Shown: one piece after another, positions 1 through 33,280 of the stretch
How positions within the stretch are numbered: position 1 is the stretch's first letter
How the letters are laid out: every line of letters starts with the position of its first letter
IMG/VR virus record: IMGVR_UViG_3300045999_002064
Span: 1-33,280 of that record
DNA from: a virus
Reading direction: 5' to 3' (one strand)
DNA length: 33,280 bases
Program-made: the position numbers and the translations under genes
Notes under the pieces: generated by a model
Told to the model about the DNA's origin: nothing
Seen by the model: the letters and a program-made list of their open reading frames with translations, nothing else
Database searches by the model: none

Positions 1-10
1 TGAATCGGCG

Positions 11-376
11 ATGTACGGCCCGGAGAATCCGGCGCTGCCCAATACGGGATTTTGGCGTGAGATGGCCAAGGAGTGGGATGTGCCGGTGGAGGCCGCGAAG
101 ATGTCGCGCTGCGGTAACTGCGCCGCCTTTGACCGCGAGCCGAAGATGCTGCAGTGCATCGCCCAGGGCATGGGTGAGGGCAGCGGCGACCCGTGGTCGG
201 CCATCAAGGCGGGCGACTTGGGCTACTGCGAGATCTTTGACTTCAAGTGCGCCGCCTCGCGTACCTGCCGCGCCTGGATTGCGATGGACGAGGGCGAAGA
301 AGGCGAGTACGAAGAGGGCGAGGACGACAGCGAGGAATACGGTAAACCCATGATGGAGGGCGACGATGAAAGCTAA
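11..376 (+). CDS. Conserved Cys-rich phage protein, function unknown
   Basis: A 121-residue protein with six or more cysteines in the middle: CGNC near residues 34-37, then single cysteines, then a block around GYCEIFDFKCAASRTC. The tail is very acidic (EGEEGEYEEGEDDSEE). The spacing looks like a metal- or Fe-S-binding small domain, and I recall similar proteins just ahead of portal genes in other aquatic phages, but the job is not known to me. The reading frame is open to the left edge of the window, so the true start may lie upstream of the ATG used here. The gene overlaps the next one by 11 bases, which suggests coupled translation in the head-gene operon. Confidence 0.75.
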   Translation: MYGPENPALPNTGFWREMAKEWDVPVEAAKMSRCGNCAAFDREPKMLQCIAQGMGEGSGDPWSAIKAGDLGYCEIFDFKCAASRTCRAWIAMDEGEEGEYEEGEDDSEEYGKPMMEGDDES

Positions 377-521
377 ACCTGCTGGCTTGTATGCCAACAT
401 CGCGGCCAAGCGTGAACGTATTAAGGCTGGCTCTGGCGAGAAGATGCGCAAACCCGGCACGCCTGGCGCGCCGACGGCGAAGTCTTTTAAGCTGGCCGCC
501 AAGACCGCGAAGAAGAAGTGA
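366..521 (+). CDS. Small basic conserved phage protein (51 aa)
   Basis: A 51-residue, strongly basic protein beginning MKAKPAGLYANIAAKR and ending in TAKKK. The central KAGSGEKMRKPG and APTAKSFK segments are the hallmark of a small phage family I recognise from many head-gene clusters; its role is unknown. The ATG lies inside the end of the upstream gene and the TGA overlaps the GTG start of the downstream glycosyltransferase (GTGA), so the three genes are likely translated together. The high Lys/Arg content fits nucleic-acid binding or a virion-packaged peptide, but that is inference. Confidence 0.8.
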   Translation: MKAKPAGLYANIAAKRERIKAGSGEKMRKPGTPGAPTAKSFKLAAKTAKKK

Positions 522-1219
522 GTCCGGCGATTGTCGTGTCCAGCGTGAGCGGGCGGTGCTTGCCCGTCATGCTGGCTAGTTGCCGCGAGTACGCGCCTGC
601 GGCCAAGGTGTATCTGCGCACACCCGTAGATGCCCGTAAATACGATGTATATCGGCAGCTTCGCGGCCCTGCGCGCTCGTTTGGCGCCGATTACAACGAC
701 GTGATCGACGCCGCGTTTGCCGATGGCCACAAGGCTGTCGTGGTGGCTAATGATGACGTGGTGCTCACGCCGACCAGTTACGAGCATTTGCTCGAGGACG
801 TGATGACGCTGCAGGAGGAAGTGGGCGAGCCGATTGGCTGGGTGTGCGCTCGCTGCGATGCGTCGCGTCCGATGCAGAACATTCGCAGCAATCCGTTTAA
901 CCAGGATCTGAACTATTTTCGTTTCCCGTGGGAGGATTGCATTGCCCCGATGCAGGTGATTTCGCCTATATTCGGATACATCTCGCGGGCTGCTTGGGAG
1001 GTGGTGAAGTTTCCGCCGCTAAATTGGTACTCCGATGATGTGCACTGTCAGGACCTCGAGGCGGCGGGTTTTAAGCACTTTCTGTCTCGCTCTTATGTGC
1101 ATCATGTGGGGTCGCAGTCCACGGGTATGGATGGTCAGGCGCTGACGCTAGCGGCGGTGCCTTGGATCCGGGCCAATCGCCCGGAGTATGCGAATGCCTG
1201 GTTTGGGGTGGAGCAATGA
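518..1219 (+). CDS. Glycosyltransferase-like protein (GT-A type)
   Basis: A 233-residue protein with the layout of a GT-A glycosyltransferase. An N-terminal strand (PAIVVSSVSGRC) is followed by VVVANDDVVLTP near residues 75-86, which carries the Asp pair usually needed for metal and nucleotide-sugar binding. Near residues 174-197 lies WYSDDVHCQDLEAAGF followed by SYVHHVGSQS, similar to the catalytic acid and His-containing end of family-2-like enzymes. The start is GTG, overlapping the TGA of the upstream gene. Phage enzymes of this kind may decorate virion proteins or host surface sugars; the substrate cannot be read from sequence. A second, different glycosyltransferase lies at 6277-6936. 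Confidence 0.75.
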   Translation: MSPAIVVSSVSGRCLPVMLASCREYAPAAKVYLRTPVDARKYDVYRQLRGPARSFGADYNDVIDAAFADGHKAVVVANDDVVLTPTSYEHLLEDVMTLQEEVGEPIGWVCARCDASRPMQNIRSNPFNQDLNYFRFPWEDCIAPMQVISPIFGYISRAAWEVVKFPPLNWYSDDVHCQDLEAAGFKHFLSRSYVHHVGSQSTGMDGQALTLAAVPWIRANRPEYANAWFGVEQ

Positions 1220-1470
1220 CTGTAAAACGCGGTAACGAGGTTTTTGCTGGCTATAACAAGCCCAAGCGCACGCCAGGTCACGCCACCAAGTCCCACGCTG
1301 TGCTGGCAAAATCGGGCGACGAGGTCAAGCTGGTGCGCTTTGGTCAGCAGGGCGTGAAGGGTTCGCCCGAGGGCACTGCGCGCAATGATGCGTTTAAGGC
1401 TCGGCACGCGCAGAACATTGCCAAGGGCAAAATGAGCGCGGCGTACTGGGCCAATAAAGTGAAATGGTAG
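1216..1470 (+). CDS. Small conserved basic phage protein (84 aa, DUF6321-like)
   Basis: An 84-residue Lys-rich protein. It contains YNKPKRTPGHATKSHAVLAK, VKLVRFGQQGVKGSP and a final KGKMSAAYWANKVKW block, which together match a small family found beside portal genes in many phages (I believe DUF6321, not verified). The function is unknown. The ATG at 1216 overlaps the previous TGA (ATGA) and is preceded by a GGAG ribosome site, so it is preferred over the longer frame that begins inside the glycosyltransferase. The next gene, the portal, starts 4 bases after its stop. Confidence 0.8.
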   Translation: MTVKRGNEVFAGYNKPKRTPGHATKSHAVLAKSGDEVKLVRFGQQGVKGSPEGTARNDAFKARHAQNIAKGKMSAAYWANKVKW

Positions 1471-1474
1471 GGAT

Positions 1475-3670
1475 ATGAATCAAGACGAAATGCCGATTTC
1501 CGTGGATGTCGCAGCCCCCGAGGCGATGGACGACGCCGAGCTGCAATCAATCCTTAACGGCGAGCTAACGGACGCTGTTTCCTATATTGATTCGGACATT
1601 TCGCCGATTCGCGCAAAAGGGACCGAATACTACCGGGGCGATCCGTTTGGCAACGAAGAAGACGGCCGCTCGCAAGTGGTGGCGATGGAGGTGCGCGACA
1701 CGGTCTCGGCGATGATGCCTAGCCTGATGCGCGTGTTCTTCTCGTCCGAGAACGTGGTCGAGTATATCCCCCGCGGGCCGGAGGACGAGTCCGGCGCCCA
1801 GCAGGCCACGGACTACGCCAATTACGTCTTTTCTGCCGATAACAATGGCTTTATGCAGTCCTATGCGATCTTTAAGGACGCATTGGTTCGCAAGTGCGGC
1901 ATCGCAAAATACTGGTGGGAAGAGACCGCCGAGGTACGGATCGAGGATTATTCGGGCCTAGACGACGCCACGGTGCAGATGCTGATGGCCGAAGACGCCG
2001 AGGTGAAGGTTGTCGTCTCGTATCCTGACCCGGCCATCTCCGAGGCCATGATTGCCGAGGCGCAGATGCAGGCCGCCGAGGCTGGTGTGGCGCCTCCGCC
2101 CATGCCGATGCTGCACGATGTGCAGATCAAGCGCGTCCTGCGCGACGGGCGCATCCGCATCATGGCCGTGCCGCCCGAGGAGCTGATCATTGACCGGCGC
2201 GCTCGCTCGTTTGAAGAGGCCGGGATCATCGCCCACCGCCAGATGCTCACCGTCGGCGAGCTGCTGCAGATGGGCTACGACATGGACGAGATTGAGCCGA
2301 ATATCTCTTCGACCGATCTGGACACTAACGACGAATATTTGGCGCGCCAGCCGCTGTCCACCACAATGGGATCGAATGATTCCATGAACCCGATGCAGCG
2401 CCGGCTGCTGTACGTTGAGGCGTATGTGCGCGTGGACTATGACGGCGACGGCCTGCCTGAGCTGCGTAAGCTGTGCTGCATGGGATCGTCGTACAAGATG
2501 GTTCGCAACCTGCCGGCGTCTTACATTCCCTTCGTCGATTTCCCGTTTGACCCTGAGCCGCACACCTCGCCCATTGAGGCGATGAGCGTGTTTGACATTA
2601 CGCACGACATCCAAGAGATCAAGTCGCAGGTTCTGCGTAACACTTTGGATTCGCTGGCGCAGTCGATCCACCCGCGCACCGCGGTTGTCGAGGGCCAGGT
2701 CAACATTGACGACGTCCTGAACAACGAGACGGGAGCCGTCATTCGTATGCGTGCCCCCGGCATGGTGCAGCCTTTGGCGCAGCCCTTCGTGGGCCAGGCC
2801 GGCTACTCGATGCTCGAGTACATGGACCAGGTCAAGGAAGACCGCACCGGCATGAGCAAGGCCGCGATGGGTCTGAATGCCGACGCGCTGCAGTCTTCCA
2901 CCAAGGCGGCCGTGGCGGCCACGATCAGCGCTTCGCAGTCGCGGCTGGAGCTGACGGCGCGCATCATGGCCGAGGGCATGAAGAAGCTCTTTAAGGGCAT
3001 TTTGTTCCTGCTGACCACGCACCAGGACAAGCCGCGCATGGTGCGCCTGCGCAATCAGTGGGTTCAGATTGACCCGCGCGCCTGGGATGCGTCGATGGAT
3101 GTGTCGGTCAACATCGGCCTGGGTGGCGGCGACGTGAATGACCGTTTGCAGACCCTCACGATGATCTCGCAGATGCAAAAGGCGATTGTTGACCAGTACG
3201 GGCTGATGAATCCGCTGGTGACGCCGCAGATGTACTCGCGCACGCTGCAGAAAATGGTCGAGCTGTCTGGCTTTAAGGATGCCTCGCAGTATTTCAACCA
3301 GATCCCGGCGGACTTTCAGATCCCGCAGGAGCCGCCCAAGCCCACCCCCGAGGAGGTGCTGGCGCAGGTGCAGGCCGAGTCCATCCAAGCCGACATCCAG
3401 AAGAAAGCGGCTGAGTTGGAATTGAAGCGCCAGCAGATGATGCGCGACGATGATTACCGCCGCGACCAGATGGCGCAAGACTACCTATTGAAAAAATACG
3501 AATTGGAATTAAAGTACGGCACCCAGATCAGCAACGCGGAACTAATGGCCGCGCAGAATCTGGACCGTGAGGCAATGCGTTCGCAGACGGCAATGGTGCA
3601 GTCTGCGATGCAGGCAGCTCAGGCACCGCAAATGCCTGTACCCATCAACCTTAACGGAATGGCTCAATGA
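1475..3670 (+). CDS. Portal protein
   Basis: A 731-residue protein that forms the dodecameric DNA entry ring at one capsid vertex. The N-terminal half has the typical portal start (RSQVVAMEVRDTVSAMMPSL) and a long segment before the core (DITHDIQEIKSQVLRNTLDSL, residues about 370-390) that reads as portal stem and wing. EDRTGMSKAAMGLNADALQ is a conserved portal motif. The last 120 residues are a charged, Gln-rich coiled coil (AELELKRQQMMRDD), as in P22-like portals with a long C-terminal barrel. The size agrees with that class. It lies directly before a small helical protein, scaffold and capsid, the standard order. Its stop overlaps the next start (ATGA). Confidence 0.93.
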   Translation: MNQDEMPISVDVAAPEAMDDAELQSILNGELTDAVSYIDSDISPIRAKGTEYYRGDPFGNEEDGRSQVVAMEVRDTVSAMMPSLMRVFFSSENVVEYIPRGPEDESGAQQATDYANYVFSADNNGFMQSYAIFKDALVRKCGIAKYWWEETAEVRIEDYSGLDDATVQMLMAEDAEVKVVVSYPDPAISEAMIAEAQMQAAEAGVAPPPMPMLHDVQIKRVLRDGRIRIMAVPPEELIIDRRARSFEEAGIIAHRQMLTVGELLQMGYDMDEIEPNISSTDLDTNDEYLARQPLSTTMGSNDSMNPMQRRLLYVEAYVRVDYDGDGLPELRKLCCMGSSYKMVRNLPASYIPFVDFPFDPEPHTSPIEAMSVFDITHDIQEIKSQVLRNTLDSLAQSIHPRTAVVEGQVNIDDVLNNETGAVIRMRAPGMVQPLAQPFVGQAGYSMLEYMDQVKEDRTGMSKAAMGLNADALQSSTKAAVAATISASQSRLELTARIMAEGMKKLFKGILFLLTTHQDKPRMVRLRNQWVQIDPRAWDASMDVSVNIGLGGGDVNDRLQTLTMISQMQKAIVDQYGLMNPLVTPQMYSRTLQKMVELSGFKDASQYFNQIPADFQIPQEPPKPTPEEVLAQVQAESIQADIQKKAAELELKRQQMMRDDDYRRDQMAQDYLLKKYELELKYGTQISNAELMAAQNLDREAMRSQTAMVQSAMQAAQAPQMPVPINLNGMAQ

Positions 3671-3924
3671 CGGATGAAGAGTTAGTAAGGAAAGGACGTA
3701 AGGCGCAGCAGCTAATGGAGGATGAGACCCTCGCTGCTGCCCTTACAAAATTGGAGAACGATCAGGTTTGGCTGTTTAAGTCAACGCGAGCAGAGGAGAC
3801 GGCAAAGCGCGAGCAATGCTGGTCGATGCTGCGAGCGATTGAGAATTTAAAGACTGAGCTGACAAAGGTGATCGATAACGGCAAGGTAGCGCAGCGCGCT
3901 ATCGAACGTGTTCAAAAGAAATAA
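3667..3924 (+). CDS. Small helical protein between portal and scaffold
   Basis: An 85-residue, charged, all-helical protein (MTDEELVRKGRKAQQLMEDE at the start, then QVWLFKSTRAEETAKREQCW). The FxSTxxEExxxRExxW pattern recurs in small proteins between portal and scaffold genes of phages with this capsid type. I do not know a proven function; a role in assembly is likely from position. It is coupled to the portal by a 4-base overlap and followed by the scaffold after 15 bases that carry an AAGGAAAG ribosome site. Confidence 0.75.
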   Translation: MTDEELVRKGRKAQQLMEDETLAAALTKLENDQVWLFKSTRAEETAKREQCWSMLRAIENLKTELTKVIDNGKVAQRAIERVQKK

Positions 3925-3939
3925 GGAAAGATTAAACCA

Positions 3940-4941
3940 ATGAATGCACCAACGCCCCAGGCAAGTGCGCCATCTGGCCCCCTGAATATGGACCAAGCGG
4001 TCCAAGCACTCGCAGCAATATTGCCTGAAGAAGGACAACAAGACGGCGGCGAGACGCAGGAGTCACAACCTCAAGATGAGGATGTGACCGCGGCAGTAGT
4101 TGATGAATCGCTGGACATTGAAGACGGGTCCCCCGAAGAAGCTCCTACTGATCAACCTGAGTTAGAAGAAGACACCCAGGACGAGGCAAAGCCCGAGATT
4201 TTCACCGTCAAGGTTGACGGTAAGGAAGTCGAGGTCACCTTGGACGAACTCCAGAAGGGCTATTCAAGGACCCAGGATTACACCCGAAAGACCCAGCAGG
4301 TCGCCGAGGCGCGTAAAGCTGCCGAAGCTGAACTGCAGGCGATTCGGGCCGAGCGCGAGCAATATGCTCAGTTGTTAGGTGCGTTAAGTGAGCAAGTAAA
4401 GACCGCTGCCGATCCGAAGATCGACTGGGATCGCCTCTACAACGAGGACCCCATCGAATACGTTCGCCAGCGTGAGGTGATGCGAGAGAACCGGGAAAAG
4501 GCTGCAGCTATTCAGGCCGAACAGCAGCGGCTTGCCGAGATCTCGCAAAAGGAGCAGATGGAGCAGTTTCAGGCTGTGAAGGCCAAAGAGTCTGATGCGC
4601 TCCTCGAGGCTTTGCCGGCGTGGAAAGATCCCGCGAAGGCTAAAGCTGAGAAAGCTATGCTCGTTGAATTCGGTCAGAAGATGGGATTCACACCTCAAGA
4701 GTTGGGCAACATTTACGACCACCGGGTGGTCTTGGCGCTGCGTAAAGCGGCGCTGTATGACCAGATGCAGGCCAAGCGCCAAGGCATCAAACCCGTCGTT
4801 AACAACGGGCCTAAACCTGCCAAGCCTGGTGCAGCAGGTCGGGTATCTCAAATGAGCGATAGCGCTCGCGCAACCCAGCGTCTCGCAAAGACTGGTCGCG
4901 TCCAAGACGCGGCCTCCGCAATTGAACTTTTATTGAGGTAA
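3940..4941 (+). CDS. Capsid scaffolding protein
   Basis: A 333-residue acidic protein that guides procapsid assembly and is then removed. The first 90 residues are Gln/Glu/Asp-rich and probably disordered. Residues about 88-115 hold FTVKVDGKEVEVTLDELQKG followed by YSRTQDYTRKTQ, the signature of this scaffold family. A long coiled coil follows (AEARKAAEAELQAIRAERE) up to about residue 215. The basic C-terminal part after KQGIKPV probably contacts the capsid protein. It ends 4 bases before the capsid gene. No protease gene is visible nearby, so removal without cleavage is possible. Confidence 0.92.
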   Translation: MNAPTPQASAPSGPLNMDQAVQALAAILPEEGQQDGGETQESQPQDEDVTAAVVDESLDIEDGSPEEAPTDQPELEEDTQDEAKPEIFTVKVDGKEVEVTLDELQKGYSRTQDYTRKTQQVAEARKAAEAELQAIRAEREQYAQLLGALSEQVKTAADPKIDWDRLYNEDPIEYVRQREVMRENREKAAAIQAEQQRLAEISQKEQMEQFQAVKAKESDALLEALPAWKDPAKAKAEKAMLVEFGQKMGFTPQELGNIYDHRVVLALRKAALYDQMQAKRQGIKPVVNNGPKPAKPGAAGRVSQMSDSARATQRLAKTGRVQDAASAIELLLR

Positions 4942-4945
4942 CAAA

Positions 4946-5911
4946 ATGGCAATCGTCACTAATACCTTCACCACCTACTCTGCCAAGGGTATCCGTGAAG
5001 ACCTGAGCAACGTTATCACCAACATTGCTCCCGAAGAGACCCCCTTCATGTCGAACATTGGTCGCGAGAACGTGACCAACACTCTGTATGAGTGGCAGAC
5101 CGACACGCTCGCCGCCGCCGCTGCTAACTCGCAGCTGGAAGGTGACGACGTCACGTCGTTCGACGCTGTGGTGGCTACCGTGCGTCTGCAGAACTATGCG
5201 CAGATCTCCCGCAAGACTATCGTCCTGTCCAACACTGAAGAAGTGGTGAACAAGGCCGGCCGTCGCTCGGAAGTCGCGTATCAGATCGCCAAGCGCTCGG
5301 CCGAGCTGAAGCGTGACCAAGAGTTCTCGATGCTGAACAACGCTGGCACTACCTCTGGTAGCACCACCGCTGCTCGCACGACTGCTTCGCTGCAGGCGTT
5401 CATCAAGACCAACGTCGATTTCGACACCACCAACGGCGTGAACCCCACCTACACGACCCTGCCCACGCTGGGTCGCACTGATGGCACCGTTCGCACCTTC
5501 ACCGAGACCATCCTGAAGAACGTGATTCAGAAGGTCTGGACCGCTGGCGGCACCCCGAAGATCCTGATGACCGGCCCGGTCAACAAGCAGCGCGTCTCTG
5601 GCTTCGCCGGTATCGCCTCTTCGCGTTTCAACGTTGACGGCGGCGCTCGTCCTGCCACCATCATTGGCGCGGCTGACATCTATGTGTCGGACTTCGGCAA
5701 CGTGAACGTCGTGCCTAACCGCTTCCAGCGCGAGCGTGACGCTTTCGTGATCGATCCCGATTACGCAAAGATGGTTGTTCTGCGTCCTTACCAACAAGTC
5801 GAACTCGCCAAGACCGGCGACGCTGAGAAGCGTATGCTGATCGTCGAGTGGGGCCTGAAGGTTCTGGCTGAGAACGCCCACGGTCTGGCCGCAGACCTGG
5901 TGACCTCCTAA
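4946..5911 (+). CDS. Major capsid protein (SU10/DUF5309 type)
   Basis: A 321-residue HK97-fold capsid protein. The N-terminal FTTYSAKGIREDLSNVI and the following NIAPEETPFMSNIGRENV are the conserved start of the DUF5309 (SU10-type) family. GRRSEVAYQIAKRSAELKRD forms the long spine helix, and RFQRERDAFVIDPDYAK with the final VEWGLKVLAENAHG are the conserved C-terminal strands. No long prohead-binding extension precedes it, which fits a separate scaffold gene. Codon use is strongly biased to C-ending codons compared with neighbours, as expected for the most abundant virion protein. A strong terminator follows within 11 bases of the stop. Confidence 0.93.
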   Translation: MAIVTNTFTTYSAKGIREDLSNVITNIAPEETPFMSNIGRENVTNTLYEWQTDTLAAAAANSQLEGDDVTSFDAVVATVRLQNYAQISRKTIVLSNTEEVVNKAGRRSEVAYQIAKRSAELKRDQEFSMLNNAGTTSGSTTAARTTASLQAFIKTNVDFDTTNGVNPTYTTLPTLGRTDGTVRTFTETILKNVIQKVWTAGGTPKILMTGPVNKQRVSGFAGIASSRFNVDGGARPATIIGAADIYVSDFGNVNVVPNRFQRERDAFVIDPDYAKMVVLRPYQQVELAKTGDAEKRMLIVEWGLKVLAENAHGLAADLVTS

Positions 5912-5921
5912 TCGGAGCAAG

Positions 5922-5950
5922 AGGGACCAGGGAAACCTGGTCCCTTTTTT
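5922..5950 (+). terminator. Intrinsic terminator after the capsid gene
   Basis: A perfect 10-bp stem AGGGACCAGG / CCTGGTCCCT (5922-5931 and 5936-5945) closes a GAAA tetraloop and runs into six T (5945-5950). It sits 11 bases after the capsid stop, so it should cap the capsid message and reduce transcription of the downstream tail genes. Confidence 0.95.
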
Positions 5951-5965
5951 AACGACTTCTTTAAT

Positions 5966-6280
5966 ATGACTAACTCAAAACTGTTCGACATTAATAAGGA
6001 CCTGGGGATTACCCGGACGTGGCATTACGACGAAGAGAAAGACGAAGCAACGATCCAGACGCAGCAAGATGTGTCCGCGATCATTGAAGAGAACAAGCAA
6101 GAATTTAATCAGGTGGATGAGCGCGCACGCTGGGGCGAATGGTCTCGCGTGGCGTCGATTCCGCTGAGTCTGTATTACCAGCTCAAGGCCGAGGGCAAGC
6201 TTGAGGACGAGGCGTACATGAAGCGCTGGCTCAACGATCCCGAAAATCGTCACTTCCGCGTGCGGCCGGGGCAGGTATGA
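5966..6280 (+). CDS. Conserved phage protein after capsid, function unknown
   Basis: A 104-residue acidic protein. The end, YMKRWLNDPENRHFRVRPGQV, matches a motif (WLNDP..R.FR.RPG) found in a small phage family next to capsid or adaptor genes; no function is established to my knowledge. The start lies 15 bases after the terminator hairpin and has no Shine-Dalgarno sequence (the upstream bases are pyrimidine/A-rich), so translation may be weak. It overlaps the following glycosyltransferase by 4 bases (ATGA). Confidence 0.75.
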   Translation: MTNSKLFDINKDLGITRTWHYDEEKDEATIQTQQDVSAIIEENKQEFNQVDERARWGEWSRVASIPLSLYYQLKAEGKLEDEAYMKRWLNDPENRHFRVRPGQV

Positions 6281-6936
6281 AGACGAACTACATAGCTGTC
6301 TGCACGCCTGCGCGTGACATGGTGCATACCATGTTCACCTATGACCTGGTCAATATGGTGTGCCACCACACGCTGACGACCAACGATGCGATTTCGCTGA
6401 AGATCTCCGAGGGTACGCTGATCGCTAACCAGCGCGCCGAGCTGTCGCTGGATGCGATGCGCGAAGGCTGCTCGCACCTGCTGTTTGTGGATTCGGATAT
6501 GCGTTTCCCGCAGGACATGATCGGCCGTCTGTTGGCGCACGATCTGGACATCGTGGCGGCCAACTGCGCCAGGCGCAGGATGCCAACCGGCCCGACGGCG
6601 CAGATCTACAAAGAAAACGGCGACCGCGAGCTGGTCTGGTCAATGCCTGAGAGCACGGGGCTGCAGGAGATTGGCTCGGTTGGGATGGGCGTAATGCTCA
6701 TTAAGGCTGACGTCTTTAAGGGTCTGTCCGAGCCGTGGTACGAGACGCCGTGGCGTAGCGACAAACGTGGCTACATTGGCGAAGACGTTTTCTTTTGCAA
6801 CAAGGCTCGGGCGGCTGGATTTAAAATCTGGATTGATCACGATGTGTCGAAGGAAATCGGCCACGTCGGCACGTTTGAATACAAGCACGAGCACACCTGG
6901 ATCGTGAAGGATCTAGAGAAGGAAAAGGCGCCCTAA
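6277..6936 (+). CDS. Glycosyltransferase (GT-A fold)
   Basis: A 219-residue glycosyltransferase-like protein. It starts YIAVCTPARDMVHTMF, the substrate-binding strand. HLLFVDSDMRFP at about residues 68-79 carries the DSD metal/nucleotide-sugar motif. GYIGEDVFFCNKARAAGF at about residues 168-185 contains the ED acid pair, and IGHVG near residue 197 the closing His. This is the family often seen beside phage structural genes. It probably modifies a virion protein or a host polymer; the sugar is not predictable. It is not a close copy of the enzyme at 518-1219, which has a different N-terminal half. It is coupled by overlap to genes on both sides. Confidence 0.85.
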   Translation: MKTNYIAVCTPARDMVHTMFTYDLVNMVCHHTLTTNDAISLKISEGTLIANQRAELSLDAMREGCSHLLFVDSDMRFPQDMIGRLLAHDLDIVAANCARRRMPTGPTAQIYKENGDRELVWSMPESTGLQEIGSVGMGVMLIKADVFKGLSEPWYETPWRSDKRGYIGEDVFFCNKARAAGFKIWIDHDVSKEIGHVGTFEYKHEHTWIVKDLEKEKAP

Positions 6937-7559
6937 TGGCACTGTCAACGTACACGGAACTCAAGGCGTCGGTGGCCGACTGGCTTAACCGCACCGATCT
7001 GACCAGCGTCATCCCGGACTTTATTGCTCTGGCTGAAGCGCAGATCGAGCGCACGCTGCGCACGCGCCAGATGATTGTGCGCGCCACGGCGTCGATTGAT
7101 ACCGAGTACAGCGCGGTGCCCGCCGATTTCCTCGAGACTAAGTCGATCAAGCTGAACACGAATCCCGTAACGGCGCTTACGTTTGAATCTGTCGATGCAC
7201 TTGATAGTCTTAAATCTACAACTTATATTTCTGCGGGCAAACCCCAGTATTTCAGCATTGTCGGCGGTCAGGTCCGGGTGCTGCCGGTGCCCGATAGCAC
7301 CTATACCGCAGAGCTGATTTACTACGCTAAGCTGTCCAAGTTGTCGGGTAGCAATGCGACGAATTGGCTTTTGACGCAAGCCCCGGACGTGTACCTTTAT
7401 GGCTCACTGATGCAGGCCGCGCCTTACCTTAAGGATGATTCGCGGGTGGCGGTTTGGGCGGCGATCTACACCCGCGGCCTTGAGGAGCTGCAGATTGCAG
7501 ATGATCGCGGAGCAACGTCTGGCGGCTCCATAATGATGCGTGCCAGGACTTTTGGATAA
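6936..7559 (+). CDS. Head-tail adaptor protein
   Basis: A 207-residue protein with the N-terminal pattern YTELKASVADWLNRTDLTSVIPDFIALAEAQIERTLR typical of phage adaptor (SU10-adaptor/gp6-like) proteins, which form the ring between portal and tail. YSAVPADFLETKSIKLN and IVGGQVRVLPVPDSTYTAEL form the beta-rich middle, and the C-terminal helices (LYGSLMQAAPYLKDDSR) complete the family pattern. The start codon overlaps the previous stop (TAATG). Size and position after the capsid agree with the assignment. Confidence 0.88.
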   Translation: MALSTYTELKASVADWLNRTDLTSVIPDFIALAEAQIERTLRTRQMIVRATASIDTEYSAVPADFLETKSIKLNTNPVTALTFESVDALDSLKSTTYISAGKPQYFSIVGGQVRVLPVPDSTYTAELIYYAKLSKLSGSNATNWLLTQAPDVYLYGSLMQAAPYLKDDSRVAVWAAIYTRGLEELQIADDRGATSGGSIMMRARTFG

Positions 7560-7572
7560 AGGAGTTTTTTAA

Positions 7573-7971
7573 ATGTCATCGTTTACCGACTACACCGAGA
7601 ACCTGGTTCTCAATTGGCTGTTGACCACCAACAGCGCCACCCGTCCTACCGCCTGGTATGTGGGTCTTTTTACTGCCGCCCCGTCCGATACGGGTGGCGG
7701 CACTGAGGTCTCTGGCAACGGCTATGCGCGTGTCGCAACCGGCACGATTAACGTGTCCGGCACGTCGCCCACAAACGCAACAAACGCAGCGGCGATTGAA
7801 TTCGCTGCAGCCTCTGGCGGCAACTGGGGTTCGATTGGCTGGGCTGCGATTTTCGACGCCTCCACCGGCGGCAATATGCTGGCATGGGCTGCGTTGTCTA
7901 CCGCACGCACCATCAACGACGGCGACGTGCTGCGTATCCCGGCCGGCGATCTGGACGTCACCTTGACGTAA
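7573..7971 (+). CDS. Putative tail fibre/virion surface protein
   Basis: A 132-residue protein, Thr/Ala/Gly-rich and probably all beta. WYVGLFTAAPSDTGGGTEVSGNGYARVA is the conserved core of small phage fibre-type proteins that I associate with the mycobacteriophage Gp80-like family. It has no catalytic motif. A strong AAGGAG ribosome site lies 8 bases before the ATG, unlike most neighbours, suggesting high expression. It is followed after 7 bases by the repeat-rich protein. Confidence 0.65.
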   Translation: MSSFTDYTENLVLNWLLTTNSATRPTAWYVGLFTAAPSDTGGGTEVSGNGYARVATGTINVSGTSPTNATNAAAIEFAAASGGNWGSIGWAAIFDASTGGNMLAWAALSTARTINDGDVLRIPAGDLDVTLT

Positions 7972-7978
7972 TCCGCAA

Positions 7979-8680
7979 ATGGCTGCATACGGCTCCGGGC
8001 CATACGGCCAGGGTAAATACTCCTACGGGGTAACACTCGCAGCCGTAACTGTCTCCACCTCGTCAACGGTCGCCATAAAGGCGGCCGGTGTTTACTCCAG
8101 CGCATTTGCCTGTGTTGGGGCGTCGGCTGTCTCTGTCGCGGCCAACATCACCAAGAGCGCATCGTTTAGCGTTTCGGCGTCTTCTTCCGCCTCGGCTTCC
8201 GCAGTTAAAACGTTATCAACAGCGGTATCAATCTCTGCGACTTCCTCCGTTAGCGCGGCGCCGATTCGCTATGCTTTTGGAGCCTTTACGGCGGCCAGCT
8301 CGTCGGCGGCTAGCATTTCCGCGGTACGGTACGCCATTGCCTCGTTTGCTGCCAATGACGAAAGCGCGATGGCGGTTTCGGCTATCCGAGTGCCGCTGAT
8401 CAGTATTCAGATCGACGCCTGGGCGGCCATGACGGTCAGCACTAGCGTCATTGTTAACCAGCCGGTAACGATCAACGCTGAATCTTCGTTATCCATCAAT
8501 GGCGTGCGCATCCAGCCTGGCGCGATATTGTTGCCATGTGTGTCTAGCATGGAGGTCAATGCTGTTCTAAAATGGGTGCCAGAATCTGATACATCTGAAA
8601 CATGGACAAGCATCCCGGACACGTCCGAGTCTTGGACCCCAATCCCTGTAAATTCTGAAACGTGGCAAATCGCCGCATGA
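7979..8680 (+). CDS. Low-complexity Ser/Ala/Val virion protein with C-terminal Trp repeats
   Basis: A 233-residue protein in three parts. It opens with a Gly/Tyr motif (YGSGPYGQGKYSYG) also seen at the start of several phage structural proteins. Residues 20-175 are an alternating Ser/Ala/Val region, likely stacked beta strands as in fibre shafts. Residues 203-231 contain three roughly 10-residue repeats ending SETWT, SESWT and SETWQ. No enzyme motif is visible. It sits between two fibre-like genes, so a role as a shaft or adhesin is reasonable but unproven. There is no clear ribosome site before the ATG. Confidence 0.65.
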   Translation: MAAYGSGPYGQGKYSYGVTLAAVTVSTSSTVAIKAAGVYSSAFACVGASAVSVAANITKSASFSVSASSSASASAVKTLSTAVSISATSSVSAAPIRYAFGAFTAASSSAASISAVRYAIASFAANDESAMAVSAIRVPLISIQIDAWAAMTVSTSVIVNQPVTINAESSLSINGVRIQPGAILLPCVSSMEVNAVLKWVPESDTSETWTSIPDTSESWTPIPVNSETWQIAA

Positions 8681-8688
8681 GGTGCTAA

Positions 8689-9540
8689 ATGGCCGATACG
8701 ACTACGACTAACCTGCTACTGACCAAGCCCGAGGTCGGCGCCAGTACGGACACCTGGGGCACGAAGATCAACACCGATCTGGACACCATCGACGCGCTGT
8801 TTGATGCCGGCCCGATCCTTAAGATTACTAGGGGCGGAACTGGTGGCTCTACTGCATCGGCTGCTCGTACTGCGCTCGGTCTGGCGATTGGAACTGATGT
8901 TCTCGCGCCAAATGGATCTGGCGCGTCACTGACAAGTTTAAATGCCAGCAATCTTGCTAGTGGAACAGTCCCAGATGCTCGATTCCCAGCGACGTTGCCT
9001 GCCGCGAGTGGGGTCAACCTCACAGCTTTAAACGCGTCCAACCTAACTTCCGGCACAGTTCCCACTGCACGGCTGGCGACATCTGGCACTGCAAGCTCTT
9101 CCACGTTCCTGCGCGGGGATCAAACATGGGCAACGGCGGGTGGAGCACCCGCCGCGTTGGGTGACATTGGTACAGTGATGTGGGCAATTGTTGATACCAC
9201 TTCCGTGATATTCCCGGGAAGCACTGTTGCCGGGTCTTCTTGCTATTACCCAACGGCTTTTAGTTTTAACAACGGAAGTATTGTTCAGACCGAGGGGGGC
9301 GCTACTAGCAGTCTTCCTCGACAAGAATTTCGAGTTACTAACGTTGGTGGTGGAGTTGGAAGAGCAAACCGAATTCGATCAGGTAATGTGGGTTATTCAT
9401 TCAGCACCACCAACTTGACCGCTTTAAGTGGGACATGGCGTGTTTTATTCCCCGTTTTAGCGCGTACGAGTTCCTTTAATGCCTGCGACAACATAACAGA
9501 GGCTCAAACAAACGCTACGCTCATTCAACGCATTTCGTGA
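8689..9540 (+). CDS. Tail fibre protein
   Basis: A 283-residue protein. The N-terminal [20 protein letters not shown] and [10 protein letters not shown] are a widely shared start of phage fibre proteins. The middle holds repeated [18 protein letters not shown] and [17 protein letters not shown] units, the usual triple-stranded fibre shaft repeats, ending in FLRGDQTW. The last 120 residues are a distinct tip domain, probably the receptor-binding part. GC content falls from the N-terminal anchor into the tip, consistent with exchange of tips between phages. It is followed by a small protein that commonly accompanies this fibre. Confidence 0.85.
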
Positions 9541-9547
9541 GGCATAA

Positions 9548-9817
9548 ATGAACTACACCACCGTCACCGATCTACGCTGGAACAGAGAGCACACCGCAAT
9601 TGAGTGCGTAGTCACCTTTGAAGAGCTTGGCCCTGTCAACTATGGCGCGGTTCCCAACGACAACTACGCGCATGGCCGTGAGATTTACGCCCGCTGCATT
9701 GCGGGAGACTTTGGCCCCATCGCTGACTATGTGCCCGCGCCAGATGAAGGCCCGCAGCCGATCCCCAATGCCGCACCAGACCAAGCGCCAACCGTTGAAG
9801 GGGCGCAGACGCTGTGA
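9548..9817 (+). CDS. Small acidic fibre-associated protein
   Basis: An 89-residue acidic protein beginning MNYTTVTDLRWNREHTAIEC. The pattern VTDLxWNxxHTxIxCxVTFEELG...NDxxAHGREIYxR..AGxFGPIADY is shared by small proteins directly after fibre genes in many phages. Function is unknown; help in fibre assembly is an inference from position. The stop overlaps the GTG of the next gene. Confidence 0.7.
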   Translation: MNYTTVTDLRWNREHTAIECVVTFEELGPVNYGAVPNDNYAHGREIYARCIAGDFGPIADYVPAPDEGPQPIPNAAPDQAPTVEGAQTL

Positions 9818-10092
9818 TCACTTCAGCTCCTCGCTTCACCGTCACCCAAGACGGCACCACGTTGAACATCTTTCACGCCAATAAGGGTGAGGGGCTGCCG
9901 CGTCACGACCACATTTATTCTCACTTGACCATGTGCCATGCCGGTAGCTGCATCGTGCGTAAAGCGGGCCGCGAGTTGGTAATGACCAAAGACACGCAGC
10001 CGGTTAATCTGGTGGGAGGTGAATGGCATGAAACCGAAGCGCTTGAAGACGGCACGGTGTTCGTGAACGTCTTTGCGTTTTCGCAGAAGTAA
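9814..10092 (+). CDS. Cupin-like small protein
   Basis: A 92-residue all-beta protein. NIFHANKGEGLPRHDHIYSH followed by LTMCHAGSCIVRKAGR matches the first cupin motif (G..xPxHxH, ligands His44 and His46 with the later Glu/His region), and VNLVGGEWHETEAL can supply the final His of the metal site. Cupins this small may bind metal or a sugar, or act as structural parts. The start is GTG overlapping the upstream TGA. It sits between fibre and lysis genes, a position I have seen for similar proteins; role unknown. Confidence 0.7.
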   Translation: MITSAPRFTVTQDGTTLNIFHANKGEGLPRHDHIYSHLTMCHAGSCIVRKAGRELVMTKDTQPVNLVGGEWHETEALEDGTVFVNVFAFSQK

Positions 10093-10102
10093 AAATACCA
10101 AA

Positions 10103-10312
10103 ATGAGCATTGAACCTACCGCAATTACCAAAGTTGCCACCACCGCGCAATACGGCGGCAGCGGGGCCGCTGTCTACTTTGGCCTCACGGCCAACGAGAT
10201 CGCGGCTTTCGGCGGCTTGATCATCGCCATCATTGGTTTGGCGGTAAACATCTGGTACAAGCACCAGCACCTGAAGATAGCTAAAGAAAAGGCGCAAGCC
10301 GAAGAGGAGTAG
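10103..10312 (+). CDS. Holin (HP1-type, class with one or two membrane helices)
   Basis: A 69-residue membrane protein. Residues about 22-51 (YFGLTANEIAAFGGLIIAII and the following GLAVNIWYK) hold the main membrane helix and match the HP1-family holins (Phage_holin_2_3), which end in KHQHLKIAKEKA-like basic tails. Holins open the inner membrane at the time of lysis and release or activate the endolysin. The ATG at 10103 is preferred over an in-frame ATG at 10073, which lies within the end of the cupin gene and would add ten basic residues with no family match. It opens the lysis block that ends with the endolysin at 12492. Confidence 0.85.
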   Translation: MSIEPTAITKVATTAQYGGSGAAVYFGLTANEIAAFGGLIIAIIGLAVNIWYKHQHLKIAKEKAQAEEE

Positions 10313-10315
10313 CCC

Positions 10316-10408
10316 ATGCTTGACTGGCTGATTGGCTTTACCGTCGCGGCATTTCTTGTCGCATCGCTAATCGGCTTGATCAAGCTGGGTATCTGGGTGC
10401 TGATGTGA
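10316..10408 (+). CDS. Tiny membrane protein (30 aa)
   Basis: A 30-residue reading frame starting 3 bases after the holin stop: MLDWLIGFTVAAFLV then a second hydrophobic stretch ending GIWVLM. Almost the whole product is one transmembrane helix. The next gene begins 1 base after its stop, so it fits the operon perfectly. Such peptides may tune the holin (antiholin or pinholin partner), but this is inference. There is little sequence to test. Confidence 0.55.
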   Translation: MLDWLIGFTVAAFLVASLIGLIKLGIWVLM

Positions 10409-10409
10409 C

Positions 10410-10871
10410 ATGGACCCAATCACCGCTTTCGCGGCCGCGCAGGCCGCCGTCGCCGGAATTCAGAAAGCCATAAAGCTCGGCAAGGACATCAATGGCCTAG
10501 TGGGCGAATTTGGCAAGTTCTTCGACGCAAAGGATGTCGTCCAGAAGGCCGCGAATGACAAGGCCAAGAAGGGCCAGTCAGACACCGGCAAGGCAATGGA
10601 AATCGTGATGCAGGCCAATGCTTTGCGCGAGGCCGAAGAAGCTCTAAAGCACCAACTCGTCTACGGTGGATACCCTGAGCTGTGGGAGATGATGCTCAAA
10701 GAGCGCATGAAGATTAAGCAGGAGCGAGCCAAGGCCGAGCGAGCGGCGAAGATTGAGCGGCGCCGCGTCATGGCCCAGCGTCTGCTGGCGGCTCAGATCA
10801 TCGGCGGCGCAATCGCTGTCATCCTCATCGGCGGCATCATCATCTTCATCATCAGGCAGGCAATGGCGTGA
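10410..10871 (+). CDS. Membrane-anchored coiled-coil protein in lysis block
   Basis: A 153-residue protein. The N-terminal part (MDPITAFAAAQAAVAGIQKA) is a helical motif shared with hypothetical proteins of several aquatic phages. Residues 55-125 are a charged coiled coil (KERMKIKQERAKAERAAKIE). One membrane helix lies near the C-terminus (LLAAQIIGGAIAVILIGG). This topology, a cytoplasmic coiled coil anchored at the C-terminus, is not that of a classical spanin. Position among holins suggests a lysis or membrane role. It overlaps the next gene by 4 bases (GTGA). Confidence 0.65.
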   Translation: MDPITAFAAAQAAVAGIQKAIKLGKDINGLVGEFGKFFDAKDVVQKAANDKAKKGQSDTGKAMEIVMQANALREAEEALKHQLVYGGYPELWEMMLKERMKIKQERAKAERAAKIERRRVMAQRLLAAQIIGGAIAVILIGGIIIFIIRQAMA

Positions 10872-11485
10872 GCGACGAGAAGATCAACCACAACAGCTTA
10901 ATCGAGAAGGTTTTAGGCTACGTTGATTCGCCGTTCAAGCTATTTGCCATCCTGCTCATGGCGGTCTTTGCGTTCGTGGGGTACTTTGTCTGGCAGAACC
11001 AGGCGATTCTGATTGGCGCTTACAAGGAGCAAAAGAAGCTGCCAAGCATCGCCGAGGATCGGGTGGAAGATGTAGCGGCGCATTTGTTTAAGAACACCGA
11101 TGCCGCGGTGGTGGCGATCTTCAAGGTTAATCCGATGTTTGGGACCCGAGTTCTGTACAGGGCGTACACCAAGCAGGGAAGGGAGAAGGAGCACGACGGG
11201 CTGGATGTTGGACTGTTTACCTCAAACGTGAACAACAACCGAGACGTCGTGGCGCTAATGGCCGGCGAGATTCCTTGCGGCCACTACAAGACGGCGCAGT
11301 CCGAGATCGGCTTGTGGTACATGGAAAAGGGTATGACCTACGGGTGCCGCATAGGCGTTCCGCCAGAGCCTGGAAAGCTGGTGGGGCAGATTACGGTAGG
11401 CTGGAAAGAGGAGCCGCCGGATGTGGATCAATACCGCGTGCTTCTGCAAATTGCTGCAACGATGCTTTCAAGGAGTAAACAGTAA
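10868..11485 (+). CDS. Membrane protein with N-terminal anchor and soluble domain
   Basis: A 205-residue protein with one membrane helix at about residues 24-44 (KLFAILLMAVFAFVGYFVWQ). A soluble domain of 160 residues follows, which by charge rules probably faces the periplasm. It includes KNTDAAVVAIFKVNPMFGTR and a Cys pair (C137 in EIPCGHYK, C156 in TYGCRIGV) that could form a disulfide. The alternation of strands and helices resembles a GAF/PAS-like sensor fold, but I see no ligand motif. It is conserved in some phages with no known role. GTG start, overlapping the previous stop. Confidence 0.65.
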   Translation: MSDEKINHNSLIEKVLGYVDSPFKLFAILLMAVFAFVGYFVWQNQAILIGAYKEQKKLPSIAEDRVEDVAAHLFKNTDAAVVAIFKVNPMFGTRVLYRAYTKQGREKEHDGLDVGLFTSNVNNNRDVVALMAGEIPCGHYKTAQSEIGLWYMEKGMTYGCRIGVPPEPGKLVGQITVGWKEEPPDVDQYRVLLQIAATMLSRSKQ

Positions 11486-11983
11486 ATGGAATGGCTCAAA
11501 CAGATCGCGCCCACCATCGCTACAGCGTTGGGAGGCCCACTAGCAGGGATGGCCGTCTCGGCCATATCTAAGGCTATCGGCGTTGACGAGGAGAAGGTCG
11601 GCGATTTGATCGCTAACAACAAACTCACGGCCGACCAGATCGCCCAGGTCAAGCTTGCCGAGATCGAGCTTCAGAAGCAGGCTAACGAGCTGGGCCTGAA
11701 CTTCGAGAAGCTGGCGGTGGATGACCGCAAGTCTGCCCGCGAGATGCAGGCAACGACGAGATCTATCGTGCCGCCGTTGCTCGCTGCAATTGTTACCGTC
11801 GGTTTCTTTGGCATTCTTGTGATGATGCTGATGGGGACGGTTGAATCCGACAACCCGCCGATCTTGATGATGTTGGGAAGCCTTGGCACCGCCTGGACCG
11901 GCATCATCGCCTACTATTTTGGATCGTCTGCTGGCTCCCAGGCCAAGACGGAAATGTTGTCTAAAGCACCGGCAATCAAATGA
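11486..11983 (+). CDS. Three-helix holin-like membrane protein
   Basis: A 165-residue protein. An N-terminal hydrophobic segment (PTIATALGGPLAGMAVSAIS) is followed by an amphipathic region rich in Lys/Glu/Gln, then two membrane helices, LAAIVTVGFFGILVMMLMG and LMMLGSLGTAWTGIIAYYFG, and a short polar tail GSSAGSQAKTE. The YYFGSS..S..K ending is typical of the GTA/three-TM holin family. It starts immediately after the preceding stop and overlaps the endolysin by 4 bases, the classical holin position. With the HP1-type protein at 10103 the phage may have two holins or a holin and a regulator. Confidence 0.75.
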   Translation: MEWLKQIAPTIATALGGPLAGMAVSAISKAIGVDEEKVGDLIANNKLTADQIAQVKLAEIELQKQANELGLNFEKLAVDDRKSAREMQATTRSIVPPLLAAIVTVGFFGILVMMLMGTVESDNPPILMMLGSLGTAWTGIIAYYFGSSAGSQAKTEMLSKAPAIK

Positions 11984-12492
11984 AAGAAAACTTCGACGAA
12001 GCCCTTAAGGCCATCCTCCACCACGAGGGAGGGTATGTACACCACAAACTTGATCCGGGCGGCATGACCAATTTAGGGGTGACCAAACGCGTCTGGGAGG
12101 AATGGGTCGGCCACGAGGTGGACGAGAAGGCGATGCGTGCGCTGACGCCTGAGATCGTCGGCCCGATGTACAGGACCAAATACTGGGACAAGATACGCGG
12201 CGACGATCTTCCCACTGGCGTGGATTACGCCGTCTTCGACGCAGCGATTAACAGCGGACCAGGCCGTGCCGCCAAGTGGCTGCAGCAAACCGTTGGCGCT
12301 GTGCCCGACGGGGCAATCGGCGCCGGCACGCTTGGCAAAGTGGCGGCGATGGAGCCTGCCGAGATCGTTGAGAAGTACCAGGCGACGCGCCTAGCGTTCA
12401 TGCAAAGCCTGCCGACCTGGGAGACATTCGGCAAGGGCTGGGGCCGGCGGGTGGCGGAAGTTGGTGCCGCCGCCGAGAAGATGGTCGGATAA
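11980..12492 (+). CDS. Endolysin, glycoside hydrolase family 108
   Basis: A 170-residue muramidase-like lysin that cuts the glycan strands of peptidoglycan. ILHHEGGYVHHKLDPGGMTNLGVT near residues 12-35 carries the family HEGGY motif, with Glu16 as the catalytic acid, and the DPGG.T..G turn. The C-terminal part (VDYAVFDAAINSGPGRAAKW and VPDGAIGAGTL) matches the predicted peptidoglycan-binding domain of this family. There is no signal peptide or N-terminal anchor, so release through a holin is expected. The length is normal for the family. The ATG overlaps the upstream stop. Confidence 0.92.
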   Translation: MKENFDEALKAILHHEGGYVHHKLDPGGMTNLGVTKRVWEEWVGHEVDEKAMRALTPEIVGPMYRTKYWDKIRGDDLPTGVDYAVFDAAINSGPGRAAKWLQQTVGAVPDGAIGAGTLGKVAAMEPAEIVEKYQATRLAFMQSLPTWETFGKGWGRRVAEVGAAAEKMVG

Positions 12493-12498
12493 TTCGGC

Positions 12499-13380
12499 AT
12501 GGCCAACCTTAACCAACAGATTCAAGTTCCTGCGCCGCCCGATATCGGCTCGGCGCCGCCAGGCTACGACCGCGGCTTTGTTGATCAAAGCAACGGGGCG
12601 CTGCGCACGTTCTTTATCAAGTTGGTTAATTCAATGGCCGCGCTTTTTAGCCCGCGTGGCGGCAAGTACATCAACACGCCTTATGGGGCGTTTCAGGATT
12701 CGACGGACCAGTCTGACGGATCAACCGCGGTCGCGTACTTCTTCCGATTCAATACGACCGACTACAGCAATGGCATTTCGCTGTACCCCCGGACTACATC
12801 ATTCACGGGGTCTATTGCCACCACGACGCTGACGGTGTCGGCGGTTTCCGCTGGCGCTCTTTTCCCGTCGATGCAGATATCTGGCACGGGCGTCACGGCC
12901 GGCACGAGGATCGTCGCGCAGTTGACGGGCACAACCGGCGGCGCCGGCACTTACACGGTTTCCGCGTCGCAGACCGTCACCTCCACCGCCATGACGGGCG
13001 ATCTGCCTTCAAGGGTTCAGGTCGATCAGGATGGTGTCTATAACGTGCAATTTAGTGCGCAGTTCATCAACACGACCAACGACGTCCAAGAGATAGATAT
13101 CTGGTTCCGCAAAAACGATGTCAACGTCGCTGACTCAAACAGTCAATTCGGCATCAAGGCGCGCAAATCAACCGGCTCGGCTAGCCGGCTGATCGCGGCG
13201 ATGAACTTTTATCTGCAACTAGATAAGGGTGATTATTTCGAGATGATGTGGCGGGTCAGCGATTCAGGCGTCTCGCTCGAGCAATTCCCAGCCGTTGCGG
13301 CTAGCGGATCGACGCCCGCAATCCCGGCCACTCCGTCTATCATTATGACTGTTACTTTTGTCTCTAACAGATCGGCCTGA
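12499..13380 (+). CDS. Virion protein with C1q/TNF-like head interrupted by a repeat module
   Basis: A 293-residue protein. The N-terminal helical part ([20 protein letters not shown]) is shared with proteins near phage tail genes. From about residue 78 a jelly-roll-like domain begins ([19 protein letters not shown]), resumes at [20 protein letters not shown] and continues with [18 protein letters not shown] and [20 protein letters not shown], the usual order in these phage C1q/TNF-like domains. Between residues about 97 and 170 lies a different, Thr/Ser/Gly-rich module. It is probably a spike or fibre component. The role is inferred from position beside the nozzle-like protein. Confidence 0.72.
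12787..13008 (+). other. Inserted Thr/Gly-rich repeat module inside the C1q/TNF-like domain
   Basis: These bases code for residues about 97-170, including [28 protein letters not shown] and [18 protein letters not shown]. This G(S/A)[10 protein letters not shown]...G..I.GTGV..GT.I...GTG..GTYTVS.SQTV pattern is a mobile beta module found, often in tandem, in many unrelated phage tail proteins. Here a single copy sits in a loop between two strands of the host domain. Confidence 0.65.
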
Positions 13381-13382
13381 CC

Positions 13383-14864
13383 ATGCCTTACATCAAGCTG
13401 CAGATCCCGCCAGGCGTCTACCGTAACGGCACCGAATATCAGTCGGCTGGCCGGTATTACGACGCCTCTCTCGTTCGCTGGTACGAGGGCACCATGCGCC
13501 CGGTTGGCGGGTGGCGCAAGCGTTCCAATTCACAGATGACTGGCGCCTGCCGCGGCTTTCTGAACTGGCGCGACAACGCTGGGAACCGCTGGATTGCTGC
13601 TGGCACGCATTCCAAGCTGTACGCCATGAATGAGGCGGGCACTCTTAAAGATATCACCCCGACAGGTTTCACGGCTGGATCAGCGGACGGCGTGAGCAAG
13701 GTCGGCTACGGCTATGGCCCTTACGGCGCCTATGCTTACGGCGTGGCGCGCCCTGATACCGGCAGCTTTACACCGGCCACCACCTGGAGCCTGGATACCT
13801 GGGGCGAGTACATGGTGGGCTGCTCCAACTCTGACGGCAAGCTCTACGAGTGGCAGCTAGGTTTTTCCACGCCCACCCTGGCCGCTGCGATCACGAACGC
13901 GCCCACGGGTAACGAGGCGGTAATGACCACGTCGGAGAGGTTCGTTTTCGCTCTGGGCGCGGGTGGCAACACCCGTAAGGTGGCCTGGTGCGATCAGGAA
14001 GACAATACGGTATGGACGCCGGCGGCGGATAACCAGGCCGGCGATTTTGAGCTGACGACTGTGGGCGACATCAAGTGCGGCAAACGCATTCGCGGCCTGT
14101 CGATCATCTTTACTGACGTGGATGTACATACGGCGACCTATGTGGGTTTACCCTATGTGTACTCGTTTGAGAAGGTCGGCTCGGCCTGCGGGGTGATTTC
14201 CTCGCAAGCCGTGGCGGCGATTGAGACGGCTGCGGTCTGGATGTCGCGCTCCGGCTTCTGGATTTATGACGGATACGTCAAGCCTCTGCCGTGCGACGTA
14301 TCAGATTTCGTCTTCCAGGACATCAACAACGCGCAGGCCAGCAAGATCTACGCGGTCAATAATTCCAAGTACGGCGAGATCTGGTGGTTCTACCCGTCGG
14401 CCTCCTCAACGGAAAATGATTCTTACGTTGTATATAACTACCGCGAGAACCATTGGGCTATTGGCGATCTGGCGCGTACTGCCGGAACCGACCGCGGTGT
14501 GTTCGCTAACCCACTTATGGTGTCTTCTGACGGATATATCTACGAGCACGAGGTGGGCTACGCCTACGATTCGGCGGTGCCTTTTGCCGAGTCCGGCCCG
14601 GTCGAGCTGGGCAACGGCGATCAGACGATGAGCGTGCGCCAGTTGATCCCGGACGAGCAGACGCTGGGCGAGGTCCAGGTCTCCTTTAAGGTGCGTCAGT
14701 ACCCGATGTCCACCGAGACGACATACGGCCCGTATACCGCATCGCAGCCCACCGATGTGCGCTTTTCTGGCCGCCAGGTCAAGGTTCGCTACACCGGGGC
14801 GGTGCTGGACGATTGGCGTGTCGGCGTGCCTCGGATGGAGGCGATTGCAGCCGGTGGCCGTTAA
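13383..14864 (+). CDS. Tail nozzle/hub-like protein (possible P22 gp10-type)
   Basis: A 493-residue all-beta protein. After PPGVYRNGTEYQSAGRYYD it has recurring blade-like units, for example RWIAAGTHSKLYAMNEAGTL, WGEYMVGCSNSDGKLYEWQL, RFVFALGAG and AVWMSRSGFWIYDGYVKPLP, which suggest a beta propeller of about six blades. Phage tail accessory factors of the P22 gp10 type and T7-like nozzles have this build and close the tail channel. Similarity is in pattern rather than long identical motifs, so the exact class is uncertain. A YGYGPYGAYAYG stretch echoes the Gly/Tyr motif in the protein at 7979. Its stop overlaps the next ATG (TAATG). Confidence 0.72.
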   Translation: MPYIKLQIPPGVYRNGTEYQSAGRYYDASLVRWYEGTMRPVGGWRKRSNSQMTGACRGFLNWRDNAGNRWIAAGTHSKLYAMNEAGTLKDITPTGFTAGSADGVSKVGYGYGPYGAYAYGVARPDTGSFTPATTWSLDTWGEYMVGCSNSDGKLYEWQLGFSTPTLAAAITNAPTGNEAVMTTSERFVFALGAGGNTRKVAWCDQEDNTVWTPAADNQAGDFELTTVGDIKCGKRIRGLSIIFTDVDVHTATYVGLPYVYSFEKVGSACGVISSQAVAAIETAAVWMSRSGFWIYDGYVKPLPCDVSDFVFQDINNAQASKIYAVNNSKYGEIWWFYPSASSTENDSYVVYNYRENHWAIGDLARTAGTDRGVFANPLMVSSDGYIYEHEVGYAYDSAVPFAESGPVELGNGDQTMSVRQLIPDEQTLGEVQVSFKVRQYPMSTETTYGPYTASQPTDVRFSGRQVKVRYTGAVLDDWRVGVPRMEAIAAGGR

Positions 14865-15229
14865 TGGATGAACTAGAGTTTCAGAGATGCGCCAAATACC
14901 TAGAGGCGGCATTAGAATACTCTGGAGGGACACACGGAATTGAGGATATTGCGGAGGGTGTGCGAGACGGGCGGTTTCAGTTCTGGCCGGCTCCGAACTC
15001 CGCGGCAATTACCGAGATCATTGTCTATCCGCGACTGAAAGAGCTTCATTGCTTTCTGGCCGGCGGCGACCTCGATGAACTCAAAGTCATGCGACCATAC
15101 GTCGAGGCTTGGGCAAAGCGTCATGGTTGCAGCAGGTCAACGTTCTCGGGCCGCAGAGGCTGGGAACGAACCTTTATGAAGGAAGAAGGCTACAGGCCCC
15201 AGTGGTTTGTAGTGAGCAAGGAGCTTTGA
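14864..15229 (+). CDS. GNAT-like small protein (T7 gp13-like)
   Basis: A 121-residue protein. Near residues 46-72, ITEIIVYPRLKELHCFLAGG is followed by DLDELKVM, then WAKRHGCSRSTFSGRRGWER and a final PQWFVVSKEL. This arrangement matches the GNAT-like family that includes T7 gp13, often annotated as internal virion protein A, which is needed for virion morphogenesis. The acetyl-CoA loop is not clearly kept, so it may be non-enzymatic. The ATG at 14864, overlapping the previous TAA, is preferred over an upstream in-frame start inside the nozzle gene. Confidence 0.72.
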   Translation: MDELEFQRCAKYLEAALEYSGGTHGIEDIAEGVRDGRFQFWPAPNSAAITEIIVYPRLKELHCFLAGGDLDELKVMRPYVEAWAKRHGCSRSTFSGRRGWERTFMKEEGYRPQWFVVSKEL

Positions 15230-15230
15230 A

Positions 15231-16484
15231 GTGGCAACACGACTACCGTACTACACCGGCGAAGACGACATTTATTCGCAGTTGATGCGGCAATTCCAGA
15301 CGGAACTGCCGTATTACAGCGCACCCGTCGCTGGCGTTACTGGCGGCTACAACCCGATGCTGTATTCAATGCCGCCCGGCCTTGGCTACAACGCTGGCCT
15401 TCTTGGTGATACCGGCCTGTTCGCTGGCGCCGCAGACAGCGCAAGCGATGGCGGACTTATCGGGTCATCGCCAACTAGCGGCGGCTTCGGCGGCTTTGGT
15501 GGGTTTGGCAGTAGCGGTGTTTCCGCTAATGGCAGCGTAAGCACAGGGTTCGGTGGTTTGTCCTTGTCCCCTGAAGGCGTTGTCTCGCCCAATAGCCTTA
15601 GCGTTCCGAACTCAATTGCTCTGGGACTAGCCGGTTTGGTAACAGGCCTTCCTCTTGGCTTGATTGGCATGATTGGAAATCAATCGGCAGCCCAGGCCGC
15701 ACAAGCGCTTTCTCAGTCCTTGTCCGACACGATGGGCGTAAATGCTCCTGACGGCATCACCGCCACGGCCGGACCTAGTGGCACAGGCGGCGCCGCTGCA
15801 TCCGCTGCCTCCGCTGCCGCGGCTGCGGCCTCTGCTGCTGGCCTATCTGATGCCGCCATAGGCGCTGCCAGCCAGGCGGCGGCCAATGCTGCCATTAGCG
15901 GAGCTAGCCCGTCGGAAGCCGCCGCGATTGGCGCCTCGGCTGCTGCTGCGGCCACGACGGGCGAAAGCGGCATTGCAGGGTTGGCCACCGGGTTCAGCGA
16001 TGGCGGAACGGCTGGCGGCGATGCTTCTGGCATTGCTGGCCTTTCCGAGGGCTTTAGCGATGGCGGTTCTATCGGCGGGAACTCAGATGCAGGACCATCA
16101 GGCGGTGATGGCGGTGGTGGCGGTGGCGGCGGCGGGAAAATCATCTGCACCAAGCTGCACGAGCTGGGCAAGATGCCCACCGAGATCTACGAAGCGGACC
16201 AAGCCTTCGGCGCGATGCTGGTCAGCGAAAGTCCCGAGACATATCAGGGATACGCCTGCTGGGCGCAGCACGTCGTGCGCTGGATGGGCCGCGACGACTT
16301 GTTTGGCAAATTCGTTGTCTTCGCGGCGTACCATATTGCGACGCCTTGGTCCAAGGCGATGGCGCAAGAGATGGGCGTGAAGGTTGAAAGCGGATGGTTC
16401 GGTCGCTTCTTGATGAAGAACGGCCTTAAGGTTTGCCGAGCCATTGGTAAGATGAATCAGGACAGGAGCGTTCAAAATGTCTAG
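15231..16484 (+). CDS. Gly/Ala-rich virion protein with conserved C-terminal domain
   Basis: A 417-residue protein, probably packaged in the virion. The first 300 residues are low complexity: Gly/Phe/Ser runs (GGFGGFGGFGSSG), then an Ala-rich helical region, then Gly/Asp repeats ending in nine Gly. The last 110 residues form a compact domain beginning KIICTKLHELGKMPTEIYEA and containing GYACWAQHVVRWM, which I recall as a conserved C-terminal block in phage structural proteins; its CTK.HELG.MP.EIYE core is distinctive. It starts with GTG 1 base after the previous stop. Function unknown. The next gene overlaps it by 8 bases. Confidence 0.7.
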   Translation: MATRLPYYTGEDDIYSQLMRQFQTELPYYSAPVAGVTGGYNPMLYSMPPGLGYNAGLLGDTGLFAGAADSASDGGLIGSSPTSGGFGGFGGFGSSGVSANGSVSTGFGGLSLSPEGVVSPNSLSVPNSIALGLAGLVTGLPLGLIGMIGNQSAAQAAQALSQSLSDTMGVNAPDGITATAGPSGTGGAAASAASAAAAAASAAGLSDAAIGAASQAAANAAISGASPSEAAAIGASAAAAATTGESGIAGLATGFSDGGTAGGDASGIAGLSEGFSDGGSIGGNSDAGPSGGDGGGGGGGGGKIICTKLHELGKMPTEIYEADQAFGAMLVSESPETYQGYACWAQHVVRWMGRDDLFGKFVVFAAYHIATPWSKAMAQEMGVKVESGWFGRFLMKNGLKVCRAIGKMNQDRSVQNV

Positions 16485-17226
16485 AAGCAGCGGCGGCACT
16501 CAAACCACCAAAACCGAGATCGACCCGGAAGTTAAAGCCGCGTATCTGCAGAACCTGCAGCAAGCGCGCAACGTCGCGGCAGCACTGCCGGCGCGCGAGT
16601 TCGCTGGATTTAATCCGCTGTATCAGGCTGGCGAGGCGCAGCTCACGAACCTCGGCCTCACGCCCTTCACGGGCGAAGAGATCACCGCGTTCCAAAATCC
16701 TTACGAGCAGCAAGTTGTACAGAATACTTTACGAGATATTGAGGACCAGCGACGCATGGGGCAAATGGCCGAAGCGCAGCGCGCCACGGCCGCTCGTGCC
16801 TTTGGCGGCTCCCGTCAGGGCGTGCAGCAGTCGCTGACCAATGCGGCCGCTTTGCGCCAGGCGGCCACGACTGCCGCGAACCTGCGCCAGCAAGGCTTCG
16901 GCCAAGCGGCGCAGCTTGCGCAGCAGGCGCGCAGCATTGGCCGCCAGGGCGCGATGGACGTTATGGGTCTGGGCGGTGCCCGCCAGGCGTTTACGCAGCA
17001 GCAACTGGATGCATTGCGCGGCCTGGGCCTCGAGCGCCTTGGCATCTCTCAGGCTGGTCTGAGCCTGAACCTGCCGAATCTGGGGATGACGCAGTCGGTG
17101 CCGCTGTATCAGAACCGTGCCGCGGGCGCACTGGGCGGCGCTTTGGGTGGCGCGCAACTGGGACAGATGGCCGGTTTCGGCGCTGGCCCTGGCGCTGCTC
17201 TTGGCGCGTTGGCTGGTCTGCTGTAA
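16477..17226 (+). CDS. Internal virion/ejection protein (small)
   Basis: A 249-residue Ala/Gln-rich protein. NPYEQQVVQNTLRDIEDQRR near residue 75 and ARAFGGSRQGVQQSLTN near residue 110 belong to a family of phage internal virion proteins found ahead of two larger ejection proteins. Most of the chain is predicted helical with heptad-like Ala/Leu spacing, and the C-terminus is a Gly/Ala hydrophobic segment (GALGGALGGAQLGQM) that could enter a membrane. An AGGAG ribosome site precedes the ATG. Gene order suggests a part of the DNA ejection machine like P22 gp7, gp20 and gp16. Confidence 0.72.
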   Translation: MSRSSGGTQTTKTEIDPEVKAAYLQNLQQARNVAAALPAREFAGFNPLYQAGEAQLTNLGLTPFTGEEITAFQNPYEQQVVQNTLRDIEDQRRMGQMAEAQRATAARAFGGSRQGVQQSLTNAAALRQAATTAANLRQQGFGQAAQLAQQARSIGRQGAMDVMGLGGARQAFTQQQLDALRGLGLERLGISQAGLSLNLPNLGMTQSVPLYQNRAAGALGGALGGAQLGQMAGFGAGPGAALGALAGLL

Positions 17227-17235
17227 GGGGGAAAC

Positions 17236-18873
17236 ATGGCAACGTCTTTCGATATTGGCGGACTTCTTGGCAGCGCTTTCGGCGGCGGCTTGTCTGGCCT
17301 CGAGGATCTGCTAACGCCGGAGCAACTCGCTGCGATACAGCGGCAGTCGGGCCTCTCGGCCGCTGCAGCACTGCTCCAGGCCGCGGGGCCGTCCACGACG
17401 CGCACGAGCCTTGGGCAAGCACTTGGCTCGGCCTTTACGGCTGGACAGGCTGGGATGCAAAAGGGCACCGAGTCTGCGCTGACGCAGATGCTGACGCGCC
17501 AGAAGCTAGACGAGGCAAAGCGTGCTCGGGATCTGCAGGCCAACATCGCCAAGATCCTTACGGGCGGTGCCGCGCCTGCGGGTGGCGAGGTGACGGCAGA
17601 AGAGGCGCTTGCCGTGCCTGGCATGGCCGCTGGCCCGACCACCGAGCGCGCCGCCCTGATTGGGCAACCGCGCGCTGCGGCCGCGGGGCCGCAGATGAGC
17701 GCGGCAGAACAGCAGGCAAACGTCTATCGGCGCTTGGCTGGCGTATATGCCGCCAACAATAGACCCCAGGACGCAAAGATTTATAACGAAATGGCCGAGA
17801 GCATGGCTCCGAGCCGCCCCGAAATTGTTGGCGCCCCCATCAGGACAAAAACTGGATACGTTCAGCAAACGAAGACCGGGCAATTCATTCCGCTGCCGAA
17901 AGATTACGAGCCTGTTTCTAAGCCCACTGGAGCGCCGGAGGTGCGAACTGATTCGGCTACTGGTCGCCAGGTTCTGGTGCAAGGATATGAAGACGGCACC
18001 TTCCAAACCGTCCCGGGATTTGGGCCTAAGCGTGAATTTAAAGAGATCAACCTTGGCGGTAGTGTCCAGTTGATGGACGTGAATGCAATCCCCGCGACTG
18101 GAATGAATCTTCCCAAGAGCCTCGCGCCGACAGTTGTTGGCGGCGAAACGGGCGGCTTTTACGTTCTTGGCGGTGGGCGAGGCGGCGTTCCGAGGCCTCT
18201 TGCTGCGCCCGGTGTCGCGGCTCCTGCTGCAGCCGTGCCTTCCCCCGCTGCGCCTGCTAGAGCACCGGCTGCTGTGGCTGCGCCTGCGGCAGCTCCTGCC
18301 GCTGCGCCTGCGGGGCCGACGACGGCCACGACGGGCTTGCAGCCGGTTATCCCTGGCACGGGCAAGGCGTTCCAGAACGAAGAGGCATTGCGCGGTGAAT
18401 TTACAAAGGCAATGGATCCTTTCGTAAAACTTGCACAAGCATTCACTAAAGTCGAGGCTGCCGCTAGCAACCCGTCTGCAGCCGGAGATATTTCTCTCGT
18501 TTATGGATACATGAAAATCCTTGACCCTGGCTCTACTGTTATGCAGGGCGAACAGGCCACCGCAACAAACGCTGGCGGCATACCTGAACGCGTTCGAGCA
18601 ATGTACAACAAGGCTTTGACCGGCGAAGGTCTTGACTCGAAAGTTCGCTCTGACTTCTTGCAACAAGCTAGAAATCTTGTTGGCTCGCAAAGAGATTTGG
18701 CGAACGATTACATTGAACGCTACAAAGAAATCGCGAAGGGCTATCAGTTGGCTCCTGACAAAATCGTCTTTGACCCGTTCAAGCGCGTTAAAAAGCCAGA
18801 AGAAATTATTGGTGGCGCAACTCCAGGGTCTGGCTTTTTCCAGCAGTTCGGCTTAATCCCCCGGCCGCAGTAA
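17236..18873 (+). CDS. Internal virion/ejection protein (medium)
   Basis: A 545-residue protein. The N-terminal 130 residues are Gly/Ala/Gln-rich helices (LTPEQLAAIQRQSGLSAAAA). The middle includes an Ala-Pro linker at residues about 320-370 (SPAAPARAPAAVAAPAAAP). The conserved C-terminal domain carries LVYGYMKILDPGSTVMQGEQ and IPERVRAMYNKALTGEGLD, a block known from phage structural and DNA-transfer proteins. No transglycosylase Glu motif is evident. A strong GGGGGAAAC ribosome site precedes the ATG. GC falls in the C-terminal domain relative to the N-terminal half. Confidence 0.75.
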   Translation: MATSFDIGGLLGSAFGGGLSGLEDLLTPEQLAAIQRQSGLSAAAALLQAAGPSTTRTSLGQALGSAFTAGQAGMQKGTESALTQMLTRQKLDEAKRARDLQANIAKILTGGAAPAGGEVTAEEALAVPGMAAGPTTERAALIGQPRAAAAGPQMSAAEQQANVYRRLAGVYAANNRPQDAKIYNEMAESMAPSRPEIVGAPIRTKTGYVQQTKTGQFIPLPKDYEPVSKPTGAPEVRTDSATGRQVLVQGYEDGTFQTVPGFGPKREFKEINLGGSVQLMDVNAIPATGMNLPKSLAPTVVGGETGGFYVLGGGRGGVPRPLAAPGVAAPAAAVPSPAAPARAPAAVAAPAAAPAAAPAGPTTATTGLQPVIPGTGKAFQNEEALRGEFTKAMDPFVKLAQAFTKVEAAASNPSAAGDISLVYGYMKILDPGSTVMQGEQATATNAGGIPERVRAMYNKALTGEGLDSKVRSDFLQQARNLVGSQRDLANDYIERYKEIAKGYQLAPDKIVFDPFKRVKKPEEIIGGATPGSGFFQQFGLIPRPQ

Positions 18874-18885
18874 AGGTTCACGCAC

Positions 18886-20910
18886 ATGACGAACATCGAA
18901 CGAATCCAAGAAAACATTCGCCGGCTGCAGGCTCAAGGTCAATCGGGTGAGGTTCTTACTGAGTACCTGAAGAGCGAGGGGTATACGCCAACGCGTTACG
19001 AGCAAGCAGTACAGCGCGTCTCTAAGCTGGCTGGACCTCCTGTTAAGGCTGGCTTTGGCCGTTCTGTTTTGCAAGGTCTGTCGTTCAACTTCGCGGATGA
19101 GGCTGAAGCTGCAATGCGCGCCGGTGCTGTGTCTGGCCCGCGATACGAGCAGGAACTTGCGCGAGTCCGTGAAGGCATCAAGCAATACGAAGAAGCATAT
19201 CCTGGCCGCGCTTTTGTCGGTGAGGCGCTTGGTGGGTTGGCCCCGACTGTTGCCGGGCTTGTCGCTGCTCCTTTCACTGGTGGCACGTCTGCTGTTGCCA
19301 CTGGCGCGCGAGTCGGGCAGCAAGCCGCCAAGATCCCAGGCCTGCTGTCTCAAGTTAAGCGCGGCACCGTTGCAGGAGGGACGACTGGCGCCATTTCTGG
19401 CGCTGGTGGCGCAGAAGGTGGAGCAGGTGATCGACTGATGGGCGCTGCGGTTGGCGGTGCTACTGGTGGAGTTCTTGGCGCCGCTACGCCTGTCGCAACG
19501 ACTGTTGTTAAGGCTGGCGCAGAAAAGGTCGGCACAGGCGTTCGTAGGGCCGGCGAAGCTGTTGGAGTTGTTGCGCCACGAGATGCGGCGACTGATGCAA
19601 CCCGGAAGGCGCAGGAAATCCTAGCTCGCAAGATTGCCCAGGAAGGCATGACGCCTGAGCAACTCGCCGCCCGACAGGCTGAAACTGTTCGCGCCCTTGG
19701 TGCTCGAGATGAGACGCTGGCAGACATTGGCGGCGAAGGTATGCGCCGTCTGGCTCGTGGCGCGATGGCGATCCCGCAGTCCGCTGAGACCGAGGCCCGC
19801 CAGATGCTGGCCGAGCGCGCTGTCTCTGCAGGTCCGCGGATCATCAAGGACATTACGGAACTGACGGCCGTCGGCGCCCGCGATCTGGATGAGGTGGCTA
19901 CTGACATCATCACCCGCCGTTCTAATTTGGCATCTCCTTTTTATGAGCAGGCGCGAGCTGCGGGACAGGTCGAATCGTTCGCAATTGATAACCTACTGAA
20001 GAAGTCAAAAGACATCCAGCAAGCAATTGCTAATGCGCGTCGCCTTCCTCAGTACGCTGACCTGCCAGACAACGACATGAATATGCTTGATAAGGCATAT
20101 AAGTACGTCGGGGACTTGGCAGAAACTGCGAAGCGTAACGGCGAAGGCGAGAGGTTCCGTGACCTTGACAACCTGCGCACGCAGCTTCGTTCAGCGATCA
20201 CTGACAAGGTTCCTGTTTATGGTAAGGCGCTAGATACTTTCTCTGGCGAATCTTCTTTGCTTGACGCGCTGACCTCTGGACGCGAAAAGTTTCTGCGCAA
20301 GTCTCCTGCAGAAATTCGCCGCGAGATTAGCGGCTTTAAGGACGAAGGGCAAAAGCAGATGTATCGCCTTGGCGCGATCCAGACGCTGCGCGATGAGATC
20401 TATGGGATGCGCGAAACCGCTGATGTGGCGAGCAAATTCCTTAACGACCGCAACATGAAAGATCGCTTCGGCCTGATCTTTAACTCGACGGGCGAATACG
20501 AGAATTTCATTAAGAACCTGCAGCGCGAGCAATCTATGGCGCGCACTCGCGGGATGATCGAAGGCGGTTCTCCTACCACCAGGATCGCTCAAGAGGTCGC
20601 CGAGATTCAAGGTCCTGCCCCTTCGGAAATTATCTCGTCCGGCGCTCAAATGGTTCGCGGCGACATTCTCGGCGGTGGCGCCAGCTTGCTGCGCCAACTG
20701 GTGCCGCGGATGCAGGGCATGGATGAGAACGTCGCCGAACAGCTTACCCGTAGCGTGCTGGACCCGAGTTTCGCGCGCCAACAAGAAACGCTCATTGGCC
20801 TGACGCCCGTGCTCGATGAGCTGCGGCGCAGGGCCATGCAGCAGCAAGTGCGCGCTACTGGATACTCCGCGACCGCGGGCACCGCAGTGCCGGGTCTGCT
20901 CGGAGATTAA
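18886..20910 (+). CDS. Internal virion/ejection protein (large)
   Basis: A 674-residue protein. GRSVLQGLSFNFADEAEAAM near residue 60 is a conserved motif of large phage ejection proteins. Residues about 105-225 contain several Gly/Ala hydrophobic stretches (GEALGGLAPTVAGLVAAPF and GGATGGVLGAATPVATTVV), likely to insert into the inner membrane or line an ejection channel. The rest is long and helical with charged segments. No enzymatic motif was seen. It is the third and largest member of the 16477-20910 series, which would be released into the cell ahead of the DNA. Confidence 0.78.
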   Translation: MTNIERIQENIRRLQAQGQSGEVLTEYLKSEGYTPTRYEQAVQRVSKLAGPPVKAGFGRSVLQGLSFNFADEAEAAMRAGAVSGPRYEQELARVREGIKQYEEAYPGRAFVGEALGGLAPTVAGLVAAPFTGGTSAVATGARVGQQAAKIPGLLSQVKRGTVAGGTTGAISGAGGAEGGAGDRLMGAAVGGATGGVLGAATPVATTVVKAGAEKVGTGVRRAGEAVGVVAPRDAATDATRKAQEILARKIAQEGMTPEQLAARQAETVRALGARDETLADIGGEGMRRLARGAMAIPQSAETEARQMLAERAVSAGPRIIKDITELTAVGARDLDEVATDIITRRSNLASPFYEQARAAGQVESFAIDNLLKKSKDIQQAIANARRLPQYADLPDNDMNMLDKAYKYVGDLAETAKRNGEGERFRDLDNLRTQLRSAITDKVPVYGKALDTFSGESSLLDALTSGREKFLRKSPAEIRREISGFKDEGQKQMYRLGAIQTLRDEIYGMRETADVASKFLNDRNMKDRFGLIFNSTGEYENFIKNLQREQSMARTRGMIEGGSPTTRIAQEVAEIQGPAPSEIISSGAQMVRGDILGGGASLLRQLVPRMQGMDENVAEQLTRSVLDPSFARQQETLIGLTPVLDELRRRAMQQQVRATGYSATAGTAVPGLLGD

Positions 20911-20922
20911 TCCGAGGTCTTC

Positions 20923-21300
20923 ATGCCAAACAAACCGAACGACGAGCAGGCAAAGCAATTCGACGGTTTCGTACGGCACTGGCAGCAGGTGCTGAACCTG
21001 CAGGATTGGCGCATGGAGCGAGGCTCACGCCCTGCTCGTGGCGCGATGGCCTGCGTCGAGTGTGACAGCCCTGCTCGCCTGGCGATTTATCGCCTGGGCG
21101 ACTTCGGCAGCGAGAAGATCACGCCGACCTCGCTGTCTCACACGGCGCTGCACGAGACGCTGCACGTCTTTCTTTTCGAGCTGGTGGCTGTGGCGCAGGA
21201 CCCAAAGGCTACGCCTGAGCAGTTGGAGAGCGCAGAGCATCGCGTTATTAATGTGCTTGAGCGAGTTTTAGGGAGCGTAGATGGCCACGGTTCTGACTGA
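20923..21300 (+). CDS. HExxH putative metallopeptidase (SprT-like)
   Basis: A 125-residue protein. SHTALHETLHVFLFEL has the zinc-protease core HExxH at residues 77-81 (H77, E78, H81). A downstream helix, LESAEHRVINVLERVL, supplies E105 or H106 as a candidate third ligand. The size and the AEHxVIxxLER helix match a phage family resembling truncated SprT peptidases. CVECDSPARLAIYRLGDF forms the strand before the helix. Placement after the ejection proteins is notable: it might be a virion-borne or late protease. Its last 20 bases overlap the next gene. Confidence 0.72.
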   Translation: MPNKPNDEQAKQFDGFVRHWQQVLNLQDWRMERGSRPARGAMACVECDSPARLAIYRLGDFGSEKITPTSLSHTALHETLHVFLFELVAVAQDPKATPEQLESAEHRVINVLERVLGSVDGHGSD

Positions 21301-22243
21301 CGACGAGTTTCTCGAGCTGTGGAACCTCCACAAAAGCGCCTCGAAGATCGCAAAAATTACCGGCATCAACGAGCGCAAAGTACATTCGCGCCGCCGCACG
21401 CTTGAGCAGAAATACAACCTAGTGCTGGTCGCTGGCGATAAGCGCACGAATGCGTTCGGGAAAGAGGCAGAGAACCACGCAGCGCGCTATCACCTTGGTA
21501 TCGAAAATGGTACGGTGATCGTCTTCTCGGATGCGCACTTCTGGCCCGGCATCCGCAGCACCGCCTTTAAGGGTTTGCTGTGGGCCATTAAGCAGCTCAA
21601 GCCGAAAGTGGTGATTAACAACGGCGACGCCTTTGACGGCGCAGCGATCAGCCGCCACCCGCGTATCGGATGGGACAGCAAACCCAGCGTGGTGCAGGAG
21701 CTGCGAGCCTGCGAGATGTACCTGGGCGAGATCGAAGACGAGGCCAAGGGCGCCAAGCTGGTGTGGACGCTAGGCAACCACGATGCCCGCTTCGAGAACC
21801 GCCTTGCCAACACGGTGCCCGAGTTCATGGCGGTGGGAGGGTTTACCCTTAAGGATCATTTCCCGGCGTGGATCCCGTGCTGGTCTTGCTGGCCTACTGA
21901 GAGCGTGGTGGTCAAGCACCGAATGAGAGGCGGAGTTCACGCCGCGCATAACAACGCCGTAAACGCTGGCAAGACGGTGGTCACGGGCCACCTGCACTCG
22001 CTCAAAGTTACGCCGTTCTCTGACTACAACGGCGAGCGCTACGGCGTGGATACGGGCACACTGGCCGAGACCAACGGCCCGCAGTTTGTGGATTACCTCG
22101 AGGACAATCCGACGAACTGGCGTTCCGGATTTGCCGTGCTCACATTCCATAATGGCCGACTCTTGTGGCCGGAGTTGGTCCACGCTATAGCACCAGGTGC
22201 TATACAGTTTCGCGGCCAGGTGATCGACGTGAGCAAGCTGTGA
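21281..22243 (+). CDS. Calcineurin-like metallophosphoesterase with N-terminal HTH
   Basis: A 320-residue protein. Residues 1-45 look like a helix-turn-helix (SASKIAKITGINERKVHSRR). The phosphoesterase motifs follow in order: SDAH at 83-86 (D84, H86), GDAFD at 115-119, GNHD at 165-168, and GHLH at 236-239, with H213 and H220 between. All six metal-site groups are intact, so it should be active on phosphoester bonds in nucleic acid or nucleotides. Related genes occur late in phage structural clusters. The HTH suggests DNA targeting. It overlaps the upstream gene by 20 bases and the next by 4. Confidence 0.87.
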   Translation: MATVLTDDEFLELWNLHKSASKIAKITGINERKVHSRRRTLEQKYNLVLVAGDKRTNAFGKEAENHAARYHLGIENGTVIVFSDAHFWPGIRSTAFKGLLWAIKQLKPKVVINNGDAFDGAAISRHPRIGWDSKPSVVQELRACEMYLGEIEDEAKGAKLVWTLGNHDARFENRLANTVPEFMAVGGFTLKDHFPAWIPCWSCWPTESVVVKHRMRGGVHAAHNNAVNAGKTVVTGHLHSLKVTPFSDYNGERYGVDTGTLAETNGPQFVDYLEDNPTNWRSGFAVLTFHNGRLLWPELVHAIAPGAIQFRGQVIDVSKL

Positions 22244-22404
22244 GCATCGCCTTCTGGTTCGTGTTGGTGCCCACGCTGTGCTACGCCGGCGCGATGGCGG
22301 TCTACCTATTCCGCGGCGACGCGGCAATGGCGATCGTGTACTCGGGCTATGCCTGGGCTAACGTCGGGCTGATCTGGCTGGAGTTGAGTAAGCGCAGCGT
22401 TTAG
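22240..22404 (+). CDS. Small two-helix membrane protein (54 aa)
   Basis: A 54-residue protein starting at GTG, overlapping the phosphoesterase TGA. Two hydrophobic segments, IAFWFVLVPTLCYAGAMAVY and AIVYSGYAWANVGLIWLEL, are separated by a short polar turn (LFRGDAAM). No known family function is clear to me. The GTG is chosen over a longer upstream in-frame start because that would lie deep inside the phosphoesterase and add unrelated sequence. Confidence 0.65.
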   Translation: MSIAFWFVLVPTLCYAGAMAVYLFRGDAAMAIVYSGYAWANVGLIWLELSKRSV

Positions 22405-22416
22405 GTAAAATTAATC

Positions 22417-23193
22417 ATGGCCGACTACATCATCCCCACACCGCGTAATCCCATTCTGGGATTGCTTGCCGATGCCATGATGGGCGGCCTCGCCTACATG
22501 GAAGACCCGCGGCGCACGCAGCAGATGCGCGGCGTCGGCGGCCTGTTGTCGGAGACTCGCATTCCCCAACTCGTGGAGCGTCTGGCTTATGGCGAGCCAC
22601 TGACCACTGGCAAAGGGATGACCACCCGCCTGCATCCAGATGCCGAGGCGGCTCTTCTAACTCTGGGGCCGGAGGCTGTGCCGATTGGCCGTGGAGCAGC
22701 GGCGGCAGTGAGGGCCACGAAGGGACTGCCGGTGGGCGCGAGTATTAAACCAGTTGCAAAACAGGTTGACGATTTTTCTTATCGTGGCTCACACACTGCG
22801 CCAGGCCCCGATTTTGGCGCGCCTTTGCATGATCTAACTGGCGGCGGACAAATGTATCCGGCGGATGTGTATTCAGGCAACGCTGTCCGTTACTACGGAA
22901 CCGGGTATCCGACTGCTGACAGAGAAGCGTTTTCTCTTGCAAACAGGGTGAGGAATAAACCTGATGCAATTGTGACGGCGTACAGGGCCGTGCCAAACGA
23001 CCCAAAAATCACATCAATAAATCAAGGCGATTGGGTCACCTTGAGCAAGGATTACGCAAAACAACACGGCGAATCTGTGCTCGGGAAAGATTACAAAATC
23101 ATCGCAGAAAAAGTAAAAGCTAAAGAGCTGTACACAAACGCAGACTCGATCCATGAATTTGGGTATTGGCCTGCAGGCCTCCTCGGCCGCTAA
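22417..23193 (+). CDS. Two-part phage protein with probable C-terminal ADP-ribosyltransferase domain
   Basis: A 258-residue protein. Residues 1-105 form a constant-looking N-terminal module (PRNPILGLLADAMMGGLAYM and VERLAYGEPLTTGKGMTTRL) that I recall at the front of phage proteins with varied C-termini. After a linker, residues 120-252 read as an ADP-ribosyltransferase fold of the R-S-E type: R190 in VTAYRAVP, S210 in DWVTLSKDYAKQHG, and E247 in SIHEFGYWP. SYRGSHTAPGPDFGAPLHDL is the conserved lead-in. The C-terminal half is visibly richer in A+T than the N-terminal half, suggesting a swapped domain. It is the last late gene; it may be carried in the virion and modify a host protein. The catalytic assignment is inference. 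Confidence 0.68.
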   Translation: MADYIIPTPRNPILGLLADAMMGGLAYMEDPRRTQQMRGVGGLLSETRIPQLVERLAYGEPLTTGKGMTTRLHPDAEAALLTLGPEAVPIGRGAAAAVRATKGLPVGASIKPVAKQVDDFSYRGSHTAPGPDFGAPLHDLTGGGQMYPADVYSGNAVRYYGTGYPTADREAFSLANRVRNKPDAIVTAYRAVPNDPKITSINQGDWVTLSKDYAKQHGESVLGKDYKIIAEKVKAKELYTNADSIHEFGYWPAGLLGR

Positions 23194-23900
23194 CGCGCCC
23201 TGCGCTTAATCAACTCCATCACCGCGGCATCGCCAGCCTGGGCCTCGGTCGGCGCGAACAGCGCCCTGCTCCTCTCAGCCGCGCCCTTGCGGGGTTCGCA
23301 AAGGTAGTACACCGCCAGCGACTTGCGGTGCTGCCCCGGCGGGCAGGTGATCGGCTCGGGCAGGCCGTGCCAGGCGTTCGTCGTGTCAAAAAGTACCGCC
23401 CGATTGAACATCGGCGCGATAGATTTGACCAGCTCGCCGGGCTTGCCGCCATCATCGCGCCACAGCCCCAGCGATCCGCCCCAGGACTTATGCCACCCGG
23501 CATTGAGATACACGATCAGATTGAGCCTGCGCTCGAGGCCCAGCTTGGGGTGGATGCTGTAGTCCAGATGCGTGTTCAAGCGGCCGCCCGCGCCGTGGAT
23601 GTGCAGACCGCCGCCATGCAAGCCGTGATCCGGGTACAGCTTGCAGTTCGTGAGGCGCTCGAAAATGCGATAGCACTCGCGGGAATTGATGTCGGTGAAG
23701 AACTTGTACAGCGCCGGCGAGAAGTGGTGCCAATTGTTGAGCGTCTTTTTCACCTCGATGGCGTTGTCGTAGGTATGCCAGACGGGGCTGTCGTAATCGG
23801 GGAAGTCTGCGGCCAGCTCGTGCGCCAGCTCGTCGTCGAAGAAGTTGTCCAGCACCAGGTGCGGGAACGGATCAAGGCTGCCCCAGTGGTTAGCGGTCAT
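23190..23900 (-). CDS. 2OG-Fe(II) oxygenase (prolyl hydroxylase-like)
   Basis: A 236-residue protein of the 2-oxoglutarate/iron dioxygenase superfamily. LNTHLDYSIHPKLGLERRLN supplies the HxD pair (H111, D113), NAWHGLPEP the distal His (H178), and PGQHRKSLAVYYL the Arg that binds 2-oxoglutarate (R192). NLIVYLNAGW and GGSLGLWRDD are typical core strands. The best relatives are prolyl hydroxylase-like enzymes; the substrate could be a virion protein, a host protein or a sugar. It is the last gene of the leftward operon, coupled to the RuvC-like gene by an ATGA overlap. Its stop overlaps the stop of the converging late operon. Confidence 0.87.
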   Translation of the reverse strand: MTANHWGSLDPFPHLVLDNFFDDELAHELAADFPDYDSPVWHTYDNAIEVKKTLNNWHHFSPALYKFFTDINSRECYRIFERLTNCKLYPDHGLHGGGLHIHGAGGRLNTHLDYSIHPKLGLERRLNLIVYLNAGWHKSWGGSLGLWRDDGGKPGELVKSIAPMFNRAVLFDTTNAWHGLPEPITCPPGQHRKSLAVYYLCEPRKGAAERSRALFAPTEAQAGDAAVMELIKRRAR

Positions 23901-24364
23901 TGCTGCTTCGCACCATAAAGAGCGATCAGGGCGGCATCGGAGCGGCCGTCGTCCTTCACGCGAGAGAACAGTGCGGCCTCGTCTGGGAACAGTTGGGCCG
24001 CGCGGTAGCGGCTGCCGTCCTTACCCTGGGGCACGTCCAGCGCCTTCTGCCAGGTGCGCGGCGGGATCGTCGTGGTGGGCACCTCGCAGGCGGCGAGCAC
24101 CCCGAGAACGACGCCAAGGGATTGCCCCATCGAAAACATACTGGTGACGCCCTGACCCGGCATCGCGTTCAGGCGCTCAAGGTAGGCGGCATCCGCCTTA
24201 GCGTCACGGATGATTGTGTGCAGCGTATGCGCATTGACCATGCGCTTGGTCTTGTTGTTCCGTTCCAGCGACAGGGTGGGCATATCGTGGACCTGCAGCA
24301 GCTTGCCGTCTTCAATCAGCGCGATGGCGCCGTTCAGCCCCACGTCGATGCCAAGAACCCTCAC
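23897..24364 (-). CDS. RuvC-like Holliday junction resolvase
   Basis: A 155-residue RNase H-fold nuclease. The four acidic sites of the RuvC class can be placed: D7 in VLGIDVGLNGAIAL, E63 in YLERLNAMPGQGV, and D139/D143 in DDGRSDAALIALYG. TSMFSMGQSLGVVLGVL is the conserved helix after the second acid. The size is normal. In phages such enzymes cut branched replication intermediates before packaging. It sits between the HTH regulator and the oxygenase, with 4-base overlaps on both sides. Confidence 0.9.
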   Translation of the reverse strand: MRVLGIDVGLNGAIALIEDGKLLQVHDMPTLSLERNNKTKRMVNAHTLHTIIRDAKADAAYLERLNAMPGQGVTSMFSMGQSLGVVLGVLAACEVPTTTIPPRTWQKALDVPQGKDGSRYRAAQLFPDEAALFSRVKDDGRSDAALIALYGAKQQ

Positions 24365-24606
24365 GCCTTGCCCACCGCGGCATCCATCGCCTCAGAGAGC
24401 GATTTCATCCTCGCGGCTATCAGGGCATCAACCGCCTCTTCCAAGCGCCTCACGGACCCGTATAGGGGCTCCGTGGCCCCACTGGACCAGCGGCTCACCT
24501 GGGCCTGGTCGATCTCGGCCACGCGGCACACGTCCGAGAGGCGAAAGCCGGCGGACTGCGCCTTTTCCCTGATGCTTAAAATTGCTTGCTGTGCGTGAGT
24601 TGTCAT
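24361..24606 (-). CDS. Helix-turn-helix regulator (XRE-like)
   Basis: An 81-residue protein. Residues about 20-46 form a Cro/CI-type helix-turn-helix: FRLSDVCRVAEIDQAQVSRW, where VSRW is the typical end of the recognition helix. A helical C-terminal part (VRRLEEAVDALIAARM) may dimerise. It heads the leftward operon. The ATG lies only 8 bases after a -10-like TAGAAT box and has no Shine-Dalgarno sequence, so the message may be leaderless, as for lambda cI from PRM. Two matching dyads in the region beside it are its likely binding sites. Confidence 0.82.
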   Translation of the reverse strand: MTTHAQQAILSIREKAQSAGFRLSDVCRVAEIDQAQVSRWSSGATEPLYGSVRRLEEAVDALIAARMKSLSEAMDAAVGKA

Positions 24607-24613
24607 GCGTAGA

Positions 24614-24643
24614 ATTCTAAGGCCGTAATGACTAGGCGGTCAA
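24614..24643 (-). promoter_or_regulatory. Sigma70-like promoter for the HTH operon
   Basis: Reading leftward: TTGACC (-35, 24643-24638), an 18-base spacer, TAGAAT (-10, 24619-24614). The start point expected about 7 bases on falls at or next to the ATG of the regulator (24606). The -35 box overlaps the dyad at 24628-24643, so binding there would block it. Confidence 0.6.
24628..24643. promoter_or_regulatory. Operator-like dyad 1, ATGAC-N6-GTCAA
   Basis: ATGACTAGGCGGTCAA: half-sites ATGAC and GTCAA with a 6-base spacer. One mismatch from the second dyad at 24786-24801 in the half-sites, identical spacing. It covers the -35 region of the regulator promoter, the usual place for autorepression. 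Confidence 0.6.
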
Positions 24644-24650
24644 CGCAGAC

Positions 24651-24680
24651 AAAAAAGGGGCGAGGTGTGATCCCCGCCCC
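24651..24680 (-). terminator. Leftward intrinsic terminator upstream of the HTH gene
   Basis: Read leftward, GGGGCGGGG and CCTCGCCCC pair over 9 bp (one G-U) around a 6-base loop ATCACA, followed by six T. On the other strand the same pair would be an A-C mismatch, so the structure fits the leftward RNA only. It ends any transcript from the promoter at 24774-24801 before the regulator gene. Confidence 0.88.
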
Positions 24681-24768
24681 GAAGGATGGCAACTGCGGGG
24701 AGACACCGCAGCGGGAGGCGGGTAACTGACAACCACCTCCGGGATTGATTCTACCGGGGCAATACCCG
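24651..24768 (-). ncRNA. Candidate small RNA (about 118 nt) between divergent promoter and terminator
   Basis: A leftward promoter (-35 at 24801-24796, -10 at 24779-24774) predicts a start near 24768, and the terminator ends at 24651. In between there is no credible reading frame but four hairpins in the leftward RNA: CGGG/CCCG (24768-24765 with 24758-24755), GGAGGTGG/CCGCCTCC (24740-24733 with 24721-24714, 8 bp with one G-U), CTGCGG/CCGCAG (24711-24706 with 24698-24693), and the terminator. In hairpins 2 and 4 the non-Watson-Crick pair is G-U only on this strand. It could instead be an attenuated leader of the regulator operon. Confidence 0.6.
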
Positions 24769-24773
24769 ACTAA

Positions 24774-24801
24774 ATTGTAGGGTAGTTGACAGGTTCGTCA
24801 A
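24774..24801 (-). promoter_or_regulatory. Leftward sigma70-like promoter (candidate sRNA promoter)
   Basis: Read leftward: TTGACG (24801-24796), 16-base spacer, TACAAT (24779-24774). Its -35 box is one arm of the dyad at 24786-24801 and lies back to back with the -35 of the rightward promoter. Confidence 0.65.
24786..24801. promoter_or_regulatory. Operator-like dyad 2, TTGAC-N6-GTCAA
   Basis: TTGACAGGTTCGTCAA: perfect half-sites TTGAC and GTCAA with 6 bases between. The two arms are also the -35 boxes of the two divergent promoters, so a bound protein would cover both. It is 158 bp from dyad 1. Confidence 0.6.
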
Positions 24802-24813
24802 TTGTTGTATGAT
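24786..24813 (+). promoter_or_regulatory. Rightward early promoter, TTGACA-16-TATGAT
   Basis: Consensus -35 TTGACA (24786-24791), 16-base spacer, TATGAT -10 (24808-24813). The start should be near 24820, giving a leader of about 28 bases before the first early gene at 24848. It is the strongest promoter-like sequence I see in the window and the natural start of the early operon. Confidence 0.82.
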
Positions 24814-24824
24814 TCGCTCATCAA

Positions 24825-24838
24825 CAACGCAAACGGAG
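24825..24838 (+). repeat. 14-base leader repeat, copy 1
   Basis: CAACGCAAACGGAG lies just before the start of the gene at 24848 and is repeated exactly at 25487-25500 before the gene at 25507. It includes the GGAG ribosome site. Confidence 0.8.
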
Positions 24839-24847
24839 CAAACGCAA

Positions 24848-25033
24848 ATGACCAAGACCATCAACCTGTACGAAGTGCGCTACTACCCCGCTGGTTCCGC
24901 TGTGAGCCGCAACGTCAGCAGCAAGTGCCGCATCCTGCCGTACCGCCGTGCGCTGGCTGTGATCCGCCGCCTGAAAAAGGCCGGTGTGGATGCAGTGATC
25001 GGTTCCCCCTGGCGCGTCAACGTCGCCGCCTAA
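24848..25033 (+). CDS. Small basic early protein (61 aa)
   Basis: A 61-residue basic protein beginning MTKTINLYEVRYYPAGSAVS, with a helical middle (PYRRALAVIRRLKKAGVDAV) and a short final strand. It resembles small beta-helix-beta proteins of phage early regions; no function known to me. The ATG at 24848 is used because the upstream in-frame start at 24809 lies within the -10 box and would not be transcribed. GGAG lies 9 bases upstream. It is the first gene after the early promoter, a position often held by host-takeover proteins. Confidence 0.7.
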   Translation: MTKTINLYEVRYYPAGSAVSRNVSSKCRILPYRRALAVIRRLKKAGVDAVIGSPWRVNVAA

Positions 25034-25040
25034 CCACCCC

Positions 25041-25059
25041 GCCCGGCCCAGCGCCGGGC
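25041..25059 (+). other. GC-rich hairpin after the first early gene
   Basis: GCCCGG and CCGGGC pair around a 7-base loop 7 bases after the stop at 25033. There is no T-run, so it is not an intrinsic terminator; it may protect the 3' end of a processed message or limit read-through. Confidence 0.4.
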
Positions 25060-25081
25060 ACCTTCAACCAGGAGAACGCAA

Positions 25082-25510
25082 ATGAGGTCGCAAAGAAATC
25101 ATGGTCATTCTCATACGCCGGTGTACTACGTGTGGCAGGCAATGATTCGTCGATGCCACAAAGAGAAAGACCCATCCTTCCCGCGTTATGGTGGAAAGGG
25201 AATCAAGGTGTGTGAAGAATGGAGATCTTCTTTTTTGCAGTTCATGCAGGACGTTGGGCCAAGGCCTGACGGGTTGACGCTTGATCGAATCAATTCGGCT
25301 GGTAATTATGAGCCTGGGAATGTTCGATGGGCGACATATAAACAGCAAGCGAGAAACACTTCGCGGAATCATTTGCACACCATTGATGGCGTAACGCGAT
25401 GTCTTGCTGAATGGTGTGAGGTTCTCAATGAGCCTTGGACGACTGTAAAAAAAAGAGTGGCTGCAGGTAAAGATCCCTTTGAACGTCAACGCAAACGGAG
25501 AACAAAATGA
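25082..25510 (+). CDS. HNH-type homing endonuclease-like protein
   Basis: A 142-residue basic protein. RYGGKGIKVCEEWRSSFLQF and LTLDRINSAGNYEPGNVRWAT (residues about 75-95) are the signature of phage-borne HNH-like endonucleases (LDRI..xGNYEPGNxRWA) followed by QQARNTSRN. The C-terminal 45 residues (TIDGVTRCLAEWCEVLNEPW) look like a small DNA-binding repeat. The gene is clearly richer in A+T than its neighbours. It has its own GGAG site and ends by ATGA overlap with the next gene. It is flanked by near-repeats of the ribosome site and start, as expected for a mobile insertion between two genes. Confidence 0.85.
   Translation: MRSQRNHGHSHTPVYYVWQAMIRRCHKEKDPSFPRYGGKGIKVCEEWRSSFLQFMQDVGPRPDGLTLDRINSAGNYEPGNVRWATYKQQARNTSRNHLHTIDGVTRCLAEWCEVLNEPWTTVKKRVAAGKDPFERQRKRRTK
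25487..25500 (+). repeat. 14-base leader repeat, copy 2
   Basis: CAACGCAAACGGAG, identical to 24825-24838. Here it codes for the last residues of the HNH protein while also serving as the leader and ribosome site of the gene at 25507. Confidence 0.8.
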
Positions 25511-25695
25511 ACACACAACACAGCAATTACACGGGACGCTTCCATCGCACTATCGAAAGCGCCTTCGGCCCCTACGCCCGAGGCGGCATCTATGAGAAGC
25601 CCAGCGAGTTCACCATTGCCGACAAGGTGATCACTGGTCTGTCCGGCGTGATCCTGTTCGCCCTCCTCCTCGCAATCCTCACGGGGGTGATCTAA
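25507..25695 (+). CDS. Small membrane protein (62 aa)
   Basis: A 62-residue protein. The soluble first half is NYTGRFHRTIESAFGPYARG, a motif I recall from small early membrane proteins of several proteobacterial phages. One membrane helix follows (VITGLSGVILFALLLAIL). Function unknown; proteins of this build may act at the inner membrane early in infection. GGAG lies 6 bases upstream, and the ATG overlaps the HNH stop. Confidence 0.7.
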   Translation: MNTQHSNYTGRFHRTIESAFGPYARGGIYEKPSEFTIADKVITGLSGVILFALLLAILTGVI

Positions 25696-25941
25696 ATGCA
25701 CGACAAGCTAAACGGCGAGATCGACAAGATCGTCGCGGAGATGGCACCGCCCGTTAACTCCATCGGGATGCTGGCCACCGACGATGTGGTGCGCATCGTG
25801 CGCCAAGCAGCCACCCGCGGGGCAATGGCCGGATGGGTCGCTGGCGAGCGCACGGCGCGCGCTCACTGGGGCCGCGAGATCGACAAGCTGCGCGAGCGCA
25901 TTAAAGAGCTGGAGATGGATCAGATTGCGGGGGCCAAGTGA
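25696..25941 (+). CDS. Small early helical protein (81 aa)
   Basis: An 81-residue protein, mostly helical, with a central ATDDVVRIVRQAATRGAMAG segment and a charged C-terminal coil (GREIDKLRERIKELEMDQ). It starts directly after the previous stop and overlaps the next by 4 bases. No family function recognised. Confidence 0.65.
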   Translation: MHDKLNGEIDKIVAEMAPPVNSIGMLATDDVVRIVRQAATRGAMAGWVAGERTARAHWGREIDKLRERIKELEMDQIAGAK

Positions 25942-26279
25942 AGCGCGCCATCGCCACCGCTGCGCTCGTGGCGCTATGCGCTACGGCGCACGCTGAGTTC
26001 TGGGACGGCAACAAGTTGCACAACCATCTGAACGGCAGCACCGGCGAGCAGTTGCTCGGCTTGGGCTACGTGATGGGCGTTGCGGACGCACTGCAGCACA
26101 TTACGTTCTGCCCGCCAAGCAACGTCACCGCGGGGCAGGTGCGCGACATGGTGGCCAACTACTTGAGCAACGTGCCAGCCGACCGCCACCTCACTGCCGA
26201 AGCGCTGATAAACAAGGTGCTCAAGGGCGTCTGGCCTTGTGCGCAGCGGCCGGCCGCGCCGAGCGGGAGGTCGCTATGA
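25938..26279 (+). CDS. Secreted Rap1a/Tai-like protein
   Basis: A 113-residue protein with a clear signal peptide (MKRAIATAALVALCATAHA, cleavage after AHA). The mature part has FWDGNKLHNHLNG, LLGLGYVMGVADAL, FCPPSNVTAGQVRDMVANYL and a final VWPC, with two Cys (in FCPP and WPC) that probably form a disulfide. This is the pattern of the Rap1a/Tai immunity family, known from type VI secretion immunity proteins of Serratia and common in phages and plasmids. In a phage it might shield the infected cell from periplasmic toxins, but the role here is inference. GTG start with GTGA overlap. Confidence 0.82.
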   Translation: MKRAIATAALVALCATAHAEFWDGNKLHNHLNGSTGEQLLGLGYVMGVADALQHITFCPPSNVTAGQVRDMVANYLSNVPADRHLTAEALINKVLKGVWPCAQRPAAPSGRSL

Positions 26280-26503
26280 AAGACGCGAAAAAGCTAGAGC
26301 TGCTGGCCGATTACCAGTTCCTGTCCTATAGCGTTACGGCAATCATGCTGCAAGCCTATGAGCACCACGAGGCAGGCGAAGCGGAGCTGTCATGGCGCTG
26401 TCTGCTGTCTGCGCAGATGTTTAAAGACGAGCGCGAGAAGGCGTGGCAGAAAGTGCGCCCGTACTATGTGGATGCGGTGCAACTGAAGGAGGGGATAAAG
26501 TGA
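26276..26503 (+). CDS. Small early helical protein (75 aa)
   Basis: A 75-residue protein, predicted all helical: MKDAKKLELLADYQFLSYSV, then EHHEAGEAELSWRCLLSAQ and a final charged helix. The ATG overlaps the previous TGA and is preceded by GGGAGG, so it is preferred over the longer frame starting at 26237 inside the Rap1a-like gene. No function recognised. Confidence 0.68.
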   Translation: MKDAKKLELLADYQFLSYSVTAIMLQAYEHHEAGEAELSWRCLLSAQMFKDEREKAWQKVRPYYVDAVQLKEGIK

Positions 26504-26589
26504 CTGACTTTTTCCACAACCTGCGTTTCTGGCTCATCGTCGCCGCGGCAATCGCCGTCCCTTGGTTCATCGTTTACATAATCCTATGA
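26500..26589 (+). CDS. Tiny membrane peptide (29 aa)
   Basis: A 29-residue frame starting at GTG (overlapping the previous TGA): MTDFFHNLRFWLIVAAAIA followed by VPWFIVYIIL. It is nearly all one membrane helix. GGAGG lies 10 bases upstream and the TGA overlaps the next ATG, so it fits the coupled gene chain exactly. Confidence 0.6.
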   Translation: MTDFFHNLRFWLIVAAAIAVPWFIVYIIL

Positions 26590-26837
26590 CTTGCAACTGC
26601 CACCCCGAATCGCCATTCCTTTGGTACAAGAAAAAACGGCCGTCGATCTTCGCGGTCGATAAACATATCAACCAGTACAGCAAGCTGTCGGCCTCGCAAT
26701 CGGCTTACGTTGAGCGCGAGCGCAACAACGGCCGCGACATCTCACACATTGCGGGCCTGAGCAAATCCAGCCACGCGGCGCGCCTGACCGAGTTCAAGAA
26801 GTTCGCCGTTTACTCAATGGCCAAGCCCTCTAAATGA
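26586..26837 (+). CDS. Small basic early protein (83 aa)
   Basis: An 83-residue protein. It starts MTCNCHPESPFLWYKKKRPS; the Cys-Asn-Cys-His start could bind metal. The rest is basic and Ser-rich (AGLSKSSHAARLTEFKKFAV). The ATG at 26586 (ATGA overlap with the tiny gene) is taken rather than an upstream TTG. Function unknown. Confidence 0.62.
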   Translation: MTCNCHPESPFLWYKKKRPSIFAVDKHINQYSKLSASQSAYVERERNNGRDISHIAGLSKSSHAARLTEFKKFAVYSMAKPSK

Positions 26838-27109
26838 CGAAGTTTAAAAACCACGGCAGTCGCATCAACCAGGTGCGCTCGCTGCTGCGCGAGAACCTGG
26901 ACGGCCTGACGGTGTACCAGCTCTCAGACGCAACGGGGATAGACCGCACCCACCTGTCGCGGGTACTGAACAGGATGCCCGACGCCTACATCGACCGATG
27001 GATTGCTTTCCAACAAGGGCAGCGCTGGATGCGCGCCGTCTGGTGCGTCGTGGTTCCGCCAGAGAACTGCCCGAGACCATTTACTAAGACGAAGGAGAAA
27101 ACAAAGTGA
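26834..27109 (+). CDS. Small helix-turn-helix protein
   Basis: A 91-residue protein. Residues about 9-47 form a winged-helix-like DNA-binding unit: INQVRSLLRENLDGLTVYQL leads into the turn SDATGIDRTHLSRVLNRM. The middle AYIDRWI and RAVWCVVVPPENCPRP form the strands. A family with this layout occurs in phage early regions. It may regulate early genes, separately from the XRE-like protein at 24606. ATGA overlap with the gene before, GTGA overlap after. Confidence 0.72.
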   Translation: MTKFKNHGSRINQVRSLLRENLDGLTVYQLSDATGIDRTHLSRVLNRMPDAYIDRWIAFQQGQRWMRAVWCVVVPPENCPRPFTKTKEKTK

Positions 27110-27324
27110 AACTAATCGACCATGAAGAAGCCCTGCGCCTGGCGCAGAACACGCTGATCTGGAAGCGCTTGCCTGAGAAACTCAAAGCAATCTACCTGAC
27201 TAGCATGATGGACCTGTCCGACGAAATCCAGGCTGAGCTGGTGACGCGCAACTCAAACACGCCGGACGATGACTTCTACGCTCGCGGCGAAGCCATGTGG
27301 GCCAAGCTGGGGCTGGACAAATGA
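27106..27324 (+). CDS. Small early protein (72 aa)
   Basis: A 72-residue protein, helical, with LWKRLPEKLK-like basic turn and DLSDEIQAELVTR then acidic NTPDDDFYARGE. GTG start overlapping the previous TGA, AAGGAG upstream. No family recognised. Confidence 0.62.
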   Translation: MKLIDHEEALRLAQNTLIWKRLPEKLKAIYLTSMMDLSDEIQAELVTRNSNTPDDDFYARGEAMWAKLGLDK

Positions 27325-27554
27325 ATCAGCCCATGCAAGACGACGAACGCCAAACGATGCGCGATCACATCCTGTACCTGAGCAAAGCCCTCGAGCAAGA
27401 GCGCGCCAATTCCGTGAGGAAGACGCGCCTGCTGCAGCGGATGCTGGACCCCGAGGATCTGGGCTGGGCGGTGAGCCATGAGGTGCGGAGGATCGCTTAC
27501 GACATCCTGTCGCAGGAGGTGTACGGCGAGCGAGATAAGGAGAACAAGCAGTGA
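27321..27554 (+). CDS. Small early coiled-coil protein (77 aa)
   Basis: A 77-residue protein, charged and helical (RDHILYLSKALEQERANSVR). The ATG at 27321 overlaps the previous TGA, so it is preferred over a GTG at 27297 within the upstream gene. No function recognised. Confidence 0.62.
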   Translation: MNQPMQDDERQTMRDHILYLSKALEQERANSVRKTRLLQRMLDPEDLGWAVSHEVRRIAYDILSQEVYGERDKENKQ

Positions 27555-27820
27555 CCTTCGGATTCGCAGACGGCTGCCCTAGTGCGCAGCGAGCAACGAC
27601 GATCAGCGTTGAAGAATTAAAGCGCTTACGCAAAGAGGAGGCTATTGCGTCTCACGCGAAGCGATTGGCGCTGGAGCTTGAGTGCCTACTGCTGTCGTGT
27701 GAAGAGACTGCGGTTGTAAGCAAATGGTGGGCTAGCGCACATATAGCGCTTGGCGAGTATCAAGACGACGTAGAACGACTGTATCCGCAGCCGCACGTTT
27801 CACCTTTAGGAAAGGATTGA
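27551..27820 (+). CDS. Small early protein (89 aa)
   Basis: An 89-residue protein. The first 20 residues are polar, followed by helices ISVEELKRLRKEEAIASHAK and LALELECLLLSCEETAVVSK. GTG start overlapping the previous TGA; AAGGAG lies 12-17 bases upstream. Function unknown. Confidence 0.62.
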   Translation: MTFGFADGCPSAQRATTISVEELKRLRKEEAIASHAKRLALELECLLLSCEETAVVSKWWASAHIALGEYQDDVERLYPQPHVSPLGKD

Positions 27821-27821
27821 C

Positions 27822-27977
27822 ATGGAACAGACTTGGTACGTAAGGCTGGGATGGTGGCTTTGCGAAAAGACGGGGCACATCTGGACCGCAAGGGCTTGGA
27901 TTTACGGTGGCATTTATCACCAGGAGTGCAAACTGTGCGGCCGCATCCATAGCGAATATTTGAAAGTGAAAAGCTAA
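27822..27977 (+). CDS. Putative zinc-ribbon protein (51 aa)
   Basis: A 51-residue protein rich in Trp and aromatic residues: MEQTWYVRLGWWLCEKTGHI, then a second half with QECKLCGRIHSE. C14, H19, C36 and C39 can make one zinc site of the CxxxxH...CxxC type. GGAAAGG lies 7 bases before the ATG. The stop overlaps the next ATG (TAATG). No partner is known; small zinc ribbons in phage early regions often bind nucleic acid or RNA polymerase, but this is inference. Confidence 0.65.
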   Translation: MEQTWYVRLGWWLCEKTGHIWTARAWIYGGIYHQECKLCGRIHSEYLKVKS

Positions 27978-28207
27978 TGAATAATAAAAATGTAGTAGAG
28001 CTGCCGGCGAGTAACAACTACACAGCAGAGCAAGCCCTGCAATCTGCAATGAAAAAAAACTTGACCGATGTCATGGTGATTGCATACGACGACGATGGAG
28101 ATCTTTTCATCAGGTCTTCAAAGATGACTCGCGCTGAAGGTTTATTTATGCTGGAAAAGGCAAAAGAATGGACGATGTACGCAGGTCAAGAGGGTTACGA
28201 CCAATGA
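27977..28207 (+). CDS. Small conserved early protein (76 aa)
   Basis: A 76-residue protein. NNYTAEQALQSAMKKNLTDV followed by MVIAYDDDGDLFIRSSKMTR matches a small conserved phage protein family (VVxLPxxxNYTxEQAL...DxDGDLFIRSSxMTRAE), function unknown. One helix-strand-strand-helix unit is expected. It precedes the nuclease gene with an ATGA overlap. Confidence 0.75.
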   Translation: MNNKNVVELPASNNYTAEQALQSAMKKNLTDVMVIAYDDDGDLFIRSSKMTRAEGLFMLEKAKEWTMYAGQEGYDQ

Positions 28208-29319
28208 GCGAACCCCTAATCCTTCGCCCCTCGGCCGCCTCGCGCTGGATCGCCTGCCCGGCCAGCGCTCTGCTGTCCAAGGACATCCCGCCCACGCCCA
28301 GCGGCGATGCAGCAATGGCGGGCACCGCCATCCACGCGCTGGCTGAAACGTGCTACCTCACGGAAGACGATCCCGCCAACAGCCTTGGCAAGACCATCGA
28401 AGGCGTCGTGATGGCGCAGTGGCATTGCGACATGGCGCAGGCACACATCGACAACATTAAGCAGATCGAGGAGTTCGTCGGCGATGGCAACGTGCGCGTC
28501 GAGGAGAAGGTTTCCTACGTCAATAACGACGACGTCGTGCTGCGCGGCACCGCGGACGTGATCGGCGTCGGGCAGGACACGCTCGTTATCGCCGATCTGA
28601 AGACGGGCAGCGGGTACGTCGATGAGGACAGCGAGCAACTGAAGATCTACGCGCTGTCGGCCATCAGGACGCTGAACCTGGCAAACAAGGTCCGCCAGAT
28701 CGAGCTGCAGATCGTGCAGCCGCGCACCGGCGCAACGCGCATCCACCGCATGACGCTGGCCGATCTCTACGACTGGGATGACGAAGTGCTGCGGCCCGCC
28801 ATCACGAAGGCGCTGGACGCGGATAGGAAGCCCACGCCCACCGAGAAGGCGTGCCAGTACTGCCCGGCAAAGCTGATCTGCCCAGCGCAGCGCGAGGCTC
28901 TCGCCGTCATCGAGGCGCAGCCTAACGTCACCGCGATGAATAAGGATCAGATCAAGGACGTCATGGTGCGCCTGTCTGACGAGCAGATCAGCGACCTCTT
29001 AGACCGCGCACCCATCGTCGAGGCCTTCGTGGACGCACTTCGTAAGCACGCCCTCGAGCGCATGAAGGACGGGGGCACGCTGCCGGGGTGGCAGCTCGCG
29101 CCCAAGCGAGCCACGCGCAAGTGGGCGAGCGAGGCGGCGGCTAAGGACGCGCTCATCGACGCAGGTGTGCCTGTGGACAAGCTGTACATAACTGAATTTA
29201 TTTCGCCGGCGGCTGTGGAAAAGCTGTTAGCAAAGGAGCAAAGGGGGATTCTTGAGGACTTAACCGTTAAGGAAAGCTCAGGGGTCACCATTGCAAGGGA
29301 CGCAAGCCTGCGTCAATAA
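28204..29319 (+). CDS. PD-(D/E)XK nuclease with Fe-S cysteines (DUF2800, Cas4/RecB-like)
   Basis: A 371-residue nuclease. The N-terminus reads LRPSAASRWIACPASALLSK, and GTAIHALAETCY has the motif I His (H44). LRGTADVIGVG and LVIADLKTGSGYVDEDSEQL give D118, D131 and K133 (DxK), with Q145 in motif IV. Cysteines C18 and C217-x2-C220-x5-C226 (CQYCPAKLICP) are placed to hold a 4Fe-4S cluster as in Cas4 and AddB. It probably processes DNA ends during phage recombination or replication together with the SSB-like and primase-helicase genes. The ATG at 28204 overlaps the previous stop; an upstream in-frame start adds 12 residues without support. Confidence 0.88.
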   Translation: MSEPLILRPSAASRWIACPASALLSKDIPPTPSGDAAMAGTAIHALAETCYLTEDDPANSLGKTIEGVVMAQWHCDMAQAHIDNIKQIEEFVGDGNVRVEEKVSYVNNDDVVLRGTADVIGVGQDTLVIADLKTGSGYVDEDSEQLKIYALSAIRTLNLANKVRQIELQIVQPRTGATRIHRMTLADLYDWDDEVLRPAITKALDADRKPTPTEKACQYCPAKLICPAQREALAVIEAQPNVTAMNKDQIKDVMVRLSDEQISDLLDRAPIVEAFVDALRKHALERMKDGGTLPGWQLAPKRATRKWASEAAAKDALIDAGVPVDKLYITEFISPAAVEKLLAKEQRGILEDLTVKESSGVTIARDASLRQ

Positions 29320-29326
29320 TGCCCGT

Positions 29327-29336
29327 CCCGTACGGG
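29327..29336. promoter_or_regulatory. 10-base palindrome before the SSB-like gene
   Basis: CCCGTACGGG is a perfect palindrome in the 51-base gap between the nuclease and SSB-like genes. It has no T-run. It may be a regulatory or mRNA-structure element; no direct evidence. Confidence 0.3.
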
Positions 29337-29370
29337 TCAACTCTGAAACTTCTGAAAGCGAAAAGCAAAA

Positions 29371-29973
29371 ATGCTGAATCTGTCATCTGGTGGGGGTAAC
29401 TCCAATTTCCTGCGCTTCTCTCCTCAAGCTAACGCCTGGACCAACAGCGACGGCGTCGAGGTCGAGATCAAAAAAGTGGTGTTCGACATCGACAACGTGA
29501 AGACCGGCTGGCTCCTTCTCGGTGCTGGTGTGCGTGACTGGCAACCCGACAGCGAGCTGGGCCGCAAGGGTGCGCAGCCTACGCCTGAGCACAAGCGCGG
29601 CTTTGAGGTCACCTTCTACAACAAGGAGATCGGTACCGCGTCGTGGTCTTCCAACGGCGTCGGTCCCAACATGGGACTGGAAAGCCTGTACACCGCCTGC
29701 GCCGCGCAGCGCGAGGCCAACGCGGGCAAGCTGCCCGTGGTGGAGTACAAGGGCAGCCGCATGGAGAAGATTGGCAAGGGCACCACGCGTATCCCGCAGT
29801 TTGTCATCACGTCGTGGATCGACCGTCCTGCTGGCATGGGAGCGCCCAGCGAGGCCGAGGAGTATGAGGCACCGGCACCTGCACCTGCGCCTGCACCTGC
29901 TGCAGCGCCGGCGCCCGCTAGGGCCACGGCTCGGGCGGTAGCGCCAGCGGCGGCTGAAGACGAGATGTTTTAA
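29371..29973 (+). CDS. Single-stranded DNA-binding protein-like
   Basis: A 200-residue protein. The first 155 residues are beta-rich (FLRFSPQANAWTNSDGVEVE, TGWLLLGAGVRDWQPDS, FVITSWIDRPAGM). An Ala-Pro linker at about 170-195 (APAPAPAPAPAAAPAPA) leads to the acidic tail EDEMF, typical of SSB proteins that recruit partners through their C-terminus. A T7 gp2.5-like role in covering single strands is likely from position between the nuclease and the primase-helicase. It is not a standard bacterial OB-fold SSB sequence, so the fold is inferred. A terminator follows. Confidence 0.78.
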   Translation: MLNLSSGGGNSNFLRFSPQANAWTNSDGVEVEIKKVVFDIDNVKTGWLLLGAGVRDWQPDSELGRKGAQPTPEHKRGFEVTFYNKEIGTASWSSNGVGPNMGLESLYTACAAQREANAGKLPVVEYKGSRMEKIGKGTTRIPQFVITSWIDRPAGMGAPSEAEEYEAPAPAPAPAPAAAPAPARATARAVAPAAAEDEMF

Positions 29974-29990
29974 CGCTCGTCGGTAAACAG

Positions 29991-30018
29991 ACCGGGGCCA
30001 TCACGGTCCCGGTTTTTT
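29991..30018 (+). terminator. Intrinsic terminator after the SSB-like gene
   Basis: ACCGGGGCC and GGTCCCGGT pair over 9 bp (one G-U) around a 5-base loop ATCAC, running into six T (30013-30018). It lies 18 bases after the stop at 29973. Confidence 0.93.
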
Positions 30019-30036
30019 GTCTCAATAAAAACTGAC

Positions 30037-31485
30037 ATGAAATATTTATCTGTTTGCAGCGGAATTGAAGCCGCAACAGTTGCCTGGCACCCGCTTGGAT
30101 GGCAAGCGGCGGCGTACTCAGAGATCGAGCCGTTCCCTTCGGCGGTGCTGGCTCACCATTACCCTGACGTTCCGAACGTCGGAGACATGACCAAATTTAA
30201 GGAGTGGAGCATTGAATCAGGATCAGTTGACCTTCTGGTCGGTGGGACCCCTTGCCAGTCTTTTTCCGTTGCCGGCCTGCGAAAAGGACTTGCCGATCCG
30301 CGAGGAAACCTCGCACTCGTCTATTGCGGAATTCTTGACCACCTTAAGCCGCGATGGTTCGTATGGGAAAACGTGCCGGGTGTCCTCAGTTCAGGAGGTG
30401 GACGGGACTTTGGTTCCTTCCTCGGGGCGGTGGCAGAACTCGGGTATGGGTTCGCGTACAGAGTGCTTGACGCTCAGTACTTCGGAGTGGCCCAGCGACG
30501 CCGTCGTGTGTTCGTTGTCGGACATCTTGGAGACTGGCGTCCTGCCGCAAAGGTTCTTTTTGAGCGCGAAAGCCTGCGCCGGGATTCTGCGCCGAGCAGA
30601 AAAGCGGGGGAAAGAGTTGCCCCAACAATTGCAGGCTGCTCTAACGGCGGTGGCTCAAACGGGCCAGGCAGAGATATAGACAGCGTGGAGAGTTTGCAGC
30701 CTTACCCTATTGCCAACACCCTGACCGCGAGGATGCACAAGGGCATCAACTCAACGGTGGATGAGGGGCAGACGCCGGTGGTTACGCATTCCCTGCGCGG
30801 TGAGGGATTTGATGCCAGCGAGGACGGCACGGGGCGGGGCACGCCGCTGGTGCCGGTCGCTATGCGCGAGTCTGGACAGGGATACTGGATGCAAGACGAT
30901 ATTGCCGGAACGCTCAGGGCTGAAGGTGAGGATCGCCCAAGCAGGCCCAGCCATGTCATAGGTGTTCCAGTTGCCTTCCACCCCAAACAAGATCCCATAA
31001 GCATCCACCGTCATTGCATAGGCCGCGCCCCGGAGTCCGGGCCGCAGGGCAAGGAGTATCTGATGGATGGTTCTGCCTACTGCATGGACAGTCGAGGCCA
31101 GCCACAAGCCGTCGCCTTCCACCCCACGCAAGACCCGATCAGCAGCACCGAGGTGTGCCACAGCATCGGGGCCAATGAGAACGCGACGGCGGCGGTGGCT
31201 GCTGTTACTGGCTCCTTAACAGTAGGCCATCATGGATGCGCGGGGCATCAGCATCGCCAAGGCGACCCATCTTTTCTTATCCCAAACGCCATGCAAGTAC
31301 GCCGCCTAACACCCACAGAGTGCGAGCGATTGCAAGGCTTCCCCGACAACTACACCGCTATTCCGTGGCGCAAGAAACCCATTGAAGACTGCCCCGACGG
31401 GCCGCGCTACAAGGCGCTCGGTAACTCTATGGCCGTGCCCGTCATGGCGTGGATCGGCAAACGAATCAATGAACTCGAGGCATAA
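30037..31485 (+). CDS. DNA C5-cytosine methyltransferase
   Basis: A 482-residue C5-cytosine methyltransferase. Motif I is SVCSGIEAAT, motif IV GGTPCQSFSVAG with catalytic C73, motif VI WENVPG (Glu111), motif VIII QRRRRVFVVG, motif IX RRLTPTECERLQGF, and motif X ALGNSMAVPVMAW. The long region between motifs VIII and IX, residues about 185-430, is the target recognition part and has a duplicated unit VAFHPKQDPIS / VAFHPTQDPIS at 312 and 359. No restriction endonuclease is in the window, so it is probably an orphan used for protection from host restriction. A second frame (30212-30679) is nested in it. The start is weakly signalled, just after a terminator. Confidence 0.93.
   Translation: MKYLSVCSGIEAATVAWHPLGWQAAAYSEIEPFPSAVLAHHYPDVPNVGDMTKFKEWSIESGSVDLLVGGTPCQSFSVAGLRKGLADPRGNLALVYCGILDHLKPRWFVWENVPGVLSSGGGRDFGSFLGAVAELGYGFAYRVLDAQYFGVAQRRRRVFVVGHLGDWRPAAKVLFERESLRRDSAPSRKAGERVAPTIAGCSNGGGSNGPGRDIDSVESLQPYPIANTLTARMHKGINSTVDEGQTPVVTHSLRGEGFDASEDGTGRGTPLVPVAMRESGQGYWMQDDIAGTLRAEGEDRPSRPSHVIGVPVAFHPKQDPISIHRHCIGRAPESGPQGKEYLMDGSAYCMDSRGQPQAVAFHPTQDPISSTEVCHSIGANENATAAVAAVTGSLTVGHHGCAGHQHRQGDPSFLIPNAMQVRRLTPTECERLQGFPDNYTAIPWRKKPIEDCPDGPRYKALGNSMAVPVMAWIGKRINELEA
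30212..30679 (+). CDS. Putative protein nested in another frame of the methyltransferase gene
   Basis: A 155-codon frame wholly inside the methyltransferase gene (+1 relative to it, over its residues 59-214). It starts at TTG with an AAGGAG site 7 bases upstream. SGRWQNSGMGSRTECLTL, CSLSDILETG and RFFLSAKACAGILRRAEKRG match, from memory, a hypothetical phage protein that is found on its own or overlapping Dcm-type genes; the last helix (ACAGILRRAEKRGKELPQQL) is characteristic. The function is unknown. The size, ribosome site and match together make it better than a random open frame, but both frames need comparative testing. Confidence 0.5.
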   Translation: MNQDQLTFWSVGPLASLFPLPACEKDLPIREETSHSSIAEFLTTLSRDGSYGKTCRVSSVQEVDGTLVPSSGRWQNSGMGSRTECLTLSTSEWPSDAVVCSLSDILETGVLPQRFFLSAKACAGILRRAEKRGKELPQQLQAALTAVAQTGQAEI

Positions 31486-33280
31486 ATGCAAGCCGAAGAA
31501 ATCGCAAAGCAATTAGGCAACGCGAAGAAGGTAAACGGTCAATGGTTGGCAAGCTGCCCGGTACCGGGCCACGGCAGAGGCAACGGCGATAAGAACCCGT
31601 CACTGTCGATTAGCGAAGGCCCGGACGGCAAGGCGCTATTCCACTGTCACGGCGGGTGTGATCAAGGCAGCGTGTTCTCAACCATGAGAGAACGCGGTTT
31701 CCTGCCGGAACTTGAGCCGCGTAACGAACCTCTGGCGCTGATCAAGCCCATCACCAGGCAGCTCGAGCAGGAGTGGCACTACAGCGACGAGGAAGGTGTG
31801 ACGCTTTTCATCAAGCAACGATTTCGCACCGCGGACGCCAAGGGCAAGGACTACAAGCTGATCAAGGTGGACGAGGCAGGGCGGCGGCACGCCACGCTGG
31901 GCGATGCCCGCATCGTGCCGTACAAGCTGCCAGAGCTGCGCGATGCAATCAGTAAAGGCCGCTACGTCTACCTGACGGAAGGCGAGAAGGCGGCCGACGC
32001 AATCATCAGCCTCGGCAGCGTCGCCACGTCCAGCCACGCAGGATCAGGCACCTGGCCCGACGCCATCACGGAATACTTTGCCGGCGCCAACGTCGTGATC
32101 CTGCCCGATAACGACACGCCAGGCTGGAAGTACGCCAAGAAAGCCGCGGCAAAGCTGCTGCCCGTGGCCAAGTCAATCCGCGTTGTGGACCTGGGCGGCG
32201 AGGAACAGGGCGACGATGCCTACGAGTGGATCTACAGCCAAGGCAAGACGCGCCAGGACCTAGCCGATCTGGTGAAGGCGCAGGCGCCGGTCACCTCGGA
32301 GACAGAGGTCCAAGCGCCTGAGCGGCTACGCGAGAAGCCGCCGGAGCCGACAGCCAATGACGCCAACGAGAAACAATTGGTGAAACAATCGAACGCGACG
32401 GATGAGCAAGCCGCCGCGGCAGCACCGCAACGCAAGAACCTCACGCTCGAGGCATGGGATGAGATCAAGGACGAGCCGGTCGAGTGGCTGATTGAGCGGG
32501 TCATACCTCGCCGCGGCTTTGTCGCGCTGTACGGCCCGCCAGGATCGTTCAAATCGTTCATTGCGCTGGATCTGGCCGCATCAATCGCGCGCGCAGCGCC
32601 GTGGATGGGCCAAGCGGCGACGCCGTCCGAGAACGGGGCCGTGGTCTACATCGCCGGCGAAGGCCACGGCGGCATCGGGGCGCGCATCAAAGCGTGCCGC
32701 ATCCACCACGAGATCAATGCAGGTATCCCGATCTACATCCTCAGACACCAGATAAACCTCAGATCCAGCACCGAGGACATCAACTCGCTCATGCTGGCGG
32801 TGGCCGAGTTGTCAGAAACACGCCAGCTAAAGATTGACCTTATCGTCATCGATACGCTCGCCCGGGCCTTCGGCGGGGGCAACGAGAACAGCTCCGAGGA
32901 TATGGGCGCCTTCATCACGTCATGCGGGCACCTGCAGCAAGTCTTCGAGGCCGCGCTGCTAGTGATCCACCACTCAGGTAAGGACCAGGCCAAAGGGCTG
33001 CGGGGACATTCATCGCTGCTTGGGGCCGTGGACACCGAGCTGGAGCTGCTGCGCTTTGACGACCAGCCGCGGGGTGTGGTCACCATCAGTAAGCAAAAGG
33101 ACGGCGAGGATGGGGTCAGGTACGGCTTTGAGATGGTCGAGATCGACATCGACGAGGGGTCAGCCGCGACGCTGTCGCTTGATGAGCCGCGCAAGTCTCT
33201 GGCCGTTAATCCATCGGATGAAGCGGCGCGCAGGACATCAGAGGAGGCACAGAAAGTAGGACTAAATCGTGCAGGTAAGG
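31486..33280 (+). CDS. Primase-helicase (Toprim plus RepA/RecA-like ATPase), cut by window end
   Basis: The frame starts at ATG 31486, directly after the methyltransferase stop, and stays open to the right edge, giving at least 598 residues. Residues 20-60 look like a primase zinc finger (C24, H29, C54, C58: CPVPGHGRGN, then HCHGGC). Residues 160-215 form a Toprim domain (YLTEGEKAADA with E165/E167 and LPDNDTPG with D208/D210). After an Ala/Gln-rich linker the ATPase has Walker A GPPGSFKS (350-357), Walker B LIVIDT (452-457) and VIHHSGK (493-499). It should synthesise primers and unwind DNA. The 3' end is missing. Confidence 0.9.
   Translation, partial: MQAEEIAKQLGNAKKVNGQWLASCPVPGHGRGNGDKNPSLSISEGPDGKALFHCHGGCDQGSVFSTMRERGFLPELEPRNEPLALIKPITRQLEQEWHYSDEEGVTLFIKQRFRTADAKGKDYKLIKVDEAGRRHATLGDARIVPYKLPELRDAISKGRYVYLTEGEKAADAIISLGSVATSSHAGSGTWPDAITEYFAGANVVILPDNDTPGWKYAKKAAAKLLPVAKSIRVVDLGGEEQGDDAYEWIYSQGKTRQDLADLVKAQAPVTSETEVQAPERLREKPPEPTANDANEKQLVKQSNATDEQAAAAAPQRKNLTLEAWDEIKDEPVEWLIERVIPRRGFVALYGPPGSFKSFIALDLAASIARAAPWMGQAATPSENGAVVYIAGEGHGGIGARIKACRIHHEINAGIPIYILRHQINLRSSTEDINSLMLAVAELSETRQLKIDLIVIDTLARAFGGGNENSSEDMGAFITSCGHLQQVFEAALLVIHHSGKDQAKGLRGHSSLLGAVDTELELLRFDDQPRGVVTISKQKDGEDGVRYGFEMVEIDIDEGSAATLSLDEPRKSLAVNPSDEAARRTSEEAQKVGLNRAGK

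What the first reader, a model, noticed from the sequence alone, without database searches (positions are those of the whole stretch)
22417..23193. Possible virion-delivered ADP-ribosyltransferase with exchangeable C-terminus
Seen: an N-terminal module, then a lower-GC C-terminal domain with R190, S210 and E247 placed as in the R-S-E class of ADP-ribosyltransferases, and the characteristic YRGSHTAPGPDFGAPLHDL lead-in. It is the last gene after the ejection-protein block. Known: T4 Alt is injected with DNA and modifies host RNA polymerase. Inference: the constant module mediates packaging while the C-terminus varies between phages, like polymorphic toxins.
Basis: partly seen in the sequence, partly recalled or inferred. 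Interest (0 to 1): 0.72.

Follow-up and report, generated by a model that had tools for sequence, protein, structure and literature searches.

The report
Phage effector gene with swappable ends
A small bacterial virus carries, at the end of its DNA-injection gene block, a protein made of a fixed head and a predicted host-modifying enzyme; in close relatives the enzyme part alone has been cleanly replaced by other enzymes, which suggests a plug-in system for proteins delivered into the infected cell.

Summary
The ORF is real (258 aa). Its C-half is a predicted ADP-ribosyltransferase (ART). AlphaFold gives pLDDT 88, and essentially all reported PDB matches are ART-fold proteins, though each is weak (Z up to 5). 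R190 and E247 are invariant in relatives. S210 is not; the conserved hydroxyl residue is T208. No Pfam, NCBIfam or PADLOC model matches; PHROG_2579 does, under the misleading label 'ParB C-terminal domain'.

The guess of an exchangeable C-terminus is borne out. At the same genomic slot, close relatives keep the N-half and neighbouring genes but carry an unrelated C-half (ART-PolyVal-like, GNAT, others). Window and L033 DNA diverge after 22736 and match again from 23176, the last codons of the gene. About 90 non-redundant proteins share the N-module with many payloads.

Two constant elements frame the payload: a linker peptide (R/K)ATKGLPVG(A/M)SIK (60/93 proteins versus 0 of >1,100 other genes) and a C-terminal tail [GSN]LLx (59/88 versus 14/976, 12 of those 14 being homologues of two neighbouring predicted ejection proteins).

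Virion delivery stays circumstantial: position after P22-like ejection genes, shared tail, one MuF capsid-protein fusion. The theme (polyvalent proteins, MuF toxins) is published. This header, linker, tail and ART branch look undescribed in the papers searched.

The parts
22417..23193 (+). Complete effector gene, 258 aa
   Evidence: close full-length relatives in viral contigs L001-L003 (65-81%) and in MW202462 (46%)
22417..22719 (+). Constant N-terminal module, aa 1-101, about five helices, moderate confidence; shared by ~90 non-redundant proteins with different C-halves
22708..22746 (+). Junction peptide RATKGLPVGASIK (aa 98-110): near-invariant peptide with variable codons, start of a predicted disordered linker (aa 101-124 pLDDT<50)
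22737..23175 (+). Exchangeable cassette (aa ~107-253): DNA homology to L033 (and nearly the same to L154, L163, L156) stops and resumes at these borders; GC 0.485
22780..23181 (+). Predicted ADP-ribosyltransferase domain (aa ~122-255), triad R190 / T208 / E247
   Evidence: PHROG_2579 C-part
23176..23190 (+). Constant C-terminal tail GLLGR (pattern [GSN]LLx1-2 in 59 of 88 complete N-module proteins)
18886..20910 (+). e18, 674 aa, predicted ejection protein (P22 gp16-like position and size), ends PGLLGD, the same tail
   Evidence: PHROG_5880, unknown function; role inferred from position only
16477..17226 (+). e16, 249 aa, Gly-zipper C-terminus, predicted ejection protein (P22 gp7-like position and size)
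   Evidence: role inferred from position only
17236..18873 (+). e17, 545 aa, predicted ejection protein (P22 gp20-like position and size)
   Evidence: PHROG_13634; homologues named virion structural protein
21281..22243 (+). Metallophosphoesterase, upstream flank of the slot
23190..23900 (-). 2OG-Fe(II) oxygenase, convergent downstream flank; kept irrespective of the payload
23897..24364 (-). RuvC-like resolvase, downstream flank

Best explanation
The gene is an exchangeable-effector slot of a P22-like short-tailed phage. The protein has a fixed helical head (aa 1-101), a fixed linker motif (KGLPVG), a swappable enzyme, here an ART with an R190/T208/E247 site, and a fixed short tail (GLLx). 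Shown: the modular architecture and the clean cassette exchange at a syntenic locus. Inferred: the protein is made with the late genes, loaded into the head with the ejection proteins through head and/or tail, enters the cell with the DNA, and there transfers ADP-ribose from NAD+ to a host target early in infection. The target is unknown. The lack of an E/Q two residues before E247 (I245) argues against simple arginine specificity. Exchange happens by recombination inside the conserved linker at the 5' border and at the tail/neighbour gene at the 3' border, from a lower-GC pool of payloads.
For: AF2 of the C-domain: pLDDT 88.3, pTM 0.81. In the VIA list essentially every row is an ART-superfamily or ART-like chain: Tpt1/KptA Z up to 5.0, CNFy domain 4.3, Vis 3.7, cholera A1 3.3, TreX, ART2.2, ParT, CDTa. 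The aligned ends with 2a5g_B (79-147 to 1-117) put R190 on its R7 and E247 on its E112, if ungapped at the ends. R190 and E247 invariant, T208 S/T in 28 of 28. N-module in 126 ORFs, of which 31 carry this ART; others carry ART-PolyVal 29, PBECR5 9, LPD23 3, PcfJ 2, GNAT, DUF6782. Same slot, same flanks, other payload: L033 (2OG 95%, RuvC 93%), L154-L157, L159-L166, L150, L168, with break points 22736/23176. Linker motif 60/93 vs 0 of >1,100 other genes, codons variable. Tail 59/88 vs 14/976, 12 of the 14 in e18/e16 homologues, spread over 13 of 18 payload clusters. Relative L056 fuses the ART to Phage_Mu_F, E=1.6e-9. Late position next to ejection or packaging genes in most loci.
Against: Structural matches are individually weak (Foldseek E 0.04, Z up to 5), and no sequence profile links it to a characterised ART. 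The tail is shared with e18 only in one e18 lineage; divergent e18 homologues end NLAGQ, AAGAQ or FFAP. The ejection role of e16-e18 rests on order and size, not on homology to a studied protein. No proteomics exists here. The loci are related, so counts are not independent events.
Confidence: 0.6

Rival explanations
1. A late-expressed cytoplasmic ART or toxin, not packaged: it modifies the host or excludes competing phages during the same infection, and its neighbourhood with late genes only reflects shared transcription.
For: A gap with two other genes lies between e18 and this gene in the window, and a weak promoter-like match lies just upstream (22384-22411, no better than chance). T4 ModA/ModB are ARTs that act later in the infection cycle (PMC9503650).
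Against: N-module and tail are kept over unrelated payloads, which suggests a shared delivery or assembly role; tail shared with e18/e16; family member fused to MuF; direct abutment to the e18-position gene in many relatives.
Confidence: 0.25
2. Linker and tail are only recombination borders: stretches of DNA homology left by repeated exchange, with no protein-level role.
For: Break points fall exactly at both elements; the window's gene overlaps the 3' end of the convergent 2OG gene by 4 bases.
Against: Codons for TKGLPVG and LL vary widely while the residues stay. The linker also occurs with unrelated N-modules (L013, L015, L019, L027, L029, L035), and both elements occur at other genomic positions, next to terminase/portal.
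Confidence: 0.2
3. The C-domain has an ART-like fold but works on small molecules or RNA (NADase, phosphotransferase) rather than on protein.
For: The highest VIA rows are tRNA 2'-phosphotransferases; I245 replaces the E/Q of the ExE/QxE motif (alignment).
Against: The site is R/T/E rather than the H-H-h pattern described for KptA-type ARTs (PMC9503650).
Confidence: 0.25
4. A ParB-like DNA-binding protein, as the PHROG label says.
For: PHROG_2579 'ParB C-terminal domain', E=6e-35.
Against: The match covers only profile positions 331-462 of 472; the predicted fold matches ARTs; ParB-like stretches appear as separate inserts in relatives such as L026 (sequence reading, no Pfam hit).
Confidence: 0.03

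Closest known systems
Phage polyvalent proteins (Iyer et al. 2017, PMC5512222)
   Same: Late-gene setting, predicted injection, and the same payload domains in sister proteins (ART-PolyVal, PBECR5, LPD23, PcfJ, metallopeptidase)
   Different: Polyvalent proteins mostly combine many domains. Here one fixed header, linker and tail hold one or few swappable domains. The ART of the window is of R-T-E type, not the H-Y-D type that paper describes for polyvalent ARTs.
MuF polymorphic toxins (Jamet et al. 2017, PMC5576092)
   Same: Head-associated constant N-part, variable C-terminal enzymes including ARTs; one relative (L056) of this ART is itself a MuF fusion
   Different: The window protein has no MuF domain, the header is unrelated, and the cassette ends at the stop codon with no linked immunity ORF.
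T4 Alt
   Same: Predicted phage ART with R/(S,T)/E residues, proposed to enter with the DNA
   Different: No sequence-family match to an Alt PHROG; no ExE motif; other phage type; packaging and target untested
PHROG_2579 proteins (Mycobacterium phages Pumpkin, Myrna and others)
   Same: The same C-domain family
   Different: Other N-parts; labelled ParB, which does not describe the shared domain
P22 ejection proteins gp7/gp20/gp16 (reviews PMC8954989, PMC8402733)
   Same: Gene order, sizes and adjacency of e16-e18 (P22 order and sizes from own knowledge)
   Different: No detectable sequence relation to solved structures found here; an effector gene of this kind is not among the P22 ejection proteins (own knowledge)

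Membership tests
ADP-ribosyltransferase superfamily, R-S-E clade | ART fold (split beta-sheet core) | tested here: met
   AF2 pLDDT 88.3; VIA rows Z>=2 are ART-superfamily or ART-like chains, best Z 5.0, so agreement is consistent but each match is weak
ADP-ribosyltransferase superfamily, R-S-E clade | Arg in strand 1 | tested here: met
   R190 invariant in 28 sequences, in strand 185-193
ADP-ribosyltransferase superfamily, R-S-E clade | Ser/Thr hydroxyl of the central motif | tested here: met
ADP-ribosyltransferase superfamily, R-S-E clade | Catalytic Glu | tested here: met
   E247 invariant
ADP-ribosyltransferase superfamily, R-S-E clade | ExE/QxE motif (feature of arginine-type members, not of the whole clade) | tested here: not met
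   I245-x-E247
ADP-ribosyltransferase superfamily, R-S-E clade | NAD-dependent activity | not testable with these tools
   needs biochemistry
T4 Alt family | Sequence-family membership | tested here: not met
   PHROG scan at E<=1 gives only phrog_2579 and a weak unknown; no Pfam hit
T4 Alt family | Presence in the head and injection | not testable with these tools
   no virion data
MuF polymorphic toxins | MuF domain | tested here: not met
   no Pfam hit in P0001; present in relative L056
Polymorphic toxins in general | Constant N-part with variable C-terminal toxin | tested here: met
Polymorphic toxins in general | Linked immunity gene | tested here: not met
   3' homology resumes at the stop codon and the convergent 2OG/RuvC genes follow whatever the payload
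Phage polyvalent proteins | Payload domains of the polyvalent set on the same scaffold | tested here: met
   ART-PolyVal, PBECR5, LPD23, PcfJ in N-module proteins
Phage polyvalent proteins | Late-gene, virion-protein neighbourhood | tested here: met
Phage polyvalent proteins | Several enzymatic domains in one polypeptide | tested here: not met
   the window protein has one; relatives such as L018 and L031 have two or more by sequence reading

The most novel reading that the evidence does not exclude
Short-tailed phages of this group own a general virion-loading platform: a fixed header, a processing or binding motif KGLPVG in a disordered linker, and a C-terminal GLLx tag shared with ejection proteins. 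Together these let any of a dozen unrelated enzymes be packaged and injected, with clean cassette replacement between close relatives.
Probability: 0.35. Interest if true: 0.82.

Novelty: new variant of a known kind. Interest (0 to 1): 0.62.

Why it matters
Phage-injected effectors are suspected to be common but are hard to find. A fixed header, linker and tail would give three sequence handles to list such effectors in uncultured phages, including payloads with no known domain. The clean syntenic swaps make it testable whether the framing elements are sufficient for packaging, an open question for ejection proteins. The ART branch itself lacks a Pfam model and carries a misleading label in PHROGs.

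Tried and rejected
Sequence searches of P0001 against Pfam, NCBIfam, PADLOC and PDB sequences gave nothing useful; the profile search of A1 against PDB gave two chance-level hits. The N-module alignment A2 was too diverse for a collection scan and was replaced by a narrower one (A3). Predicted ejection proteins e17 and e18 have no solved homologue and few phage homologues. Sharing of the tail by all e18 proteins was considered and rejected: only one lineage has it. The ParB label was rejected (fold and domain borders). Promoter and terminator scans near the gene were at or near chance level. T4 Alt itself did not appear in the fold lists, which proves nothing.

Full report
Observation. The window is an IMG/VR virus record of 33,280 bases. 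Its late genes follow a P22-like order: portal (PHROG_1216, E=4e-153), scaffold, major head protein, then a virion structural protein whose phage homologues are named 'phage stabilization protein', then e15, e16, e17, e18, a 125-aa ORF, a metallophosphoesterase, and this gene; convergent 2OG-oxygenase and RuvC genes follow on the other strand. That e16-e18 (249, 545, 674 aa) are ejection proteins is inferred from order and size; homology searches did not settle it.

Is the C-half an ART? A model of aa 106-258 built with 28 relatives has pLDDT 88.3 and pTM 0.81. Foldseek ranks an ART first but weakly (Vis, E=0.04). Re-alignment by VIA gives rows with Z from 2.1 to 5.0 that are all ART-superfamily or ART-like chains: Tpt1/KptA, the CNFy domain, Vis, cholera A1, TreX, IcmQ, ART2.2, ParT, CDTa (that the CNFy domain and IcmQ are ART-like is own knowledge). 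Each match is weak; their unanimity is the argument. In the alignment with 2a5g_B the end points (79-147 on 1-117) put R190 at position 7 and E247 at position 112, the catalytic residues of that protein by general knowledge, provided there is no gap near the ends. I245 at the -2 position means that no ExE/QxE motif is present. By sequence the domain belongs to PHROG_2579 (E=6e-35, profile positions 331-462 of 472), found in 172 phage records, most of them Mycobacterium phages, and named 'ParB C-terminal domain', a label that does not fit the shared part. No Pfam, NCBIfam or PADLOC model matches. The polyvalent-protein paper describes its ARTs as H-Y-D (PMC5512222), and the survey of viral ARTs names Alt/VIP2 and Mod as the frequent R-S-E viral families (PMC9503650), so this looks like a further R-S-E-type branch.

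Is the C-terminus exchangeable? Yes. Searches with the N-terminal module found 126 ORFs in the fetched contigs, 31 of them with this ART. Pfam finds in 91 non-redundant members ART-PolyVal (29), PBECR5 RNase (9), LPD23 (3), PcfJ (2), GNAT, DUF3990 and DUF6782 metallopeptidase. The strongest case is syntenic. L001 and L002 share this ART and are collinear with the window throughout (83.7% and 80.6% DNA identity). L033 has 79% identity in the N-module and 95%/93% in the 2OG and RuvC genes, but an unrelated C-half of ART-PolyVal type (below the curated Pfam cut-off). Its DNA matches the window up to 22736 and again from 23176, that is, from the last five codons of the gene. L154, L156 and L163 break at nearly the same places, and L163 carries a GNAT domain. 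The replaced stretch is low in GC in all of them (0.47-0.51 against 0.65-0.69 in the N-half). Since homology resumes at the stop codon, no immunity gene travels with the cassette, unlike classical polymorphic toxins.

Two framing elements. First, a linker (R/K)ATKGLPVG(A/M)SIK sits at the junction. It occurs in 60 of 93 N-module proteins and in none of more than 1,100 other genes of the same contigs. Among 66 distinct DNA versions the P and second G are invariant and T, K, G, L and V nearly so, while their codons vary freely; the core letters were part of the search pattern, so the informative conservation is in the codons and the outer positions. It also follows unrelated N-modules (L013, L015, L019, L027, L029, L035). 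In the full-length model it opens the disordered stretch 101-124, which is how a short binding or cleavage motif would look. Second, the C-terminal tail [GSN]LLx1-2 occurs in 59 of 88 complete N-module proteins, across 13 of 18 payload clusters, against 14 of 976 other genes. Of those 14, eight are e18 homologues, four are e16 homologues and two are ORFs next to N-module genes (the two counts used slightly different forms of the pattern, and overlapping contigs are counted separately in the second). The window's e18 ends PGLLGD and the effector ends AGLLGR. The limit: divergent e18 homologues end differently, and the loci are related, so the counts are not independent.

Delivery. Evidence is circumstantial: last place in, or next to, the ejection block, with direct abutment on the e18-position gene in L003, L006, L008, L010, L159, L162 and L168; position beside terminase/portal in the other large group; the tail shared with predicted ejection proteins; and a relative of the ART fused to the MuF head protein (L056). 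Known precedent is T4 Alt and MuF toxins (PMC5512222, PMC5576092). I put about 0.65 on packaging and injection of the protein, and 0.85 on the ART fold.

Verdict. The title of the finding is largely right; the serine and the certainty of packaging are not. The kind of system is published. The header, the linker, the tail and the clean slot exchange are, as far as the searched papers show, undescribed.

Noticed in passing
L155:2-2407: Two N-module genes stand in tandem in one slot (the first one cut at its start by the contig end), so the slot can hold more than one effector.
   Followed up: partly
L153:3741-9845: A 2035-aa ORF contains two N-modules (aa 419-523 and 1507-1616).
   Followed up: no
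22241-22405: A short unlisted ORF with GTG start, about 54 aa and strongly hydrophobic, fills the gap between the metallophosphoesterase and the effector gene.
   Followed up: no
23190-23900 (-): Pfam calls this 2OG-Fe(II) oxygenase (1.7e-16) while PHROG_274 calls the same protein DNA endonuclease V; the PHROG name is probably wrong.
   Followed up: no
16477-17226: e16 and its homologues end in a glycine-rich hydrophobic stretch (AGLL, GGLLGLFG and similar), perhaps a membrane-inserting end.
   Followed up: partly
L046-L049, L051 (for example L047:2469-8639): The same ART family sits inside a 2057-aa protein of another phage group, which has no Pfam match at all.
   Followed up: no
L063-L074: Relatives of the ART in bacterial and archaeal genome contigs (Methylococcales, Sinomonas, Bacilli, a Methanobrevibacter bin); prophage or host origin not checked.
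   Followed up: no

Follow-up and report, generated by a model that had tools for sequence, protein, structure and literature searches.

A 240-base control cassette is kept across a family of uncultivated phages, which come mostly from freshwater. The cassette is likely to be a switch in which one XRE-fold protein shuts off the early genes and represses its own synthesis via three operators (O1 to O3), and which also holds a separate small RNA unit. The initial annotation had one small repressor governing three units. Here, comparison of relatives supports this well for its own operon and the early operon. For the small RNA, repressor control is a less certain possibility.

The window, which is the whole stretch of DNA that was analysed, is a 33,280-base viral record of a tailed phage. 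Genes for an SU10-type portal, scaffold, capsid and endolysin lie to the left of the early region, which itself extends to the right and includes an HNH endonuclease, a DUF2800/PD-(D/E)XK exonuclease, a C5 DNA methyltransferase and a primase-helicase-like gene. The leftward genes at 23190-24606 encode a 2OG-Fe(II) oxygenase, a RuvC-like Holliday junction resolvase and the 81-residue regulator (24361-24606, minus strand), whose ATG coincides with the predicted start of transcription or directly follows it. The resolvase is next in the regulator operon (23897-24364, minus strand; phrog_1770, E 7e-31) and a homologue follows the regulator in all 76 of 76 loci, in 73 of them at most 300 nt from the regulator start. 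The oxygenase (23190-23900), downstream of RuvC, is less widely kept and was seen in 24 loci (70 had enough sequence).

On the early side, the first gene (24848-25033, plus strand) encodes 61 residues and belongs to PHROG 26216, of unknown function. With start codons chosen automatically, the gene in this position differs widely among relatives. An HNH endonuclease gene (phrog_3377, 25082-25510) lies between the first early gene and a small membrane-protein-like gene at 25507, a relative of which is itself the first gene in loci such as L008. Similar CGCAAACGGAG leader motifs occur at the joints.

The XRE-like character of the regulator, proposed from the sequence of the window, was borne out by its predicted fold and by comparison. 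The AlphaFold model (pLDDT 91.6) has four helices only, arranged in a Cro/CI-type helix-turn-helix (HTH) fold, and no cleavage or oligomerisation domain is present in the 81-residue predicted structure. Matches to XRE, C-protein and P22 c2 folds have TM scores of 0.5-0.64, with the best bacterial Z-scores at 5.8-7.0. The nearest bacterial folds are the prophage protein 3b7h, ClgR, C.Esp1396I, C.AhdI and DdrO (Z 5.9-7); these Z-scores are moderate and are equalled by those of eukaryotic POU/HNF-1 domains. The absence of a family from the fold-comparison list was not counted as evidence. The Pfam profiles HTH_31, HTH_3 and HTH_26 match the regulator at E 0.01-0.04, under the curated cut-off. The HTH is nearly invariant among relatives and its recognition helix, QAQVSRW, is identical across the 12 window-family proteins aligned and in both of the clades described next.

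To obtain relatives, IMG/VR was scanned with the regulator, giving 144 matching stretches, and the best 80 of the 144 were taken as loci. An additional sub-clade was recovered by profile search. The resulting comparison set consists of 83 distinct 300-nt cassettes beside regulator relatives. These fall into a near clade of 35 cassettes, with regulators roughly 72% identical or more, and a distant clade of 48, with regulators mostly 63-68% identical; the criterion that divides the two is the right arm of the regulator-promoter dyad. A pattern-based search for near relatives of the regulator found none in GTDB species genomes or genome contigs. Among GenBank phages there is one distant homologue, in a phage with the same portal type (MW202879).

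A promoter scan of the sequence recovered the three sigma-70-like promoters that had been described previously, and these are the only such hits within 23800-26200. The regulator promoter (24614-24643, minus strand) consists of a -35 TTGACC (24643-24638), an 18-bp spacer and a -10 TAGAAT (24619-24614), and scores 10/12. In near-clade and distant-clade cassettes alike, with few exceptions, the end of the -10 is 7 nt from the ATG, so that the regulator mRNA is probably leaderless. In the distant clade, -37 is still the best-scoring position of the regulator promoter. There, a highly conserved block, ACAAAACATGGTTAACAT, covers the -10 (for example, L035 4961-5003) and may be a further binding site; this block is overlapped by an ATG that lies upstream and in frame (MVNI...).

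Operator O1 lies over the regulator -35, exactly where the first dyad was initially placed (24628-24643), and reads TTGAC-N6-GTCAT on the minus strand (ATGACTAGGCGGTCAA). Both arms are kept in all 35 near-clade cassettes, always 37 bp before the ATG, with TTGAC at -37 to -33 and GTCA at -26 to -23 invariant. The six interior bases vary, giving 12 distinct 16-mers in the near clade, and one group has a perfect 14-bp palindrome, TGACTTGCAAGTCA, at this position. As the right arm sits in the promoter spacer, where a promoter needs little, it is most simply read as an operator arm. In the distant clade this arm has decayed, with MACAA in place of GTCAA, despite the identical recognition helix. It is the one part of the dyads that is lost where the regulator is kept, an outcome that had been named in advance as counting against the operators.

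The early promoter, TTGACA-16-TATGAT (24786-24813, plus strand), scores 11/12. Most cassettes keep a -35 of TTGAC/T, a -10 of TATGAT or TATTAT and a 16-bp spacer. O2, the central dyad, covers the -35 (24786-24801; TTGACAGGTTCGTCAA) and is present with the same 6-base gap as reported. The two dyads described at the outset are real, but the set was incomplete. A third dyad, O3, which reads ATGAT-N6-ATCAA, lies over the -10 and +1 of the early promoter (24809-24824; ATGATTCGCTCATCAA), 23 bp centre to centre from O2. Its left arm accounts for an invariant TGA near +1 and its right arm overlaps the -10. The three sites share the form WTGAY-N6-RTCAW, and the third one, at the early promoter, strengthens the one-repressor idea.

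The evidence for O2 and O3 comes from a position weight matrix built from O1 sites only. Among 121 offsets, O2 (offset 0) and O3 (-23) rank first and second in both clades, with z-scores of 4.6 and 3.5 in one clade and 4.8 and 3.8 in the other. Of the 8 core bases, O3 retains 7 or 8 in 33 of 33 near-clade cassettes. The search of relatives for dyads beside the regulator, which the initial annotation had called for, yields one or more early-promoter operators in both clades in addition to the near-clade O1. The arms of O2 and O3 overlap promoter hexamers, which accounts for some of their conservation; independent of the hexamers are the left arms of O3 (in the +1 region) and of O2. The O2 left arm is TTGCA or similar in about one third of near-clade cassettes. 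A tandem pair of sites with this 23-bp spacing, one over the -35 and one over the -10, is the layout of a cooperatively binding repressor, as in lambda-type operators, and by this analogy the regulator probably binds O2 and O3 cooperatively.

The core TGAC-N6-GTCA occurs four times in the 33 kb, compared with 0.38 expected, and none of 100 shuffles reaches four. The copies at 14266 and 32834 were rejected as operators, being in coding frames (DGYVK in a virion protein and DLIVID in the primase-helicase), and further dyads in the window and relatives are likewise coding coincidences (DGYVK, DSYV, DLIVID). With a combined matrix, the five best sites in the window include O1, O2 and O3, and the other two are coding coincidences. 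A weak, tentative fourth dyad-like element, CCTAC-N6-GTCGG (24766-24781, minus-strand reading), lies over the small RNA -35 region, at an offset of +20 in the near clade (z 2.2) and +32 in the distant clade (z 1.8). It may explain only in part a conserved AGTCRRSTATT block at 24761-24771 (minus strand), between the central dyad and the small RNA -10. The conserved AATA-N3-GACT block was considered, on grounds of resemblance only, as a promoter for a T7-like RNA polymerase, and this reading was dropped; among the window ORFs examined, no phage RNA polymerase was recognised.

The separation of O1 and O2 had been taken to suit DNA looping, with 158 bp being close to a whole number of helical turns. 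Near-clade distances are 150, 152, 156, 158, 159, 162, 165, 166, 167 and 178 bp, so that the window has one value in a spread. A Rayleigh test of helical phase gives p of about 0.6 on distinct distances, and about 0.02 when every cassette is counted and related ones are thus repeated. Since the spacing is neither conserved nor restricted to one helical phase, looping at a fixed phase is unsupported and was rejected.

Between the two promoters lies a predicted small RNA (24651-24741, minus strand), which consists of one or more hairpins, a GUUGCC linker and an intrinsic terminator with a T6 run; its start is approximate and is taken from the conserved -10. The terminator (24651-24680, hairpin 24680-24657) is strong, and its pairs are conserved with compensatory changes in relatives. 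It would insulate the regulator gene from leftward transcription. The hairpin, the linker and the terminator hairpin with its T run are found in nearly all cassettes, with the linker altered in L005 and L006. In 61 of 61 distinct segments the hairpin retains its outer four pairs, versus 29% in shuffles, with the stem position picked for best pairing in data and shuffles alike. Compensatory exchanges here are CG/GC and GC/TA/CG. For the window copy, folding is better than in shuffles by 4.1 sd. No Rfam 15 family matches the window at the curated score. The candidate small RNA of the initial annotation is thus well supported as an RNA element by its conservation and covariation; the promoter assigned to it fares less well.

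That promoter, TTGACG-16-TACAAT (24774-24801, minus strand; 10/12), takes its -35 from the central dyad, whose arms were proposed to be the -35 boxes of back-to-back promoters. The rightward box is conserved, but the leftward promoter is poorly conserved and therefore doubtful. Its TACAAT hexamer is kept in only 1 of 35 near-clade cassettes, 11 of which have lost T6, and 12-bp insertions in some distant-clade cassettes break the TTGACG-TACAAT spacing, whereas a downstream TAGAAT/TAAACT/TACAAT element persists. The small RNA -10 is more likely to be this element, TAGAAT at 24748-24753 (minus strand) in the window, which is TAGAAT, GATAAT or CATAAT in the near clade and TAAACT or TACAAT in the distant clade. 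It has no clear -35. The earlier promoter is a possible alternative.

The lack of a good -35 is what would be expected if the regulator were a dual regulator, repressing the early promoter and activating the small RNA promoter from the central dyad, much as lambda CI is both repressor and activator at PR/PRM. Here, about 52 bp separate the dyad centre from the predicted RNA start downstream of it, or 64 bp where the 12-bp insertion, about one helical turn, is present. Against activation, the distance varies and the intervening segment is lost in L037, L040 and L043, making this at best a tentative alternative to the preferred reading of repression.

It is also conceivable, though we doubt it, that the leftward element is a mere terminator, with a conserved stem that prevents read-through into the regulator gene. 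The most conserved core adjoins the terminator, no conserved target is found in either flanking mRNA, and the same GCAGTTGCC-terminator combination exists in other phages, free of the regulator and upstream of another gene. What a terminator would not explain is the retention of the GUUGCC linker, of an upstream -10 and of a distinct 5' hairpin in which compensatory changes have occurred. These features favour a separate small RNA, for which base pairing via GUUGCC is the simplest guess.

A seed search around gene starts in the window and in ten related genomes turned up no target common to all of them. Pairing with the virion gene starts AUGGCAAC (15231 and 17236) was rejected, as relatives with a changed linker retain the same gene start, and pairing with the regulator mRNA or the early leader is hardly above shuffled or swapped controls. 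Separately, about 30 contigs carry GCAGTTGCC and a terminator without the regulator. In L216, L218, L234, L242, L244 and L271, which are other aquatic phages, GCAGTTGCC-TTT-terminator resembles the 3' half of the small RNA and is followed, a few tens of nt downstream, by a different small gene, the product of which starts MAYENQKDVADFISTLLHSGTVTHFMHL or similar, with no regulator nearby. A more ambitious proposal is that the cassette holds an undescribed family of phage small RNAs inside an early switch that has no integrase, co-controlled by the repressor and acting in trans on host or phage mRNAs through GUUGCC, with the recurrence of linker and terminator pointing to a shared target. This is speculative and we would put it forward as a possibility of modest weight.

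In the mechanism that we favour, the regulator would bind WTGAY-N6-RTCAW as a dimer. As it accumulates, it would fill the tandem O2 (-35) and O3 (-10/+1), probably cooperatively, and early transcription would be turned off. By binding O1, which covers the -35 of its leaderless promoter, the regulator would limit its own level and that of the co-transcribed RuvC resolvase. The separate leftward unit between the promoters would produce a structured small RNA of 60-100 nt, the strong terminator of which insulates the regulator gene.

The same parts could instead form the lysogeny switch of an unintegrated plasmid phage, with the regulator as a CI-like maintenance repressor that silences the early operon during the carrier state. 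The tandem operators, set 23 bp apart, and the probably leaderless repressor gene do resemble the immunity regions of lambdoid and telomere phages. However, as in the initial annotation, no integrase was seen: no tyrosine integrase was found in 20 records, several of them 30-36 kb although possibly incomplete, and no serine recombinase in the window or the ten IMG/VR relatives searched. In addition, the regulator is small and has no cleavage or oligomerisation domain, and the near-relative search of GTDB species genomes was negative. The one partition-like gene recognised, at 22417-23193 beside the leftward operon, matches the PHROG 'ParB C-terminal domain' (phrog_2579, residues 112-252), a label of ambiguous sense, and its product could be a different catalytic domain. 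Taken together, a lysogeny switch is unlikely. It is very improbable that the dyads amount to no more than conserved -35 and -10 hexamers facing each other, read by no protein as operators: the O1 left arm and the O2 and O3 right arms (in the minus-strand reading) do coincide with hexamers, but the O1 right and O3 left arms lie outside them and show little or no variation in the near clade, and the 6-bp gap is the same at three sites.

Early-phase control in uncultivated aquatic phages is largely unknown. The cassette supplies a consensus for the operator, a repressor system of one protein and three predicted sites, and an RNA element without an Rfam match; its parts can be tested by reporters in E. 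coli. A fixed control module joined to exchangeable first early genes forms a natural 'docking site', which is a place to look for small host-takeover genes.

The GenBank relative, Caudoviricetes sp. ctjtQ328 (MW202879, Manatee Spring), has a regulator that is 42-43% identical and a portal that is 63% identical. Its regulator matches Pfam HTH at E 9e-5, likewise under the curated cut-off, and a -10-like TAAAAT lies about 7 nt before its ATG, as in the cassette. It differs in having a short intergenic region, in which no small RNA segment or matching dyads were seen, and a serine resolvase-family gene.

Among well-studied systems, lambda OR has a small HTH repressor and tandem dyad operators over an early promoter between divergent genes, and lambda OOP is a short, terminated, leftward RNA beside a repressor-controlled region. 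The small RNA is likewise short, terminated, leftward and beside such a region, but it differs from OOP in sequence and structure, has no Rfam match and is, as far as seen, not antisense to a neighbouring gene. In PY54 (immB), the cI and cro mRNAs are reported to be leaderless (PMC4488713). The cassette shares with lambda OR and PY54 immB a small HTH repressor, a promoter pair between divergent genes and dyad operators in tandem about 23 bp apart over the early promoter (here by sequence only), and with PY54 a leaderless repressor mRNA (here predicted). In contrast to the lambdoid and telomere phages, a single regulator is present, with no CI/Cro pair, cleavage domain or integrase seen, and a terminated small RNA gene lies between the promoters. 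A literature search found no paper joining a leaderless phage repressor with a small RNA.

The C proteins of restriction-modification systems are the other point of reference, and Esp1396I has a second C-protein binding site at another promoter. C.Esp1396I, C.AhdI and C.PvuII share with the regulator an XRE fold of about 80 residues and a dyad at their own promoter, through which self-regulation is predicted here as well, although identity to C.Esp1396I is about 10% over the aligned fold. C-protein genes have leaderless transcripts, as the regulator gene may also have, and C-boxes are defined as two adjacent dyads, GACT-N3-AGTC or CTAAG-N5-CTTAG, at their own promoter (PMC4824078). The paired C.PvuII-type boxes, GACT-N3-AGTC, correspond to GAC-N5-GTC, whereas the cassette has GAC-N6-GTC, single at the regulator gene, and the endonuclease that is co-transcribed in C-protein systems is replaced by a RuvC resolvase downstream. 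As the C-box form, endonuclease, integrase and cleavable domain are absent, the cassette belongs neither to the Cro/lambda-type lysogeny systems nor to the C-protein systems. Nonetheless, the best reading of the sequence is that the regulator acts in the manner of Cro or a C protein, shutting off the early genes.
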